64,000 nt of DNA from assembly GCA_009773455.1 (NCBI GenBank), contig WSXU01000007.1, positions 62,001 to 126,000 on the forward strand. The letters run 5' to 3'. The stretch's first letter is position 1. Each line of letters opens with the position of its first letter. This DNA comes from Bacteroidota bacterium. Lineage in GTDB: Bacteria; Bacteroidota; Bacteroidia; Bacteroidales; Lentimicrobiaceae. Positions 1 to 64,000 of the stretch are shown here, in pieces. Below the pieces are notes generated by a model that had not been told where the DNA came from, did not search any database, and was given only the letters and a program-made list of their open reading frames with translations. The translations under genes were made by a program, and so were the position numbers.

Positions 1-13
1 TCCACGTGAAACA
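1..13. promoter_or_regulatory. parS-like ParB site, cut by the window start
   Basis: The first 13 bases, TCCACGTGAAACA, are the right part of a 16-bp parS-like palindrome (consensus TGTTNCACGTGAAACA); the first three bases fall outside the window. The same site occurs in the opposite orientation at 1914-1929, so mnmG is bracketed by two copies. parS sites are bound by ParB and cluster near chromosome origins, which fits the mnmG (gidA) location. Confidence 0.6.
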
Positions 14-21
14 AATCTGAA

Positions 22-1893
22 ATGTTTAAAGAATATGATGTAATTGTAGTCGGCGCCGGACATGCGGGTTGTGAAGCAGCAGCTGCAGCGGCCAATATGG
101 GATCCTCGGTTTTGCTGATTACCATGAACATGAATTCCATAGCCCAGATGTCATGCAATCCGGCGATGGGAGGAATTGCAAAGGGACAGATTGTTCGGGA
201 AATCGATGCAATGGGAGGGTATTCCGGTATTGTGACCGACAGCACCATGATCCAGTTCAGAATGCTGAACCGGTCGAAAGGTCCCGCCATGTGGAGTCCA
301 CGTGCGCAGAGCGACCGGATGCGCTTTTCCGAGAAATGGCGCCACATGCTTGAGCAAACAAATAATCTTGATTTCTGGCAGGATACAGTTACGGGTCTGA
401 TCACAGATGATGGCAGGGTTACAGGTGTAACAACCTCCATGGGTCAAAATATTAACGGTAAATCGGTCATACTGACCAATGGGACTTTTCTGAATGGTAT
501 CATCCATATTGGAATCAAAAATTTCGGCGGAGGCAGAATGGGGGATAAGGCATCACATGGTCTCACCGAGAGCCTGCTTGCATTGGGATTCGAATCCGCC
601 AGGTTAAAGACCGGAACACCTGTAAGGGTAGATGGACGTTCCATAGATTTCAGCAGAATGGAAGAGCAAAAAGGGGATGCTCATCCAGGCCGGTTCTCTT
701 TTACAGAAACACCTGTCCTTGAAAAACAAAGAAGTTGTTATCTGACATACACCAGTCCTCAGGTTCATGATATTCTCAGACTTGGTTTTGCTGAATCACC
801 CATGTATGCCGGCCGGATTGAAGGCCGGGGGCCCCGCTATTGTCCATCCATAGAAGATAAGATTGATCGTTTCAGTGATAAAAGCAGGCACCAGCTGTTT
901 GTAGAGCCCGAAGGATGGGATACTGTTGAGTATTATGTGAACGGATTTTCATCATCGTTGCCCGACCATATTCAATTCAGGGCATTGCAGAAAGTTCCCG
1001 GATTTGAGCATGCTAAAATTTTCAGACCTGGATATGCCATTGAATATGACTATTTTCCTCCTGTACAATTAAACTATTCACTTGAAACAAGACTTATACA
1101 GAATCTCTATTTTGCAGGTCAGATCAATGGCACTACCGGTTATGAAGAGGCGGCAGCCCAGGGATTGATGGCCGGTATAAACGCGCATCAAAAAGTTCAT
1201 GACAATCCACCTTTCATCCTATCCAGATCGGAAGCTTATATTGGAGTGTTGATCGACGATTTAATTACAAAAGGAATCGATGAGCCTTACCGGATGTTTA
1301 CCTCACGTGCCGAATACAGGATACTGCTGCGTCAGGATAATGCCGACCTCCGTCTCACCCCCCTTTCATATAAACTGGGACTGGCCAGCCCCGAAAGGTA
1401 CCAGAGGGTGCAGTCGAAACTTATGTCCATCGGGAATGCAATTCATTTCCTCGCGAATTATAGTGTTTCGCCCGATCAGGTTAATAATTTGCTTGGGGAC
1501 CTGGACACTGCACCCATTTCCCAGAAGGTTAAACTCTCCGGTTTGTTGCTCCGGCCCCAGGTAGGTCTTAACGATCTGATCGGGATACTTCCCGATGTCA
1601 GGGAACATTTTTATGCGAACCTCTCGCTGAGTTCTGAACTGATTGAAGAAACCGAGATACTTGTCAAATATGAGGGTTATATCGGTAAAGAAAAAGAGAT
1701 TGCAGAAAAAATCTCAAAATTTGAGGACATTCCCCTTAAAGCAGACTTTGACTATAAATCCCTGACTTCTCTTTCATTCGAAGCCAGAGAAAAACTCAGC
1801 AAAATCAAACCCGGGACCATTGGTCAGGCGAGCAGAATTAACGGGGTTTCCCCTTCCGATATCTCTGTATTAGTTGTATATTTGGGCCGCTAA
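22..1893 (+). CDS. mnmG: tRNA uridine-5-carboxymethylaminomethyl modification enzyme MnmG (GidA)
   Basis: FAD-dependent subunit of the MnmE-MnmG complex, which makes the 5-carboxymethylaminomethyl modification on wobble uridine 34 of several tRNAs in the cytoplasm. The 623-residue length is normal for the family. The N-terminal dinucleotide-binding motif VVGAGHAGCEAA lies at about residues 9-20, the family motif GGGRMGDKAS at about 169, and the C-terminal FAGQINGTTGYEEAAAQG segment around 370. The start is the ATG at 22. The gene sits between two parS-like sites, as is common for gidA near the replication origin. mnmE is not visible in the window. Confidence 0.97.
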   Translation: MFKEYDVIVVGAGHAGCEAAAAAANMGSSVLLITMNMNSIAQMSCNPAMGGIAKGQIVREIDAMGGYSGIVTDSTMIQFRMLNRSKGPAMWSPRAQSDRMRFSEKWRHMLEQTNNLDFWQDTVTGLITDDGRVTGVTTSMGQNINGKSVILTNGTFLNGIIHIGIKNFGGGRMGDKASHGLTESLLALGFESARLKTGTPVRVDGRSIDFSRMEEQKGDAHPGRFSFTETPVLEKQRSCYLTYTSPQVHDILRLGFAESPMYAGRIEGRGPRYCPSIEDKIDRFSDKSRHQLFVEPEGWDTVEYYVNGFSSSLPDHIQFRALQKVPGFEHAKIFRPGYAIEYDYFPPVQLNYSLETRLIQNLYFAGQINGTTGYEEAAAQGLMAGINAHQKVHDNPPFILSRSEAYIGVLIDDLITKGIDEPYRMFTSRAEYRILLRQDNADLRLTPLSYKLGLASPERYQRVQSKLMSIGNAIHFLANYSVSPDQVNNLLGDLDTAPISQKVKLSGLLLRPQVGLNDLIGILPDVREHFYANLSLSSELIEETEILVKYEGYIGKEKEIAEKISKFEDIPLKADFDYKSLTSLSFEAREKLSKIKPGTIGQASRINGVSPSDISVLVVYLGR

Positions 1894-1913
1894 ATACCAT
1901 CTCCTAAACCAAT

Positions 1914-1929
1914 TGTTTCACGTGGAACA
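1914..1929. promoter_or_regulatory. parS-like ParB binding site
   Basis: TGTTTCACGTGGAACA matches the bacterial parS consensus TGTTNCACGTGAAACA at all but one position. It lies in the 3' flank of mnmG and overlaps the likely GTG start of the next gene. The site is seen directly; ParB binding is inferred from the consensus. Confidence 0.7.
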
Positions 1930-2845
1930 CTCTGCCTTTACGCCTGCATTCACATGCTTACTATGTGATAATAAGGCATTTACAAAATCCATGGAGTTAA
2001 GTGATTATTTTCTCACCCAGGAGAAATTCACACTTTATAAATGTAACGCCTGCGGCCTGGTGCACACGACTCCTGTGCCGTCCCTTTCAAAGCTTTCCGA
2101 TTATTATGCATCGGAAGAATACATTTCACATTCAGGCAAAAAGACCAACCTCATCGGTAAGGTCTATCTTCGTGTAAGGAAGTATACCCATGCCCGAAAA
2201 TACAGACTTGTAAATAAGCATTCCAGGGGTCGGTCAATACTTGACATCGGTTGTGCTACAGGAGAATTTCTGAATTTCTGTTCAGCCAGGGGAATGACGG
2301 TAACCGGCATAGAACCAAATCCGAAGGCCAGAAATTATGCTGTGTCACAATACCATCTTGATGTAAAGGATGAGCAGGAAATTGAACTGTTGAAATCGGG
2401 TTCAGTTGATGTTATTACCATGTGGCATGTGCTTGAACATGTACCTGACCTGAACCGGAGGATGATGGATCTTTCCAGATTATTAAAGGAAGATGGTACG
2501 GCATTTATTGCACTTCCCAATCATTCATCATTCGATGCAAAATACTATAGTGAACATTGGGCAGCATGGGATGTACCCCGCCATCTGTTTCATTTCGACC
2601 GGACTTCTTTCCGACATCTCGCAGAGAAACATAATTTCACTGTCACCGATATACTTCCCATGCGCTTTGATGCCTTTTATGTGTCAATGCTGAGTGAGAA
2701 ATACCGTCGTGGGAAATCATCGGTGCTCAATGCAGTGCTGGTAGGACTCAGATCTAATTTAAAGGCAATGACCGGCAGGGGCGAATACTCAAGTCTTATT
2801 TATGTGATAAAAAAAAACGGAACAATTAAATCCCGAACCGTCTGA
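1922..2845 (+). CDS. class I SAM-dependent methyltransferase with N-terminal zinc ribbon
   Basis: An N-terminal four-cysteine pair (CLLC, then CNAC about 35 residues on) forms a zinc-ribbon-like element typical of this methyltransferase family. The Rossmann SAM-binding motif ILDIGCATGEFL and the motif-II-like segment VDVITMWHVLEHVPDL follow. The substrate cannot be told; relatives often act on sugars or lipids in surface polysaccharide pathways. The start is uncertain: the CLLC motif must be included, which leaves GTG at 1922 (inside the parS-like site) or an upstream TTG at 1874, and no ATG precedes the motif. A weak 8-bp inverted repeat, AAACGGAA/TTCCGTTT, at 2815-2858 overlaps the gene end and may help termination. 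Confidence 0.85.
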   Translation: MEHSAFTPAFTCLLCDNKAFTKSMELSDYFLTQEKFTLYKCNACGLVHTTPVPSLSKLSDYYASEEYISHSGKKTNLIGKVYLRVRKYTHARKYRLVNKHSRGRSILDIGCATGEFLNFCSARGMTVTGIEPNPKARNYAVSQYHLDVKDEQEIELLKSGSVDVITMWHVLEHVPDLNRRMMDLSRLLKEDGTAFIALPNHSSFDAKYYSEHWAAWDVPRHLFHFDRTSFRHLAEKHNFTVTDILPMRFDAFYVSMLSEKYRRGKSSVLNAVLVGLRSNLKAMTGRGEYSSLIYVIKKNGTIKSRTV

Positions 2846-3050
2846 AACAATTCCGTTTACTATCTTTACAAGCCAACGGCAACACCTGAAGCGATTTTAC
2901 TTCCAATTGACTGGGGTAGGAAATTGGTTTTGGCATTTGTGCCTTGATATTCAATGCATTATGTTTTCTATTGCCTTGCCGGAGCGGTCTTCCGCTGAGA
3001 TTGACGTAAAAATGCCCGATTCTCCTGCAAACAAATAAGACAGTTGTCGT

Positions 3051-4550
3051 ATGTTAAAAGAATTTGTCCGAAGACAATCACCCTGGATCCTGATCCTACT
3101 GTCAGGAGTTCTGTTTTTCTGCGCGTATTTAAATAGCATCAACCATAAGAATTCGCTCAGCCCAGGCAAACTTATTCCTGTTTTTACTGAAAAGCTGAAT
3201 GAACGTTATGAAAAATCCCGATTGCTGCTGGATCAACTCATCAGTTCGGAAATAGAATATTCTTTTGGTAGTCTCAGCGAATCCGGAGCTAAACTTCCGG
3301 AGTTCTACAGCCTGTATGTATTTTACGACGAAACACTTCTTTACTGGTCCGATAATTCATTAAATCCTTACATCTCATCGGTTGACTCCCTGGCAAGTTC
3401 AAGGATTACCATATCGGGTAACGGTGTATACCAGGTAGTGGTAAAACGTGCCGGTCACTATACATTTTTGATCACCGACCTTGTGAAATCCAGGTTCAGT
3501 TATCATAATGATTATCTCTCTCCGGCCTTTAATCCTGAGTACGGGATTCCCTCTTCCTATGAAATATCACATGCCCGTCAGGGTTATCCGGTTCTTGATA
3601 AGAATGGCAGGTATCTTTTTTCCCTGCAGTCCAAAGACAAGGGTGTTGTGTTTTCAACACAATTCACCATGCTTCAGTATCTGCTTTACCTCATTGGCTT
3701 TATTCTGTTTATCATCTCGATTTATCTGATCTATCTTCGGTTTACACCACTGAAAAAATATCCTGTTCTTATTATTCTCCTTATTTTGGATATTCTGATT
3801 ATCAGGGCTTTGCTGATCTACTTCCGTATCCCTTCATCGCTGTATACTTCTGAATTATTCAGCCCGCTTTATTTTGCCTATTCTTCATTTCTGCCTTCTT
3901 TGGGAGATTTCTTTACCGATGCGCTGATCTCCGCACTGGTTTTATACCTGTCTTTCCGGTTGATTCAGAAAAGCGGGTTCATAAGTACCCCAAAACCGTT
4001 TTTCAGACTTCCTTTACAGGTTTTCCTTACTTCAATTGCTGTATTTTTCTATTACCTTGTTTGTTATCTTCTGAACGTACTGATCAACAATTCGTCTTTC
4101 AGTCTTGACTTCGGTAATGTCCCCGGATTTTCGCCTTATGCCATCATGGCATACTTTATTATTGCTTTCATACTGGCTGGCTATTTCTTTATTTCTTACA
4201 CTATTTTAAGACACCTTGTTCTGGGTGCCGGCTGGAAAACCGGCTCCACGGTCTTTGTTACGATTAACCTGATTTTTTTCCTTTTTTCAGAGCCTTTTGG
4301 CTACTACAGGCCACAGCTAATGTTATTGCTTCTTCAGGGCGCATATTTCTTTATTCTTGTGCTTATTTATACGAAAGTTCTGCGATTTCCGCACCTGACA
4401 TCAATCAGCTTTCTGGTATTGATTCTTACGCTTGTTTCTTCATATAGTCTATTCATAAACAGAGGTCTGAAGGAGAAGAACGAACGTAAGCTTATTGCCT
4501 TAAGGCTGTCATCGGACCAAAGGATTCAACGCTCAGGCAGCTTTATCTGA
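3051..4550 (+). pseudogene. N-terminal membrane half of a frameshifted NtrY-like sensor histidine kinase
   Basis: 499 codons starting at ATG 3051. An N-terminal membrane anchor (about residues 13-27) is followed by an extracytoplasmic region to about residue 200 and then many hydrophobic segments (about 210-480). The frame stops early at 4548-4550. Just before the stop, the other frame continues with residues that suit the family (KDSTLRQLYLKAWEDP, coded from 4520), so one A appears to be missing from the CAAAGG run at 4518-4523. With that base restored this joins the 4568-6694 part into one kinase of about 1,215 residues. It could be a true mutation or an assembly error. Confidence 0.8.
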
Positions 4551-4567
4551 AAGCCTGGGAAGATCCC

Positions 4568-6694
4568 GTGGAAGAAACCAGATGCATAGATTATGTGAAA
4601 AGTGAATATTTCAGCGGCTACTGGTCAGTATATAACATTCAGGTTACCTTGTGTTTTCAGGATAAAGCCCTGCAGATACGTCCATCAAATTACATTATCG
4701 GATGCCGGGAATACTTTACCGACATTATTAACCGTCTGGGAGAACCCACTTCCAGCCCTTCGCTTTTCTTTATCCGTGAATCGTATGATGCAAGCAGTTA
4801 TATTGCCAAAATACCTATGCTTGCAAACGAAGGTAAACAGCCATCCGCTTTTCTGGTAATAGAGCTTAGTCCGAAATACGTTCCGAAAGGACTTGGATAC
4901 CCCGAACTTCTGATGGATAAAACAAATTCAACCAGAACCGATATCTCCGATTATTCCTATGCCATTTTCTTCAAAGATGAACTTGTAAAAAATGTAGGTG
5001 ACTATAACTTTGGTGTGAATGAAACCAGGGAAATCAGGACTCCTGAAGATTTAACCTTTTATGATAAAAATGGATACAATCATCTTCACCATATCATTAA
5101 TAAAGATACCTGTATTGTCATCAGCAAACAAAATGAAGGTTTACTGGATACGCTTTCTCCCTTTACCTATCAGTTGATCTTTCATATTTTATTGCTGTTA
5201 ATAGCATTCGGGATATTCAATCTTGGCCATTCAGAACATAAGAGGACCCTTGATTTCAAAACCAGGCTTCAGTTGATGGTTGTTATCCTTGTCCTGTTTG
5301 CCTCCTTTTCGGTAGGATATACAACGTTAATAAACATCAGGAACCTGAACGACAAGAAGAACCGTGATATGCTTAGTGAAAAGGCGCATTCTGTGCTTAT
5401 TGAACTTGAGCATAAGCTTGCATCCATGGACATTCTTGATAAAAGTCAGAAATCCTACCTCGAAGAATTGCTGACCAAGTTTTCGCTCGTATTCTTCAGT
5501 GATATCAATCTTTACGATATTAACGGACGACTATTGGCATCCTCGCGCCCACAGATTTTTGAAGAAGGCCTGAAATCGGAGCTGATGGGCACTCTTCCTT
5601 ATGAACAGCTGGCGAGAAACAAGCGTACGCTGTTCATAGGCGATGAAAAGATAGGAAATTACAAATACCTCTCAGCCTACCTGCCATTCAGGAATGAGCA
5701 GAATAAGCTGACTGCCTATATCAACTTACCCTATTTCGCCAGGGAACAGGAACTTCGCCAGGAGATATCGGCTTTCCTGGTTGCATTCATAAACATCTAT
5801 GTGCTTCTAACCGTCCTGGCAGTTATCATCTCCATACTGGCAGGTAATTACCTGATGCGGCCCCTTCAGATTATCCGGAACAGGTTCAGCAGGCTGAATC
5901 TGGGTCAGACCAATGAAAAAATAAGTTATTCAAGAAAAGATGAACTTGGTGACCTGATCAACGAATACAATCTCATGGTTGATAAACTGGCCGACAGCGC
6001 TGTTAAACTGGCTCAATCAGAAAGAGAAAGCGCATGGCGTGAGATGGCCCGTCAGGTTGCCCATGAAATTAAAAACCCGCTTACCCCGATGAAGCTAAGC
6101 ATTCAGCATTTGCACAAATCGTGGGATGAAAAGGCTGCCGATTGGGAAAACAAACTTGAAAAAACAACTCAAACCCTGGTTGAACAGATTGATTCACTTG
6201 CAGCCATAGCTACTGCATTCTCTGATTTTGCAAAATTGCCTTCACCCTCAAACAGCAAAGCCGAACTTACCGTGATCATCCGTAAAGCCATAGCGCTTTT
6301 TAATCAGGATCCGGATATTAACTTCAGTTTTACTCTTCCTGATCAACCATGCTATGTTTTTGCAGACGAAAAGCAACTTTCGAGGGTGTTTATCAACCTT
6401 TTCAACAATGCGGTTCAGGCAATTCCGCAAAAATCAAAGGGATTGGTAAGTGTGAGGCTGATGAGCGAGGGTAATAAGCACCGCATTGAAATCTCCGACA
6501 ATGGAACCGGTATCGAAGAGGAAAGGAAATCAAAAATATTTTCACCTAATTTTACAACCAAATCAGGGGGAATGGGTCTCGGGCTGGCCATGGTAAAAAA
6601 TATTGTTGACACCATAGGAGGGGAAATATCATTTGTTTCACAGGAAGGAGCCGGAACAACATTTATTATAGAATTGCCCGCAATGGCTGAATAG
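4568..6694 (+). CDS. C-terminal half of NtrY-like sensor histidine kinase (downstream of frameshift)
   Basis: Contains a second periplasmic sensor region, a membrane segment near residues 410-425, a HAMP-like linker (MRPLQIIRNRF), a HisKA box HEIKNPLTPMKLSIQHL with H at about residue 499, an N box NLFNNAVQAI, and G boxes DNGTGIEE and GGMGLGLAMV. This is a membrane two-component kinase of the NtrY type; the signal is unknown and no response regulator lies beside it. The GTG at 4568 is only the first start codon after the frameshift. The open frame runs back to about 4520 and matches the upstream part, so this is probably not an independent gene. Confidence 0.85.
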   Translation: MEETRCIDYVKSEYFSGYWSVYNIQVTLCFQDKALQIRPSNYIIGCREYFTDIINRLGEPTSSPSLFFIRESYDASSYIAKIPMLANEGKQPSAFLVIELSPKYVPKGLGYPELLMDKTNSTRTDISDYSYAIFFKDELVKNVGDYNFGVNETREIRTPEDLTFYDKNGYNHLHHIINKDTCIVISKQNEGLLDTLSPFTYQLIFHILLLLIAFGIFNLGHSEHKRTLDFKTRLQLMVVILVLFASFSVGYTTLINIRNLNDKKNRDMLSEKAHSVLIELEHKLASMDILDKSQKSYLEELLTKFSLVFFSDINLYDINGRLLASSRPQIFEEGLKSELMGTLPYEQLARNKRTLFIGDEKIGNYKYLSAYLPFRNEQNKLTAYINLPYFAREQELRQEISAFLVAFINIYVLLTVLAVIISILAGNYLMRPLQIIRNRFSRLNLGQTNEKISYSRKDELGDLINEYNLMVDKLADSAVKLAQSERESAWREMARQVAHEIKNPLTPMKLSIQHLHKSWDEKAADWENKLEKTTQTLVEQIDSLAAIATAFSDFAKLPSPSNSKAELTVIIRKAIALFNQDPDINFSFTLPDQPCYVFADEKQLSRVFINLFNNAVQAIPQKSKGLVSVRLMSEGNKHRIEISDNGTGIEEERKSKIFSPNFTTKSGGMGLGLAMVKNIVDTIGGEISFVSQEGAGTTFIIELPAMAE

Positions 6695-6720
6695 ATGTTC
6701 AATCAGACAATAATTTATTC

Positions 6721-8211
6721 TTGAATCCACTTAAAAAACTCGCCGGCCAAACTGCCATTTACGGGCTGCCAACCATCCTTGGCCGGTTACTCAACTATCT
6801 GCTCGTTCCTCTGTATACGAGGGTTTTTGTCCCGACAGAATATGGAATTGTAACAGAGTTGTATGCCTATGTAGCCTTCCTTTTTGTGATACTTACTTAT
6901 GGGATGGAGACCGCTTTTTTCAGATTTGCCAGTCAGGCTGAATTCAGAAAAAAAGTCTTTGGTACTTCGCTTTTATCACTGATGATAACTTCGATCATTT
7001 TTCTGATTATCGTTTACGGAACAGCGCCATTTCTATCAATAAAACTTGGTTATACAGGGCATCCAGAATATGTAAAATGGTTTGCCCTGATTCTGGCTAT
7101 GGATGCGATAAGTACAATTCCTTATGCCAACCTGAGGCTCGAAAACAAACCCATTCGTTTCGCTTTTGTCAAGGTATCCAATATAGTCATCAACATCGGA
7201 TTCAACCTGTTTTTTATCCTTCTGTGCCCATACATAATAGGACAATTCCCCGAATCAACTGTTTCCGGATTGCTCAGCCACATCTACAATCCTGAAACCG
7301 GTGTTGGTTATATTTTTATTTCCAACCTCATTGCCAGTCTTGTGACCTTCGTCATGCTTTTTCCGGAAGTGCGGATAAAGGGTCTCTCCATTGACCGGAA
7401 TCTGTTGAAACAAATGCTCAGATACAGCTGGCCCCTATTGATTTTCGGACTGGCGGGCATCGTTAATGAAACCTTTGATCGTGTAATCCTGAAGCATTTA
7501 CTTCCCGACAAGGCAGGAGCAATGGCGCAGCTGGGAATTTACGGAGCCTGTTATAAGGTTTCCATACTCATGACATTGTTTGTCCAAACTTACCGTTATG
7601 CCGCAGAACCCTTCTTTTTTGACCAGGCAGGCAAAAGCGATGCAAGGAAAACATATGCAACCATGATGCATTATTTTATTCTGGTCTGCCTTTTCATTTT
7701 TCTGGGGATCATGCTCTACATTGATTTAGTTATGGTATTTGTTGGGAAGGATTTCAGGGAAGGCGTGGGCATTGTGCCAATCCTGCTGCTGGCTAACCTG
7801 TTCCTGGGTGTATTTTATAACCTGAGTGTCTGGTTTAAGCTTACCGACCGGACAAAAACAGGGGCAGCCATTTCACTCGCGGGGGCAGCCATAACGCTTA
7901 TTCTCAACTTTATCCTGATACCGGTTATGGGATATATGGGTGCTGCCTGGGCAACACTGATCTGCTACGCATCAATGATGGTAATTTCCTATCTGGCAGG
8001 TCAAAAACACTATCCGGTCAGTTATAACCTTAAAAGTGCTTTAAAATACAGCCTCCTCACGGCTGCAATATATACGATATCTGTCGTTCCTCTGACAGAA
8101 ATGCCCTGGCAGAAATATGTCATAAATTCGGCTATGCTCGTTTTATTTTCCGCTTATGTATTCCATACAGAACGTCAAAGGTTACGGTTGATAGCAAACA
8201 AAGGCTATTAA
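6721..8211 (+). CDS. polysaccharide flippase-like membrane protein (MATE/MVF superfamily)
   Basis: A 496-residue protein with about 12-14 hydrophobic segments spread over its length and the family opening [19 protein letters not shown]. Members move lipid-linked oligosaccharides across the inner membrane for surface polysaccharide assembly. The start is TTG at 6721: no ATG lies upstream in frame and the N-terminus fits the family there. The stop overlaps the ATG at 8211. No glycosyltransferases are adjacent, so the cargo cannot be named. Confidence 0.85.
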
Positions 8212-8264
8212 TGCTTAATTTTGCTCCGGAATTCTCATTTTTATATACGAATACCCGGATCAGC

Positions 8265-8699
8265 ATGCAGATAAGAATTGTAAATAAATCACAACATCCT
8301 TTGCCGGCTTATGAAACGAATGCTTCTGCCGGAATGGACCTCAGGGCCAATCTGGCAGAACCGGTCGTACTCCGGACGCTGGAAAGGGCATTGATACCAA
8401 CAGGTCTGTTTATTGAATTACCCGTAGGTTTTGAAGCACAGATCAGGCCGAGAAGTGGTCTGGCAGCCCGTTCCGGCATTACTGTACTCAATTCACCGGG
8501 CACCATTGATGCTGACTACAGGGGTGAAATAAAGATTATTCTGGTCAATCTTTCGGCAGAGCCATTTACAGTGAATACCGGTGACCGGATTGCCCAGATG
8601 ATCATTTCCAGGCATGAGAAAGCAGAACTGATCGAAACGGAAGTATTGAATGATTCGGAACGGGGTTCAGGTGGTTTTGGACATACCGGGAAAAACTGA
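8265..8699 (+). CDS. dut: deoxyuridine 5'-triphosphate nucleotidohydrolase (dUTPase)
   Basis: Hydrolyses dUTP to dUMP and pyrophosphate, which keeps uracil out of DNA and feeds dTMP synthesis. All five motifs of trimeric dUTPases are visible in order: [35 protein letters not shown] and the C-terminal [10 protein letters not shown]. The start at ATG 8265 gives about 144 residues, the normal length. An in-frame ATG at 8211 would add 18 residues that do not fit the family. It lies directly downstream of the flippase gene. Confidence 0.96.
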
Positions 8700-8738
8700 T
8701 CTTTCTTTTCTGCAGAGAAATTAATTAAACCAATCCTG

Positions 8739-10481
8739 ATGAAGTTTTCGAAAGTAATATATCTGTCTATTCTGGTTTTTTTTAATCTGAACAGCTATTC
8801 CCAGGAACTTCCGGAAGGCGTGGAAGGAAATTCCAGTCAGGCCGAGACCCGTCTTTCCAAAGAAAAACAGCATACGAGGGATATCTTTTTTGAAGCAAAC
8901 AAGGCCAAAATCACAGATAATCCGGAAAAGGCACTTTCATTGTTTAATCAATGTATTGAAAACGATCCCTCAAACGACGCTGCCTGGTACGAACTTTCGC
9001 TTTTATACTATAATCAGAATGATCTTCCAAAGTCGATTACCCATGCATTAAAAGCATGGGAACTTGATCCTGACAACATATGGTATAGCCTCACACTGGC
9101 CGGGCTTTATAACAACAATTCCCAACCGGCCGAAGCGAGGAAAATCTATGAACGTCTTTGTGCTTCAAATCCTGAAAACCCGGAATATGCCATAGAACTG
9201 GCCAATACATGGCTACAGCTGGATAAACCCCAGGAAGCAATAGATATATATGACAGGCTGGAATTGCAGACCGGAATCAATGAAGATTTCTCGATGCAGA
9301 AACACCGGATATACCTGGCCATGGGTAAAGATAAAAAAGCGCTGGAAGAGCTTGAAAAACTGGCAGAAGCCAATCGGGGTGACAGCCGTATTCTTTCCTT
9401 GCTTGCCGAGTTTTACGTTATACAGGGCAACGATGACAAAGCGCTGAAAACCTACAAGAGTATACAGGAAGTTGATCCGGAGAATCCATATATTCATATT
9501 TCGCTTGCCGATTATTACCGCAAAAGGGGGGATCTCAGGAAAGCCACCGAATCGTTGAAAACCGGATTTTCAAACCCATATCTGGATGCAAATACGAAGG
9601 TTCAGATCATGATGACTTACTATTCCCAAACGGGCGACTATGAAGGGATGCAACAGGATATCCTTGAATTATCAAAGATTCTTGCAGAAATGCATCCAAA
9701 TGAACCCCGAGTACTTATGCTGAGGGGCGAAATGCTGATGATGTCTGAGAAATGGTCCGAGGCCCTCGGGGTATTCAGGAAAGTGAATACCCTTGATCCG
9801 GGAAAATACCAGGTGTGGGAAAATATACTCAGGATTAATGCCATCAATAATGACTATACTATGCTGGCTATTGAAAGCAGTGAGGCAATGGAACTCTTCC
9901 CGGTTCAGCCTCTGCCGTATTACTTTAACGGATACGCGAATTATTTGCTGAAAGACTATGAAACGGCAGCAAAGTCGCTGGCTACCGGAGTTAAATTCGT
10001 GTTGAATGACAACGCTATGCTTTCTGATTTTTACAGCCTTACGGGCGATATCTATCATGCTGCCAAAAAGAACCAGGAATCGTTCAATTCATATGAATCG
10101 GCTTTGAAATACAATCCGGAAAATGCATCTGTTCTTAACAATTATGCCTACTACCTGTCATTAACCGGCGAAAATCTTTCAAAGGCTGCTCAGATGGCTG
10201 AAAAAGCCAACCTTTTAAGTCCGGATAACGCAACTTATCTTGATACATGGGCATGGGTTCTTTATAAACAGGGTGAATTTGAACAGGCGTTGGTCAAAAT
10301 GGAACATGTTCTGAAGCTGGATAAAAATCCGGGAGCTGTTGTAATAGAGCATTATGGCGACATTCTTTACAAACTCAACAGGATACCGGAAGCAAAAGAG
10401 TGGTGGCTTAAAGCTAAAGATGCCGGAGAAGGCTCTGAATTCCTTGATAAAAAGGTAAAAGATGGCAAAATCTATGAATAA
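8739..10481 (+). CDS. TPR-repeat protein, probably exported
   Basis: 580 residues with a signal peptide at about 1-20 (MKFSKVIYLSILVFFNLNSY) and then TPR units along the chain, for example ALSLFNQCIENDPSNDAAWY and EARKIYERLCASNPENPEYA. TPR solenoids act as protein-binding scaffolds. In Bacteroidota this gene, a DUF4292 lipoprotein and an M23 peptidase-like gene often stand together, which suggests a role in envelope assembly. The end overlaps the start of the lipoprotein gene by 20 bp, consistent with one operon. Confidence 0.9.
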   Translation: MKFSKVIYLSILVFFNLNSYSQELPEGVEGNSSQAETRLSKEKQHTRDIFFEANKAKITDNPEKALSLFNQCIENDPSNDAAWYELSLLYYNQNDLPKSITHALKAWELDPDNIWYSLTLAGLYNNNSQPAEARKIYERLCASNPENPEYAIELANTWLQLDKPQEAIDIYDRLELQTGINEDFSMQKHRIYLAMGKDKKALEELEKLAEANRGDSRILSLLAEFYVIQGNDDKALKTYKSIQEVDPENPYIHISLADYYRKRGDLRKATESLKTGFSNPYLDANTKVQIMMTYYSQTGDYEGMQQDILELSKILAEMHPNEPRVLMLRGEMLMMSEKWSEALGVFRKVNTLDPGKYQVWENILRINAINNDYTMLAIESSEAMELFPVQPLPYYFNGYANYLLKDYETAAKSLATGVKFVLNDNAMLSDFYSLTGDIYHAAKKNQESFNSYESALKYNPENASVLNNYAYYLSLTGENLSKAAQMAEKANLLSPDNATYLDTWAWVLYKQGEFEQALVKMEHVLKLDKNPGAVVIEHYGDILYKLNRIPEAKEWWLKAKDAGEGSEFLDKKVKDGKIYE

Positions 10482-11310
10482 TAAAAAGAAGCCCGGGAAC
10501 CTGGTCAATCTTTTTCTGATACTATTTCTTTTTGTTATCGCATCATCCTGCGCAACATCTAGAAAAACCATCAGGGAGCCTTTAAAAGAGCAGGGGGCTG
10601 AATATTTGTTCAGTCATCTTAAAATGAATGAATTGCAATATTCATACTTTTCAGCCCGTTTCACCGCATCGTATTACAGCGATAAAAATGAAACTTCCTT
10701 CAGCGGGCAGATCAGAATTCAAAAAGACAGTTTAATCTGGATTTCGATTTCCCCGGTTCTGGGAATTGAAATGGCCCGTTTGTTAATTACCAATGATTCC
10801 ATCAAGTATATAAACCGGATTGACAACAACTATTTTATCAGTGATTTCAACTACATCAATTCATTGATCAACAGCACCCTCGATTTTGATATGTTGCAGG
10901 CTTTTCTGACCGGTAACGATTTCTCATTTTATGAAAACAGCTCATTCAGGGCAGCCATCGACAATCTGGAATACAAACTGGTTACAACCGACAGGCGGAA
11001 ACTGAAGAAATATGTGCGAAATAACCAGTTTATCAATATTCCGATACAACACATCTGGCTGAGTCCGGAGACCTTTAAAATTTCAAGGGTGATGGTTCGT
11101 GAACTAAATCCCGGCGGGAGAAAACTCGAAGGCAGGTATATATATCTGAATGACGGGAAACAGCTGGTTCCTGAGAAGCTGAATTTTGACCTGGAAATGG
11201 CTGAAAATAAGAACCAGATTTCTGTTCTGTACACAAAAATCAATACTGCCGATTCACTGGCATTTCCATTCAGGATTCCCGAAAAATACAAGAAAGTCGA
11301 CAAGTTTTAA
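10462..11310 (+). CDS. DUF4292-family lipoprotein
   Basis: 282 residues with a lipoprotein signal: hydrophobic stretch LVNLFLILFLFVIA followed by the lipobox-like SSC, cysteine at about residue 30. The rest is mostly beta-rich and resembles the DUF4292 family, a LolA/LolB-like fold group common in Bacteroidota (family placement from recognition, not search). It probably sits in the outer membrane facing the periplasm. The start could also be the ATG at 10474. It is between the TPR gene and the M23 gene. Confidence 0.8.
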   Translation: MAKSMNNKKKPGNLVNLFLILFLFVIASSCATSRKTIREPLKEQGAEYLFSHLKMNELQYSYFSARFTASYYSDKNETSFSGQIRIQKDSLIWISISPVLGIEMARLLITNDSIKYINRIDNNYFISDFNYINSLINSTLDFDMLQAFLTGNDFSFYENSSFRAAIDNLEYKLVTTDRRKLKKYVRNNQFINIPIQHIWLSPETFKISRVMVRELNPGGRKLEGRYIYLNDGKQLVPEKLNFDLEMAENKNQISVLYTKINTADSLAFPFRIPEKYKKVDKF

Positions 11311-11321
11311 TCAGGAATACC

Positions 11322-12584
11322 ATGAAAAAATCCGGATATCACAAACTGCTGATGAGATGTAGCCAGATTATGGCGTTTACAGCATTTTTCATGGTACTTG
11401 TTGCGCCCGGGCTTTATGGTCAGGATAAGAAGACACAGCTCCAGCAAAAGAAGGCAAAGATTGAGGAAGAGATCAATTATACCAATAAGCTGTTAAACGA
11501 AACAAAGAAGAACAAACAGGTTTCACTGAATCAGCTTGTGTTACTCAACAAACAAATCGGCAAACGTCAGGAACTGATCTCTACCATCAGTGGTGAAATA
11601 GGGACGCTAGATAAAATGATCGGGGAGACAAATGATACGATCATCCGGTTGACGCAAACCATCAAACGGCTGAAGGAAGAATATGCCCGGATGATTTACT
11701 TTGCCAGCAAGAACAGAAATGCCTATTCCCGGTTAATGTTTATTTTTTCGGCCAGAGATTTTAATCAGGCTTACCAAAGGCTCAAATATTTCCAGCAATA
11801 CAGTAGTTACCGGAAAAACCAGGTAAGGGTTATTCAGGAAAATCAGGCCCTTCTGAATGAAAAGATCGGTCTTTTGCAGAAGCAGAAGTCATATAAGCTT
11901 TCGCTTAAAAAGTCGGAAGAAACTGAAAAGCAGAAGCTGACCAGGGAAAAAAATGAACAGGACCGTACTATCAAAAATCTTTCACAAAAGGAGAAGGAAT
12001 TGCTGAAAAAGCTACGGGATAGCGAAAAAGCGGCACGTAAACTGCAAAAGGCCATCGAAGATCTTATTGCTGCAGAATTGCGTAAAGCCACTGAAGCGGC
12101 TAAAAAGTCGGGTACAAAACCAAAGCCGGAGAATAAATTTGGCCTGACACCCGCTGAATTGCAGCTATCGTCCAGTTTTGCCGGAAACAAAGGAAGGCTC
12201 CCCTGGCCTACCGAAAGAGGGGTTATCTCTTCCACATTTGGCGAACATCCGCATCCGGTGCTTAAAGGCATAAAGACCAGGAATAATGGTATTGATATTA
12301 CAACCTCGAATGGTGAATCGGCAAGAGCGGTATTTGACGGAGATGTTACATCAACAATGACTCTTCCAAATTACAACAATGTAGTCATAATCAGGCACGG
12401 AGAATTTCTGACAGTTTATTCAAATCTTGACCAGCTTTATGTAAAGAAAGGTGATAAGGTTAAGATAAAACAGAAAATTGGCAATATACAGGCCGATGAT
12501 TCAGGAAAAACCAGGCTTCACTTTGAATTGTGGCAGGGAAAGAACATTCAGAATCCGGAGTCGTGGATTCTGAAATCAAGGTAA
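11322..12584 (+). CDS. EnvC/NlpD-like murein hydrolase activator (M23 family)
   Basis: 420 residues: an N-terminal hydrophobic export signal (about 12-33), long coiled coils (about 35-250), then an M23/LytM domain (about 285-420). The LytM core is seen as HPVLKGIKTRNNGIDI and a final LHFELWQG. The zinc-binding HxxxD pattern appears degraded (the family GIDI keeps one acidic residue, while the expected histidine position is Asn), which suggests an activator of amidases, as in EnvC, rather than an active endopeptidase. Its job would be cell separation in the periplasm. Confidence 0.88.
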   Translation: MKKSGYHKLLMRCSQIMAFTAFFMVLVAPGLYGQDKKTQLQQKKAKIEEEINYTNKLLNETKKNKQVSLNQLVLLNKQIGKRQELISTISGEIGTLDKMIGETNDTIIRLTQTIKRLKEEYARMIYFASKNRNAYSRLMFIFSARDFNQAYQRLKYFQQYSSYRKNQVRVIQENQALLNEKIGLLQKQKSYKLSLKKSEETEKQKLTREKNEQDRTIKNLSQKEKELLKKLRDSEKAARKLQKAIEDLIAAELRKATEAAKKSGTKPKPENKFGLTPAELQLSSSFAGNKGRLPWPTERGVISSTFGEHPHPVLKGIKTRNNGIDITTSNGESARAVFDGDVTSTMTLPNYNNVVIIRHGEFLTVYSNLDQLYVKKGDKVKIKQKIGNIQADDSGKTRLHFELWQGKNIQNPESWILKSR

Positions 12585-12596
12585 AAAGTTATCTGT

Positions 12597-12630
12597 TACT
12601 GATGTTACTATTTTGAAATGAGTAACTTTG
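12597..12630 (+). promoter_or_regulatory. putative tatA promoter with Bacteroidota -7 box
   Basis: TAACTTTG at 12623-12630 matches the TAnnTTTG -7 element of Bacteroidota, 22 bases before the tatA ATG. The -33 region is weak (TTACTG near 12597). The box is seen; promoter activity is inferred. Confidence 0.35.
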
Positions 12631-12652
12631 TACCCAATTAAACCATAAACAC

Positions 12653-12835
12653 ATGACAACAGGCATAATATTGGGTGTTGTAGGACCCTGGCAGGTAGTT
12701 ATCATCCTGCTCGTTGTATTACTCCTCTTTGGCGGGAAAAAAATTCCCGAACTGATGAAAGGATTGGGTAAAGGTATCCGGGATTTTAAAGATGAGATGA
12801 ACAACAAGGAAGATGAAGCTCCCAAAAAGGAGTAG
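12653..12835 (+). CDS. tatA: Sec-independent protein translocase subunit TatA
   Basis: 60 residues: a short periplasmic N-terminus, one membrane helix (about 11-25), the conserved [20 protein letters not shown] amphipathic segment, and a charged tail. This is the TatA/E layout; TatA oligomers form the pore that moves folded twin-arginine proteins across the inner membrane. tatC is not in the window. It is the last host gene before the prophage. Confidence 0.93.
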
Positions 12836-12922
12836 ATTCTGATGATTTCACCGGTCCGGTAATAATGCTGAAGAGCAGAACCGTGTCCTGATTAAAATTT
12901 CTGATCACTCACAAGGTCAAAC

Positions 12923-12956
12923 AAAAAGCCTGCAAACTCTTGTTTACAGGCTTTTT
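12923..12956. terminator. bidirectional rho-independent terminator
   Basis: A perfect 10-bp stem AAAAAGCCTG/CAGGCTTTTT with a 14-nt loop, A-rich before and T-rich after, so it can act on both strands. It lies between tatA and the left prophage end. Before phage integration it would have served tatA from the left and tRNA-Ala from the right. Confidence 0.8.
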
Positions 12957-12969
12957 ATATTTATTCCCT

Positions 12970-12987
12970 GTGGAGCGTAGGGGAGTC
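12970..12987. repeat. left attachment site (attL core)
   Basis: GTGGAGCGTAGGGGAGTC is identical to 61441-61458, the 3' end of the tRNA-Ala gene. Sequences outside the 18 bp diverge on both sides apart from a loose similarity just inside. This marks the left prophage boundary and is the displaced original tRNA 3' end. Confidence 0.88.
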
Positions 12988-13059
12988 ACCCGACCCTCTG
13001 TATGCCTTGTTTAACGCATGTTTTTCGCGTTTCTGTTTTTTCTACTCAATTCTGAGTCA

Positions 13060-13449
13060 TTAATGCTTTCTATTTTCTAGCCTCTCCTCCAGCTTACCCA
13101 CTTCCTTCTGAAGGCTTAAAATCAAATCATCCTTGTCCTTCAATTGCCTGGTCAATAAATCCACCATTCCTTCACATTTCAGCTGATCGGGGCTGTCTTT
13201 TTGTTTTTTACCCTGAAGATCTTCCATGCTCCCTTTTCCAACCAGGAGCCATCGGGCATTTATCCAATCGTATTCAGTAAGTAGAGAAACTATGTGCCGG
13301 AGAGGGATCTGTACGTTTCCCGATATCCAATTGCTTACCGTCTGCTTCGAAACACTCAGCTTCTTGGCAATCTCAGTCTGTGAAATTTCTTTCTCCCTGA
13401 GCAAAATTTCAACTCTCTGATTTACTGTCCCTTCCATGTTGTTGCACAA
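13060..13449 (-). CDS. XRE/Cro-CI-type phage repressor
   Basis: 129 residues. The helix-turn-helix lies at about 18-45 (QTEIAKKLSVSKQTVSNWIS, typical XRE family). The C-terminal half is charged and coiled-coil-like (LKDKDDLILSLQKEVGKLEERL), probably for oligomerisation; no LexA-type protease domain is present. Being the only leftward gene at the left end, divergent from the early genes, it is the likely lysogeny repressor. The start may be ATG 13449 or the internal ATG at 13437. Confidence 0.82.
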   Translation of the reverse strand: MCNNMEGTVNQRVEILLREKEISQTEIAKKLSVSKQTVSNWISGNVQIPLRHIVSLLTEYDWINARWLLVGKGSMEDLQGKKQKDSPDQLKCEGMVDLLTRQLKDKDDLILSLQKEVGKLEERLENRKH

Positions 13450-13475
13450 TTTATTTGAAAATAATCCATTATATT

Positions 13476-13527
13476 ACTTGACAAGTACATAAATATATTT
13501 GTACTTTTATCGACAATTTGATGTACT
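13476..13527. promoter_or_regulatory. repressor/early-gene control region with palindromic operators
   Basis: Between the divergent repressor and early genes: the 11-bp palindrome ACTTGACAAGT (13476-13486); the half-sites AGTACA (13484-13489) and TGTACT (13500-13505) as a dyad; another TGTACT (13522-13527). A -7-like box TATATTTG at 13494-13501 sits inside the dyad, so binding there would block rightward transcription. A half-site TATCGACA at 13508-13515 matches half of the palindrome at 23391-23406. Operators are inferred from symmetry and place. Confidence 0.6.
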
Positions 13528-13567
13528 AAGATAAGGCAAAGTAAACACTAATTCAATACATAAAAAA

Positions 13568-13786
13568 ATGGACAAAGCTTCCCTGAGGCGCTTAAAGGAA
13601 CAACTACCAAAGCGTTACGCAAAACAAATCAAAGAAATGACAGGCAAATCCTATGCTTCCATATTCAAAACATTCAACGAAAACAGCAATCTCGTCGTCG
13701 TTGAGGTTGTGGATGCAGCCCTGGAAATTGTCGAGACCCGTAAGAATGAAGCCAGGAAACGCGAAGAAAGATTGGCACAGTTATGA
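13568..13786 (+). CDS. small early phage protein, function unknown
   Basis: 72 residues, basic N-terminus (KASLRRLKEQLPKRYAKQIKEMTGKS) and a helical, highly charged C-terminus. It resembles small DNA-binding-like proteins in other Bacteroidota prophages where the segment GKSYASIFKTFN may be a turn in a helix-turn-helix, but this is not certain. It is the first rightward gene and overlaps the next gene by 4 bp (ATGA), indicating coupled translation. It may be a Cro-like or early regulatory protein. Confidence 0.7.
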   Translation: MDKASLRRLKEQLPKRYAKQIKEMTGKSYASIFKTFNENSNLVVVEVVDAALEIVETRKNEARKREERLAQL

Positions 13787-14331
13787 AACGGAATCTACCT
13801 GCAGGTCTGGAGGCTTCAATAGAAGTATACCGCTCCGGAGAGGATGTACGTGTACTGGTTAATGGGAATCGCATAGATTATCTCGAGCTGCCCTGTATCC
13901 TCAGGGAACCCTTCCAGGCTGAATTAATTGCAGATCAACCGGCCATAGACTGCATCAAGTTACAAATGCGAATCGCTGATCCTGATCAGATCGAAAAGAA
14001 GTTTGTCGGGTGCCGTTACGGGGCACTGGACACAGCTCCCGATCTTGTTGGCAATAAAACCGTCCGGGATTGTCCTCATTGTGATATCATATCAAGCTGT
14101 CCCGGTTTCGATATCGTGTGTAAAGTCCCTCCGGCCCCCAATGGCCATATAACACGCCAGGAATACCTTGTAATCCGGTTAATATCTCAGGGTAAGCTGG
14201 ACAAGGAAATCGCCTCAGAGCTCTCTATTGAAGTCTGTACGGTAAGAACATACCTGGCACGCATCCGGGAAAAGCTCTGCATCAACAACCGAATAGAAAT
14301 CGCCTTCTGGGCGATGCAAAAAGGAATTTAA
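13783..14331 (+). CDS. LuxR-type helix-turn-helix regulator with cysteine cluster
   Basis: 182 residues. The C-terminal 60 residues are a LuxR/GerE helix-turn-helix: LTxxEyxVixLIsxGKldKEIAseLxIxxxTVRTYLxRIrEKL is clearly seen here as QGKLDKEIASELSIEVCTVR and following. The middle has a cysteine/histidine cluster (CPHCDIISSCPGFDIVC), perhaps a metal site. Such regulators in Bacteroidota phages are candidates for activating later genes. It is translated together with the gene before it. Confidence 0.8.
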   Translation: MKRNLPAGLEASIEVYRSGEDVRVLVNGNRIDYLELPCILREPFQAELIADQPAIDCIKLQMRIADPDQIEKKFVGCRYGALDTAPDLVGNKTVRDCPHCDIISSCPGFDIVCKVPPAPNGHITRQEYLVIRLISQGKLDKEIASELSIEVCTVRTYLARIREKLCINNRIEIAFWAMQKGI

Positions 14332-14335
14332 ACCA

Positions 14336-14355
14336 GCGTCCCCACGCATAAAACC
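14336..14355 (+). repeat. 19-base repeat shared with the integrase promoter region
   Basis: GCGTCCCCACGCATAAAACC here and GCGTCCCCACACATAAAAC at 61328-61346 differ at one base, in the same orientation. Both lie just upstream of gene starts (14363 here; the other is upstream of the leftward integrase). They could be integrase arm sites or a shared regulator site. The identity is seen; the role is not known. Confidence 0.5.
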
Positions 14356-14362
14356 ATACGCC

Positions 14363-14590
14363 ATGCTTAAAGAAGTAATCGAATCATTTGTTTCCATCTC
14401 CATCCGCCTCCGCAACCAGCAGAAGCTTGTCCGCAAAATTGAAATGATCATCCGCTGCCAGGACCGGGACCTGCTCTCCGAACAGCAACACCTCATCCGC
14501 CTGCGCAGGCTCCAGGATGAACGCAAAAACCTGGCCCTTATCAAGGCTGAACTGTATGCTGTCGTAGATACCTTAACCATGCCGCAATGA
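14363..14590 (+). CDS. small charged helical protein, unknown
   Basis: 75 residues, almost wholly helical with an alternating Arg/Leu/Gln pattern (RLRNQQKLVRKIEMIIRCQD and LLSEQQHLIRLRRLQDERKN) that suggests a coiled coil. No known domain recognised. The stop overlaps the ATG of the next ORF (ATGA), typical of a phage early operon. Confidence 0.65.
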   Translation: MLKEVIESFVSISIRLRNQQKLVRKIEMIIRCQDRDLLSEQQHLIRLRRLQDERKNLALIKAELYAVVDTLTMPQ

Positions 14591-14679
14591 CCAGCCGGGC
14601 CAAAGCCAAACAGAGATTCCTTCTCCTTTTCATCGCTCTGGCCATAGCTGAACTGGTAACCATTTTACTCATTTTCTGA
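14587..14679 (+). CDS. 30-residue single-membrane-helix protein
   Basis: ATG at 14587 overlaps the preceding stop (ATGA). The product has a basic start (MTSRAKAKQR) and one membrane helix (FLLLFIALAIAELVTILLIF) to the end. Very small, so its coding status rests on the start/stop overlap and the clean positive-inside membrane layout. Confidence 0.5.
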   Translation: MTSRAKAKQRFLLLFIALAIAELVTILLIF

Positions 14680-14681
14680 AC

Positions 14682-14870
14682 ATGTACGTAGAGAAAACAA
14701 CACAGGGGTTCAACATAATGGACATTCCCGGAGAATTGCTCCAATCCATCCAAACAGCTCTTCACAACCAATCTGAAAAGCTGTTCGATGATGAACTTAC
14801 AAAAGAGGATAAGCGATCATTACGCAAACTCAATTCACTCATAGAGCAGGAGATCAAAATGCAGGTATGA
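14682..14870 (+). CDS. small acidic protein, unknown
   Basis: 62 residues, ATG three bases after the previous stop and ATGA overlap with the next gene. Contains an amphipathic helix region (PGELLQSIQTALHNQSEKLF, then KEDKRSLRKLNSLIEQEIKM). No family recognised. Context: early phage operon ahead of the replication protein. Confidence 0.6.
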   Translation: MYVEKTTQGFNIMDIPGELLQSIQTALHNQSEKLFDDELTKEDKRSLRKLNSLIEQEIKMQV

Positions 14871-15028
14871 AAGTTAAAGTCAGCACGGGCCGGCTTATAT
14901 GGATCAACTCCAAAACAGGAAAAGAACATTTTATCCTGAGTGGACCCTTCGCCCTGCTGAACAGCCGCAAGAATCTGCTTAAACAAGATCCGCTCTACTC
15001 TGGCGGAAAATTCAAAATTACTTACTGA
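14867..15028 (+). CDS. 53-residue basic protein, unknown
   Basis: Starts with ATG overlapping the previous stop and ends at TGA 15026-15028. The product is basic (MKVKVSTGRLIWINSKTGKE at the start; SGGKFKITY at the end) and looks beta-rich. Support: tight packing in the early operon and no better reading in other frames. Confidence 0.5.
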   Translation: MKVKVSTGRLIWINSKTGKEHFILSGPFALLNSRKNLLKQDPLYSGGKFKITY

Positions 15029-15054
15029 AAGCGGTAAACCTCTTATTCTGCCCA

Positions 15055-18039
15055 ATGCGATATATAGACCAGGATAAAATTTATGAAGCTACTGATGGTG
15101 GCCTGGATGTATTCAAATACTACTTCTCTGATGTCGACTTCAACAATACCAAAAACTACTTCAAAATCCGTCCGGAGGAAAAAACAGCCTCCGCACGGGT
15201 AACCTACTACGATGGCTACTGGCGCGTAACCGACTTTGGCAACCAGAACGAAATCCGGGGCCTCAAAGCCATAGATTTCATTATCTGGAGAGAAAACCTG
15301 AGCTTTTATGAAGCCATGCTTTTTTGTGAACAGGTCATCATTGGCCGCACTGTTGAAGGCAAAGAGTTTCAGAAAATTAAGTGGGCCCCGGACTATGAAA
15401 TGCGCGAAATGCTCCCCTCAGATAAAAAAGGAGCCTATAACTTCATTTTCAAGGAGAAACCCTCCAAAGAGGATCTGGCCGCAATTGGCCGGTATGTCAC
15501 TGAGGATACGCTGGATTTTTTCTACTGCAGATCAGTAGACAAATATGAATACTGTGGCACGTCTAAAAAGCTTAATCGCGATGTAGTCCACATCTTCAAA
15601 TCAAACAAGGACTATCCCATATTCCTTTTCGACTACGGCACCTTCCAGAAACTCTACCGGCCCCATGAAATGGAAAAGAAAAACCGGTTCCTGTACATAG
15701 GGGAGAAGCCAAAGGAATACATCTATGGTCTGCAGCAGATCCTCGAGTGTCAAAATGAATTCCTCGATGAAGAAAAGGCAGACCTTGCCCCACCCCAGGA
15801 AAAACCCATGGCCAAGGTGCGGGACCTGTTCCGGTGCGCCGGAGAGAGCGATGCCATGAACCTTCATTCCATCGGCTTTCATCCTTACTGGCTCAACAGT
15901 GAATCCTCAGAGTTCCATTATGAGCAGTTCCGGCAAATGGATGAGCTATGTGAGAACCATTACCAGATTATGGACCTGGACCGCACAGGACAGGCACAGG
16001 CGCTCCGGAATGCCCTGAAGCACATCAACCAATACACCATCGAACTGCCCCCCTGGCTGGCCTTTAAAAAGGATTTCCGGGGCAATCCTTGTAAAGACCT
16101 CAAGGACTTCGTTAACCTTTCCGGCGACAGTGTCGACCAAACCTATTACAACTTCCTGGTACTTAAAAACAGCGCCGGCCGAATCAAATTCTGGCACAAG
16201 TCACTGGATGAGAAAACCGGCAAATGGTCCTACTCGCTCAACCTGGAGGATTATTACTTCTTCCTGAAGGCAAACGGCTTCTATCAAATCGAATCATCCT
16301 ACCACAAAAATGCTGATTTCTGCTACGCCTGGATAAAAGGAAAGGTAGTGGATCTCATCGACCCGGACACCATCAAGCGCACCGTGAAACGCTTCACCCG
16401 CGATTGGATCAAGAGTAAAAACCTTATGGATGCCAAACACCTGCTCAATAAAATCAATACCAGCAATCAAATCACTGAAGCAAACCTTCAGTCAATTGAT
16501 GAAATCAGCCTGAACTTCAAAAATTACGACCGCTTTACTGAATACCTGAACTTCCGAAACGGATCGCTCCGCATAACCAGGGATAAAATTGAGAAGGTAA
16601 AACATGAAGAACTTCCCAATTATATCCTGGGCACAATTACAGTAAACGGCAAGAAATTAAGTCACCTTATTGACAGGGAAATAAGGCATATCAGCGAACC
16701 TGCCATATCAGTTCAGGCAACAAAGGAGTTTCAGGTGCTGCTGGATCAGCTCGCAGCGGCAAAAAACGAAGAGGAAAGAGAGCAGGTAAATTCTCGACTG
16801 GCCACTTTCCCTGAAATAGAAAAATACCAGGTTAAAATCCACGATGAAGATTTCATCTACGTCCGTTTCCTAAATGATATCTCCCGAATCCACTGGCGTA
16901 AGGAACTTGAGCAAAAACAAAGGTTAACCGAAGAGGAAATAAAAGAAGAGAATCTGGCACTGGCCAACCTTATGTTTATCCTGGGTTACCATTGCGCCCA
17001 GTATAAGGATCCGGCAAAAGCCTGGCTTACTTTCCTGCAGGATATGAAAATCAGTGAGGTGGGCAAGAGCTCCGGAAGAAGCGGGAAATCGATCCTGAGC
17101 GAAGGTCCTAAATACGTGCGTACCACCTTTTATAAGGGTGGCCGCCGGCTCGATGAGAACGATGAATACAAGTTCTTTTATGATGGCCTCACTGAATTCC
17201 ATGATTACCTCTACATCGATGATTACGCTGAATATGCTGAGTTCTCAAAGCTCTATAACGACATCACCGGCCCCCGGGAAGTAAACCCCAAGAATTACTC
17301 AGCAATCACCCTCGAGTATAAAGACTCTGGTAAAATGCTCATCAACTCAAACTATGAATTGATGCTGAACGATCCCAGCGCCCTGGCCCGTCTGCTGAAT
17401 GCCGGTGTTTCGGACTACTATCACGAGAAAACCAAGCAGGATGATTATAAGGAAACCCGCTCACCCATGAGCAAATTCGGGCGCAGGATCTATGAAGATT
17501 TTACTTCAGAAGAATGGATCCGCTTCTATAACTTCATCGCTTATTGCATCCAGCTCACACAGAGGTTTTATAAAATACAACCGCCCATGGTTAACCTGGA
17601 GAAACGTCAGCTGCGCCGTATCATGGCCCAGGGGCTGGGTAAAGATGAATCCTTCTTTAAATGGGCAAATGAATACTTTGTTGCTCCGCCTTCAGGCGAT
17701 GAAATTAAAATCTCTCCCCCGGAGTTTGGATATCTCAATACTTACATTGTCCGTGAAGATGCCTTCAAATCACTGAAATCAAGGTTGTCAAAGAAACAGG
17801 AGCTGGATTACCGCTCTGGCAAGTTCAAGGATCATATAAAAGCCTGGTGCGATTACAAAGGCTTCGAGCTCAACCCGGAGGAGATCTGTAACAGCTCCCT
17901 GAAGGAGAATCCACGCATCATCAAAACCATTGGTGGCAGCTCCGTTGAATGTTTCTACATCTCAACCAAAAAGTATCCGGAAGGACAAAACCTCTCAGAC
18001 TTAAACCAGGAAAACCATGAAGACGAAATGCCGTTCTAG
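15055..18039 (+). CDS. phage primase-helicase (SF3-type ATPase C-terminal half)
   Basis: 994 residues. The N-terminal ~300 residues resemble the primase-like part of Bacteroidota phage and plasmid replication proteins, but no CHC2 zinc site is visible. The C-terminal half has a P-loop GKSSGRSGKSIL at about 670-681 and a Walker B-like YLYIDDYAE at about 718-726, then MLINSNYEL, an arrangement typical of superfamily 3 helicases. It would unwind the phage origin and possibly prime synthesis. It lies in the early operon just before a DnaA-like protein; the iteron array at 23.1 kb is a candidate origin. Confidence 0.8.
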   Translation: MRYIDQDKIYEATDGGLDVFKYYFSDVDFNNTKNYFKIRPEEKTASARVTYYDGYWRVTDFGNQNEIRGLKAIDFIIWRENLSFYEAMLFCEQVIIGRTVEGKEFQKIKWAPDYEMREMLPSDKKGAYNFIFKEKPSKEDLAAIGRYVTEDTLDFFYCRSVDKYEYCGTSKKLNRDVVHIFKSNKDYPIFLFDYGTFQKLYRPHEMEKKNRFLYIGEKPKEYIYGLQQILECQNEFLDEEKADLAPPQEKPMAKVRDLFRCAGESDAMNLHSIGFHPYWLNSESSEFHYEQFRQMDELCENHYQIMDLDRTGQAQALRNALKHINQYTIELPPWLAFKKDFRGNPCKDLKDFVNLSGDSVDQTYYNFLVLKNSAGRIKFWHKSLDEKTGKWSYSLNLEDYYFFLKANGFYQIESSYHKNADFCYAWIKGKVVDLIDPDTIKRTVKRFTRDWIKSKNLMDAKHLLNKINTSNQITEANLQSIDEISLNFKNYDRFTEYLNFRNGSLRITRDKIEKVKHEELPNYILGTITVNGKKLSHLIDREIRHISEPAISVQATKEFQVLLDQLAAAKNEEEREQVNSRLATFPEIEKYQVKIHDEDFIYVRFLNDISRIHWRKELEQKQRLTEEEIKEENLALANLMFILGYHCAQYKDPAKAWLTFLQDMKISEVGKSSGRSGKSILSEGPKYVRTTFYKGGRRLDENDEYKFFYDGLTEFHDYLYIDDYAEYAEFSKLYNDITGPREVNPKNYSAITLEYKDSGKMLINSNYELMLNDPSALARLLNAGVSDYYHEKTKQDDYKETRSPMSKFGRRIYEDFTSEEWIRFYNFIAYCIQLTQRFYKIQPPMVNLEKRQLRRIMAQGLGKDESFFKWANEYFVAPPSGDEIKISPPEFGYLNTYIVREDAFKSLKSRLSKKQELDYRSGKFKDHIKAWCDYKGFELNPEEICNSSLKENPRIIKTIGGSSVECFYISTKKYPEGQNLSDLNQENHEDEMPF

Positions 18040-18517
18040 CAGGGAGCTTATCAGGCTGGACCGTGTCGTAAGCCTGGTGTTCGATATCAGGGCCAGGGAC
18101 TTTCACCACCCATCAAAAAAACGCATTTCGGTAGAGCCGCGCCTGGTGGCCATGTACCTGCAGAAAGAACTGCTGGGTAAATCATACCCGGCCATTGCCC
18201 GGTACTTTGGCAAGAAAGCCCATTCAACCTGCCACAGCGCCCACCGCACTGCAGCAGCTTTGTTTGAGACTGATCCTCTCTTCCGCCAGAAGGTGCTGGA
18301 ATGCATTGAGCTATACAACAACTATGAGATAGATCGCTTCAAACAGCGCTACAACCTTCATTTTCTCATTGCCAGGGAAGGCATCCGGGTATCTGGTCCG
18401 GAATGTACCATTTACTTGCCGGCAGAGAAATATGAATCCCTGGATGGCATCCTCAGGGAAAGAATCGACCGGCTAATCAAAAAACACAATTATGCACTTC
18501 AACTCACAATTATATAA
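18017..18517 (+). CDS. DnaA domain IV-like DNA-binding protein (no ATPase domain)
   Basis: 166 residues, overlapping the end of the primase-helicase gene by 23 bp. Residues ~42-78 read RLVAMYLQKELLGKSYPAIA followed by RYFGKKAHSTCHSAHRT, close to the DnaA C-terminal signature (R.iamYL...l..Sy..IG..FG.RDHSTV.HA). The AAA+ domain of DnaA is absent, so it can bind DNA but not form the usual ATP-driven filament. It may mark the phage origin, load the helicase, or compete with host DnaA. The C-terminal part is unassigned. Confidence 0.75.
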   Translation: MKTKCRSSRELIRLDRVVSLVFDIRARDFHHPSKKRISVEPRLVAMYLQKELLGKSYPAIARYFGKKAHSTCHSAHRTAAALFETDPLFRQKVLECIELYNNYEIDRFKQRYNLHFLIAREGIRVSGPECTIYLPAEKYESLDGILRERIDRLIKKHNYALQLTII

Positions 18518-18528
18518 TTGTCCCCTTT

Positions 18529-18912
18529 ATGAAAAATGAAATAAACCGCTCTTCCTTCTCCTCTGGAGAAGGTGTCCGAAGGACGGATGAGGTCAAGTAC
18601 CGGGAATTCTGCCCCAATTGTGCATTTGGGGGCTGTGAGCCGGCAGAGAAATTGGTTCAGGATCCGCAGCTCAATGCCATCAAATGCCCACACTGGAAAG
18701 GGCTTTGGAAGTATCGCACCCTTCCGGAAGGAATGCGGCCGGCAACCATCAGGGACTTCTTTGAAGGAGATCAGATAAAGCCTGGCGTGAAGTACCTGCT
18801 TCATTCATTCTATTCCGGACACTATGAGAGTTATACAGCCTCTCTCAGGACAGATCAGGACGATCTGAGGGTGTTTATTGAAAAAGGAAGATGTTTCATT
18901 AAATCAATTTAA
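18529..18912 (+). CDS. cysteine-containing phage protein of unknown function
   Basis: 127 residues. A CPNCAFGGC cluster at about 28-36 and a later CPHW suggest a small metal-binding domain. The N-terminal coding part (codons about 9-22) is made of a REP-like palindromic repeat, so the true start might be lower, but no convincing internal start is seen. ATG at 18529 follows the previous stop by 11 bp. Confidence 0.65.
   Translation: MKNEINRSSFSSGEGVRRTDEVKYREFCPNCAFGGCEPAEKLVQDPQLNAIKCPHWKGLWKYRTLPEGMRPATIRDFFEGDQIKPGVKYLLHSFYSGHYESYTASLRTDQDDLRVFIEKGRCFIKSI
18554..18592. repeat. REP-like palindromic repeat inside a coding region
   Basis: Two adjoining palindromes: CCTTCTCC-TCT-GGAGAAGG (18554-18572) and GTCC-GAA-GGAC (18574-18584), followed by GGATGAGG. 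This is the general form of the dispersed REP-like repeats of Bacteroidota and resembles the copies at 24478-24516 and 27494-27531, which also end in TGAGG. Here it is translated as SSFSSGEGVRRTDE. Confidence 0.6.
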
Positions 18913-18916
18913 TACC

Positions 18917-19114
18917 ATGGACCAATCATCACAAATGAAAGTAATGGCCGCTGGTTTCCGCATCCTGCGAACCGATGACCAGCCCTCGCCCAGAATTAAA
19001 GTAAAAGAAAACGGAAATTACGAATGGCGAACCCTGGAGAAATTTGAAACAAAAGCTGCTAGGGATAGGCGTTTCAAGGAACTTCTACTTGAAAATAAAA
19101 CAATCCAGGATTAA
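18917..19114 (+). CDS. small phage protein, unknown
   Basis: 65 residues from ATG 18917 (MDQSSQMKVMAAGFRILRTD), five bases after the previous stop. The longer frame from 18878 would overlap the upstream gene and is less likely. Basic and charged (NYEWRTLEKFETKAARDRRF). No family recognised. It is the last gene before accessory block A. Confidence 0.6.
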   Translation: MDQSSQMKVMAAGFRILRTDDQPSPRIKVKENGNYEWRTLEKFETKAARDRRFKELLLENKTIQD

Positions 19115-19130
19115 TTTTACTAGCCTTTTG

Positions 19131-19174
19131 CGATAACAAGCCCGCTGCATTCAATTGTGGATGGCTTGTTGTTG
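19131..19174. terminator. hairpin at the start of accessory block A
   Basis: A 12-pair stem with two G-U pairs: 19131-19142 (CGATAACAAGCC) with 19163-19174 (GGCTTGTTGTTG), loop 20 nt. No T-run follows, so it is a weak terminator candidate. The spacing from 19115 to 19385 (271 bp) otherwise holds only AT-rich DNA with an isolated AGTACA at 19212-19217. Confidence 0.4.
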
Positions 19175-19385
19175 AATCCCGGGTATTGAGAAAAATCAAT
19201 GGTACTCCTTTAGTACATTAAAATTACTTACTACATTTGAGAAAATTAAAAGAGGTGAATGTGAACAAGGTTTCTGACTCTCATTAGACTTGAACACAAA
19301 TTGTGATTATTTAAACGATTTAAAGGCATCTATATGCTGAAAATTATAATTTAAACGGACGAAAAACTTCAAAAGAAGCGACATT

Positions 19386-21971
19386 ATGGAATTAGGAAAT
19401 AAGCTTACTTTAAGGTGTCCTGTAAGAGGAGAATTAAAGGCATATAAAAAAAGCAATGACGGACTTACTCCAACAGAAGAATATTTTAGGGTCGAAGCAA
19501 TCAAGCATCTTGTCAAACTTGGTTATCCTACTGACAACTTTAAAATTGAACCGATCATTAAAAAATTTGGAAATGGTGGACGAAATTCATTTAGAAGTGA
19601 CTTTGCTGTTTTAGATGTTCCTGCTACATCAATAGATACATACGACATAGATGTTTTGCTTGACCATGCACTTTTAATCTGCGAAGTAAAGAGAGATAAC
19701 TCCAAATCCGACTATGTAAAAACAACACAAGTCAAACCTATGCTTGACTTTTCAAAGCTCGAAAAGTGTGTTGGTTTATATTGGGATAATATAGAACAAA
19801 GAGTTTTCTGGTATGAGAAGGAAAAGGGGAAAAGGCAAATAAAGGAAGGGCCAATTTCATTTATCCCTTCCTTCGGAGACAACATTAAAACTAAACCGCT
19901 GACTTTTTCAGATACAAATCCATCTGATTCATTGCTTGAGTTATTCAGCAGAATAGAAGATATATTGCATCAAGCAGCTTTTGACCATGAAAAAAGATAT
20001 GAAATTATTTTGCAACTATTGCTAACTAAAATCTTTGATGAACATGCATTTGAAGCAAGACCGAAACAACCGTTAGGTGTTCAAGATTATAGTGTTTTAG
20101 GAACACCACCAGCAATAGCAAAAGAAAAATTCGAGAAAATTGTAGAAAGGGCGATTTCATTTTATGAGAAACACCTGCCAAATAAAATTCCAAAGACTAT
20201 TTCAATTAAAGCTGATACATTAATTGAAATTCTAAAAATCCTCGCACCTATACGAATTATACACTCTAAAAGAGATGTAGTTCAAACTTTCTACATGAAG
20301 TTTGCAAAAGACATTTACAAATGGGACTTAGCTCAATACTTTACCCCAACAACGGTAACAGACTTTATTGTTGATATATTGAATCCACAATTCGGTGAAC
20401 ATGTTTGCGACCCTGCTTGTGGAAGTGCTGACTTTTTAGTTGCAGCCTTTAGAATTGGGAGAAAGATAAATCCAGGTTATGCAGACTGTGTATGGGGAGT
20501 TGACAACTCATCTAATGCTGTTCAAATTTCTGTATTAAACATGCTTTTAAATGGTGATGGAAAAACGAATATCGAAAAAGATGACTCATTAGAGAACGTA
20601 AATAAATATTTGAATCGTTACGACATTCTTATTTGCAATCCTCCTTTTGGGAGTAAGATAGTTGAGAAGCGAAAAGCTGTACTTAAAAATTTCGACTTGG
20701 GTTATGAATACAATGTTAAAAACAATGTAATTAATAAAACTGGTAAACTTTTAGATAGCCAAGAAACTGGCCTTTTGTTTGTTGAGGTATGCGTAAAACA
20801 ATGCAAACCAGGTGGAAGGATGGGAATAATTTTACCAAATGGTTATCTTGGAAATAGGTCAAATAAATTCAAGTTTTTCAGAGAATGGCTTCTTAAAAAC
20901 ACAAAAGTTGCAGCCATTGCATCTTTCCCCCGCTTCACTTTTAAATCAAGTGGAGCGGATGTAAGCGCAAGTGTGATATTTTTAGAAAAGAGAAAAAAAC
21001 CGCTTAAAAAAGTGATTGATGATAGTTATTCATTTGCAGTTGAAATGATTGAAAATGTTGGTTGGGATGCTGGCAATAAAAAGGCAGCCCCAATTTTCAA
21101 AAGAAATGAAGATGACGGAAGTTTCATTGTAAATGATGATGGTGATTTAATAATAGATTCAGATTTCAATTTTGCAATAGATAAAATCCGAGCGAGCAAA
21201 GCTTCAGAAGATTTTGAATGGTTAGTTGAAGGTCAAGATACAATTGCAACAAATGAATCTTGGGCTTTAAATATTAAAACTGTTACGAAAGATGGTGATT
21301 TAACTTTAGATCCTAAAAGATATTGTCGAAAGGTGATGCAACTAAGGCAGACGCTAATAAAGAAAAATTATCTTCTGCTTGGAGACATAATTGATTTTAT
21401 TCCAGAAAAATTTTCATCAACCAATAAAGCTAACAAAATAGTAATTTCTAATCTATACAAGTATGTAGAGATACAAGATATTGGATATGGTGACTATAAT
21501 GTGAACGAGTTGAAAGGGTGGCAATTGCCTAGCAGAGCAAGACATTTCGCAGAAGAAGGTGATATATACTTCGGTTCCATTTGGGGAAGTGTTTCAAAAT
21601 GGTGTTATATAGGCAAAGGGACTGAAAATATTGTTCTTACAAATGGTTGCCACCGTTGTAGAATTAAAATGGGGAAAGAAAATTACTTGTTAGATCTTCT
21701 TTCTTATATGAATTCAGAAGGCTGGTCAGCTCAACTTCGTTCAATGGCTAGAGGCTCTGATGGTTTAGCTGAAGTTTCCATTGATGATGCAAAACAAATC
21801 ATAATTCCAGTAATCGAAGATGTAAAAATCAGAAGGGAGATACAACCGTATATAGAAAATTTGCAAGCTGGACGAGTAACAATAAGTAATACGATTGGAA
21901 TGTTGATTAATAAGAAACAATGGGACATTGATGAACCGAAAGCAAGACCAAGTCACATAGTTTTAGTTTGA
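19386..21971 (+). CDS. type IIG-like restriction-modification enzyme (nuclease, N6-adenine methylase and recognition domains in one chain)
   Basis: 861 residues. The N-terminal nuclease-like part shows a PD-(D/E)xK pattern: SDFAVLD (D72) and LICEVK (E100, K102), as in HsdR N-terminal domains. A gamma-class N6-adenine methylase follows: motif I DPACGSADFL at about 342 and motif IV NPPFGS at about 418. The region after about 650 looks like a target-recognition domain (WQLPSRARHF, LTNGCHRCRI). One polypeptide would thus recognise, methylate and cut DNA. It is AT-rich compared with the phage genes around it, which suggests separate acquisition as cargo that protects the lysogen. Confidence 0.82.
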   Translation: MELGNKLTLRCPVRGELKAYKKSNDGLTPTEEYFRVEAIKHLVKLGYPTDNFKIEPIIKKFGNGGRNSFRSDFAVLDVPATSIDTYDIDVLLDHALLICEVKRDNSKSDYVKTTQVKPMLDFSKLEKCVGLYWDNIEQRVFWYEKEKGKRQIKEGPISFIPSFGDNIKTKPLTFSDTNPSDSLLELFSRIEDILHQAAFDHEKRYEIILQLLLTKIFDEHAFEARPKQPLGVQDYSVLGTPPAIAKEKFEKIVERAISFYEKHLPNKIPKTISIKADTLIEILKILAPIRIIHSKRDVVQTFYMKFAKDIYKWDLAQYFTPTTVTDFIVDILNPQFGEHVCDPACGSADFLVAAFRIGRKINPGYADCVWGVDNSSNAVQISVLNMLLNGDGKTNIEKDDSLENVNKYLNRYDILICNPPFGSKIVEKRKAVLKNFDLGYEYNVKNNVINKTGKLLDSQETGLLFVEVCVKQCKPGGRMGIILPNGYLGNRSNKFKFFREWLLKNTKVAAIASFPRFTFKSSGADVSASVIFLEKRKKPLKKVIDDSYSFAVEMIENVGWDAGNKKAAPIFKRNEDDGSFIVNDDGDLIIDSDFNFAIDKIRASKASEDFEWLVEGQDTIATNESWALNIKTVTKDGDLTLDPKRYCRKVMQLRQTLIKKNYLLLGDIIDFIPEKFSSTNKANKIVISNLYKYVEIQDIGYGDYNVNELKGWQLPSRARHFAEEGDIYFGSIWGSVSKWCYIGKGTENIVLTNGCHRCRIKMGKENYLLDLLSYMNSEGWSAQLRSMARGSDGLAEVSIDDAKQIIIPVIEDVKIRREIQPYIENLQAGRVTISNTIGMLINKKQWDIDEPKARPSHIVLV

Positions 21972-22041
21972 CAATTACATTTACTAAAGACGTAAGTTGC
22001 AGTCAATAATTCATCCAATCAACGAACCTAACAGGGAAATA

Positions 22042-22764
22042 ATGGCCTATTCATCAAAAAAACACATTAAGACTAAAAAACCATGGGCTCTTACAGCAAA
22101 TAGATTTATTTGCTTTATAGATATTATGGGGTTCAAGAATATGGTCATGCGAAATTCCCATGCTGAGATTTATAAATTACTATTAACATTATCCAAATTA
22201 AGAACCATTGCTGAAGAAGAGTTTTCATTTGATAATCAGAAAGACTCTCTTAAATCAGTGAGTTTTTCTGATTCAATCATTATTTTTACAAAGGATGATT
22301 CAATAGATTGCTTTGAGGCAATAACATCTGCGTCCAATTTTCTATTTTCAAAAGCCATGGAATTTGAAATACCGATGAAAGGTGCTTTAGCTCATGGGGA
22401 ATTGAGTATAAATATTACTAGCCAAGTATTCTTTGGTCAACCATTGATTGATGCCTACTTATTAGAGGAAGAAATTGCATTCTATGGTATTGTTGTTCAT
22501 GATACTCTGGAAAAATTTTTAAACAATAATTCACTGGAAATAGAGGCGGAGTTTCTTGGTTTATATATTGAATGTTCTGCTCATTTCAAATCTGGGAAAA
22601 TAAATCATATAATGTTGAATTGGTTAAACTTTTTAAAGCCTCAAGCAGGTCTCTCAAAAAGAGATATAGCACTATCTCTTATGAAAAAACAAAGAGAGAA
22701 GACTTCAGGAGGACCAAGAAAGTATATAGATAATACAATTAGTATTATAAATGAGATGGAATAA
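22042..22764 (+). CDS. divergent class III nucleotide cyclase-like protein
   Basis: 240 residues from ATG 22042 (an upstream TTG at 21997 is less likely). Two aspartates stand in the positions of the metal-binding pair of class III cyclases: FIDIMGF (D27) and SFSDSIIIF (D77), followed by MKGALAHGEL (about 112-121) and FFGQPLIDAYLLEEE (about 130-144). Proteins with this pattern are common, poorly described relatives of adenylate/guanylate cyclases; pyrimidine cyclases of Pycsar anti-phage systems belong to the same superfamily. It follows the type IIG gene by 70 bp in the same AT-rich block. No obvious cyclic-nucleotide effector (TIR or membrane type) is beside it, so a defence role is inference. 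Confidence 0.6.
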   Translation: MAYSSKKHIKTKKPWALTANRFICFIDIMGFKNMVMRNSHAEIYKLLLTLSKLRTIAEEEFSFDNQKDSLKSVSFSDSIIIFTKDDSIDCFEAITSASNFLFSKAMEFEIPMKGALAHGELSINITSQVFFGQPLIDAYLLEEEIAFYGIVVHDTLEKFLNNNSLEIEAEFLGLYIECSAHFKSGKINHIMLNWLNFLKPQAGLSKRDIALSLMKKQREKTSGGPRKYIDNTISIINEME

Positions 22765-23080
22765 AAATAATTATTATGCACTACTCAAGCTGCCACAGTT
22801 TATTTAGGGCAATAATCAACAGAAAAACTTAGCATTAATCAAAGAACTGCCACATTCATTTTTATATATTGCCCCTCCCCAGGCAGCTAATTACCTTTAC
22901 TCTACCATTCAGCCCCGTTCAGCGAAGCGTCAAACACTTATGAGCGCAGCGAATACCATTTAACAACCTTTCCCTTTCTCAAGGGCTTCCATTTGCCCGG
23001 AACACATACACCATTGCACACATTTAAAAAACTTTCATTTGTCCAAAACCAACCCCCCTTCCCCCATTCTTATATTTTAC
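22765..23080. other. 316-bp gene-free spacer after accessory block A
   Basis: No open reading frame with coding character is seen. The sequence is AT-rich to about 22870 and then mixed, with a short pyrimidine-rich tract (CCCCCCTTCCCCC) near 23053. It leads directly into the TGTAATT array. Confidence 0.5.
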
Positions 23081-23346
23081 TGTAATTTGTAATTAAAAGG
23101 GATAAGTAATTGAATGAAAATAGTTTATGAGATTACAAAAAAATTACAATCCGGCGAAAAATTTGTAATTCGCTGTAGTTTGTAATTTTTGCTCAACAGT
23201 AGAAAAATAGAAATTACAGAAAATTACAGAATTGTACGTTTTTGTAATTGCTCATTATCAAATAGTTGGAAAAGCCTGTAATTTGCTCTGTAATTTGTAA
23301 TTAATTGTATTTTAATTTATTACAATAGAAAAAAGAGAAAATTACA
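23081..23346. repeat. iteron-like array of TGTAATT repeats; candidate phage origin or operator array
   Basis: Twelve exact copies of TGTAATT lie in 266 bp: eight forward (starting 23081, 23088, 23164, 23181, 23243, 23277, 23289, 23296) and four reverse as AATTACA (23142, 23212, 23222, 23340), with degenerate ones such as GATTACA near 23132 and TGTAGTT at 23174. Several copies are head-to-tail at 7-bp spacing. The region is very AT-rich and gene-free, like an iteron origin with an AT-rich unwinding region, or a dense operator cluster. Which protein binds is not known; the DnaA-like protein at 18017-18517 is a candidate. Confidence 0.65.
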
Positions 23347-23390
23347 AAAAAGGGCTGTTTTTAAGCAGCGCTACAGGGGCTTGCTTTTTC

Positions 23391-23406
23391 TATCGACATG
23401 TCGATA
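23391..23406. promoter_or_regulatory. 16-bp perfect palindrome upstream of the structural genes
   Basis: TATCGACATGTCGATA is a perfect palindrome 53 bp before the first structural-module gene. Its half TATCGACA also occurs in the early control region (13508-13515). Probably the site of a dimeric phage regulator. Confidence 0.55.
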
Positions 23407-23439
23407 ATTGCAGACTCCCCGAAAAAAGGAATTTTAAAA

Positions 23440-23460
23440 ATGCGTAATATATTTACGCAT
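23440..23460. promoter_or_regulatory. inverted repeat overlapping the start codon of the first structural gene
   Basis: ATGCGTAA-TATAT-TTACGCAT, perfect 8-bp arms with a 5-bp spacer. The right arm includes the first two bases of the ATG at 23459, so a protein or an RNA hairpin here would directly affect this gene. Confidence 0.5.
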
Positions 23461-24031
23461 GTTCACTTTGTTGCTCCAGACTAAGCCTTATGTTCATCAT
23501 TACCTGGTTTCAAATTTCGGAAACCCTGCCAACCTCACCTCAGATCCGCGCCTGCATAACCTTTTCCGCCGCTGCCTGAGAAAACCTGCCGCCCGCTTTA
23601 CCAAACAATACAAACCCCTTCGCCTGGTCAAATACACCTCCCAGTCTAAGATCATCATTTCTGAGGACGACTTTTACCGCTATGGCTGGGAAATGTCAAA
23701 GGTCAACACCATCTACTTTGGCCGCGAGCTCGAGAACAGGGCAAAGTTCCTTATGCGTAGCATCGTATCGGTTTACATGGCCTTCATGTCGCAGAAAAAT
23801 GCCATCCTTTTGTTCCAGGAGAAATTCGGGTATACCGATGATGTGTGGAGCTTCGATTCAATTCGGAAGGACTTTAGCCGCAACGGCCCCACACACAAAG
23901 TAGACTTCCGGGCAGAAATAACAGAAAAAACAGAAAGAATTATTCTGGAAAACTTGTCCGAGTTGGGGACAATTTCACAAAAACTACTAAAGGACCATGT
24001 CGGAAATAAAAAAGCAAAGAGATCAGCTTAG
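23459..24031 (+). CDS. phage protein of unknown function at the head of the structural module
   Basis: 190 residues, basic (many Arg/Lys, [20 protein letters not shown]) with a helical middle. No catalytic motif recognised. The ATG at 23459 overlaps an inverted repeat. It overlaps the next gene by 35 bp. Its place ahead of the protease and capsid suggests a head or regulatory protein, but this is only context. Confidence 0.7.
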
Positions 24032-24461
24032 CGGTCATCTCTCACTCATCGCCGTTCCCATCCCCAATATCACCACCATAGAAGGGGACATCATTTACTG
24101 TAAAGATCCTGCTTTAAACTATGAGCTGGACTGCTCAAAGGAATCCATCAGCTATTCCGGCCCGTCGGAGTATAACGCTGCGGGCACTGCATTCAGTCAC
24201 CAGGTCAATGGATTTATCCGGGGCCGGTCCATCAGTAACGACCGGCTCCTGGAATCTATGCTCAGGCACCGGTTTGTAGTTGTTCTGCAGAATACTGATG
24301 GTTACTACTCCCGCATCGGCGACCAGGTCATAGGCCTTGCCTTCAGTTTTACCTATGCCACGGATCCCCAGGCCGAAGGATCCACCGGTTACTCAATATC
24401 CTTCACCGGCACAACCCTCACCACCCAAAAACCTGTCGTTTTTCCTTTCTCAATAAAGTAA
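23997..24461 (+). CDS. phage structural-module protein, unknown
   Basis: 154 residues, beta-rich and Ser/Thr/Gly-rich toward the C-terminus ([20 protein letters not shown]), like small virion or tail-associated proteins. It overlaps the previous gene. No family recognised. Confidence 0.7.
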
Positions 24462-24477
24462 ACTTTCCTACATAACT

Positions 24478-24516
24478 GACTCCCCTCTCCACCTGGAGAG
24501 GGGCAGGGGGGTGAGG
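24478..24516. repeat. REP-like palindromic repeat, copy 2
   Basis: Core CCCCTCTCCACCTGGAGAGGGG (22 bp, arms CCCCTCTCCA/TGGAGAGGGG) followed by CAGGGGGGTGAGG. Nearly identical to 27494-27531. It lies between two genes, just before the 24519 promoter-like motif, and could stop upstream transcription. Confidence 0.65.
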
Positions 24517-24518
24517 CC

Positions 24519-24556
24519 TTGTCCTTTATTATCCACGTTTTCCCTCTGTATCATTG
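24519..24556 (+). promoter_or_regulatory. phage late promoter-like motif, copy 1
   Basis: TTGTCCTTTA at 24519 and ATTGCCAAAAA starting at 24553, 34 bp apart (first base to first base), then the protease ATG at 24572. The same two-part motif with 33-34 bp spacing precedes the genes at 37428, 49067 and 55140. Confidence 0.6.
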
Positions 24557-24571
24557 CCAAAAATTCCTTCA

Positions 24572-25648
24572 ATGGCAAAGAAAATCTTAATAATCGATGG
24601 TTCTATCGGCAACTATGGCTACTCGAAGCAGTGGCTTAATTACATGCTTAACGGGGCTGATAACGATGAAATCGAAGTTCAGATCTCCAGCCTCGGTGGT
24701 TCCGTAGATCATGCCATCGCCATGCATGACCGGTTCGCCTCCCATGGCAGTGTAACCTCAGTGCTTACCGGTATGGTAGCCAGCTCCGGAACTGTCATTG
24801 CCCTGAGTACCTATACCCGCATGAGCCAGAACTCCATGTACCTTATCCATAAAGCCATGATCTGGATCGATGAATGGGGCACCATGAATGAGGACGATAT
24901 CGATGAACTCATCGCCAAACTCGGGAAGGAGAAAAACGAGGTTGCCAAGGTTACCCTGGTCATCGCGAAAATGTATGCAACAAAATCCGGGAAAGGAGTT
25001 AAGGAAATCCTGGATCTGATGAAAAAACAAACCTGGCTCACTGCCGATGAGGCAAAAGAGTGGGGTTTTGTCGATGAAGTATTTGCCCCTTCTAAAGTCA
25101 TCAACTATGCTGAGGATCTCTCCATGGTTGCCATGCTCCAGGCCAACGGCTACCCGGTTCCGGAGCGTAAGGGTGCAAAGCCACCGGTGGCAACACAGGT
25201 AGATGAAGAATCCCTCTTCAACCGGCTGTCAACCCGCTTTCAGGAAATTTTTAAACCCAAACATAATTCAATGAAGAAGCAATTCTTAAACCTTAACAAG
25301 GTGCTGAAGGTGGAAAAACTCGAGAGCTCTGATGAAGGAGTTTTCCTCAATGAACAGCAGCTCGAATCCATCGAGCAGGACCTTTCAGCGCGTGCCCAGG
25401 CAGACACTGCCCGCAGCACCGCTGAAACCTCCCTTACCAATGCTACAACAGCATTGGATTCTATCGATGTCTCTGTAAAGAATGCAGTTACCATCGAAAA
25501 TAAAGTAGCTGCCATTAAGACCCTCCTGGCCCAGAAACCCGGTTCTAAACCTTCCGGTGTTCAGGGGAAAAAGGATCCCGAAGTTAAGGATGAAGGTGTT
25601 GATTGGGATACCCTGAACAGCCTGCCCCACATGAAAGAAGTTGATTAA
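24572..25648 (+). CDS. ClpP-like prohead protease with C-terminal scaffold-like region
   Basis: 358 residues from ATG 24572. The N-terminal ~200 residues are a ClpP/S14 domain: ISSLGGSVDHAIAMHD, the nucleophile region GMVASSGTV (Ser at about 71) and the catalytic His in LIHKAM (about 93). Phage ClpP-type proteases mature the capsid and cut the scaffold. The C-terminal ~125 residues are Ala/Ser/Gln-rich and probably coiled, as in scaffolds; an internal ATG at 25271 (MKKQFLNLNKVLKVEKLESS) could allow a separate scaffold product in the same frame. The capsid gene follows at once. Confidence 0.85.
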   Translation: MAKKILIIDGSIGNYGYSKQWLNYMLNGADNDEIEVQISSLGGSVDHAIAMHDRFASHGSVTSVLTGMVASSGTVIALSTYTRMSQNSMYLIHKAMIWIDEWGTMNEDDIDELIAKLGKEKNEVAKVTLVIAKMYATKSGKGVKEILDLMKKQTWLTADEAKEWGFVDEVFAPSKVINYAEDLSMVAMLQANGYPVPERKGAKPPVATQVDEESLFNRLSTRFQEIFKPKHNSMKKQFLNLNKVLKVEKLESSDEGVFLNEQQLESIEQDLSARAQADTARSTAETSLTNATTALDSIDVSVKNAVTIENKVAAIKTLLAQKPGSKPSGVQGKKDPEVKDEGVDWDTLNSLPHMKEVD

Positions 25649-25666
25649 TCCTCTTATTCTCCAAAC

Positions 25667-26635
25667 ATGGACGTATCTGAAATTGTAACCGCGTTCGGGG
25701 CTTACTATGAAAGCTCAGGACAAAACAAAAACCGCATACTCGGAATGCTTACCCAGGGACTGGTAACCCCTGGCATCTGTACCCCCATCAAGACTGACGA
25801 CACAATCTACAAGCTGGCACAGCTTACCATTCAGAAAATCGTTCAGTCATTCCAGAAAGGATGGACCCCCAAGCATGCAACCGCCTTCACGCCAAACGAG
25901 CTGAAGCTTTACCACTTCAAAGTGGACGAAGACATCTGGCCCGATGACATTGAAGCAACCTGGCTGGGGTTCCTTTCCTCTGATTCTGTCAGCCGCCAGG
26001 AATGGCCGCTCATCAAGTTCCTCATTGAGCACCCCGATCAGGGCTACCTTGCCAAGATCAATTCCGATATGGAGCTCGAGGAATACGGTAAAGGTGTTTA
26101 CCAGGAACCTGCTGCCGGTGTCGCCGGTGATACCGGTAAATCAATGAATGGTCTTATCACCCAGCTTCAGGCCGGGGTAAATGCCGAGACCATGAATTCA
26201 ATCAACCTCGGAGCGCTTGAGGAAGCTACAATCTTCGATCAGGTTGAACTTTTCGTCGACAATATCGCCGAAACCTACCAGCACATCGCCATGGATCTGT
26301 GTATGTCCCCGAAATGGGTACGTGCCTATTTCCGCGACAAACGTGCCAACGGTTTTTACGACTACAAATCATCCCGCGATATCAATTCCGAGATCGATTT
26401 CACTCCTCAGGCTGTAAAAGCTTTGCCTTCATTCAGTGGTACCGATGCCATTTTTGCAACCCCAAAGGTTAACCTGCTTCACCTTACCAAAAAGTCAAAG
26501 AACAAAACCAACATCAAAATAGAAGAGTACCGCAGGAATGTTAGCTTCTATTGCGACTGGTGGGAAGGTCTTGGCTTTGGCATGGATGCAGCCGTCTGGA
26601 CCAACCTTCGGAAACCTGCCGGCGGAGGCATATAA
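25667..26635 (+). CDS. probable major capsid protein
   Basis: 322 residues, directly after the protease-scaffold gene, the usual place for the major capsid protein. The chain has an N-terminal helical part, a middle alpha/beta part and a C-terminal WEGLGFGMDAAVWTNLRKPA. It looks like HK97-fold capsid proteins of Bacteroidota phages, though the fold cannot be proved by eye. An alternative is a minor head protein, but no other gene nearby fits the capsid better. Confidence 0.7.
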   Translation: MDVSEIVTAFGAYYESSGQNKNRILGMLTQGLVTPGICTPIKTDDTIYKLAQLTIQKIVQSFQKGWTPKHATAFTPNELKLYHFKVDEDIWPDDIEATWLGFLSSDSVSRQEWPLIKFLIEHPDQGYLAKINSDMELEEYGKGVYQEPAAGVAGDTGKSMNGLITQLQAGVNAETMNSINLGALEEATIFDQVELFVDNIAETYQHIAMDLCMSPKWVRAYFRDKRANGFYDYKSSRDINSEIDFTPQAVKALPSFSGTDAIFATPKVNLLHLTKKSKNKTNIKIEEYRRNVSFYCDWWEGLGFGMDAAVWTNLRKPAGGGI

Positions 26636-26644
26636 CTTAACCCT

Positions 26645-26670
26645 GGTCCCTCTGCCCTGGCGGAGGGGCC
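26645..26670. terminator. GC-rich hairpin between capsid and tail-tube genes
   Basis: GGTCCCTCTGCC (26645-26656) pairs with GGCGGAGGGGCC (26659-26670) with two G-U pairs; the loop is tight, so the innermost pairs open. No T-run follows. It may reduce read-through from the strongly expressed capsid gene or protect its mRNA end. Confidence 0.45.
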
Positions 26671-26698
26671 TGCTGTTTAACCCTTAAAATTTCAAAAC

Positions 26699-27250
26699 GT
26701 GGATTTCACAGATATTTTAAAAGAACTGAAGGATGGCGAGAACATGGGCGGTCTTCCTCAGAAGTTTTACTTCGGCTACCAGGCCGATGTCGGAACCTGG
26801 CCTGCAAAACCGGTAGCTCCAATTCTCACCATGGAGGCTGCCGGTAAGCTCACCGGCGATCTGCTTATGAAAGTCGGCAAACGTATGTTTGAGTTCTATT
26901 TTACCGATGATACCGGGGAATTCAAAATTGAGCCGGTCGGTGAAATGGATGGCAAATCATTCATTCTCCGTCTTACCATCTTCCATCCGGGCTTATCGGC
27001 CAAAATTTTCGGCTTCATGAATGCAGCCAAAAACGATAACCTGGTGCTCATCGTGCCGGATAACAACGGCAATATGTATGTCATGGGCGATGCACTTCGC
27101 CCCGCAATCTACTCAGGCGCCCCTGATGGAGCCGGTACCGGCAAGGAAACTGCCGGCAGACGTGGAATAAGCATGGAGTTTACATACAAGACCTCCAACC
27201 TGTATGTTTACACCGGCTCAATTCCTCTCACTGTTGCCGTAGAACCGTAA
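26699..27250 (+). CDS. probable tail tube (major tail) protein
   Basis: 183 residues from GTG 26699. A beta-rich chain with FYFTDDTGEFKIEPVGEM, LVLIVPDNNGNMYVMGDA and a C-terminal Ig-like ending, in line with tail tube proteins of siphoviruses. It follows the capsid gene. The start is GTG because no ATG is placed well; the internal Met at codon 16 is a possible alternative. Confidence 0.55.
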   Translation: MDFTDILKELKDGENMGGLPQKFYFGYQADVGTWPAKPVAPILTMEAAGKLTGDLLMKVGKRMFEFYFTDDTGEFKIEPVGEMDGKSFILRLTIFHPGLSAKIFGFMNAAKNDNLVLIVPDNNGNMYVMGDALRPAIYSGAPDGAGTGKETAGRRGISMEFTYKTSNLYVYTGSIPLTVAVEP

Positions 27251-27251
27251 C

Positions 27252-27437
27252 ATGTCGCTGCACAAGTATTTCCGGTTAAAGGGTATCGAACCCGGTCGCG
27301 TTGTCACTCAGCAGTTCGGAACAATAGATTTCAGGGAGAAAATCCCACTCGAAACACTAAAACAACTCTTCGCGGCCGGGTTTCCATACCTGGAGCTGAC
27401 CAAAGAGGGCGAAAAACGGTTAGCCCCGAAACAATAA
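27252..27437 (+). CDS. small phage protein, unknown
   Basis: 61 residues, ATG immediately after the previous stop. Contains LKQLFAAGFPYLELTKEGEK, a pattern of small head-completion-like proteins in Bacteroidota phages. A strong terminator follows. Confidence 0.6.
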   Translation: MSLHKYFRLKGIEPGRVVTQQFGTIDFREKIPLETLKQLFAAGFPYLELTKEGEKRLAPKQ

Positions 27438-27440
27438 CCA

Positions 27441-27467
27441 AAAGCCCTGGAAAGCAGGGCTTTTTTT
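27441..27467 (+). terminator. rho-independent terminator
   Basis: Stem AAAGCCCTG/CAGGGCTTT (9 bp), loop GAAAG, followed by a run of seven T that overlaps the stem end. It closes the protease-capsid-tail tube transcription unit. Confidence 0.85.
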
Positions 27468-27493
27468 AATCAACTGAAGAAAAACAACTTTCC

Positions 27494-27531
27494 AACTCCC
27501 CTCTCCAGTTGGAGAGGGGCAGGGGGTGAGG
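27494..27531. repeat. REP-like palindromic repeat, copy 3
   Basis: Arms CCCCTCTCCA/TGGAGAGGGG with loop GT replaced in the centre, then CAGGGGGTGAGG. Nearly identical to 24478-24516. It lies between the terminator at 27441 and the next gene. Confidence 0.65.
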
Positions 27532-27544
27532 TAAACCAATTCAC

Positions 27545-28504
27545 ATGAAAGAAAAAGTATTTAATTGGATCCAACAGGGCTGCGACTTCAATGAAGGACT
27601 AACCCTGCTTTCTGCCATCGGCAAAAACAAACAAATTGCCAGGGCAATGGCCGGTCATGAAAAACGCTATGCCGGTAAACTGTTCTATGAGCTATGTAAA
27701 GCTGCCGGTTATACCATGGTAGAATATCAGAAAATCAAGGACACCCTTCAGGATATCGTAAACAAGCTGGATAACCAGTCCGGGGATAACCCGCCGGCTG
27801 ATGATCCACCAGCTGATGATCCTCCCACTGGGTCAACCGGGGATAATCCCGATACCACCGGCACCAGTGCTGAAGAACCGTTCCCCGCAGATGAAAAAAA
27901 GGAAGAAGTCACTTCTGAAGAACCTGCCCAGGATACAAAGGAGCAGGAAGAACCGGTGAAGGTCCCCTCTGCAGCTGCTACCGTTAAGGAGCAGGGCCAG
28001 GAAAAGGAAGGGCAGCTCCCTGCAGATGTCGAGAAGGTCATCCGGGAACATGCAGACCTGTTCAAACTCCGCGCCCAGCTCCACGAGCAAATGGCCGAAC
28101 TGCCGGAGGATAACACGGAAGAGAACATCAAGAAGCGTAAAAACCTTTCCGATTCTATCGCCCTTATCTCTCCCCGCATAGATCTTATGTTTGCCGCCAA
28201 AGAGGTTTATTACAATGAAGGCCGGCTTCCTGAAATGTCCGTTCTCTTCCCGGAACCAAAAGTAGAGCCACCTGCAGTAGAGGAGTTACCTGCTGATCCT
28301 AAGGAGTTGAAGAAAATGAAGAAAAACCTTCAGTCTGCCAACACAAAGGACCAGAACATGCTGGACTTTCAGGAAGAAAAGAAAGCTTCAAAGCCAAACC
28401 CCATGCCCAAAGGCCCAAAGCGCATAAAGCTTGAAGCCAGGATAAAGGAACGGCTTGATAAAATCACGTTGATTGACTCTAAACTCCTGGAAATTGCTGG
28501 TTAA
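27545..28504 (+). CDS. acidic proline-rich phage protein, unknown
   Basis: 319 residues in three parts: a helical N-terminus (about 1-75), a low-complexity Pro/Asp/Glu linker (about 78-150, short repeats such as PADDPPADDPP), and a charged helical C-terminus (about 165-319) with coiled-coil character. Not recognised; might be a scaffold or tail chaperone-like protein. It begins the packaging unit after the terminator at 27441. Confidence 0.65.
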   Translation: MKEKVFNWIQQGCDFNEGLTLLSAIGKNKQIARAMAGHEKRYAGKLFYELCKAAGYTMVEYQKIKDTLQDIVNKLDNQSGDNPPADDPPADDPPTGSTGDNPDTTGTSAEEPFPADEKKEEVTSEEPAQDTKEQEEPVKVPSAAATVKEQGQEKEGQLPADVEKVIREHADLFKLRAQLHEQMAELPEDNTEENIKKRKNLSDSIALISPRIDLMFAAKEVYYNEGRLPEMSVLFPEPKVEPPAVEELPADPKELKKMKKNLQSANTKDQNMLDFQEEKKASKPNPMPKGPKRIKLEARIKERLDKITLIDSKLLEIAG

Positions 28505-28520
28505 AACCTCCGACCGACCC

Positions 28521-29084
28521 GTGAATACCGGTACCCCAGAATGGCAGGATGATGCCAGGGTGCCGGCTGTATTGTTTCAGCCATCCGGAGAAGCCAGGTT
28601 CCTGGCCGATCCGGATGAGTTGATTACCCGTTCAATCGGTAAGCTTGAAAATGGAAGGAATATACACTTCTACAGCTGGGCAAACTTTAACCTTGTAAAG
28701 CTGATCCTGTACCTGCTTAAGCAAACCGGACCAGCAAACCTGATGATGACTTCTTACAGCTTTTCCCAGAAAAGCATCGAGGCGCTCAATGCCCGCAAGC
28801 AAACAGGACTGATCCGGAGCATGCGCGTATTGGTTGATAATCGGGTTAAAGTAATGAGTCCTAAACCTTTTCAGATGCTGGCAGGATCCTTTGAGTACCG
28901 GTGTACCTCAGTTCATGCCAAGGTTGCCCTGATCTGGAATGAAAACTGGAAAATCAGTGTCATTACCAGTCAGAATGCCACAGATAACCCCAAGTTGGAA
29001 AGGGGAATCATTTTTACAGATCCTGATGTTTTTGAATTTGACTATAAAACACTATCCGATGAATTTGACAGAGGATCAGCTTAA
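28521..29084 (+). CDS. phospholipase D-like (single HKD motif) protein
   Basis: 187 residues from GTG 28521 (a TTG at 28473 would overlap the previous gene). The motif SVHAKVALIW holds HxK, followed by SQNATDN and LERGIIF, the layout of an HKD half-site of the PLD superfamily. One copy per chain means a dimer would be needed, as in Nuc-type nucleases. Located just before the terminase genes, it may be a nuclease; the substrate is unknown. Confidence 0.65.
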   Translation: MNTGTPEWQDDARVPAVLFQPSGEARFLADPDELITRSIGKLENGRNIHFYSWANFNLVKLILYLLKQTGPANLMMTSYSFSQKSIEALNARKQTGLIRSMRVLVDNRVKVMSPKPFQMLAGSFEYRCTSVHAKVALIWNENWKISVITSQNATDNPKLERGIIFTDPDVFEFDYKTLSDEFDRGSA

Positions 29085-29331
29085 AGAGATCGAGAGTATG
29101 GCAGCTCTTTTTTTTTCTCCGGAGGAGATTGCTGAAAATATTGAAGTTGATCCGGAAGAATTTTTATTGCTTATCAAATCCCAAACAGGAGAAGGTTACC
29201 TGAGATATATGCGAGGTCGGCTTGGAAGTGAAGTTGATTTGCGCAGGGCCATCCAGCAGGCTGCCCTACATGGATCCACCCCCGCTCAGCAAATGATGCG
29301 CGACTGGCACAACCGTTCAAAATACGACTAA
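29059..29331 (+). CDS. small helix-turn-helix protein, candidate terminase small subunit part
   Basis: 90 residues from ATG 29059, 26-bp overlap with the PLD-like gene. FSPEEIAENIEVDPEEFLLLI looks like a helix-turn-helix (A-x3-hydrophobic pattern), and RRAIQQAALHGSTPAQQMMR is typical of the C-terminus of small DNA-binding phage proteins upstream of terminase. A longer reading from 28939 is out of context. Confidence 0.6.
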   Translation: MNLTEDQLKEIESMAALFFSPEEIAENIEVDPEEFLLLIKSQTGEGYLRYMRGRLGSEVDLRRAIQQAALHGSTPAQQMMRDWHNRSKYD

Positions 29332-29924
29332 TGAGCAGAAAAGCACTTGAAGATACCAGGTACGAACTCATCAAAGCCCACATCCTGGATCCCGATAGCT
29401 CCCCTTTAAGTGAGGAGCATCAGGAAATAATGGAGCGGGTAATATCCGTGGCAAAGATCCTGGACAAAAACCCCATACAGAAACAGGCCATAGCCATCCA
29501 CCAGGCAAAACATCCTCATCTGTCCAAAACCCAGGCTTATGAGGATATCCGCATGGCGGTAAAGCTCTTCAATACCATCCATACGTTCGATTTCGACTTC
29601 TGGCAAACCTGGCTTATAAACGATATTGTAAAGAACATCGAGCGCTGCCGTAACAACGGCACCCCTCAGGCATACCGGGTAATAGCCATGGAACATGCCA
29701 ACCTTATCAAAGCCCTGGGAGAACGTCCGGAGGAAATGGACGATCCACGCCGAACCGAGAAACACTCATTCTATGTGCTGGTCCAGAACAACAATACAAC
29801 CGTTAAGATCGACATGAACAACCTGGAAAAACTCCCTGCTGGCACACTCCAGGAACTCAACAAAGCCCTTTTCGGTGGCAAAGAAATCTCCGATGCTGAA
29901 GTAGAAGACATCTTCAAAACATGA
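29331..29924 (+). CDS. terminase small subunit-like protein
   Basis: 197 residues, starting at the last base of the previous stop and overlapping the large terminase by 4 bp. A DNA-recognition-like N-terminal part (AIAIHQAKHPHLSKTQAYED) precedes a helical middle and a C-terminal tail. It stands where the small subunit, which recognises the packaging site, is expected. Confidence 0.65.
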   Translation: MSRKALEDTRYELIKAHILDPDSSPLSEEHQEIMERVISVAKILDKNPIQKQAIAIHQAKHPHLSKTQAYEDIRMAVKLFNTIHTFDFDFWQTWLINDIVKNIERCRNNGTPQAYRVIAMEHANLIKALGERPEEMDDPRRTEKHSFYVLVQNNNTTVKIDMNNLEKLPAGTLQELNKALFGGKEISDAEVEDIFKT

Positions 29925-31621
29925 TTAACGAGTTAATCACCCTCAACAACCCTCAGCAGATCTCCGTTATCAACAACCCCATTTCTGAAGTAGATATCTG
30001 GGGGCGTGGTACCGGGAAATCCTTTATTGTCGGTTGGGAAATCAACGAGATAAACCGGCGTATGCCCAGGGCAGTTACCAGCATCACCGGACAGACCTAT
30101 GGCCAGCTCCTTACCCGTACTCTGCCCTCTACATTCAAATTCCTGGAGTCTTTGGGCTATGAGAAGGACAAGGACTACCTCATAGGCAAAAAGCCGCCTA
30201 AAGGCTGGCTATCGCCTTATGAACGCATCCTCAAGTATGACAACTTCATCAGCTTTAAAAACGGGAATGGGTACCTCATGCTTTCCCAGGATAGAGCCGG
30301 TTCTGCCCGTGGTCCTAATGTGGACCGGGAAATAGTGGATGAAGCCCTTACAATCGATAAAACTCAGTATGATCAGGAGGTCTCGCCAACCTCTCGCGGG
30401 AATGAAGAATACTTTGGCTTTAAATCACCCGCCCCGGTGCGCCAGCATCACGGCTTCCGGTATGTGTCCAGTATGCCGTTTATGCAGGAGCAGAAATGGC
30501 TGCTGGACTATGGTAAGTACTACGAAGAAGAAGCCGGCATCCTTTTGTTCGATATCTGGAACCGCATAGTGAAGCTCCAGCTGGAGCTAATCACTGCTTA
30601 CCTGGATAACAAGCCACAGCTTTACAAAGACATCTGGAATGAAGTGGTCCGCCTGAAAAGGCAAATCACCCCGTTTGTCAGTAAAGACGGAATCCTATTT
30701 ACCCTGGCAAATGCCTTCGATAACATCACCAACCTGGGCATGTCTTACATCGCCCGGGAATACAAAAAGCAAACCCTGCTCACCTTCCTGGTCGAGATCA
30801 TGAACTGGATCATAGACCGGGTTGAGGACTGCTACTATCACATAGACAGTCAGAAACATGTTTATTACGATGCCACCAATGACAGCTTCATCCGCGATTA
30901 TGCAGAGAATACCAACTGGGATTTTGCAAAGCTCGAAAAACATGACAGTAGGTTTGACCTCGATTGTGACTCCTCCAAGCCCCTCGAGGTGGTTCCGGAC
31001 TGGGGAGCTCACATCTGCCTGTTCTCCATCGGCCAGGAGCGGAACTATAACTTTGTAACACGCATTGTTGAGCCGGTGGACTGTGTCATCAATGAATTCT
31101 ACAGTAAGCCCGATGAATCTCCTGAAGTAGTCATAGACGATGTCGTGGACAAAGTCAGCGCCTACTATGAGCATCACACCTGCAGGGATATTTTCTATTT
31201 CCGGGACCGGTACGGGGACAGTAAGCAGCCCAACGCCAAGAAGAGCAAGCCTTACAATGAGCAGGCAATAGAAAGGTTTCAGAAGAATGGGTGGAATGTA
31301 TTCCCCCGTGTGCACAAAGGCCAGGAGCCCCCACAGCATGAAAAGTATCTGTTATGGTCCAACATCCTCAAAGGGACCAATCCCGGATATCCCAAAGTAA
31401 TCTTTAACGGCAGGAACTGCAAATACACCCTCATCTCAATGAACAACACCAGGGTAATTGAGAAAGATGGTAAGTATGAAAAAGACAAATCCTCCGAGCG
31501 CAAAAAAACCATCCTTCCGGAGGAAGCCACCCACTTCTCCGATGCCGTCGACAAACGCATCTGGACCAAATACGGCAACCGTTTATACAGGACTTCAACG
31601 TTTGTGGAGCCAAGGATATAG
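29921..31621 (+). CDS. terL: terminase large subunit
   Basis: 566 residues; the packaging motor ATPase and headful/cos nuclease. The Walker A site is IWGRGTGKSFIV at about 26-37, Walker B is GPNVDREIVDEAL at about 129-141, and nuclease-type acidic sites include VVPDWGAHICLF near 360. It overlaps the previous gene by 4 bp. The portal gene, usually next, begins only at 37700, after the accessory block B insertion. Confidence 0.92.
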   Translation: MINELITLNNPQQISVINNPISEVDIWGRGTGKSFIVGWEINEINRRMPRAVTSITGQTYGQLLTRTLPSTFKFLESLGYEKDKDYLIGKKPPKGWLSPYERILKYDNFISFKNGNGYLMLSQDRAGSARGPNVDREIVDEALTIDKTQYDQEVSPTSRGNEEYFGFKSPAPVRQHHGFRYVSSMPFMQEQKWLLDYGKYYEEEAGILLFDIWNRIVKLQLELITAYLDNKPQLYKDIWNEVVRLKRQITPFVSKDGILFTLANAFDNITNLGMSYIAREYKKQTLLTFLVEIMNWIIDRVEDCYYHIDSQKHVYYDATNDSFIRDYAENTNWDFAKLEKHDSRFDLDCDSSKPLEVVPDWGAHICLFSIGQERNYNFVTRIVEPVDCVINEFYSKPDESPEVVIDDVVDKVSAYYEHHTCRDIFYFRDRYGDSKQPNAKKSKPYNEQAIERFQKNGWNVFPRVHKGQEPPQHEKYLLWSNILKGTNPGYPKVIFNGRNCKYTLISMNNTRVIEKDGKYEKDKSSERKKTILPEEATHFSDAVDKRIWTKYGNRLYRTSTFVEPRI

Positions 31622-31944
31622 AAGTTGTCCGTTTCTCTTCAGGGAGCTCTTTTTTCAGTATCTTAATACCGAAAGAAACTGCTATAATCTCTTACAGGAG
31701 AAATAACTGGATTTATTTAGTATTTGTTTGGTATTTGATTAATACTAAATACCTTTACATTTGATTAAAAAGAATCAGCATCAAATTGAGTATCTATTGA
31801 AGTATATTGTACTTATAACTATCAGACCTGTTCAACCTGCTTTGGGTGGCTATCACTGAAAATTTAAGACCTATAAACAAGTTATGCGCAATCCGTTGGC
31901 GACAGTGCTAACTTGAGCGGACAGTGCAAAAAATTATAATCAAA
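31622..31944. other. 323-bp spacer; left border of the cassette-like block
   Basis: No gene is seen. It begins with TTGTCCGTTTC at 31625, like the first half of the late promoter motif, without a matching second half. AT-rich direct-repeat-like text (TAGTATTTG/TGGTATTTGATTAATACTAAATACC) lies at about 31717-31753. GTTATGCGC at 31881-31889 is the left border of the first cassette-like unit. Confidence 0.5.
31881..31889 (+). repeat. left border of cassette-like unit 1 (GTTATGCGC)
   Basis: GTTATGCGC is the exact reverse complement of GCGCATAAC at 33648-33656, which lies at the end of the same unit. In integron cassettes the first bases of a cassette pair in the same way with the inverse core of its own attC. 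Confidence 0.5.
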
Positions 31945-33630
31945 ATGATGGAAATAAAGACAGTAGAACCCAAAGCGCCCGACAAATACGAGGCAGCCGA
32001 AGCGGAAAGGACTGAATATGTAAACAAGATTCTTACTTCTAAAGCGGATAAGAAGGTTGTTGTTGCGGGACCTGGGACTGGGAAAACATTTTTATTCAAG
32101 AAGGTTCTGAATGGAAAAACCAAAACCCTCACTTTATCTTTTGTCAATGCTCTTGTTGACGATTTGGCTCTTGAACTTTACGGCATATCAGAAGTAAGAA
32201 CACTACACAGTTTCGGCAGAAGTGAGCTTGCTAAAATTCTAAAGAAGGATGTAAATATTTATTCCAAACTCTCTCATATCATCCGACATGACTTTCAAGT
32301 TTTAACAGGAGGCGACATTGAATTTGATGTCCTGTTTCATGAAAGAAAAGATACTGATGCTAACCTTGCATTTTACGAAACAAGAAGAAAGTTTTATGAC
32401 TGCTACGGTTTCACTGATGTAGTTCATGCAGCAGTAAAGGCATTCGAAACGAATAAGAATAATGTTCCTACCTACGAACAAGTTTTGATTGATGAGTTTC
32501 AGGACTTCAACGAACTTGAAGTTTCATTGATTGACATGCTTGCAGAAAAAAGTCCGATACTTCTTGCAGGTGATGATGACCAAGCACTTTACGAGTTTCT
32601 AAAAAATGCAAGTGCTCATCACATTCGCTTGCGTCACAGCAAAGAAATGCCAGAGTATGAATCGTTCAACCTTCCGTTTTGTGCACGATGCCCCGAAGTA
32701 GTTGTTGCTGCGACAAATGATTTAATTGAGAATGCAAAAGCAAATGGATTTTTGAAAGAGAGAATCAAGAAGCCATACATTTATCTTCCAAATAAAGACA
32801 AAGACAAAATCAGCAGTCAGTTTCCTGCAATAGGTTACACAAACAAATTCTCAACGCAAGTTCCTTGGTTTATTGAAAAGTGCATTGGTGAAACCGCCAA
32901 TGCTCTTAAGAATAAATTTGAAGTTCTCATTATCACTTCAAACAACAATCAGGTAAGAACAATTGCACATTCACTCATAAAAAAAGGTTTCAGGAATGTT
33001 GACTATCCCGAAAAGAAAAAAGACAGAGAAGTAAATCTACTCGATGCATTTGATATGCTGATTCAAAACAAAGTAGACAATCTTGGTTGGAGAATTATTA
33101 TTTCTCTTTTGCTCAAATCTGATGAATGCGACGAGATACTTAAAAAGTCAGCCAAAGATTTATCGATAAATCTTTACAAATTTCTCTCTGTTGATTTTGT
33201 AAAGGCAGTTCTTCAAACCGCTAAAACAGTTAAATACATTTTGCAAGAGAAAACTGTTACTCCCGAATTACTTGAAGCAACCTTCAAACAATTTGGACTT
33301 GACCCTAATAAAATTTCATCCGATTATTTATATGATGAATTCTACGCATTGAATCCACCAAACGGACATCCTGCATTGCGGAACATTCCAATCAAGGTAA
33401 CTACAATTCAAAGTTCAAAAGGACTTGCTGCTGATGTGGTTTTCATTGCGAACTTTGACGACAGATTCTTTCTAAAAGACGGTAGCAATATTTCTGACCA
33501 AGACATTTGCAATTTTCTTGTTGCATTGACACGAACAAAAAAGAAGGCATTTATCATTTCAACTGTTCCAAAGACAACTCCATCTTTACTGAAATGGATT
33601 GACAGGAGCAGAATAGAGCTAATCAAATAG
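31945..33630 (+). CDS. UvrD/Rep-like superfamily 1 helicase
   Basis: 561 residues from ATG 31945 (an upstream GTG at 31924 is weaker). SF1A motifs in order: I AGPGTGKTFLF (about 39-49), II LIDEFQDF (about 180-190), III LLAGDDDQALYEF, V TIQSSKGLAADVVFI, VI LVALTRTKKKAFII. It would translocate on or unwind DNA. It is AT-rich, monocistronic and bounded by cassette-like borders, with an NYN nuclease-like gene next. Helicases of this type occur in several phage-defence systems (for example GajB of Gabija), but no OLD nuclease partner is here, so that role is speculative. Confidence 0.85.
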   Translation: MMEIKTVEPKAPDKYEAAEAERTEYVNKILTSKADKKVVVAGPGTGKTFLFKKVLNGKTKTLTLSFVNALVDDLALELYGISEVRTLHSFGRSELAKILKKDVNIYSKLSHIIRHDFQVLTGGDIEFDVLFHERKDTDANLAFYETRRKFYDCYGFTDVVHAAVKAFETNKNNVPTYEQVLIDEFQDFNELEVSLIDMLAEKSPILLAGDDDQALYEFLKNASAHHIRLRHSKEMPEYESFNLPFCARCPEVVVAATNDLIENAKANGFLKERIKKPYIYLPNKDKDKISSQFPAIGYTNKFSTQVPWFIEKCIGETANALKNKFEVLIITSNNNQVRTIAHSLIKKGFRNVDYPEKKKDREVNLLDAFDMLIQNKVDNLGWRIIISLLLKSDECDEILKKSAKDLSINLYKFLSVDFVKAVLQTAKTVKYILQEKTVTPELLEATFKQFGLDPNKISSDYLYDEFYALNPPNGHPALRNIPIKVTTIQSSKGLAADVVFIANFDDRFFLKDGSNISDQDICNFLVALTRTKKKAFIISTVPKTTPSLLKWIDRSRIELIK

Positions 33631-33647
33631 ACATGAATTCGGGTGGT

Positions 33648-33783
33648 GCGCATAACAAGGGGTTTGAAATAGCGGGGGTTCCGTGCTTCGCAGATAGTTT
33701 TGTGCAAGGTGGAAGTTCATTTCTCCGAATGAAGTATAGTGCTAATAAACCCCGCCATCGCACCCCCCCGAAACGTTGTGTGC
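33648..33783 (+). repeat. attC-like structured recombination site
   Basis: 136 bp. The outer ends pair fully: GCGCATAAC (33648-33656) with GTTGTGTGC (33775-33783), nine pairs with two G-U. Inside, GTTT (33662-33665) pairs with AAAC (33771-33774), and GCGGGG (33672-33677) can pair with CCCCGC (33750-33755) with a bulged G. Imperfect stem with extrahelical bases and GTT/AAC ends are features of integron attC sites, and the length is in their range. The core does not fit the canonical GTTRRRY exactly. Confidence 0.5.
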
Positions 33784-33802
33784 TACCTAAAAAAAATTAC
33801 AC

Positions 33803-34603
33803 ATGCTCACTTATCAAATAAACAATAATAAAAAAACTGAGATTGAATATCTTTTCGTTGATGGGGGATATTTAGATAAAGTGATTTCTGAAGTTGGGAA
33901 AAATTTTTGGAATTCAGATTCTCTTCCTATTGATTATCAAAAACTCGGATTTAGATTTGATAAAATTTTTTATTACAATTGCTTACCAGGTAGAAAAAAT
34001 GGAGAAAATGACACTGACTATGAATGTCGTATAAATCTATCAGTTGAATTTTATGAGAAATTGAAAATGCTGGACAAGTTTCATGTATTTGAAGGCGTAA
34101 CATTTGGCAGAAAAAATAAAATACGTCAAAAGACAGTAGATATAATGATATCTGTCGATATGCTTCGTCACTCTTTCAGGAAAAACATGGATAAAGCATT
34201 TTTATTGACTGGAGATTTAGATTTTAAGCCATTAATTGAAGCATTGATTCTTGAAGGAATGTACACAACTGTTATATATTCTGATACTTCATTTAGCAAA
34301 GAATTACTTTTTGTTGCTGATAGCAATCAAAGAATTACTATAAAGCAAATTCATGATTGGCTTCCAGATGAGATAAAGCCAAATTATCAACTTCCTGAAT
34401 TAAAGCAAAATTATAGAATAGAATCACCTGTTATACTTAAACAAGGTGAAGTAAAAAATAAACAGATCACTTTATTAGGTCGCGATGAAAATGAATTTTG
34501 GCTTCAAATAAACAAGTCGACTTTTTGGAAATTTCATTCAGAACATAAATTGATTTGGTTTTATGAAGATATGATCAATGAAAAGATAAAATGGATAAAA
34601 TAG
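33803..34603 (+). CDS. NYN-domain (PIN-like) nuclease-family protein
   Basis: 266 residues. The NYN pattern is clear: YLFVDGGYLDK (D20), VDIMISVDML (D113, D119) and AFLLTGDLDFKPLIEALILE (D138, D140), the acidic residues expected to hold a metal in LabA/DUF88-like RNases. Substrate would be RNA. The remaining ~70 residues are unassigned. AT-rich; it lies in the second cassette-like unit. Confidence 0.8.
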   Translation: MLTYQINNNKKTEIEYLFVDGGYLDKVISEVGKNFWNSDSLPIDYQKLGFRFDKIFYYNCLPGRKNGENDTDYECRINLSVEFYEKLKMLDKFHVFEGVTFGRKNKIRQKTVDIMISVDMLRHSFRKNMDKAFLLTGDLDFKPLIEALILEGMYTTVIYSDTSFSKELLFVADSNQRITIKQIHDWLPDEIKPNYQLPELKQNYRIESPVILKQGEVKNKQITLLGRDENEFWLQINKSTFWKFHSEHKLIWFYEDMINEKIKWIK

Positions 34604-34606
34604 GCT

Positions 34607-34615
34607 GCACACAAC
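34607..34615 (+). repeat. right border of cassette-like unit 2 (GCACACAAC)
   Basis: GCACACAAC is the exact reverse complement of GTTGTGTGC at 33775-33783, the first bases of the same unit, 4 bp after the NYN stop codon. A matching partial site begins here (CAACGCTATAGCAAATGCAGGG); its right half cannot be recognised. Confidence 0.5.
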
Positions 34616-34743
34616 CAACGCTATAGCAAATGCAGGGTTTACGTGTTCTTTGAAACATTTGACATCCGCATAAATACCCCTCTCCTGGCTACTATACCAT
34701 TCGCTTCCATTCGTCAGTCAGTCGTTAGTCCATGCAAATACTA

Positions 34744-34814
34744 GAGCCGCTCAAACACACTGCATTCCGCTGCGCTGCATACAGAGTGTTTCTTCCCCTC
34801 GCACATGGCGGCTC
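34744..34814. repeat. nested inverted repeat
   Basis: Outer arms GAGCCGC (34744-34750) and GCGGCTC (34808-34814); inner arms AAACAC (34753-34758) and GTGTTT (34786-34791). It lies about 130 bp after the NYN gene and may be part of a mobile-element end. Confidence 0.4.
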
Positions 34815-35163
34815 ACTGTAATTGCATTCCCTTCCTCCTTCATTTCTCATTACCGTTCATTCCTCAGCATCCATCCTGCCCGCAAATAGAATACAAAATC
34901 AAGCAGAAAAGATAATCGGTATCAGCCATCCGTTCCTCCAGGCTGTTGTCACAATAGGACTGCCCCGGCAGTATCTATTCGGTGCAAAGCCTGCGTTCCT
35001 CCAGCTTTGCGTCGTGTCAGGACTGCCCGCAGGGCAGGCGGTCGGGCTGGGTGCGGCCGCTGGTCGGGTGTGGGTGGGGCTGCCCATTCATATTTCCTCC
35101 TTTTTCTGCTCCTTTTTCTGCCCTCCGGGATAGGGCAGGCTCGGCATTCACTCTGTGAGAACA

Positions 35164-35187
35164 CCGGAATTTCTTTCAAAATTCCGG
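35164..35187. terminator. perfect 9-bp hairpin without T-run
   Basis: CCGGAATTT-CTTTCA-AAATTCCGG. No U-tract follows, so it is either a weak terminator or another structural element. Confidence 0.4.
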
Positions 35188-35474
35188 GTATAAAAAAGAA
35201 AATCAGATAGTTGAGAAATTTTAGACCGGAAAAGAAAATTAGTCGAAACTGTAATTTATATTCATTCTAAATAAGTGACTTAATTAAAGCCCATTAGCAG
35301 AATTATCAGCAGAAATTTAGCAAAAAACATATAAAAATATTTTTGGTTGATCTGCTTTATTCTATTGCTTTGGTATCTTGTCCGAATTCTGTATATATAT
35401 GTATATCAGTTTATTAGCCTAATTTATTTCTTGCTTTTCTGCTTTTTTGGTTGTATCTTAGTGTCATAATTAAA

Positions 35475-35488
35475 GGGGTAGCCGCCCC
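35475..35488 (+). promoter_or_regulatory. leader hairpin with TAGCCG loop, copy 1
   Basis: GGGG-TAGCCG-CCCC, 35 bp ahead of the gene at 35523, followed by ATTCAAGTTTAACCA. The same loop and following ATTCAAGTCTAACCA occur before the gene at 36097, so this is a repeated regulatory leader. Confidence 0.55.
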
Positions 35489-35522
35489 GCTTTCATTCAA
35501 GTTTAACCAAACATTTACAGCG

Positions 35523-36026
35523 ATGTCAAAAAAGACGAAGCCCGCCCAGACTATGGGCAGCCCTGCCGGATATCTTCCGGAGGAAACAAAAACCGCAATC
35601 GAAGCCGCAGCCCAACAGGCTGAAAACGAAACCCCAGCCCCAAGCCAGGAAACAGACCCCGCCGAAGTTAACGCACTCCGGCAAGAGGTAGAACAATTAC
35701 GGGCGCAAATTGCCAAAGCCCCCGCAAGCCTTGAAGATCAGATTAATTATTTCAAGCGCAAACAGGACCTTATCACCCGATTAAACGGGATAAGTAATTC
35801 TATTTTTTTACTCGAGAAACACGGGGAAGATGTACGCAAGGAAGCAGAAGAGGACGTTTTCGCCTCTGAGGTTTTCGCCCTCAAACTGAGTGCTAAAAAA
35901 GGCTATTCAAGCGAGGAGGATATTTTCAAATTCCGTAACCCTGCCGTAATTTCTGAACTGATATCCTTTGTTTTGGCAAGGATGCAGGAAAAGCGGGAAG
36001 CGATAGAGCAGGAAATTGCAGCCTGA
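35523..36026 (+). CDS. coiled-coil protein of accessory block B, unknown
   Basis: 167 residues from ATG 35523 (upstream TTG reading is unlikely because it would run through the leader hairpin). N-terminal low-complexity Ala/Glu/Pro part, then a coiled coil (VNALRQEVEQLRAQIAKAPA) and a helical charged C-terminus. Found beside ArdC-like and RadC-like genes, as on Bacteroidota plasmids and conjugative elements. Function not recognised. Confidence 0.7.
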   Translation: MSKKTKPAQTMGSPAGYLPEETKTAIEAAAQQAENETPAPSQETDPAEVNALRQEVEQLRAQIAKAPASLEDQINYFKRKQDLITRLNGISNSIFLLEKHGEDVRKEAEEDVFASEVFALKLSAKKGYSSEEDIFKFRNPAVISELISFVLARMQEKREAIEQEIAA

Positions 36027-36034
36027 TTAAAAGC

Positions 36035-36060
36035 TGAGCGGGGGTAGCCGCCCCCGCTCA
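36035..36060 (+). promoter_or_regulatory. leader hairpin with TAGCCG loop, copy 2
   Basis: TGAGCGGGGG-TAGCCG-CCCCCGCTCA, a perfect 10-bp stem, 8 bp after the previous stop codon and 36 bp before the next ATG. The loop sequence equals copy 1. It may terminate, attenuate or protect the transcript. Confidence 0.6.
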
Positions 36061-36096
36061 AAATTCAAGTCTAACCACGTCAAAACAAACGCAGCT

Positions 36097-36585
36097 ATGA
36101 AAGACAAAGATACTACAAAGGACGAAAACCCCACACGGGAAAAGAGGAGAATATTAAGCGAGTTAAGCCGGGACGCAGAAGCAGTAAGAGAGGGATTTAT
36201 GAGAGCCGCGGAGCAGGCCGGACAGGATAATAAAGTTCTGTATTGGGCAAGTAAGACCATTAATTATATGCTCTTAAATCACATTTACGAAACCGAGGGA
36301 GCGACCGAGTTTAAAACCTTCATGCAATGGAAGCAGGAAGGCGCAACCGTGAAAAAAGGCGCTAAGGCTTTTTTAATTTGGGGGCAGCCACTGGGAACAC
36401 GTGAGGAAGAGAAGGAAAAAGGAATCAGCCCCGAAGATTTTGACAGCCTGTTTTTTCCCCTGTGTTACCTGTTTTCCGATAAGCAGGTAATAAAAGCCGC
36501 AGACAGGGTAAAACCTGAAACCGAAGGCAAAGATCCGGCACCGGTTCTGCAGGAAGCCGAAACGATAACGGATGAAGTTTTCTAA
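36097..36585 (+). CDS. ArdC N-terminal domain-like protein
   Basis: 162 residues. The segment FMQWKQEGATVKKGAKAFLI with the later IWGQP matches the ArdC/DUF1738 N-terminal domain, which binds single-stranded DNA in plasmid and ICE anti-restriction or primase-like proteins. The metallopeptidase part of full ArdC is missing. Neighbouring a RadC-like gene supports origin from a conjugative element. Confidence 0.65.
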   Translation: MKDKDTTKDENPTREKRRILSELSRDAEAVREGFMRAAEQAGQDNKVLYWASKTINYMLLNHIYETEGATEFKTFMQWKQEGATVKKGAKAFLIWGQPLGTREEEKEKGISPEDFDSLFFPLCYLFSDKQVIKAADRVKPETEGKDPAPVLQEAETITDEVF

Positions 36586-36597
36586 CCCCTCAAAACC

Positions 36598-37056
36598 ATG
36601 GTAACACTATTTAATCAGATAGCAGAGGTTAAACTCTCTTACATCCCGGCAAAGGATGTAGATAAAAATCCAATCGTATCAAACAGCCGTCAGGTATTTG
36701 AAGTGTTTTACAACTTTTGGGACTTGTCACAAATTGCCTACCGTGAGAGCTTTAAAGTGATGTTATTAAACAGGGCTAATAAGGTAATAGGAATAATGAA
36801 CGTAAGCGAAGGGGGGCAAGCCGGAACGGTGGCAGATCCTAAAATGATCCTGCAGTCTGCAATTTTATCGCATGCCGCATCTTTGATCCTTTGCCACAAC
36901 CACCCATCCGGCAACCTTACACCCAGCGAGGCAGATAGAAAACTAACCCGGAAGATTAAAGAGGGTGCAGCGTTTTTAGACTTGCCCGTTTTAGATCATC
37001 TTATCATCGGTACCGATGGGAAATATTACAGCTTTGCGGATGAAGGAACCCTTTAA
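36598..37056 (+). CDS. RadC-like JAB/MPN-domain protein
   Basis: 152 residues. The JAMM zinc motif is complete: an upstream Glu region and HNHPSGNLTPSEAD (H-x-H-x10-D) at about 101-114. It holds only the JAB domain, without the helix-hairpin-helix of chromosomal RadC, as in mobile-element copies. The biochemical role of such RadC proteins is not settled. It follows the ArdC-like gene by 12 bp. Confidence 0.85.
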   Translation: MVTLFNQIAEVKLSYIPAKDVDKNPIVSNSRQVFEVFYNFWDLSQIAYRESFKVMLLNRANKVIGIMNVSEGGQAGTVADPKMILQSAILSHAASLILCHNHPSGNLTPSEADRKLTRKIKEGAAFLDLPVLDHLIIGTDGKYYSFADEGTL

Positions 37057-37080
37057 CCGGTAACCATATTTAATATATGT

Positions 37081-37102
37081 CGGTCATGTATATACATGAC
37101 CG
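37081..37102. repeat. 22-bp perfect palindrome
   Basis: Perfect palindrome centred on TGTATATACA, beginning CGGTCATG and ending CATGACCG, 25 bp after the RadC-like gene. It might be a protein binding site or a terminator without T-run. Confidence 0.5.
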
Positions 37103-37126
37103 GCCACCGGGAAATCGGTGTTCGGA

Positions 37127-37174
37127 TGGTGGGCTATGGTCCGCCTGTTTTGTTTTTACAGGGATAGCCCACCA
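37127..37174. other. two-tier hairpin, unknown role
   Basis: Outer arms TGGTGGGCTAT (37127-37137) and ATAGCCCACCA (37164-37174), 11 bp perfect; inner arms CCTGT (37144-37148) and ACAGG (37158-37162). No gene is nearby until 37428. Possibly a small RNA or element end. Confidence 0.45.
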
Positions 37175-37346
37175 ACCTCACGGACTGGTCTGACTTTTCC
37201 ACCCTTTCTGCAGTTGCCTGATTCAGCGGTGGCAGAAACTGTGAGAAAAGGAAATTTAAAATTCTGAATTCTATTAATAGTCCACAATAAAAGGCCTGAC
37301 TCCTCCGTTTCCCTGACATTAATGGTTAATTATTTTGTTGCTATCT

Positions 37347-37371
37347 AAGCCCCGCCCCTGGCGGGGCTTTT
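37347..37371 (+). terminator. rho-independent terminator
   Basis: Perfect stem AAGCCCCGCC/GGCGGGGCTT with a CCT loop followed by TTC. It closes accessory block B just before the phage promoter-like motif at 37375. Confidence 0.8.
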
Positions 37372-37374
37372 CAT

Positions 37375-37411
37375 TTGTCCTTTATCCTGGAACCCTTCAG
37401 GAATAGATTTG
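37375..37411 (+). promoter_or_regulatory. phage late promoter-like motif, copy 2
   Basis: TTGTCCTTTA at 37375 and TAGATTTGCCGGAAAA with TTTG at 37408, 33 bp apart; ATG at 37428. The second half contains a host-type -7 box (TAnnTTTG). Shared with 24519, 49012 and 55083. Confidence 0.65.
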
Positions 37412-37427
37412 CCGGAAAACAAGTGAT

Positions 37428-37703
37428 ATGATCCGGATCCGGAGAGTGGATGTGCTCAGGGAGTATGATGTGAAGGAGACCCCTGATGGCAAACAGGTTA
37501 CTTTCTCAATCAGGTTTGTTAAAAAAACCGGCGAGCTGGTGTTTCTGCCTCGGGCTGTGGCGTGTGGATTACCCTGGGATGTGGCAAGGAGCAGGCAAAG
37601 GGGAGTAATGCCGGTGGATGCAAAAGGGGAGAAGGCAGGGCATGTCTACCCGGTCCGGATTGATAATATCACAGAGTGGAACGGTAAACGGGTGATTTTA
37701 TGA
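37428..37703 (+). CDS. small phage protein before the portal, unknown
   Basis: 91 residues, beta-rich and basic, containing FSIRFVKKTGELVFLPRAVA. It is the first gene after the promoter-like motif and overlaps the portal gene by 4 bp. Family not recognised. Confidence 0.7.
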   Translation: MIRIRRVDVLREYDVKETPDGKQVTFSIRFVKKTGELVFLPRAVACGLPWDVARSRQRGVMPVDAKGEKAGHVYPVRIDNITEWNGKRVIL

Positions 37704-39049
37704 GTGATGTTCTGTATAGCAAAGATGGTACCCCGCTGCTGGCTTTCGGCACCAGGTTTTACGCGGAAACAAAAGGAGCGCCGGCATCCAGACCGGCAGT
37801 ATCAAAGCAGCTCGAAAAGCAGGATGATAAAGTTACCGTGGGAGGTGAAACTCTGGTGGCCTGGGGGCCAAACAATGACTTTCCAACCAGGGCAAACGAA
37901 CTCATCCGGAGCGTGGGAGTGCTCAACACCGGCCTTAAGTTTATCCGGAACTTTACCCTTGGCCAGGGTATTTTCCCCTGCCGGGTAACCGGGTATGATG
38001 ACCAGGGAAATGAGCAGCTTCAGGTACTTGATGATCCCAAAATTGTAAACTTCTGCCAGGGCAGGATGGTACGCCGGTACCTTGAGAAAGCTGCCCGTGA
38101 TTATTTCAAATTCGGCAAAGCCGATGTTCAGATGATACCCAATGAAGCCGGAACCGAAATGGTGGGCCTGAGTACCATCAACACCATGTACAGCCGCTAC
38201 ACCGAAGCCAAATCCGGGATAATTGAAAAGTGCATTGTTTCTGGCCGCTGGCCGGATACCCCACCTGAAGGTGAATTCGAATCTTATGACCTGCTGGATG
38301 AGTATGATCCGTTCTTTGACCTGGAAAGCCGCAGGCTGACGGGCAAGATCCGGGGGAAGTCATTTGTCTATTCAATCAGGGATTCCTGGAGTAATAACGA
38401 TTACTACTCAGAACCCATCTGGTTTGCTGCCTACCTGGCGGGATGGGTGGAAGTGGCCCGCCTTGTGCCGGCATTCCTGAAAAAAGCCTTCAAAAATCAG
38501 ATTACCTGGAAATGGCATGTTCAGATACCTTATGCATTCTGGGAAAGGAAATTCCCATCAGCTGAATACCGGGATATCGCAGCCAGGCAAAAGGCCATCG
38601 AGGAATACATGGATAAAGTTGAAGAGAACCTCTGTGGCACCGACAATGCAGATAAACCCATTTTTACTTTCTTCGAAATCAACCCGCAGAACGGCAAGGC
38701 AGAAGAACAGTGGATCATCACTGCCCTGGATAACAAGTACAAGGAAAATGACAAGTTGATCACCTCTGCAGCTGCAAACTCTGAAATCCTCTTTTCACTC
38801 ATGCTCAACCCCAATGTCCTGGGCGCCGGTATGCCCGGGGGGACCTACTCAGGGAACCAGGGAGGGAGCAACATCCGCGAAGCTTTCCTGGTGAATATTG
38901 CCAACTGCTGGCTAGACCGGCAGAACCTGCTGGACCCGCTCGAGCTCTTTTTGCAGTTTAACGGGGTGAAGGATGTGCAGCTCCGCTTCAGGAACACCAT
39001 TTTAACCACCCTCGATACCGGAGCCGGTACCACCAAAAAACTTTCGTAA
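37700..39049 (+). CDS. portal protein
   Basis: 449 residues, matching portal proteins of Bacteroidota phages in layout: N-terminal VAWGPNNDFP and LNTGLKFIRNFTLGQG, a helical stem-like middle, and a C-terminal QGGSNIREAF region. Portals form the dodecameric ring at the capsid vertex through which terminase pumps DNA. ATGA overlap with the previous gene. Assignment is by position and general features. Confidence 0.75.
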   Translation: MSDVLYSKDGTPLLAFGTRFYAETKGAPASRPAVSKQLEKQDDKVTVGGETLVAWGPNNDFPTRANELIRSVGVLNTGLKFIRNFTLGQGIFPCRVTGYDDQGNEQLQVLDDPKIVNFCQGRMVRRYLEKAARDYFKFGKADVQMIPNEAGTEMVGLSTINTMYSRYTEAKSGIIEKCIVSGRWPDTPPEGEFESYDLLDEYDPFFDLESRRLTGKIRGKSFVYSIRDSWSNNDYYSEPIWFAAYLAGWVEVARLVPAFLKKAFKNQITWKWHVQIPYAFWERKFPSAEYRDIAARQKAIEEYMDKVEENLCGTDNADKPIFTFFEINPQNGKAEEQWIITALDNKYKENDKLITSAAANSEILFSLMLNPNVLGAGMPGGTYSGNQGGSNIREAFLVNIANCWLDRQNLLDPLELFLQFNGVKDVQLRFRNTILTTLDTGAGTTKKLS

Positions 39050-39051
39050 TC

Positions 39052-40035
39052 ATGCTGATCAAGAACATAGATGAAGTAAAGGAGCTGCTGCCGGTAAGTA
39101 CCGGTGTTGAATTCACCCGGTTAAAACCTCACCTTGAAGTTGCAGAGGAAAATTTTATCCGCCCATTGCTTGGAAACGCCCTTTTCAGGGAGCTGGAGCA
39201 GTTTAACGGCACATCGGTACCCTCAGCGCTTAAAGATCGCTCTGAGGCCTTAAAAGAGCTCCTCAGGTCGGTTCAGCGATCGGAGATCCATCTGGCCTAC
39301 TGGCATGGGTATGAGGTGCTGAATGCCTACATCTCAGATGGTGGCTTCCGTAGGATTGAAACCGAGAAAATAAAAGGGCTTTTCAAATACCAGGAAGAAA
39401 ACCTGAAGGAGTATTTTAAAATAACCGGGTTTAACGGGCTGGACTCTGCCCTGGAGATCATCGAGGCCAATATCACCGCCCTGGATAAGTTTAAAGAATC
39501 GGATACCTGGAAGCAAATGCAGGGATCATTTATCCCTGATACCGGTACATTCAACTCAATCTACTTTATCGGGGGTTCCAGGCTTGTTTTCCTCAGGTTA
39601 CAGCCCTTTTTTCAGGTTATCGAGGACCTGAGTATCAAACTGGTACTGGGGGCCGAGAATTACGCTTTTATCAAAGCTGAGATGGTGAGAGCGGAACCTG
39701 CTCCACATGTGACCAGGATCCTGCCGGTGGTGCGTAAACCCATCGCATTCCTTTCAGTGGCAATGCTCATGGAAGAATCCGGGGCGGACCTTTCGGACAA
39801 GGGATTGTATTTTGAAGGGCGCATGCCGAACATGATGAGCGACACCATAAAACAACCAGCCGAAATTGAGCGGGTAAACAACCTGGTCAGGCGTGCCCGG
39901 GGGCTGGGTGAAAGTTACCTGGTACTGCTCAAACAGTTCCTTCAGGATAACGCTGCAGACTGGGGAGGATACACAGCTCCACCATCGGGCCTGCATAACC
40001 GTGACAATACCGGAAAAAAAACATGGTGGGCATGA
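39052..40035 (+). CDS. head-tail connector/head-completion-like protein
   Basis: 327 residues. The start LIKNIDEVKELLPVSTG with the helical FTRLKPHLEVAEENFIRPLL is seen in connector-like proteins of Bacteroidota phages that follow the portal. Mixed helical fold; no enzymatic motifs. Two bases after the portal stop. Confidence 0.6.
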   Translation: MLIKNIDEVKELLPVSTGVEFTRLKPHLEVAEENFIRPLLGNALFRELEQFNGTSVPSALKDRSEALKELLRSVQRSEIHLAYWHGYEVLNAYISDGGFRRIETEKIKGLFKYQEENLKEYFKITGFNGLDSALEIIEANITALDKFKESDTWKQMQGSFIPDTGTFNSIYFIGGSRLVFLRLQPFFQVIEDLSIKLVLGAENYAFIKAEMVRAEPAPHVTRILPVVRKPIAFLSVAMLMEESGADLSDKGLYFEGRMPNMMSDTIKQPAEIERVNNLVRRARGLGESYLVLLKQFLQDNAADWGGYTAPPSGLHNRDNTGKKTWWA

Positions 40036-40760
40036 AAGAGGTCGTAATAGAATACCGGACCTTCTGGATCCGGAGCAAAGCACAAAGCAGTGTCCCGGAA
40101 AAATGGGATGAAGTATCACCCCGGCAGCTTATTGCCATTGCAAAGAATTACCTGGGGGAAACCTCTGAAGACAAATTGCTCTCGGTTATGTGTGGGGTAA
40201 GAAAATGGGTGATCCGCCAGCTGGACGCCTATCAGAAATTAACCCTGGCTGAGGAGCTTGCATTCCTTACAGATTATAAACCCTACAGCCATTTTATCAT
40301 CCGGAAGGCTGGTGCGCTCAGGGCACCGAAGCCCAGGCTCCAGGGGATGACCTTCGGGCAGTTTATGTTTGTGGAATCCTATTACTCTGCCTGGCTGAAA
40401 AGCCAGAAGGATGAAGACCTGGATAAGTTCATTGCAGCCATGTACCTGCCGAAAGACTCCGTTTTTAAAAGTGAGAACCACCCGGCCATTACCCTCATTG
40501 CCGGCAAGATCCCGGTTATTGTGAAGTGCGCCATATCGATCAATTACAGGCTGGTAAAAGAGTTTCTCTCTCATGCCTACCCATTGATATTCCAGAAACC
40601 AAAACCGGGCTCCAAAACTGCCGGGGATGATGGCTGGATAAAGGTGTTTGAATCTGTTGTGGGGGATGATATCGTGAACCAGGATAAATACGCCGGTCTG
40701 CAGCTTCACATCATGCTCCGGTATATTACCGGCAAAATCAAGGAAAACAGCAAAAAGTAA
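40023..40760 (+). CDS. phage structural-module protein, unknown
   Basis: 245 residues, overlapping the previous gene by 13 bp (an ATG at 40032 would shorten it). Helical, with PEKWDEVSPRQLIAIAKNYL near the N-terminus, a layout seen in tail-assembly or head-associated proteins of related phages. No catalytic motif. Confidence 0.65.
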   Translation: MVGMKEVVIEYRTFWIRSKAQSSVPEKWDEVSPRQLIAIAKNYLGETSEDKLLSVMCGVRKWVIRQLDAYQKLTLAEELAFLTDYKPYSHFIIRKAGALRAPKPRLQGMTFGQFMFVESYYSAWLKSQKDEDLDKFIAAMYLPKDSVFKSENHPAITLIAGKIPVIVKCAISINYRLVKEFLSHAYPLIFQKPKPGSKTAGDDGWIKVFESVVGDDIVNQDKYAGLQLHIMLRYITGKIKENSKK

Positions 40761-40764
40761 GATT

Positions 40765-41274
40765 ATGAAAACAGAATTTAAAACCGATATCAACGGGCTG
40801 TACCTGGAAATTACTCCCGAAAATGACAATGAGCGCCGGCTGATGGGCGAGCTGATGAGTGATCCCCTGCGGGGCAAAAGGGTGAAGATGGGCTTGAGAC
40901 ATTCAACCGATCAGCGGGGAACCCAGGTGGTAAGGATACAGGCATTCAGGTACCTGAGCAATATTCTGGAGCTATCATCCAGGATAACAATAAAAAATGT
41001 GGCCATCCAGAATGGAATCGTAATACAGGTGGACAAACTCAGGTATTATGTAATAAAATCAAGACAACCGGACGCCAGCCCTGTGGGAACAGTTATGGGA
41101 ACAGTTAAGGTTTGGGAACTGCTGGAGTTTACCGGAGCTTCAGGAACCACGCTCGATTTTGTGAAGGATCCCAACTGGGCCTGGAGGTCAAATACAAATG
41201 CCACCGGTGGGCTGAGATGGCTGGGGATCTGTCAGACAGAAAATGAATTTTTGACTGCCCTGGGGATAAAATGA
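40765..41274 (+). CDS. phage structural-module protein, unknown
   Basis: 169 residues, beta-rich, beginning MKTEFKTDINGLYLEITPEN. Family not recognised. It is followed by a 117-bp spacer with no convincing gene. Confidence 0.65.
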   Translation: MKTEFKTDINGLYLEITPENDNERRLMGELMSDPLRGKRVKMGLRHSTDQRGTQVVRIQAFRYLSNILELSSRITIKNVAIQNGIVIQVDKLRYYVIKSRQPDASPVGTVMGTVKVWELLEFTGASGTTLDFVKDPNWAWRSNTNATGGLRWLGICQTENEFLTALGIK

Positions 41275-41391
41275 TGAACCCGGACCTGGAAGCTAACGTT
41301 TTCAAAACGGCTTGCCATGCGCCCGGGTTCATTACAAAAGTAGTACAATGGAGCCCAAAATTAATCATTTCTTCGTTAAAAACAATCGACA

Positions 41392-41892
41392 ATGCCAAAG
41401 GATGTAAAGTTCAGCGCCCTGGTGGATTACTTCAGGAAAATAGCGGTAAAACACAGGGATATCCGGCATACTGATGCAGATAAGCATTTTTACCGCTTTG
41501 AAGTAGATGAAGTCCTCTCCGGTATCTCCGGAATGAATTACCCGGCCATGATCATGGAAGGGTACCGGTTCTCATTTGCCGATCAGAAATCGGACAACCC
41601 GGTTAAAAAGCGCGAAGGGGCATTCATTCTCATTGATCATGTTGGTGATCCCGGAGACTATGAGAAGATCCACCAGGTGTGGGATCACATGGAAGAGATC
41701 GGGGATGATATCCTGGCCAGGATCAAAGCTGATAAAAAGGACCCGGCATCACCGGTGAGGGATTTTGACATCGAGAGCGTAAATGGCCAGCTGGTAGCCA
41801 CCGAACTGGGCAACCATTACGGCATCCGCTACACTTTTAGCGTGGATTGCCGGTTTACCTGGGATGTGAACCCTGAAAAGTGGATGCCATGA
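41392..41892 (+). CDS. tail-completion-like protein
   Basis: 166 residues, alpha/beta, with FSFADQKSDNPVKKREGAFI in the middle and a C-terminal FSVDCRFTWDVNPEKW typical of tail-terminator-like proteins. Overlaps the next gene by 13 bp. Role inferred from order: portal, connector, completion, gp10-like. Confidence 0.55.
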   Translation: MPKDVKFSALVDYFRKIAVKHRDIRHTDADKHFYRFEVDEVLSGISGMNYPAMIMEGYRFSFADQKSDNPVKKREGAFILIDHVGDPGDYEKIHQVWDHMEEIGDDILARIKADKKDPASPVRDFDIESVNGQLVATELGNHYGIRYTFSVDCRFTWDVNPEKWMP

Positions 41893-42395
41893 CCCCGCAG
41901 GAAATCACAGCTTATAACCTTATGATCCGCCGCTGGTCGGCCATGGTCCGGCGAAAACTGGTGGGCAGTGTTTTGCGGTTTACCGATGGCAAGGAAGGAG
42001 CTGTTACCCGCGGGATAAAACGCCACCAGAGCCGCACTGAATACAAGCTGAAGGATAATATTTCATACCGTACCCATCAGGATCTTGGCCAGGTGGATGG
42101 TGTAGGGTACCAGTTTGAAAGGCATGGTGTATTTGTGCATAAAGGCGTAGGTCGGGGATATGTTATAGTTGGTGATGTAGTGGTACCAGGGAGAAGACCA
42201 GGCAATGAAGAAAAGCAATATGCAAAATCTCAGAACCGGGAGGCAAAAAGTATAATCCTGGCGGGCCCATCACGCCGTAAACCGGCGGAATGGTTTAACC
42301 CGGTATTGGATCAGCACATTCCGGAGCTGGCAGATAAGGTGGCCCAAATGAATGCAGATGCCACCGTGAATGCAATGAGGATGAGAATAGTTTAA
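41880..42395 (+). CDS. gp10/neck-like minor structural protein
   Basis: 171 residues, basic, with LKDNISYRTHQDLGQVDGVG and FERHGVFVHKGVGRGYVIVG, a pattern of phage neck proteins of the HK97 gp10 type. Last gene before accessory block C. Confidence 0.55.
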   Translation: MDAMTPQEITAYNLMIRRWSAMVRRKLVGSVLRFTDGKEGAVTRGIKRHQSRTEYKLKDNISYRTHQDLGQVDGVGYQFERHGVFVHKGVGRGYVIVGDVVVPGRRPGNEEKQYAKSQNREAKSIILAGPSRRKPAEWFNPVLDQHIPELADKVAQMNADATVNAMRMRIV

Positions 42396-42443
42396 GATGA
42401 ATTCTCCTGGTAACGTGGAAACGTTATTGAGAACCCTCATTTT

Positions 42444-44642
42444 TTAAACCGAAAAGTACTTATTCAGTAAACTTTCGAGTTCAATTTTTGAAACCGGTTT
42501 TGTTAGATAATCATTACATCCAGCTGAAATTGCTATTTCCTTGTCACCTTTTAAAGCATAGGCCGTCTGGGCTATTATGATTACTTGATTATTACTCTTT
42601 CTTACTACTCGGGCAACATCTAATCCGCTCATACCAGACATCTTGATGTCACACAAAATTAAATTGATTCCAGGGGTTGACTTAAAAACATCAATCGCCT
42701 CCTGTCCCGATGTTGCTTTATAAATTGTAGAAGTATATTTCCTCATAAGCATATCAATCAACTTCATTGAAGTATCATCATCTTCTACAAGCAAAGCATT
42801 CAGATTTATTAACTTGCCCGGGTTTTCTACCTCCTTCTGGAAATCAACAGTAATTGATGTTTTGGGCAGTTTGGTCAATTGAATAGGCATTTTGAACTGA
42901 AATACAGAACCTGCCCCTTCTGTTGATTCAACTGTCAATTCCCCCTTCAGCAGTTTTGCGTAAGCGTTTGAAATTGATAGCCCCAGACCCGCACCTTCAA
43001 ATTGACTTGAGAAGCTTGAATCTGCCTGAACAAATCGCTCAAAAACTGCCTTAATCTTGCTCTGAGGAATACCAATACCTGAATCCTTTACATAAATAAT
43101 CAGATTGTTTTCGGAAATTTTACTTCCAATCTCTATCACCCCCTTCTTTGTAAATTTCAAAGCGTTTTTAATCAGGTTTGTCAAAATTCCGTAAATCTTT
43201 TCCTGATCAGTATAAATTAAATTGCTTTCAGAAGGCAAAACCTCTTTTAATTTCAACTGTAGGTTTTTTGCTTTTGCTTGAGGTAAAAAGAAATTATAAA
43301 GAAATCTGATCTGATCATTAATGTTTGTAATAGTATAATTCATGGGCACCATCCCTGATTCAAGTCTTGATAGTTCAACCAGGTCGTTGATGATATTAAG
43401 CATCCTATCACCACTTTTCTTTATAATACTTATATACTCTTGCTGCTCTTCACCAGATAGTTCCGGATTTTTTAAAAGTTCTGCAAATCCAAGAATGCCG
43501 TTCATAGGTGTTCGGATTTCATGGCTCATGTTTGCCAGAAAAGCCGATGTTAATTTCTCAGATTCTTCTGCCTTTATTTTTGCTTGTTTGAGAGCCTGGT
43601 TAACCCTGACATATTTTCTGTTGTTGGCTTTAATTTCTAAATTTTTCTCAATAAGATTTTGCTCAAATGTCCGTTGCTCTGTAATATTTACACCTATAGC
43701 AGCAATTGATTCTGGATTACCGCTTTCGTCATGTAAAATGGTAACATTCCATGAAATTATAAATACCTTCTCGTTTTTGCCTTTTATATACGTCTCAATG
43801 GAATCTTTGAACTCCTTGCTAAATAAATAGTTGAGAAATAAGTCTCTGATTTCAAGTCTTCTCTCTTCAGGAATAAAAAGTTCTAAAAAATTCCCATCGA
43901 TAATTTCATCCTGCTCGTAGCCTGTTAATTGTAAAAGTGAATCATTGCAATAGCTTATTAATCCCCGTTTATTCAAAATAACAGTTAAGAGATTCGTACT
44001 TTCAAGTATACTCTTGAATCTTCTTTCCACCTCTAACAGTAAAACTTGTGCTTTCCTGTTTTTCCAGTTTTTCCTCTGTCTCAACATTAATGTTCCAAGC
44101 AGCATTGTGGCAGGAATATAAACAAAAATCAAAGGAATACTGATAACAGAGAGGGTTTTTATTATTGATGATTGAGGTAAAAGAAATGTGCATGCTATCA
44201 TTGCAATATGCACTGTCGTCCCTAAAAGAAGGAGTTCTTTCAATGGTTTCTGCTGAACTTTTTCAGATCTCGTCTTGCGCCAAAGAATTCCAATAGAACC
44301 GGAAAAGAGAATAACTGCTATTCCCATGTAAATACCATCCCCTCCAAGATATATCCGGAATGCCGCGTCAATCACTATGGCAATTATGGTGGGCAAAGGT
44401 CCGAAAAGGAGTCCCGATATAGATAACATAACAGATCGTGTATCAAAAACGATCCCTGGGACTAATGACCACGGACTGAGCATGAGCACAATCCCAATAG
44501 CACCTATAATGCAACCCATTACAATTTTGTACCGGGTCTTTCTATGCTCCTCGTTTTCGACCCAGAAATTATTATAAATCAGGCTGAAAGAAAGCAATAT
44601 AGCAGTGTTCTGCAGCAGTCCGGTAAAAATTGAATTTTCCAT
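42444..44642 (-). CDS. membrane hybrid sensor histidine kinase with PAS and receiver domains
   Basis: 732 residues: N-terminal membrane part of about six helices (1-190) like the 5TM-LYT/LytS sensor, including SISGLLFGPLPTIIAIVIDA; PAS domain (about 205-325); HisKA with NMSHEIRTPM (H374); HATPase with N box ILTNLIKNALKF and G boxes VKDSGIGIPQ and GAGLGLSIS; receiver domain from about 610 with LLVEDD and LILCDIKMSG. A complete phosphorelay input kinase on the opposite strand to the phage genes. Its presence in a prophage is unusual; it may alter host signalling. AT-rich relative to the neighbouring structural genes. Confidence 0.9.
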   Translation of the reverse strand: MENSIFTGLLQNTAILLSFSLIYNNFWVENEEHRKTRYKIVMGCIIGAIGIVLMLSPWSLVPGIVFDTRSVMLSISGLLFGPLPTIIAIVIDAAFRIYLGGDGIYMGIAVILFSGSIGILWRKTRSEKVQQKPLKELLLLGTTVHIAMIACTFLLPQSSIIKTLSVISIPLIFVYIPATMLLGTLMLRQRKNWKNRKAQVLLLEVERRFKSILESTNLLTVILNKRGLISYCNDSLLQLTGYEQDEIIDGNFLELFIPEERRLEIRDLFLNYLFSKEFKDSIETYIKGKNEKVFIISWNVTILHDESGNPESIAAIGVNITEQRTFEQNLIEKNLEIKANNRKYVRVNQALKQAKIKAEESEKLTSAFLANMSHEIRTPMNGILGFAELLKNPELSGEEQQEYISIIKKSGDRMLNIINDLVELSRLESGMVPMNYTITNINDQIRFLYNFFLPQAKAKNLQLKLKEVLPSESNLIYTDQEKIYGILTNLIKNALKFTKKGVIEIGSKISENNLIIYVKDSGIGIPQSKIKAVFERFVQADSSFSSQFEGAGLGLSISNAYAKLLKGELTVESTEGAGSVFQFKMPIQLTKLPKTSITVDFQKEVENPGKLINLNALLVEDDDTSMKLIDMLMRKYTSTIYKATSGQEAIDVFKSTPGINLILCDIKMSGMSGLDVARVVRKSNNQVIIIAQTAYALKGDKEIAISAGCNDYLTKPVSKIELESLLNKYFSV

Positions 44643-45198
44643 ATTGAAAAATCTTGCTTGGAATTTTAATTGAAAGTTCTAACCAGTAAACAAATCCAAA
44701 GAGGAATTAAAAGAAGATATTATTTACGTTATTAATAGTGCGCTAAAAGTAGTTGATTTCCAATATAGAATCAAGTAACACAGGTTAGTTGAAATACTCT
44801 GAAATACTTAACCATCTATTTTCAATTAACTCATTTTTAAAGAATTAAGATTCTCATCATCCATATCTCTCGCGGAAACCAGAACATGAGTATTCTTACA
44901 ACTGGTGAAATTATCCATTTGTTGAATGAAATTGGGCAATAGTTTAACAATTGACAAATGAACAGCGACAGATCTATTCAGGCTCTGTCAAAATGAGAGT
45001 TAATAATTGGGGTAATTGACGATGATTTTACACTATTCTTTCCATAAATCAATAAATAATGATTAAATTGTAAATTTTATTTACATTTTTTACGCAATTA
45101 GAATGTAATTTGATGTTAAAAATTACTTTTAAACTATTTCAGGATAAATATTCAACAAATGATTGAACTTCAGTTCAGCTATCAATAACATAACGGAT
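44643..45198. other. 556-bp gene-free divergent spacer
   Basis: AT-rich, between the leftward kinase and the rightward secreted protein. It probably holds both promoters; no clear TAnnTTTG box at good distance and no strong repeat were found. Confidence 0.45.
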
Positions 45199-45867
45199 AT
45201 GAAAAACATTAACACAATCTTGTTATTCCTTTTCATTACAATCGGAATTTTCGCACAGGAAGTTAAAGTTAATACAAACCTTGTTATCGAGGCTGATGGA
45301 ACCATCAGAATGGATAACACAGCAACCGTTTGGGAGGATCTTAGAATTCCATTTAATTTCGGAACAAGTAATACCCTGGCGACAACCTGGCAGCAATTCG
45401 TCGGCGTAACCTATCTGGATGTATTTAAACCATCCGGTGATGATGCATTGTTTTTTTCAGTCCAATTACCCCATTCCTGGAAAGCTGGTACAAATATTTT
45501 TCCTCATATTCATTGGACCCCTATGACAGAAGGGTCAGAAGATGATAATGGGGTTTATTGGGAACTGGAATATGTCTGGGCAAACAATGCAGAAACATTC
45601 CCCTCTACTACTACTGTTATTTCCGGAGTAACTACCACACCTGAATTGGTTGGTGATCTGGTGCCTCACAGACATTATATTACAAAACTTGGTCCTCCTG
45701 AAGGGATAGATGGTTCAGGTAAAGGGATCTCCAGTATGCTGGTATGCCGCATTGCCAGGAGGGGCTCCAATCCTGCAGATACTTATTCCGGGAATGCAGG
45801 TGCTATCGAATTTGATTTTCATTATCAACTCGACACTTACGGAAGCCGTCAGGAATATATTAAGTAG
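45199..45867 (+). CDS. secreted protein with phage-type beta domain
   Basis: 222 residues from ATG 45199. A signal peptide (MKNINTILLFLFITIGIFAQ) precedes a beta-rich domain with LPHSWKAGTNIFPHIHWTP and a C-terminal IEFDFHYQLDTYGSRQ. The PHxHW pattern occurs in phage virion-surface proteins; coupling to a signal peptide suggests a lysogen-expressed exported form. Function unknown. Terminator downstream. Confidence 0.7.
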   Translation: MKNINTILLFLFITIGIFAQEVKVNTNLVIEADGTIRMDNTATVWEDLRIPFNFGTSNTLATTWQQFVGVTYLDVFKPSGDDALFFSVQLPHSWKAGTNIFPHIHWTPMTEGSEDDNGVYWELEYVWANNAETFPSTTTVISGVTTTPELVGDLVPHRHYITKLGPPEGIDGSGKGISSMLVCRIARRGSNPADTYSGNAGAIEFDFHYQLDTYGSRQEYIK

Positions 45868-46178
45868 TATTAAAATGGATTTTCCAAAAATAAAAAACAG
45901 TCTGTCTTTTGGCTAGGCTGTTTTTTTGTCATGATATCAGATTATTTCAACACACTCCCACAACCATTACAAAACCGAATCTCAATCTTACCATAGATCA
46001 GGAGCTTAAGGTAAAGCCAAACCCCCATTCTTTTCATGGGGGTACGGCGTTTCATTATAATGATCATCCTGTGGTCGGTGGAGCTGCACTGTGGGCAGGA
46101 TGCCGGCAATCGCTGAATCATAGCATTGTATTGCTGAGAATAAAAATTACCTGGATAATATATAGGTTCTATTGGTTA
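45868..46178. other. 311-bp spacer
   Basis: Holds the terminator at 45894-45927; the remainder shows nothing convincing. A rightward reading of 129 codons at 45909-46298 overlaps the opposite gene and has no coding character. Confidence 0.45.
45894..45927 (+). terminator. rho-independent terminator
   Basis: AAAACAGTC pairs with GGCTGTTTT (one G-U), 13-nt loop, followed by further T. It ends the transcript of the secreted protein gene. Confidence 0.7.
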
Positions 46179-46547
46179 TTAAATCTTATTCCCAAAAAGC
46201 CTGGTTATCCAGCTTTTCTTTTGGGCACGTTTGGCTTCCTTTCTAAGTTTTTGTCTATGAATAATTTCCATTCTATAATTTTCTTCAGTTTGTTTTAGCT
46301 TCTGATCCAGGTAACCCTTGATTCCACCGGCTTCTGAGGATATTTCAAGCCCACGAGCTGAAATAATGTATTTACTTGCAGAATCCCAGGGATCAAGTAT
46401 ACCTTCCAATAGTAGAAATTTCAAAATTGAATCTTTTTCCCTTTTATCAAGAAAATCAAATGTTGAATTTGAAAAATCACTTCCAACTGGATAGTAATTT
46501 TGAAACAGCCCTATTACTCTATCAACTTTAACAAGATCGAAATGCAT
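46179..46547 (-). CDS. hypothetical protein with basic C-terminus
   Basis: 122 residues. A folded-looking N-terminal part (FDLVKVDRVIGLFQNYYPVG; ILKFLLLEGILDPWDSASKY) is followed by a helical, very basic tail (KLRKEAKRAQKKSWITRLFG). No family recognised. AT-rich block C. Confidence 0.6.
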   Translation of the reverse strand: MHFDLVKVDRVIGLFQNYYPVGSDFSNSTFDFLDKREKDSILKFLLLEGILDPWDSASKYIISARGLEISSEAGGIKGYLDQKLKQTEENYRMEIIHRQKLRKEAKRAQKKSWITRLFGNKI

Positions 46548-46628
46548 AGCAATGAGAGGGTTTAGCAGAGCTCAAAAATATATCTTTTTGCTATAGTTAG
46601 TATAGTTGAATCCAGGAAAAAATCTGGC

Positions 46629-46865
46629 TTATTTAATTACTATCTGCCCCAGGTAAGGATCCAGTTGGCTATGGTTCTTAAAAGTTTTTATAGTTTCGAG
46701 TTCCTCTGTTTCATTTATATACCATAGCTCCACATAGAAACTGTACAGGGTGTATAAATTAATCAGATAGTTTCCTTCTACCCGGTTTAAAAGGTAGACG
46801 CCATTTTTAGCCAGGAGTATGACCTTTGAATCTATGTCGAGGGCATTAAACTCGTATAATTCCAT
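46629..46865 (-). CDS. small hypothetical protein
   Basis: 78 residues, aromatic-rich (YLINLYTLYSFYVELWYINE), looks like a compact beta-sheet domain. Not recognised. Same strand as the 122-residue gene, 81 bp upstream of it, so the two may be co-transcribed. Confidence 0.55.
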   Translation of the reverse strand: MELYEFNALDIDSKVILLAKNGVYLLNRVEGNYLINLYTLYSFYVELWYINETEELETIKTFKNHSQLDPYLGQIVIK

Positions 46866-47080
46866 CCTGAAGAATTTTGACAGGTATCAGGTCATTTATG
46901 CAATTGAAGAAAAAACCAGCCCGTTGATACCCAGTTCCCGAACAGTATCTAAAGGATATCGCAGGGCTGATTTTGTCCAAACCAAGGTATTGTGTTATCA
47001 AAAATATGTATTTTTACTGTATCAGATCAGTATTAATAAAAAAGTTCCTATTATCTCGTATTTCAAATTAGTCACTTATT

Positions 47081-47926
47081 ATGAAAAATTTTGTAGCTAT
47101 CGATTTTGAAACCGCTCAACCGGCTAGGTATACTGCATGCTCAATTGGAATTATTGTTGTAATCGATGGAGTTATTGTTCAGCGGTTTCAGACCTTAATT
47201 CAACCTCTTGATAATATCTATTCTGAACACAATACCAGAGTTCATGGAATTGAGCCTGGTCATACTGAGAATGCCCCCACATTTAAAGAGTTGTATCCAA
47301 TTCTCAAAGGTTTTCTAAATGGGGCACATGTAGTTTGCCACAATGCTTCCTTTGATATTGATGTGTTAATGAAAACTATGGAGTATAATGGAATCAGCTA
47401 CAGGGATTTAAATTTTCAAGTTTCGGATACCCTAGATTATTATGGCAAAAGCTTAAATGATTGTTGTTCTGAGTGTGGAATAGAGCTTAATCATCATGAT
47501 TCATTATCAGATGCTGAAGCTTGTGCTAGATTGTTTTTGAGGAAAAATAATATCGAACTGAGGACAACAAATCCGGGGCGGGGAAGATTAAATCCATCTC
47601 AATATACGGATCATCAGAGAATCACCGGACAAATTCTTAAACCTGAATTAGATTCCGTAGAGGATAAGACAAATCCATTTTATGGTAAAAAAGTTGTTAT
47701 TACAGGAACATTTAATACTTGGCCTGATAGGACTCTACTGGCAAAAAAACTTCAAGAACTTGGTGCCGATATCGATACCAGTGTAACCACAAAAACACAC
47801 ATTCTCGTTGCTGGAAATGATGTGGGCCCGAAGAAAATGGAGAAAATGTTATTTAATATCAATACTGATGAGAGTCGTAAAATAATTAATGAGAATGAAG
47901 TAAACAAAATGCTAGGCTACCAATAA
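47081..47926 (+). CDS. DnaQ-like 3'-5' exonuclease with BRCT domain
   Basis: 281 residues. DEDDh exonuclease domain at 1-165: FVAIDFETA (D8, E10), VCHNASFDIDVL and LSDAEACA with an HHDSLSD end motif. BRCT domain at about 200-280: FYGKKVVITGTFNTWPDRTL and VTTKTHILVAGND. Like stand-alone epsilon/exonuclease X proteins with BRCT found widely in Bacteroidota. May act on DNA ends; in the prophage it is cargo of block C. Confidence 0.87.
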   Translation: MKNFVAIDFETAQPARYTACSIGIIVVIDGVIVQRFQTLIQPLDNIYSEHNTRVHGIEPGHTENAPTFKELYPILKGFLNGAHVVCHNASFDIDVLMKTMEYNGISYRDLNFQVSDTLDYYGKSLNDCCSECGIELNHHDSLSDAEACARLFLRKNNIELRTTNPGRGRLNPSQYTDHQRITGQILKPELDSVEDKTNPFYGKKVVITGTFNTWPDRTLLAKKLQELGADIDTSVTTKTHILVAGNDVGPKKMEKMLFNINTDESRKIINENEVNKMLGYQ

Positions 47927-48006
47927 CCCCTCTGTCCCCATTTTCCTGTATTGCCACCCTCAGGTAAAAATATATTTTTACCGGTGCATCATGTTTGTAT
48001 TGAATT

Positions 48007-48025
48007 AGTACAGTATCTTTGTACT
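48007..48025 (+). promoter_or_regulatory. promoter with AGTACA/TGTACT dyad
   Basis: AGTACA (48007-48012) and TGTACT (48020-48025) flank a host-type -7 box TATCTTTG (48014-48021), the same layout as in the early control region (AGTACA, TATATTTG, TGTACT at 13484-13505) but with 7 rather than 10 bp between half-sites. Suggests control by the prophage repressor or by a related regulator. Confidence 0.5.
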
Positions 48026-48051
48026 GTTCAAATGCTAGATTAAATGATTTT

Positions 48052-48154
48052 CCTTAACAACATTATAGGGCGAAGCCCTGAGTGTCTTGCTATCGCGAGG
48101 TGGCAGGCGGTTGCTAGCAACCGGAACAACACTCAGGGCTTCGCCGTTAAGGAG
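48052..48154 (+). ncRNA. highly structured 5' leader including part of a Shine-Dalgarno site
   Basis: Nested stems: CCTTAAC (48052-48058) with GTTAAGG (48146-48152); a perfect 17-bp stem 48069-48085 with 48129-48145 (begins GGCGAAGCCC); within it a small hairpin 48086-48099 (CTTGC/GCGAG) and the perfect palindrome CGGTTGCTAGCAACCG (48108-48123). Together a three-way-junction-like fold. The last stem includes the AAGG of the AAGGAG ribosome site (48149-48154) of the gene at 48162. Candidate regulatory RNA; no known class was recognised. Confidence 0.55.
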
Positions 48155-48161
48155 AAAACAA

Positions 48162-48473
48162 ATGAATGTAACATCTCAGCTCAGCCTGCTCAGGCAGGGC
48201 CGCCGTTCTAAATTAGCGGCAAATCCATTTCCAAAGCATGAAATTTCACTTCTGGACGTTCTTATATTCGTAAGTACGGCCTCGCATGTGGCATTGCGTG
48301 CAATCAGAATTGCAATCCTCAGCAGGCGCCGGGAACTTATTTACACGGTCACCTTAAAAAATGGCCACAGGGAAATCTGGGCGGTGGACAGTCCTGATCA
48401 AATGATCGACATCTTAATACATGAAAGGAGGAAAATTATCCATGTAACAAAAGGAAAGGAAGCAATCGTATGA
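48162..48473 (+). CDS. small basic protein with hydrophobic segment, unknown
   Basis: 103 residues from ATG 48162, preceded by the strong ribosome site AAGGAG at 48149-48154. N-terminus basic (LLRQGRRSKLAANPFPKHEI), a hydrophobic stretch (LLDVLIFVSTASHVALRAIR), and a C-terminal beta-rich part (LIYTVTLKNGHREIWAVDSP). The reading could also extend to 48087, but that runs through the leader stems. First of three genes with unusually strong ribosome sites. Confidence 0.6.
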   Translation: MNVTSQLSLLRQGRRSKLAANPFPKHEISLLDVLIFVSTASHVALRAIRIAILSRRRELIYTVTLKNGHREIWAVDSPDQMIDILIHERRKIIHVTKGKEAIV

Positions 48474-48718
48474 AAGACTCGATCAACCTGGGAGGCGTTC
48501 ATTTAACGCCTCATGCTCTTAAAGCTATTCAAAACCTGCAGGAAAATGATAATGAAGCTTTGCAAGAGCATATAAACCGTTTGTCAAATGTAGCTACCTG
48601 GATAGGTAAGGATCTGGATGGATTCGATCCTGCCTGCACAGATGACCAGGAGGCAATACGGTCAATAGTGTCTATTTCTAACACAGTGGCTTTTCTGAAA
48701 AGCCTAGCTGTCAAATAA
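48470..48718 (+). CDS. small helical protein, unknown
   Basis: 82 residues, overlapping the previous gene by 4 bp (ATGA); a purine-rich GGAAAGGAAG precedes the start. Helical (LKAIQNLQENDNEALQEHIN). Not recognised. Probably translated together with its upstream gene. Confidence 0.6.
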   Translation: MKDSINLGGVHLTPHALKAIQNLQENDNEALQEHINRLSNVATWIGKDLDGFDPACTDDQEAIRSIVSISNTVAFLKSLAVK

Positions 48719-48730
48719 CGGAGGTAGGCC

Positions 48731-49006
48731 ATGAAAATGTTTCCTTTCTTCGGATTTTCGGGCGATGATGATGATCAGGACGGTCTCTCCCCGGAAGAAC
48801 TGGTGGCTGTAATTACTAAAATGTACTTACCTGCCTCCTCTGCCTCCTCTGCTGATGAACTTATCTCGCATGCAGATCTTGTTGAATTGGTCCGCTCAGC
48901 ACTGCCAAAGGCTAAAGCCGGTGCAGTGTTCACGAAAATGACCGATATGGGTTTTGGATCTAAAACGATAGAAGGGACCATTTACTGGCTGGTACTTAAC
49001 GCTTAA
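48731..49006 (+). CDS. small acidic protein, unknown
   Basis: 91 residues, preceded by CGGAGG 9-14 bases upstream of ATG. An acidic start (FFGFSGDDDDQDGLSPEELV) and a helical body ending in GFGSKTIEGTIYWLVLNA. Stands immediately before the tape measure promoter-like motif. Not recognised; could be a tail chaperone by position. Confidence 0.6.
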   Translation: MKMFPFFGFSGDDDDQDGLSPEELVAVITKMYLPASSASSADELISHADLVELVRSALPKAKAGAVFTKMTDMGFGSKTIEGTIYWLVLNA

Positions 49007-49011
49007 ATTAG

Positions 49012-49048
49012 TTGTCCTTTCGCCCGGGGTGCGCCTGGATGTAATTTG
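49012..49048 (+). promoter_or_regulatory. phage late promoter-like motif, copy 3
   Basis: TTGTCCTTTC at 49012 and TAATTTGCCCGAAA with TTTG at 49045, 33 bp apart; tape measure ATG at 49067. Same motif as at 24519, 37375 and 55083. Confidence 0.6.
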
Positions 49049-49066
49049 CCCGAAATTTCAAAAGAA

Positions 49067-52000
49067 ATGGCAGGCAGTTACACCAGGCGCATTAATTTAT
49101 ACATCAACGGCAAAGAGGTAAAGAATGATATCCATTCCATCCGGGCCGAAATGAATAAGCTCGTTAACGAGCAGACCCGCATGACCCGCGGAAGCAGGGA
49201 GTATGTGGAAGCGGGTAAGAAAATCAGAATACTGGATGGCATCATCCAGCAACACCGGGAGCAGGTACGCTCTGTTTCCAAATCCTGGAATTTCGAGAGC
49301 ATAAGCCAGGCTTTTAATAAATACTTCCTTGCAGTGTCAACCTTTGTGGCAGGTTTTGCAGGGATTCTTTATTCCGGCAAGAAAGCCATTACCATGTTTG
49401 CCGAGTTCGATGACAAGGTTTCAGACGTTCGCAAAACAACCGGGCTCTCCAGGGAGCAGGTATATGCCATGAATGAAGAACTGAAGAAAGTGGACACCCG
49501 CACAGCTCAAAATGAACTACTGGACCTTGGACGAATTGCCGGTAAGTTGAATATCAAACAAAAGGAGGATGTTGAAGGGTTTATCAGGGCATCTGATAAG
49601 GTTGTTGTTGCCCTGAAGGAAGATCTGGGGGGTGAGGCAGAAGAAGCCGTAAGGCAGATTGGAAAGCTGGTATCAGTCTTCGGCATCAGGGAGCGCTTTG
49701 GAATTGAAGATGCCATTACCAAAACCGGCAGCGCCATAAACGAACTTGGCATGGCCAGTACTGCCAATGAAGGCTATATTGTGAGCTTTGCCAAAAGAGT
49801 AGCCGGGGTGGCGCCATCAGCAAAGATTTCGCTCCAGGATGTATTGGGACTGGCTGCCACGCTAGATCACCTGGGGCAAACAAGTGAGGTTTCATCCACT
49901 GCATACAGCCAGGTAATAACAGGTATGTTTAAAGATACTGCAGCTTACGCAAAAGCTGCCCGCATGAGTGTAGGGGATTTTTCGAAGCTACTAAAAACAG
50001 ATTCCAATGAAGCTTTTTTGAAGTTGCTCGAAGGCCTGCATAACAATGGCGCCGGCATGGAAGAGCTCATCAATAGCATGGGAAACCTTGATATGGAAGG
50101 GAAACGGGCTATTTCTGTTATTGGGGTGTTGTCAAACAACGTTGGCCTGTTAAGGGAGCAACAGGCCATCAGTAACCGGGAGTTCGACAAGGGAACCTCA
50201 TTGCAGGAAGAGTTTAATGTAAAAAACAACAACGCCCAGGCAATACTGGAGAAGAAAAGAAAGGTACTGAGCAACCTTGCCGTAGAGCTGGGAGAGAAGC
50301 TTATGCCGGCACTTACAGTGTCAACTTCGGGTTTTACCTACTTTGTAAAGGCAGGGCTTATAATGACTGATTTTGTAATTAAACATGCCGGGGCAATTGC
50401 AAACCTGGTTGTGAGCATTGCAGCCTATACTATTGCAACCAAGCTGGCCACCCTTTGGCAGAACCGGCACACAGAAGGCGCTATAATAAATACTCTTGCA
50501 GTTAAAGCAAATAGTATAGCTATGGGTATAGGAAGAGGTGTAACATTGCTCTATGCTGCAGCAAAAGCAATCCTCACCGGTAATACAATGAGAGCAACTG
50601 CAGCGCTGAAACTATTTAACCTTTCAATTAAAGCGAACCCCATAGGACTGCTGGTTTCCTTACTCACTCTTGCCGCCGGGTCGTTGTTCTTATTTTCTAA
50701 AAGGTTAAGAGAAGCCTCAGTAGAGCAAAAAGCCCTTGAAAACGTAACCTACCGTGCCAATAAAATGTATGATGAACAGACAGCTAAAATTAAATACCTG
50801 GTTGAGCGTATCGGGGATGAGAATGTATCAAATGAACTGAGAAGGGAAGCAATAAACGATCTGAAAGAAATAATGCCCGGTTACAATGCCCAGTTGACAG
50901 AAGAAGGTAAACTCATCAACCACAATACAGAGGCCATCAAAAATTACCTCGTAATGCTGGAGATGAAATACCGGAAGCAGGCTGCCGAGGAAGAATTGCT
51001 GGATCTTCTTAAAAAGGAAATGGAGGCTAAAAGGGCACTGGATAAAGCAGAGAAGGAATATGCTAGCACAGTAGCTCAGAACCAATCACAGGTAATTTAT
51101 GGAGGTGAAGCCGGAATGGCAGGCCAACTGGCCAAATCTGATTCAAACATTCGCTCAGAAAGTGTCCTGGAAGATGCAAAAAAGAAGCACAAGGAAGCTC
51201 TTAAAGCCCTGGAAACAATGCGCGGTGAGGTTAAAAAAGCGGTTCAGGAGTACCAGGCAACACTGGATCCACTGCAGCCTATTGCAGTTGAAGATAATGG
51301 GGAAGAAAAGCCTGATGGTTTTCAACCCGGAGCAGATCCCGGGAAATCAAAATCTAAATGGTCCCTCAACAACGACCTTACCTACCTCAAAGAATCCCTG
51401 CAGATGAAACAGGATTATGGTAAGGGAGTAATAAAAACAGAACAGGAGCTGGAAGCAAAACTCAGGGACCTTGCCATAAAGGTTCTGAAAGAACGCATAC
51501 TCTCGGGAAAGGAATCAGGAGAGCAGCTGCTGAGCATCCAGGAGCAATTGGCAGAAAAGTACATCGAAATCCGTAAGGAGCGCAACGAACGGGAAAAGGA
51601 CCTGCAGGAGGCTGCAGATACCGGCAAATCACCGGTTGAAAAGGAAAACCGGGAGTATGAAGAAAGGCTCATACTGCTGAAGCTTTTCGGCAAGAAACGC
51701 GAAGACATGTCAGCCCTGGAACTGGCAGCACTTGAAGCCCTGGAAAAGGAGCACAAAGAGAAACTTGCCAAGCTCGATGCCGATGCCATGAAGGATGAAA
51801 TTGACCGGAGACAGAAAGCTTTTGAATACAGTTTTGCCGAATTAAAGTTACAGCACACCAATGAACTAAATGCGATTACCACCCTCGACCAGGCAAAGCA
51901 GATCCTCTCGAAAACAATGTCGGCTAAAGAGCTGGAGAAGGTAAAAAGCCTTGACAAGGCCAAAAAGCTTATTGCAAAACAATCAGCTGCGGAAGAGGAA

Positions 52001-53239
52001 GAATTTGCCCGGAAACATCTTACTGAACTAATGGAGATTGTTCAGAAAGTGATGAGTTCCGGAGAGTTTGAAGGAATTAACCTCAGTGATAATATACTGA
52101 GTGAAGAAGAGAAAAAGGTACTTCTGGATCGGATTCAGGAGCTCATGGAAGCACTGGCCAAGTTGAAAGGAGAAACCAGTACTGATAATTCTGTTCCTCA
52201 GAATCTGGATGAAAGGGGTGGGGTTGATATACTTGGTTTTAGCCAGGATGATTGGAACCTTTTGTTCGATAATCTTGAATATGGGAAAATGTCAGTAGGT
52301 GAGATACTTGCTGCTGCCATTATGGTTGGTAAAGCATTGACAGAAGTATTTAAGACATATTACGAATCCGTTTCGAAACAAGAACAAGCTAAACTTGAGG
52401 AGTTTGAAGAAAGTGTAAATTATCAAAAAGAAACACTACAGCAAAGCCTGGATGGAAATCGAATAAGCCAGGAAGCATATCATAAAGCAGTTGCAGAATT
52501 AGACAAGGATTTAGACAGGAGAAAAGCGGAATTAGAAAGAAAGAATGCCATCAGGGCCCGCAATTCAGCTATTATGGAAGCTATTGTTAATACTGCTACT
52601 GCAGTAACTTCAGCCCTGAAGATAAAACCTCCATTAGGAATAATATTGGCGGCAATTGTGGGAGGCCTTGGTGCTTTCCAAATAGGTAAAATTATGTCAA
52701 CTCCATTACCAACACTCCCGGGAAAGGAGGCTGGAGGTTATATCGATGTTGAGAGGTCTCAGGATGGCAAATACTTCAGGGCGAGAAACGACCCTTGGAA
52801 ACGGGGTTATGTAAGCACCCCCACCGTGATCACGGGTGAGAAGCCGGGATCTGCTGAATATGTGGTTTCAGATGCCGGGGTGAATAACCCAACCGTAAGG
52901 CCTATCCTGGACATACTTGAAATGGCCCGTATCAGCGGGAACCTGGCAACCATAAACCTGCCGGCAATACTGGAGAGTACACGCACCTACCCGGGTAGGC
53001 AGCAGGGTGGGTATATAAGCGATATTACCGGCAGCTCATCCGGAAAGATCCCGGCTGAAAAACCATCAGGACAGGATCCTGCCATGCAGGAATTACTTCA
53101 GCAGGCCATAAGTGTATTTGCTGCCCTCAAAACCCGGTTGGACCAGCCTATTAAATCCATGGTTGCCCTGCATGGCCGGGGTGGGCTCTATGAAACCATG
53201 GATGAAGACCAGGAATTAAAGAACAATGCAAATCTTTAG
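49067..53239 (+). CDS. tail tape measure protein
   Basis: 1,390 residues from ATG 49067 (a TTG at 49046 lies within the promoter-like motif and is unlikely). The N-terminus has a TP901-type core (AEFDDKVSDVRKTTGLSREQ; LGRIAGKLNIKQKEDVEGFI). Hydrophobic segments near residues 435-465, 520-550 and 1190-1215, long coiled coils around 550-1100, and a Gly-rich C-terminus. It sets tail length; by the usual 1.5 angstrom per residue the tail would be about 200 nm. The largest gene in the window. Confidence 0.93.
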   Translation: MAGSYTRRINLYINGKEVKNDIHSIRAEMNKLVNEQTRMTRGSREYVEAGKKIRILDGIIQQHREQVRSVSKSWNFESISQAFNKYFLAVSTFVAGFAGILYSGKKAITMFAEFDDKVSDVRKTTGLSREQVYAMNEELKKVDTRTAQNELLDLGRIAGKLNIKQKEDVEGFIRASDKVVVALKEDLGGEAEEAVRQIGKLVSVFGIRERFGIEDAITKTGSAINELGMASTANEGYIVSFAKRVAGVAPSAKISLQDVLGLAATLDHLGQTSEVSSTAYSQVITGMFKDTAAYAKAARMSVGDFSKLLKTDSNEAFLKLLEGLHNNGAGMEELINSMGNLDMEGKRAISVIGVLSNNVGLLREQQAISNREFDKGTSLQEEFNVKNNNAQAILEKKRKVLSNLAVELGEKLMPALTVSTSGFTYFVKAGLIMTDFVIKHAGAIANLVVSIAAYTIATKLATLWQNRHTEGAIINTLAVKANSIAMGIGRGVTLLYAAAKAILTGNTMRATAALKLFNLSIKANPIGLLVSLLTLAAGSLFLFSKRLREASVEQKALENVTYRANKMYDEQTAKIKYLVERIGDENVSNELRREAINDLKEIMPGYNAQLTEEGKLINHNTEAIKNYLVMLEMKYRKQAAEEELLDLLKKEMEAKRALDKAEKEYASTVAQNQSQVIYGGEAGMAGQLAKSDSNIRSESVLEDAKKKHKEALKALETMRGEVKKAVQEYQATLDPLQPIAVEDNGEEKPDGFQPGADPGKSKSKWSLNNDLTYLKESLQMKQDYGKGVIKTEQELEAKLRDLAIKVLKERILSGKESGEQLLSIQEQLAEKYIEIRKERNEREKDLQEAADTGKSPVEKENREYEERLILLKLFGKKREDMSALELAALEALEKEHKEKLAKLDADAMKDEIDRRQKAFEYSFAELKLQHTNELNAITTLDQAKQILSKTMSAKELEKVKSLDKAKKLIAKQSAAEEEEFARKHLTELMEIVQKVMSSGEFEGINLSDNILSEEEKKVLLDRIQELMEALAKLKGETSTDNSVPQNLDERGGVDILGFSQDDWNLLFDNLEYGKMSVGEILAAAIMVGKALTEVFKTYYESVSKQEQAKLEEFEESVNYQKETLQQSLDGNRISQEAYHKAVAELDKDLDRRKAELERKNAIRARNSAIMEAIVNTATAVTSALKIKPPLGIILAAIVGGLGAFQIGKIMSTPLPTLPGKEAGGYIDVERSQDGKYFRARNDPWKRGYVSTPTVITGEKPGSAEYVVSDAGVNNPTVRPILDILEMARISGNLATINLPAILESTRTYPGRQQGGYISDITGSSSGKIPAEKPSGQDPAMQELLQQAISVFAALKTRLDQPIKSMVALHGRGGLYETMDEDQELKNNANL

Positions 53240-53242
53240 ATT

Positions 53243-55081
53243 ATGATAGAAATTATTGTTAATAGAAGCTTTAACCTTCAGCTCCCAATCGATATGACTT
53301 TGCAGTTTATAGAGGAGAATCCATTACTAGTTGCTGACAGAATACCGTCGTTATATACGCTCTCATTTGAACTGCCACCAACTGCTTTAAATCTAAAAGC
53401 ATTTGGTTTCCCAAACCGTGTTTCGTCAATATCAGTCAAGAGGATTGTACCGGCTGAAATTATTCATTCAGGACTAGTAGTTTCAAGGGGTGAATTAATA
53501 CTGCTTGAAACATCGCAATCACTAAAAGTTCAATTTAAAGGAAGCAGAGAAAGTGGAAATCTAAGGAAAGAGTTGAATAATATTGATATGGGTGAGCATG
53601 AATATGGCCAGTTTCCAAAGAACCAGGAAGACCTTGATTACACTTCCCCTCTTCTTGAAGAATATACCGTCTCAATGCGGAGCATTGCATATAGTGCAAA
53701 TCCATATGCAATTGCTCCTGTGAAAATCCTCGGAACTGAGTGGGAAGGAAAGGAACTTAAAAACGGGTTTTTAAACGCCATGAAGCAATACATTAACTTC
53801 TGGAACCCATCTCGTGATAATTTATTCTTTGAGGACAATGGTTCTGCTGGAACCAGTCGTGCATATACCAGGACACCAGTTCTGCCTTTTCCATTCATAA
53901 AGGATATTATCAATAGTGCATTTGGAGAAACTCTTGAAAGTAATCCATTTGAAAATGATGTTGATCTGGCACGACTTGTTACGATTGCTATGAACCATAA
54001 ACATAATACAATGGGCACATTGTTGGGTTATTACATTGTTCCTGGTCCTGCTGGTAGGAAATATCCAGTAATGTTTCCTTTGGTTGATAGCTATGATGAT
54101 GTCGATAATGATGGATTACTACCACTTAAATATAAGATGCAATCATTTATGCAACAATATCTTTTTGCTGATTTCCTGAAGGATTTGATGAAAATTTTCT
54201 GTATGACAACGTTTCCAGGAATAAAATATAAAATGGAGTTTAATAATACAGTGATGGGATGGAAGGAAAGAGTAAACTGGGACGATAAACTAACTGGCTT
54301 GCCGGTATTCACAAAAGAAGAAGCAAAAAAGTATGTTTTTAAATACAGCGGTGTAGAGTCAAGTAATAAGGATGTTATTCTTAATAAATATAGTAATGTT
54401 AAAGCCATTTTTGATGCCGCCTATGAGACTGAGAACGATGATGCAGTTGTTTATGAAGACGAAAGTACTGGGGCACAATATAGTATTACCAGAACTTTAC
54501 GGGGTGAAGAATCATTTGTTTTTTTGTACTCTGAAGTAAAAAATGACCCTCTTGCAACAAAAGAGGATGATAGTGAACTGGACAAATTAGAGGTAGTGTC
54601 AAGGGTAAGACCAGCTACCATGAATATACAGGATTACTGGGAAAAGGACCTCACCGGTGAACTTATACCCAGAAAATATTGGTTTGTTCCACAGATAAGT
54701 AACACCGCACTAACTGAAGCTCCATACATAATGTTCTGGGCAGGATTTAAATATACATTCGATTCTGGCGGAATAACTACTTATCCTTGTTTACTGGCAC
54801 ATCATACTGATCAGTATGGAGCAAAACATCTGAATACATCTCTTCATCCGGACGGACCTGAAGGTTTAATTGAAAAATTTCATGGAAGCATGAAAGCCTG
54901 GGTGGAAAAAGATAAAATGAGAGTTAAGGGATCATTCAGGTTGACCTTATTGGAGATTATACAGCTTAAAATCTGGGTTAAGGTATATTTTCAAGGTCGA
55001 CTTTTTTATATTGAAAAACTGGACTATTCTCTCACCAATAAGGGCGTCAGCCTGGTAGATGTGGACCTCATTGAATGTTGA
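53243..55081 (+). CDS. tail tip/distal tail-associated protein
   Basis: 612 residues, just after the tape measure. Begins with a beta-rich domain (IEIIVNRSFNLQLPIDMTLQ, KRIVPAEIIHSGLVVSRGEL) like distal-tail or tail-associated proteins; the rest is beta-rich with a C-terminal WVKVYFQGRLFYIEKLDYSL. AT-richer than the tape measure 3' end. Position and fold suggest baseplate or tail tip; no enzymatic motif. Confidence 0.65.
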   Translation: MIEIIVNRSFNLQLPIDMTLQFIEENPLLVADRIPSLYTLSFELPPTALNLKAFGFPNRVSSISVKRIVPAEIIHSGLVVSRGELILLETSQSLKVQFKGSRESGNLRKELNNIDMGEHEYGQFPKNQEDLDYTSPLLEEYTVSMRSIAYSANPYAIAPVKILGTEWEGKELKNGFLNAMKQYINFWNPSRDNLFFEDNGSAGTSRAYTRTPVLPFPFIKDIINSAFGETLESNPFENDVDLARLVTIAMNHKHNTMGTLLGYYIVPGPAGRKYPVMFPLVDSYDDVDNDGLLPLKYKMQSFMQQYLFADFLKDLMKIFCMTTFPGIKYKMEFNNTVMGWKERVNWDDKLTGLPVFTKEEAKKYVFKYSGVESSNKDVILNKYSNVKAIFDAAYETENDDAVVYEDESTGAQYSITRTLRGEESFVFLYSEVKNDPLATKEDDSELDKLEVVSRVRPATMNIQDYWEKDLTGELIPRKYWFVPQISNTALTEAPYIMFWAGFKYTFDSGGITTYPCLLAHHTDQYGAKHLNTSLHPDGPEGLIEKFHGSMKAWVEKDKMRVKGSFRLTLLEIIQLKIWVKVYFQGRLFYIEKLDYSLTNKGVSLVDVDLIEC

Positions 55082-55082
55082 G

Positions 55083-55120
55083 TTGTCCTTTACCTATCTA
55101 CCCCCCAGAGCATAGATTTG
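55083..55120 (+). promoter_or_regulatory. phage late promoter-like motif, copy 4
   Basis: TTGTCCTTTA at 55083 and TAGATTTGCCGGAAAACA with TTTG at 55117, 34 bp apart; ATG at 55140. Nineteen bases of the second half (CATAGATTTGCCGGAAAAC) are shared with copy 2. Confidence 0.65.
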
Positions 55121-55139
55121 CCGGAAAACACCTTTGAGA

Positions 55140-55406
55140 ATGAGTGCTTATGAAATCCTTGCCGTGGCCAGTGCTTATATCGGGCTAATTATAACTGTGC
55201 TTAAAATGATCGGTGCACAAAACAAGCTGGTAACCGTGCGCCTGGAACGTGGCAGCATAAAAATGGCTGAGATGAAAAAAGACATCGACAAAATGAACGA
55301 GGATCTGAAGCAAAAAGCCAATAAGGATCTTGTGGAAAATCAGCTGAAGAACATCTCTGAGCAGCTTGGTGAAATAAAGCAAATGCTTGAAAAAAGGACC
55401 AAATAA
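55140..55406 (+). CDS. small membrane-anchored coiled-coil protein, lysis-module candidate
   Basis: 88 residues from ATG 55140: one membrane helix (about 3-25) then a coiled coil to the end (KMAEMKKDIDKMNEDLKQKA). Layout fits holin-associated or spanin-like accessory proteins. First gene after promoter motif copy 4 and upstream of a DUF5675 gene and a holin-like gene. Confidence 0.6.
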   Translation: MSAYEILAVASAYIGLIITVLKMIGAQNKLVTVRLERGSIKMAEMKKDIDKMNEDLKQKANKDLVENQLKNISEQLGEIKQMLEKRTK

Positions 55407-55407
55407 A

Positions 55408-55830
55408 ATGGATGTTTTCCTTATCCGTACTGATGAAAGCGATCAGGGTACTTTCGGCCGGCTGATAGCTCCGGAGGTTGCCCTCAGCATTCATCTTATC
55501 GAACTCCCCAACCGGGATAATGAAGTCGGGTTCTCGCGCATACCCGCCGGGGATTACATCTGTAAACCTTACAAGAGCCCAAAGTTTGGCCGGTGCTGGT
55601 TGGTTACAAATGTTCCCGGAAGAAGTGCAGTCCTTTTTCATAAAGGTAACCTTGCCGGTGATACCCGCAAAGGCTATAAGACCCATTCGCGCGGGTGCCT
55701 GCTGCCCGGCTGGTACCAGGGGAAAATCGGGGCGCAGCGGGCTATCCTGAATTCAACCCGGGCATTCAATGAAATGGCAACAAAAATAGGCCTGAGCAAT
55801 AGTTTTAAACTTAAAATACTTGAGCTATGA
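55408..55830 (+). CDS. DUF5675-family protein, possible endolysin-type
   Basis: 140 residues from ATG 55408. The family pattern is seen: FGRLI, HLIELPNRDNEVGFSRIPAG, SPKFGRCWLV, VPGRSAVLFHKGN, RGCLLPG. DUF5675 proteins are common in Bacteroidota phage lysis regions; the presence of His and Cys residues recalls L,D-transpeptidase or peptidase folds, but activity is not established. Between membrane proteins, so a role in lysis is plausible. Confidence 0.75.
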   Translation: MDVFLIRTDESDQGTFGRLIAPEVALSIHLIELPNRDNEVGFSRIPAGDYICKPYKSPKFGRCWLVTNVPGRSAVLFHKGNLAGDTRKGYKTHSRGCLLPGWYQGKIGAQRAILNSTRAFNEMATKIGLSNSFKLKILEL

Positions 55831-56420
55831 TTGAAACAGTTTTGGGAGTGGCCACCGGTTTTCTGGGAACCATCCTCACCAGCTTCACCAACCTGAAAAC
55901 CCAGAAGCTCAAAAATGAGCATGAGCTGAAGATGCGCAATTTTGACATCCAGGAGCGCAAACAGGAAGCCGAGCTTCAGATCGCCGTTGAAACTGCCCGT
56001 ACTGAAGCTGCCATCGATACCGCAGAAGCAGCCGCCTACACTGCCAGCCTGCAGACAGCCAACCTCGATGTGCTCACCGCTGAAAAGCTTCAGGTCCTTT
56101 CGCAGACCGGCGGCAGAGCGGGAAAGATCCTCAGTTTCCTTATGGGCCTCGTTGACACCTTCAGGGCATCGATCCGCCCGGGCCTCACAGTTTACCTGGT
56201 TGTGCTTACAACCATTCTCACATTCAAAGCCATCGAGATACTCTCGGTAAAACAATCGCTGCTCAGCCCGGAGCAGGCACGCGAGCTCTTTAACCAGGTG
56301 AGCGATGTGATCATCTATCTCACCATATCGGTTGTTACCTGGTGGTTTGGTGATCGCCGTACAGCTAAATTCCTGTACCGGCTCAATGATGGCAATGTCC
56401 AGGATAAAAAGGGCTACTAA
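55827..56420 (+). CDS. holin-like membrane protein
   Basis: 197 residues: an N-terminal membrane-associated segment (1-20), a long helical Ala/Glu/Lys-rich stretch (about 28-95), then two or three membrane helices (about 120-180) and the ending VVTWWFGDRRTAKFL, a sequence common to gene-transfer-type three-helix holins. Overlaps the previous stop by 4 bp. Probably forms the lysis pore. Confidence 0.65.
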   Translation: MIETVLGVATGFLGTILTSFTNLKTQKLKNEHELKMRNFDIQERKQEAELQIAVETARTEAAIDTAEAAAYTASLQTANLDVLTAEKLQVLSQTGGRAGKILSFLMGLVDTFRASIRPGLTVYLVVLTTILTFKAIEILSVKQSLLSPEQARELFNQVSDVIIYLTISVVTWWFGDRRTAKFLYRLNDGNVQDKKGY

Positions 56421-57692
56421 ATGACCGTTGTTGCCATCCAGAACCTGCCCGCCTTAATGCTGAGCGGGAATTTCCCTGATGAAGTCACCTTCCAGGGAAG
56501 TTCCGCCCCGGTTTCAATTTTTATGAATGGGGAATTGCTTCTGGAGGAAACCTATGAGCACGATGGCAATTACACCATCCACCTGAAGCTGAGGGACCTT
56601 TTCAATTCACTCCTGGAAACCGTTATTCCGATAGCCGGCGACGTGTTTATCCAGGAAGCTTCGGTGGCCGATTTCGGCATACAGGTAGAAGAGCAGGGAG
56701 GACCGGTAACCTACACATTTCGCCTGGTAAAAGGGGGCATAGATTCAGAGGATATCATAGACAGCACAACTTTCCTGTGGGGCAATTTCCTTACCTGGAA
56801 ACCTCAGGTAAAGAAAGTAAAGTACCTGGATCCGCAGTGGCTCACTTATTACTCCGTTCAGGAGGCCCGCCTTATGATACAGGCAACTTACCAGGAAGCT
56901 GATGAGCTTGTTACTTCTGACCCGGTATTACTTTACACCCTGCCTGTATATAAGAAGTGCACCATGAATGTAAAGTTTGAGCGCCTGTGGGCCGGATTTG
57001 CTCAGGAAGGCAGGGCACCATATTTCATCGATTGCTGGATCGCAGATGAGGGGAACGATAAAAAGACCTACACCCAGCGATATGTCCTCTCAGATGAATA
57101 CCATGAGTTCGATGACATTTTCGTGTTTGAAAATTCCCTGGGCGGGGTAGATGTGATCCGCTTCACCGGTGAACTGGAGCACCAGCTGGGGCATGAATTT
57201 AAAAGCGCCGTATTTGGTGAAGAAACCCGTGAATATGATATCATATTCAACCGGTCGTTTTCGAAGAATACCGGGTATTTCAAAAATGGCTATGAGCTTA
57301 TGTGGACATCAGATTTCATGGCCAGCTTAAACCGGCATCTGTATGTTTCCGGCTTACCGGTTCGTATAGTTGTAAAAAGCTTTGAGGCAAAGGATATCAA
57401 AACAGAGCTCAGCCATTACAATTTTACTTACAGCTTTGCCCGGCAGAGCAAATACCTGAGCAGCTCATCGGCAGCCGGCCAGCTCCCGGGAATGATGGCT
57501 GAATTCTCCGGCATGCCCTCAGTATGGGATGATATCTATGTAAGGATATTCGGAGATCAGGTGGTGGATGGGGTAAAAACCTTCCTGCAGCCGGTAAAGG
57601 CCAACGAGGTTAAACCTGCCACCGGTGACGACCTTATCCTGAATGAGCTTACAGTAAAAGATGGTGGTATCATAGACTGCGGGGAGTTTTAA
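56421..57692 (+). CDS. phage tail protein, unknown
   Basis: 423 residues, beta-rich, with an N-terminal Ig-like domain (PALMLSGNFPDEVTFQGSSA) and a C-terminal DQVVDGVKTFLQPVKANEVK, which resembles the fibre-trimer linker found in tail fibres. Adjacent to the fibre gene, so it likely belongs to the receptor-binding apparatus. Confidence 0.65.
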   Translation: MTVVAIQNLPALMLSGNFPDEVTFQGSSAPVSIFMNGELLLEETYEHDGNYTIHLKLRDLFNSLLETVIPIAGDVFIQEASVADFGIQVEEQGGPVTYTFRLVKGGIDSEDIIDSTTFLWGNFLTWKPQVKKVKYLDPQWLTYYSVQEARLMIQATYQEADELVTSDPVLLYTLPVYKKCTMNVKFERLWAGFAQEGRAPYFIDCWIADEGNDKKTYTQRYVLSDEYHEFDDIFVFENSLGGVDVIRFTGELEHQLGHEFKSAVFGEETREYDIIFNRSFSKNTGYFKNGYELMWTSDFMASLNRHLYVSGLPVRIVVKSFEAKDIKTELSHYNFTYSFARQSKYLSSSSAAGQLPGMMAEFSGMPSVWDDIYVRIFGDQVVDGVKTFLQPVKANEVKPATGDDLILNELTVKDGGIIDCGEF

Positions 57693-59555
57693 ATGTCAAC
57701 CATACTCACAAAAAGGTACCAGAGGGAAAAAGATATCCCAACTACCGGGCTCCAGGCCGGTGAGCTGATCATTGCCATCGATACCCGGAGTCTGTGGATG
57801 TGCATTTCAACGGATGAAAGGGTTAAGGTCTCCGATAATTTCAATCCCGATGATTACCTGCAGACAGGTTTAAACCTATCTGATGTTCCTGAAAAATCGA
57901 AAGCGAGGCAGAACCTTGAGGTATATAGTATTGTCGAGATAGATCATCTATTGCAGGGACTGAGGTGGAAAGCGCCGGTTAAGGTAATCACTACCCGCAG
58001 TATCGAGTTGGCAAGGGAACAGGAAATAGATGGCGTTTTTGTTTTAATCGGTGACCGGGTGCTGGTTAACAATCAGAGTGCAAGGTATGAGAATGGTATT
58101 TACGTTGTTTCGGGAGATCAATGGACCCGTGCTGAAGATGCTGATACTTCAGATGAACTGCTAAATGCTGCAGTTTTCGTTTCCCAGGGCACCACGTATG
58201 CAGATACGGCCTGGGTGTGTTCAACAGATCCTCCCATCGTAATTGGTACCAGTACAATCCGCTTTGTTCAGTTCTCGGCCTTAACCTATGTGCACCCCAG
58301 TGGCTTTACCAGCCAACCCCCAACATCAAACCTGGCAAATGCAGTAGTGATCTCCAGGATACTGGTAAACAGCGAAGGGCATATAACAGGAATCAATACC
58401 AGAAGCCTCACACCGGCCAATATCGGAGCTGCACCGGCTTCTCATGCTCATGCACTTCATACAAGGGGAAATGGTTTAACCGGTAGTAATTATGATGGAT
58501 CTGCCCCGGTCTCCTGGGCGGTGGATTTTGCCGGTAATGGCCAGGCAGTAACTGTGGCCCGAAGCGACCATAACCACGATAACCAGTATGCACCCTATGG
58601 GCATAACCATTACCTGACAAGCCTGGCAGATGTGCTTATTGATACGTTGGAACATGGAGATGTGCTCAGCTATGATTCTGCAGCTGATAACTGGGTAAAT
58701 GTGGCTGCTGGTATTCAGTTTTGGTCAAAAAATTCATACTTCCTTAGCCCGGCAACTCCAAATGACTGTATTTATCTTGAGACAAACAGGAATGTTGCTC
58801 TGGATATTTACTGCTCTAATGACGGCTCCAGTGGAACCACCGTCGGCATATCATCATGGACTCCTTTTGGAATCGGAGTTTATGGGGGAGGTGGTTTATA
58901 CGGTGTATTTGCAGATGGAGGTGATAGCGCAACAGGACTATTTGCAACAAGCTTTAATGGAGTTGGAGCGGAAATCATTACAGAAAGCGGACATGCCTTA
59001 TCAGCCACCGCTACCGGAGAATTAGGGAATGCGTTCTCAGCAGTGGCGTGGGACCGGGGTTTTGGTGCAAGCATTTACAGTAAGAATGGTTTACCCATGG
59101 CCGTTGGTTGCAACCATGATACCCTGGGTAATACTGTTTATGAAATGATACGTTTGGAGCGGAATTACGCTGGAGGGCAAGCTTCAGACGGAATAGGTGC
59201 GGCCATCGATTTTCATATTCAGGGCTCAGGATCTTCCTTTCTTAACTCTCGTTTCGCCTCAACACTCACAACCGCTCTGAATCTTCACATCACAAGCAAT
59301 TTTGAATGGTCTTTAATAAACGATGGACTTTTTGATATTGTGATGGACCTCTCCGGAAGCGGAATATTAAATGTGAAATCCGGTTACAAAGTCAATGGTA
59401 CAAATGGATTGAGCGGTTCTTCAACTGTCATTACCGGGGTTTCATATAATTCCATTACCAAAACCCTTGTATTTACCCGCTCGTCTATGTCCATCTCTGG
59501 TGGTATTGTGACCAGTGTTAATCCGGAACAAAACTTAAACATAGATCTTTCATGA
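57693..59555 (+). CDS. tail fibre protein with His-rich metal-binding-type repeats
   Basis: 620 residues, no overlap with its upstream gene (adjacent). Repeat-rich: after an N-terminal attachment part come segments such as PASHAHALHTRGNGLTG, DHNHDNQYAPYGHNH, typical HxH motifs that hold iron in T4-like fibre tips. The C-terminal half is Gly/Ser/Thr-rich beta structure. Expected to bind host surface. No DGR template or reverse transcriptase is present nearby. Confidence 0.75.
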   Translation: MSTILTKRYQREKDIPTTGLQAGELIIAIDTRSLWMCISTDERVKVSDNFNPDDYLQTGLNLSDVPEKSKARQNLEVYSIVEIDHLLQGLRWKAPVKVITTRSIELAREQEIDGVFVLIGDRVLVNNQSARYENGIYVVSGDQWTRAEDADTSDELLNAAVFVSQGTTYADTAWVCSTDPPIVIGTSTIRFVQFSALTYVHPSGFTSQPPTSNLANAVVISRILVNSEGHITGINTRSLTPANIGAAPASHAHALHTRGNGLTGSNYDGSAPVSWAVDFAGNGQAVTVARSDHNHDNQYAPYGHNHYLTSLADVLIDTLEHGDVLSYDSAADNWVNVAAGIQFWSKNSYFLSPATPNDCIYLETNRNVALDIYCSNDGSSGTTVGISSWTPFGIGVYGGGGLYGVFADGGDSATGLFATSFNGVGAEIITESGHALSATATGELGNAFSAVAWDRGFGASIYSKNGLPMAVGCNHDTLGNTVYEMIRLERNYAGGQASDGIGAAIDFHIQGSGSSFLNSRFASTLTTALNLHITSNFEWSLINDGLFDIVMDLSGSGILNVKSGYKVNGTNGLSGSSTVITGVSYNSITKTLVFTRSSMSISGGIVTSVNPEQNLNIDLS

Positions 59556-59878
59556 CAACAAAAACACTAAAACTCACATTCAAAGAAAGGGCAATGCTGC
59601 CTGAAATCCTCCCGGCCGCAGCAAACAAGCTGAAGCAGATTATTGTAAGATCTCTCATCCGGAAGGTAGAATTCACTCCGGAAGAAATAGAAAAATTTGA
59701 GATCAGGATATTGCGTGAGGAAATAAGGTGGAATCAGCAGGCTGCTTCAGAAACCTTTGAGCTTGAGCTGTCAGATTCTGAAGTAATCGTCCTGAAGGAA
59801 GCCAGTTCAGACCTGGATAAAAACAACCGGGTTACCCAGCATAACCTCAGCCTTATTGAAAAAATAGATAGCCTGTAA
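59552..59878 (+). CDS. small phage protein, unknown
   Basis: 108 residues, overlapping the fibre stop by 4 bp. Helical and charged (RSLIRKVEFTPEEIEKFEIR). Not recognised; probably structural accessory or chaperone for the fibre. Confidence 0.6.
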   Translation: MTTKTLKLTFKERAMLPEILPAAANKLKQIIVRSLIRKVEFTPEEIEKFEIRILREEIRWNQQAASETFELELSDSEVIVLKEASSDLDKNNRVTQHNLSLIEKIDSL

Positions 59879-59895
59879 TAGCCTGCAAAAGACGG

Positions 59896-60120
59896 ATGGA
59901 TCCTGCCTTAAAGAATATCATCAATTCTTTAACCTACGAAGTGGGGGCAAAATTCATCCGTACTGATGATATAGAAAGAATTGCAGAAGCATATGCTGAG
60001 CTGAAATTCGCATCTGGCTACAAACTGGGCTATATGGACCGGTCGGATGAAATTTATACCCATGAAATGGTTACCCGGTACCATGAGTTTATTGGGAAAC
60101 AGGAATATCCTGAGGATTAG
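59896..60120 (+). CDS. small phage protein, unknown
   Basis: 74 residues, mostly helical (LKNIINSLTYEVGAKFIRTD). The last rightward gene of the prophage; its stop overlaps the end of the converging integrase gene. Confidence 0.55.
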   Translation: MDPALKNIINSLTYEVGAKFIRTDDIERIAEAYAELKFASGYKLGYMDRSDEIYTHEMVTRYHEFIGKQEYPED

Positions 60121-61313
60121 TGAGGCTTCGGAAAACCATGAATAATTCGGCTGTTCCGGTTGCCAAAGTGCCGCTTTACATAATGGTCCGTTGTTTCAAT
60201 GCTTTTGTGGCCGAAGTGGTTCTTCACTTCCTCCAGGGTTAAGCCGGCCTCCAGCAGTTTTCCCCCACCAGTGTGCTTCATTGAGTAAAACTTATAGATC
60301 TTGGGTAGTTTAAGTTCATCCCGGAATTTATTGAATCTTTCACGTAATGTATTTTGTCCAAGTGGTTCAATTCCGGGTACCCCATTTCTACCAAAGACAT
60401 AGAAATCCGGTTTAAAAAGGTTTATCTGATATTTGATGCAGAGTTCTGCTAAATCCACCGGCATATCAACGGTTCGCCTGTTTATTTTTGAGTTCACATC
60501 ATCAACAACTACCTTGTAGCTGTGAACATCAATATCTTTAACCTTTAAAAAACGCAATTCCTGTCCTGGTCTGATGGCCAGGTAGTACTGAAACATACAG
60601 GCCAGGTAAAGTTGAGGGTTCCTATCCTGAATAATACTTAACAGCAATTTCAAATCCCTGTCATTGATAGGCCTTGCAGCCATATCTTTTGATTTTGGAG
60701 GTCTGACAACGTCAAAAACAGGATTAACGTTGATTTTTCCCTTTTTAACCAGGTAATTGTAATAGTCCTTCAGGATCTGCTCATACCTGAGAATAGTCAC
60801 CCTATCAAGCTTACTCTCTATGATAAGGAAATCAAAATACCGGAGAATGATTTTATTGTCAATCTCCGTCAAATCATACTCCCCAAATTTGGCATGTTCG
60901 AGCCATTGGATATATATCCGCAATTTGCTCTGGTAGGTGGAATAGGTTTTGGGTTTAAGTCCGTTCTTTCTGCTTTGCAGGTATTCTGAGATATAGAAAC
61001 GGGTGTTCTTTACTGTTTTCTTGGTTGCATTGAACTTTCTGGATAGAAGCTCGTAATCCGTTTCATCTTTGTAAATGAATTTCTCTGAATCATCAAGCGG
61101 GTTCCAGCCTGCTTTCAACTTTTTAATTAATTCAGCAACCAACTTCTTACCCCATACTCTTTTCTGAGCAGTGGTTTCACATTGCTTAAAACCTTCATAA
61201 ACTTTTCTTGGAACCATTTTATCAGTCAATGGATTCTTGACTGAAAAATAAACATACCAGTCACCGTTGCTACCTTCTACAACGCGCGGTACTGAAGCGA
61301 TTTTTGTTTTCAT
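60117..61313 (-). CDS. int: tyrosine-type site-specific integrase
   Basis: 398 residues from ATG 61313 (a GTG at 61337 would add eight residues that lie in a repeat). A core-binding domain (about 95-190) and a catalytic domain (about 210-395): Arg in LAIRPGQELRFL, the box II YSMKHTGGG, GHKS in NHFGHKSIETTDHY with the catalytic Tyr. Box II reads YxxKH rather than the canonical HxxRH, a substitution often seen in integrases of Bacteroidota. It would integrate and excise the phage at tRNA-Ala, 100 bp to its right. Confidence 0.92.
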   Translation of the reverse strand: MKTKIASVPRVVEGSNGDWYVYFSVKNPLTDKMVPRKVYEGFKQCETTAQKRVWGKKLVAELIKKLKAGWNPLDDSEKFIYKDETDYELLSRKFNATKKTVKNTRFYISEYLQSRKNGLKPKTYSTYQSKLRIYIQWLEHAKFGEYDLTEIDNKIILRYFDFLIIESKLDRVTILRYEQILKDYYNYLVKKGKINVNPVFDVVRPPKSKDMAARPINDRDLKLLLSIIQDRNPQLYLACMFQYYLAIRPGQELRFLKVKDIDVHSYKVVVDDVNSKINRRTVDMPVDLAELCIKYQINLFKPDFYVFGRNGVPGIEPLGQNTLRERFNKFRDELKLPKIYKFYSMKHTGGGKLLEAGLTLEEVKNHFGHKSIETTDHYVKRHFGNRNSRIIHGFPKPH

Positions 61314-61327
61314 AACCTGGTTTTTAT

Positions 61328-61346
61328 GCGTCCCCACACATAAAAC
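61328..61346 (+). repeat. 19-base repeat shared with 14336-14355
   Basis: GCGTCCCCACACATAAAAC; differs at one base from the copy at 14336. It lies in the leader of the integrase gene, near the attachment site. Confidence 0.5.
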
Positions 61347-61440
61347 AAGGTCACTTTTTTCTATTCAGACAAGTTTTTCAGATCAATAGAAAATCAAATT
61401 TCATCTAATCCATTGATTTTAAAGAACTTGAAGAAAGGTA

Positions 61441-61458
61441 GTGGAGCGTAGGGGAGTC
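61441..61458. repeat. right attachment site (attR core) within tRNA-Ala
   Basis: GTGGAGCGTAGGGGAGTC, identical to 12970-12987, and the last 17 bases of the tRNA plus one. The integrated phage copy restores the tRNA 3' end here. Confidence 0.88.
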
Positions 61459-61515
61459 GAACCCCTGACCTTTAGACTGCCAGTCTAACGCTCTAGCCAA
61501 CTGAGCTAACGCCCC
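61442..61515 (-). tRNA. tRNA-Ala (anticodon GGC)
   Basis: 74 nt on the minus strand. All arms fold: acceptor GGGGCGT/ACGCTCC with the G3-U70 pair that marks tRNA-Ala, D arm GCTC/GAGC, anticodon stem TTAGA/TCTAA with loop CTGGCAG (anticodon GGC), T arm AGGGG/CCCCT with TTCGA. CCA is not encoded. It is the phage attachment site. Confidence 0.97.
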
Positions 61516-61611
61516 GGTTAAAACGAATGTTTGTAAAATCGGGACTGCAAATTTATAACTTTTTCGTTATTTTAAAAGAAATATTTTTCGCATTTCTTTT
61601 GCATCTTTGCA

Positions 61612-62193
61612 ATGAAAAGAAACAGCATGGGCATGGAAAATATGCGGTTGTTCGTTGCTATAAAAATTGATCCGCAGGAACAATTCCTGAACACATACGG
61701 ATTCCTTAAGCAGGCGCTTGATTTCAACATTATTAAGTGGGTTGAACTTCAGAATATCCACCTGACCCTTAAATTCATCGGCGATACTCTTCCCGATGAG
61801 GTTCCACAAATCATTGAAGCACTTTCAGAAGCCTGTGAGGGAATTAGTCCATTCCAGCTTGAAATTGCAAATACAGGTGTATTTGGAAGCAATTACAATC
61901 CAAAAGTTATCTGGTTTGGCATTACACCCAATGCAATGCTTTCAAGCCTTGCTCAAAATGTCTCATCAAAACTTGAAACAGTGGGCATCCTGGGAGACCG
62001 GCAAAATTTTGTCCCTCATCTTACCATCGGACGAATCCGCGAGATAAAGGACAAAAAGTATTTTCAGCAACTTATGGGAAGATTCAATGAAGTGGAACTG
62101 CAAAGTCAGGCTGTAACCGGATTCACTTTATATGAGAGTATTCTGAAGCGTGAGGGTCCGCAATACAATGAACTGGAAACCTATCATTTCTGA
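61612..62193 (+). CDS. thpR: RNA 2',3'-cyclic phosphodiesterase (ThpR/LigT family)
   Basis: 193 residues; a 2H phosphoesterase with two HxT motifs, HLTLKFIG (about 56-63) and HLTIGRIR (about 136-143), symmetrical around a pseudo-twofold fold. The family hydrolyses or ligates 2',3'-cyclic RNA ends; the exact activity is not inferred. Possible starts: ATG at 61612, or internal ones at 61627 and 61642 (the last gives MRLFVAI, the usual family start). Confidence 0.9.
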   Translation: MKRNSMGMENMRLFVAIKIDPQEQFLNTYGFLKQALDFNIIKWVELQNIHLTLKFIGDTLPDEVPQIIEALSEACEGISPFQLEIANTGVFGSNYNPKVIWFGITPNAMLSSLAQNVSSKLETVGILGDRQNFVPHLTIGRIREIKDKKYFQQLMGRFNEVELQSQAVTGFTLYESILKREGPQYNELETYHF

Positions 62194-62202
62194 TTATTGT
62201 TT

Positions 62203-62562
62203 CTATTCCGGTATTTCTGTTCCCTTTATATCCTCTTTTTTCTGCTTCTTTGTCAGCCTGATTTCCAGGATATAATCGAGAATCAGAGCTATTCCACCGA
62301 AAAGTGAAACAAGAGAAAAATAAGCAGCTTCACGTTCCATTACTCCCGAACTGACAAGTATATTGGCAATAATCAGGCCGCAGCCTATTCCGGTAAAAAG
62401 CAAGCCATATTTGAGAGAAGAAAAATCATTGGTTTTCTTTTCAAACGACATAGGATCCAGTCCACGGTCGAGCAGGGCCATCCTTTCTTTTCTGCGGATA
62501 AGCAGGTAGACAATACCATATATGGTAGCAAAAATGGTGGCGGGAATCAGAAATTCATTCAT
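62203..62562 (-). CDS. small membrane protein (DUF6249-like)
   Basis: 119 residues: a membrane helix at the N-terminus (about 4-22), RKERMALLDRGLDP, then two more helices (about 50-70 and 80-100) and a basic tail. Typical of Bacteroidota; the partner ECF sigma gene is divergently placed. Function not known. Confidence 0.7.
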   Translation of the reverse strand: MNEFLIPATIFATIYGIVYLLIRRKERMALLDRGLDPMSFEKKTNDFSSLKYGLLFTGIGCGLIIANILVSSGVMEREAAYFSLVSLFGGIALILDYILEIRLTKKQKKEDIKGTEIPE

Positions 62563-62742
62563 GGGTCTGGTTTTTAAGGTTTTTAATCTGTTTGTTGCAT
62601 TTTTGACGCAATTCTGTTATACAGGTTACAAAACATAGCACTCTCATTTTAAAATACTGTAAATTAGCGCATAGAACTCTGACCAGATTTGAAAATCCGG
62701 ATTTTGTAACCGGATCGCATCGGTTACGTCTAAAGTGAAACG

Positions 62743-63321
62743 ATGAACCAGCCAGACGACAATCATATCATTCAGAAGATACTTGAAGGCAATACCGGAG
62801 CATATTCGGTTATTGTTGACAGATATAAAGATCTGGTGTATTCGGTTGTTCTGAAAATTGTTAAAAACAGGGAAGAGGCTGAGGAAACGGCGCAGGACAC
62901 TTTCCTGAAAGCATTTCATGCACTGCCTGGTTTTAAAAGGGAGGCCAAGTTCAGTACATGGTTGTTCCGCATTGCCTATAATACGGCCATTTCAAAAGCC
63001 CGGCGCAGGCAGGTTACAACAACAGCTATTGACGATAAACTGATTGAGAATTACAGTACCGATGAAATCAGGGAGAATCTGGGTCAGATGGACACCGAAG
63101 ACCAGGTGAGGGTTCTTCAGAAGGCTTTACAGATTCTGGGAAAGGATGATCAGTTGCTGATACAATTGTTTTACCGAAACCGGCAAAGTGTTGAAGAAAT
63201 TGCAGCAATTACCGGTTTATCTGATACCAATGTAAAAGTGAAGCTTCACAGGATAAGAAAAAAACTTTATTTTGAGATGCAGTCACAACAAAAAACCGGT
63301 ATCGCACAAATAACCAATTAA
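62743..63321 (+). CDS. ECF-type RNA polymerase sigma factor
   Basis: 192 residues. Region 2: GAYSVIVDRYKDLVYSVVLK and the DNA-melting NREEAEETAQDTFLKAF with FSTWLFRIAYNTAI; region 4: VEEIAAITGLSDTNVKVKLH. Directs RNA polymerase to stress-type promoters. The next gene, a membrane protein, may be its anti-sigma factor. ATG at 62743. Confidence 0.93.
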   Translation: MNQPDDNHIIQKILEGNTGAYSVIVDRYKDLVYSVVLKIVKNREEAEETAQDTFLKAFHALPGFKREAKFSTWLFRIAYNTAISKARRRQVTTTAIDDKLIENYSTDEIRENLGQMDTEDQVRVLQKALQILGKDDQLLIQLFYRNRQSVEEIAAITGLSDTNVKVKLHRIRKKLYFEMQSQQKTGIAQITN

Positions 63322-63334
63322 TTTTAATTTTGCA

Positions 63335-63784
63335 GTGATGAACACCCAACAAAATATTGACCATACCGACGATCTGTTTCTGTTTGAACTGATGGAAAAA
63401 CTTCCGGTTGAAAAAGCTCCTGAGGGGTTTACATCCGGAATTATGCAGCAGGTATACGCCGGGGTTGAGCCTGTTTCTGAATCACCCGAATACAGGAGGC
63501 AAATGATCTGGGCATATCTTGCGATCGGAGCAGCTATAATCATTTTCCTGATAATGATGTTTGCCCAATGGCCTTTCTTAAAAATAAACCTCCCCACCGA
63601 GCAGGTTCAACTCCTCAACATCCTGCACACTACATTAGGGTTTTTTGAAGGTTTCAGCCGGTTTTTGACCTACCTTAAAGGCTCATCAACCATGCTTATT
63701 ATTTTCTTTTCCCTTACCCTGCTTCTTATTGTTGAACGGTTTTTCAGACGAGGAATTACTCAAAAAAGCTCCTTTCTTTTCTGA
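63335..63784 (+). CDS. membrane protein, probable anti-sigma factor
   Basis: 149 residues, 13 bp after the sigma gene. A cytoplasmic N-terminus of about 50 residues, then membrane helices at about 50-72 and 110-130. The one-gene-after-sigma layout and topology fit an anti-sigma factor, but no zinc motif (HxxxCxxC) is seen in the N-terminus, so it would be a non-ZAS type. Confidence 0.6.
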   Translation: MMNTQQNIDHTDDLFLFELMEKLPVEKAPEGFTSGIMQQVYAGVEPVSESPEYRRQMIWAYLAIGAAIIIFLIMMFAQWPFLKINLPTEQVQLLNILHTTLGFFEGFSRFLTYLKGSSTMLIIFFSLTLLLIVERFFRRGITQKSSFLF

Positions 63785-63794
63785 TTTCTGAGCC

Positions 63795-64000
63795 ATGATC
63801 CCTGATGAGATCTGTCAATACCTTGAAAACTGGCTTCACATTGAAACATCGCCTTTTACAGAAATTATTTCCTTTGTTCCGGCCGGCGGGGGCTCAATCA
63901 ATCAGGCTTTCCGCCTTGAGACCAGTTCGGGCAATTATTTTATTAAATACAATTCCGCAGACCGATATCCTGGAATGTTTGAATGTGAAGCGAAGGGCCT
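63795..64000 (+). CDS. fructosamine kinase family protein, cut by window end
   Basis: First ~68 codons from ATG 63795. The segment FVPAGGGSINQAFRLETSSG and FIKYNSADRYPGMFECEAKG match the N-lobe of fructosamine-3-kinase/aminoglycoside phosphotransferase-like proteins, with the ATP-contact Lys in FIKYN. It would phosphorylate ketosamine-modified proteins to help remove glycation. C-terminal part outside the window. Confidence 0.75.
   Translation, partial: MIPDEICQYLENWLHIETSPFTEIISFVPAGGGSINQAFRLETSSGNYFIKYNSADRYPGMFECEAKG

Follow-up and report, generated by a model that had tools for sequence, protein, structure and literature searches.

A prophage in the window (the whole 64,000-nt stretch of Bacteroidota DNA that was analysed) carries what is probably a piece of an integron-like system that came without its integrase and consists of an attI-like landing site followed by two cassettes. 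This reading is given a probability of roughly 0.78. A sequence-only reading of the same DNA had proposed a cassette family of the Bacteroidota with integron border logic, mobilised by an enzyme that it could not name. Comparison with other genomes supports the core of that idea: the borders covary, the fold of the sites is conserved and the enzyme appears to be a tyrosine recombinase that heads the arrays. As judged by these comparisons the system works like an integron and is larger than had been supposed. The features of the window are collected in the table.

Table. Features of the integron-like segment in the window.
Feature	Position	Strand	Remarks
Segment missing in close phage relatives	31622..35088	+	homology ends at about 31572 and restarts at 35089 (blastn)
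attI-like landing site	31795..31884	+	core TATAAACAA directly followed by GTT, at 31872-31883
Cassette 1 start border (GTTATGCGCAATCCG)	31881..31895	+	positions 1-9 are the reverse complement of the end border
Cassette 1 gene, UvrD/SF1-like helicase, 568 aa	31924..33630	+	GTG start; in-frame ATG at 31945
attC-like recombination site	33648..33783	+	114 bits with model R2, the site being in the training set; inverse border 33648-33656, conserved middle about 33675-33756, border 33775-33783
Cassette 2 start border (GTTGTGTGCTACCTA)	33775..33789	+	pairs with its own end
Cassette 2 gene, NYN-domain protein, 266 aa	33803..34603	+	
Last attC-like site, left half	34607..34680 (end approximate)	+	GCACACAAC and a GGGTTTA / TAAATACCC hairpin

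The four borders were found at the positions that had been claimed for them, with GTTATGCGC at 31881, GCGCATAAC at 33648, GTTGTGTGC at 33775 and the last one at 34607. The units are AT-rich as described, with a GC content of 0.30-0.38 as against about 0.47-0.51 in the flank on the left, and the labels of both genes hold, the first product being a UvrD-like helicase (PF00580, 1.3e-14) and the second a NYN protein (PF01936, 9.7e-11). By themselves the borders of the window are weak evidence and too common to convince. Three 9-nt inverted pairs of this kind lie within 31.5-35 kb; Markov versions of the same region contain 0.75 on average, with at least two in 17% of them. The DNA fold of the 136-bp site, taken as a single sequence, is likewise unremarkable (z -1.14, with an equally good fold in 30 of 200 shuffles). 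It is homology that lifts the site of the window above chance, namely the repeat in relatives, the stem kept elsewhere and the match to a profile of attI regions.

A plain DNA search finds the middle of the site as a repeat in 7 of 98 related genomes. With the host included the count is 8 of 99; one of the relatives has three copies and another has two. Away from this conserved middle the arms and borders vary between sites while their pairing is kept, and in an alignment of 22 sites all 15 stem pairs show compensatory changes. The model R2, built from this alignment (window site included), has matches in 184 of 295 genomes of the order, where at most 11 candidates were scored per genome, and in 150 of 296 genomes sampled across the phylum. 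The host genome alone has 18 matches at E <=0.1. Outside the training set, 126 sites from 31 loci have 92.6% of their cells paired, compared with 53.3% in shuffled and 30-43% in slid controls, figures to be read with the bias towards structure of an alignment (A5) fitted to the model, against which slid controls are a partial guard. Fourteen pairs in these 126 sites comprise 1600 Watson-Crick cells, 13 G-U cells and 134 mismatches, a count that omits one pair which is U-G in 73 of the 126 sites. G-U pairs are thus not favoured in the stems, which fits folded DNA and not RNA; the pattern points to a family of folded DNA sites kept by compensatory, almost purely Watson-Crick changes. The structured 136-bp site of the sequence-only reading stands through the covariation of its stem across the family, but not through the fold of its own sequence.

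The position of the sites shortly 3′ of stop codons (median 18 nt) would suit a different account, in which they serve genes as terminal RNA elements or transcription terminators and the pairing of borders arises as a side effect. This is scarcely credible, since the paired borders are the two ends of a unit, with hundreds of bases between them, and not two parts of one site, G-U pairs are nearly absent and the site matches no Rfam family.

If the units are integron-like cassettes, the start of each must pair with its own end and not with the far side of the adjacent site. The borders were counted in 269 sites, after removal of three matches cut by contig ends and eight others (seven duplicates in overlapping loci and one partial match). 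There were 195 pairs of neighbouring same-strand sites less than 5 kb apart, 191 of them with both anchors present. All six variable positions match in 155 of these 191 units, compared with 9 of 252 within single sites. The mean number of matches out of six is 5.45 for the own unit, 2.60 within a site and 2.42 for shuffled units. The covariation of borders unit by unit, which had been suggested as a check, is thus borne out. Tandem cassettes and folded sites whose inverse core pairs with the start of the own cassette, both expected of an integron, are present.

The pairing extends beyond the nine border positions. It was profiled in 169 units having at least five of six matches at positions 4-9 and 30 bases on each side, of which only positions 10 onward are independent because the units were selected on positions 4-9. 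Position 10 pairs in 64% of them and position 11 in 1%, where the unit start has A in 99%; positions 12-15 pair in 83-89%, and chance level is reached from 16 onward. Unit 2 of the window, with 9/9 against its own end, mismatches at 10 and 11 and 4/4 at 12-15, fits the family pattern throughout. Unit 1 pairs at positions 1-9 and has A at 11, with just 1/4 at 12-15. It fits the outer 4-bp pairing poorly, which counts against the explanation preferred here. The departure of the border core from the R-box consensus GTTRRRY / RYYYAAC, pointed out for the window, extends to the family. In the 169 units position 4 is A/G, positions 5 and 6 are A/G in 43% and 52% and position 7 is C/T in 34%. The median unit length is 679 nt. 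Of 195 units, 166 have their main frame (at least 60 aa) on the array strand and 10 on the opposite one, and 19 have no such frame; the scan of cassette proteins covered 110 of the 166 proteins from array-strand frames.

The absence of an integron integrase holds for the window, whose sole recombinase of such kind is the phage integrase at 60117-61337, but the host genome does encode an array-type tyrosine recombinase. This candidate enzyme of 390 aa (G000:C33:575-1744) lies on a contig other than the window's. Matches of the host genome to the integron integrase family TIGR02249, of which this recombinase is one, are sub-threshold, with none over the cut-off. Relatives of the host recombinase are found directly upstream of arrays and on the same strand in four genomes (G239, G298, G001 and G230), and on a Chryseobacterium plasmid the recombinase is followed by six sites. 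A scan of named genomes gave 252 relatives. Among the best 80 of these 252, which are mostly from Flavobacterium and unclassified Bacteroidota, 168 of 168 R2 sites are on the recombinase strand and 166 are downstream. Counted over 86 recombinase loci, a downstream site is present in 51 and a downstream site on the opposite strand in none. The locus ends at most 1 kb from the gene in 25 of the other 35 and does not in 10, among which one cut-off match was left out (L089).

The array-type recombinases differ from IntI proteins. The IntI additional domain, which takes up about 44 alignment columns in 22 IntI references, is missing from 87 of 87 of them, and the scores of the new enzymes against TIGR02249 (163-215 bits in 10 of 10) stay below its cut-off of 265 bits. 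Among the closest known groups is XerA, NF040815 being the best NCBIfam match for 8 of 10 proteins and XerA 5hxy the fold match (E 4.7e-17). They differ from that family in that only one of the 10 passes its cut-off of 220 bits, the other nine lying at 192-215 bits, and in their genomic setting, which is a cassette array. An extra N-terminal domain is frequent, which may share the HARP / XPB damage-recognition fold. Across 42 proteins the invariant columns include the catalytic arginine, lysine, histidines and tyrosine. A quick tree with four Xer rows only places the new enzymes (SH-aLRT 89) apart from IntI (99), with no indication of the group nearest to them. The NCBI protein name, 'site-specific tyrosine recombinase/integron integrase', is a label common to XerA.

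A landing site was sought 3′ of the recombinase, using the end of the first site to predict the start of the first cassette. In 41 of 50 testable loci the first cassette starts 83-108 nt past the end of the recombinase match; the best start match is elsewhere in seven and there is none in two. This fixed start argues for an attI, which adjoins the integrase gene and at which the first cassette begins, as in an integron. A TATAn(A/G)nnA core precedes the GTT in 38 of 40 attI regions. An nhmmer profile of these 40 regions, all from other genomes and one of them (L078, offset 225) unlike the rest, has a single match in the window, at 31815-31884 (E 1.1e-6; 8e-6 in a larger search). The match ends on the GTT of the left border of unit 1. 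In 20 Markov versions of the window and in its reversal the profile has no match below E 0.5, and TATAnACnAGTT occurs once in the window, both strands counted, at 31872. By this profile unit 1 has an attI-like site at its left edge, a feature that had gone unnoticed in the sequence-only reading. Matches also follow full or broken recombinases directly on the plasmid, in G211 and on three contigs of G097. None was found after the recombinases of the host, G001, G230, G239 and G298 or in the related phages searched; on the host contig, GATATAAACAA followed by GTT can be seen by eye about 100 nt past the stop codon of the recombinase. Comparison of the loci establishes, at the level of sequence, the sites, the borders, the fixed insertion point and the adjoining recombinase of the system.

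It is very unlikely that these are ordinary attC sites worked by a canonical IntI, with the patch-less recombinase beside the arrays by coincidence. The cassette logic is the same and the phylum does contain canonical IntI genes, a match over the TIGR02249 cut-off being present in 84 of 296 genomes. However, one of the 85 matching genomes belongs to the class of the window, the host genome has no such match, and the distance between the attI and the patch-less enzyme is fixed. In 20 canonical IntI neighbourhoods of the phylum taken as a control, R2 matches (E <=1) were found in just three, the best at 29.5 bits and on the opposite strand.

The preferred reading, a distinct integron-like system, shares with integrons (IntI, attI and attC, including the reverse-oriented ones of Spirochaetota) a tyrosine recombinase adjoining attI, tandem cassettes of one gene, folded sites with ends pairing inside the cassette and a crossover box starting with GTT. 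The recombinase differs by the lack of the IntI additional domain, by scores below the IntI cut-off and, often, by the extra N-terminal domain. A further difference is that it is on the same strand as the array. In place of GTTRRRY the border box is GTTR, with pairing over 15 nt that includes a fixed mismatch. Because of the missing additional domain and the departure from the R-box consensus the system is not filed as an integron.

Recombination, which we infer from these arrangements, would begin with recognition by the recombinase of one folded DNA strand of the cassette's site. The circular cassette would then be joined into the double-stranded attI between the G and the TT of GTT, with the result that the newest cassettes would adjoin attI. 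On the prophage cassettes the recombinase would act in trans from the host copy. The prophage may have obtained the attI and its first cassettes from a host integron and may later have lost the right half of the last site. R2 has no match at 34607..34680, and the right half of this site appears degenerate or lost.

The prophage itself, claimed from the sequence, is supported by a tape-measure protein (PHROGs 2.7e-113), a phage integrase beside a tRNA and relatives in IMG/VR. The terminase and portal labels given to the genes at 29921-31621 and 37700-39049 were not confirmed, as Pfam and PHROGs gave no informative match for either gene. Thirteen IMG/VR loci have relatives of the gene before the insert, and in three loci the homology to the window restarts at 35089. 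By blastn, the 3.5 kb of the window correspond to about 0.33 kb in L190 and L184, and L185 has about 1.45 kb of other DNA in place of the insert; no attI-like site and no cassette site was found in this region of the three. As these phages differ from the window in this stretch, the insert occupies a variable cargo slot. Border pairing is kept across the family, and the comparable related phages lack genes and borders alike; being without both, they are empty and not counter-examples to the cassette idea. Among nine such viral records the two nearest have a single strong cassette site apiece, which is at another locus of the phage. These two share 96.7% identity across 2.9 kb of left flank, and both have AGTTTATGCGTTTATTTACnA followed by GTT and a common 21-nt edge (preceded in one of them by about 80 extra nt), after which come different cassettes. 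The same left edge with different cassettes suggests cassette exchange at least there, and this comparison is the best sign that phages of the lineage may exchange such cassettes.

A real, if somewhat doubtful, possibility is that the prophage segment is a dead relic, the end of a host integron that entered the phage cargo slot by illegitimate recombination and is no longer a substrate. In favour are the degenerate right side of the last site, the different cargo of L185 in this slot, where L184 and L190 have nothing comparable, and the failure to find cassettes elsewhere with close homologues of the two genes. Nevertheless, the site of cassette 1 and the attI core are intact by sequence, and the two related phages combine one left edge with different cassettes.

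A search of 294 other genomes did not bear out the expectation that the same two genes would recur with these borders in other places. These hold no relatives of the NYN gene, and two of them have helicase relatives at 34 and 37% identity, with no site in the 9.1 kb covered. For the window helicase no viral relative was found, the matches being distant plasmid helicases only, and a plain DNA search of phage records gave nothing useful. The idea that the cargo is defensive is clear in the two related phages, one of which carries a TIR gene of the CAP12/Pycsar type with a TIR-NLR gene after it and the other an AbiJ_NTD4 gene, but it is only suggestive in the window, where PADLOC reports a GajB-like helicase (3e-15) and NYN (1.4e-8).

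Cassettes in prophages have precedents among canonical integrons. Extracts of PMC9892861 describe a CALIN behind its own attI among the phage structural genes of the Shewanella prophage M16-3. The phage CALINs and integrons in these extracts are similar in having attI and cassettes without an integrase inside a prophage, and differ in having been detected with canonical attC tools. A CALIN requires at least two attC sites and no integrase; the window has one full and one half attC-like site. Polaribacter phage P12002L, taken from the same paper, gives weak R2 matches only (26 and 25 bits). Delta-attI cassettes of mobile integrons, as extracted from PMC12901181, resemble the segment in that attI fragments travel with cassettes, but belong to class 1 and 2 integrons and carry resistance genes.

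No description of the system was found in searches of open-access literature; preprints and most subscription journals are outside this scope, and an earlier description cannot be excluded. A wider reading, which we regard as evenly balanced, is that the system is a second integron class of the Bacteroidota, one that would not derive from a patch-bearing IntI. The N-terminal DNA-structure domain of an Xer/XerA-like recombinase would replace the patch in handling folded sites, tools based on IntI would overlook the class, and temperate phages would carry an integrase-free attI and swap defence cassettes by means of the host enzyme. According to extracts of PMC9668308 the IntI additional domain is held to be necessary for integron recombination. 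If the system works as proposed, it raises the question of how folded-DNA recombination proceeds without that domain and would represent a large hidden reservoir of mobile genes, in part directed against phages, that the phages themselves carry. In surveys with IntI and attC tools, as given in extracts of PMC9024848, integrons of Bacteroidetes are very rare, the authors' earlier study having found In0 only and the later one a single complete integron, in Salinibacter ruber. Against this reported rarity stands a site family in 184 of 295 genomes of the order and 150 of 296 across the phylum.

The alignment A5 holds 126 folded attC-like sites outside the training set of R2, the model built for such sites. 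At one stem position (columns 16 and 195), 73 of the 126 carry T-G, and G-U is nearly absent elsewhere; the T-G is possibly a required mispair or an extrahelical base. Weak R2 matches (18-30 bits) also adjoin the canonical IntI genes of three loci (L175, L177 and L181). In every case the match and the integrase gene lie on different strands, and the model may faintly recognise canonical attC sites.

A contig ends less than 1 kb from the array recombinase at 25 of the 35 recombinase loci lacking a downstream site, as expected if arrays assemble poorly. The searched genome G097 carries several C-terminal fragments of this enzyme, each of about 50-60 aa. An attI-like site directly follows the fragment on contigs C104 and C27 and a weak one follows that on C79. 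Attachment sites accompanied by a broken integrase seem scattered. Another genome (G230) has 11 matches to tyrosine recombinases of 310-316 aa that differ from the array enzyme, all on a single strand over about 200 kb (C1:109890-303192).

Within the prophage, the ArdC N-terminal-like gene lies immediately right of the insert, and the region of the phage integrase and tRNA is a likely prophage end. The neighbours of the gene for the 732-aa protein run on the opposite strand.

Coordinates of features in the prophage and the searched genomes
Feature	Location	Strand	Remarks
ArdC N-terminal-like anti-restriction protein	window 36097-36585		PF08401; PHROGs anti-restriction
732-aa protein	window 42444-44642	minus	matches several PHROGs of unknown function
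Phage integrase gene and tRNA	window 60117-61515	minus	the two lie side by side
G097 recombinase fragment	C104 (L030)
G097 recombinase fragment	C27 (L038)
G097 recombinase fragment	C79 (L039)
G097 recombinase fragment	C98 (L036)
G097 recombinase fragment	C138 (L037)
Second attI-like site, Chryseobacterium plasmid	L149:30724-30815		distant from recombinase
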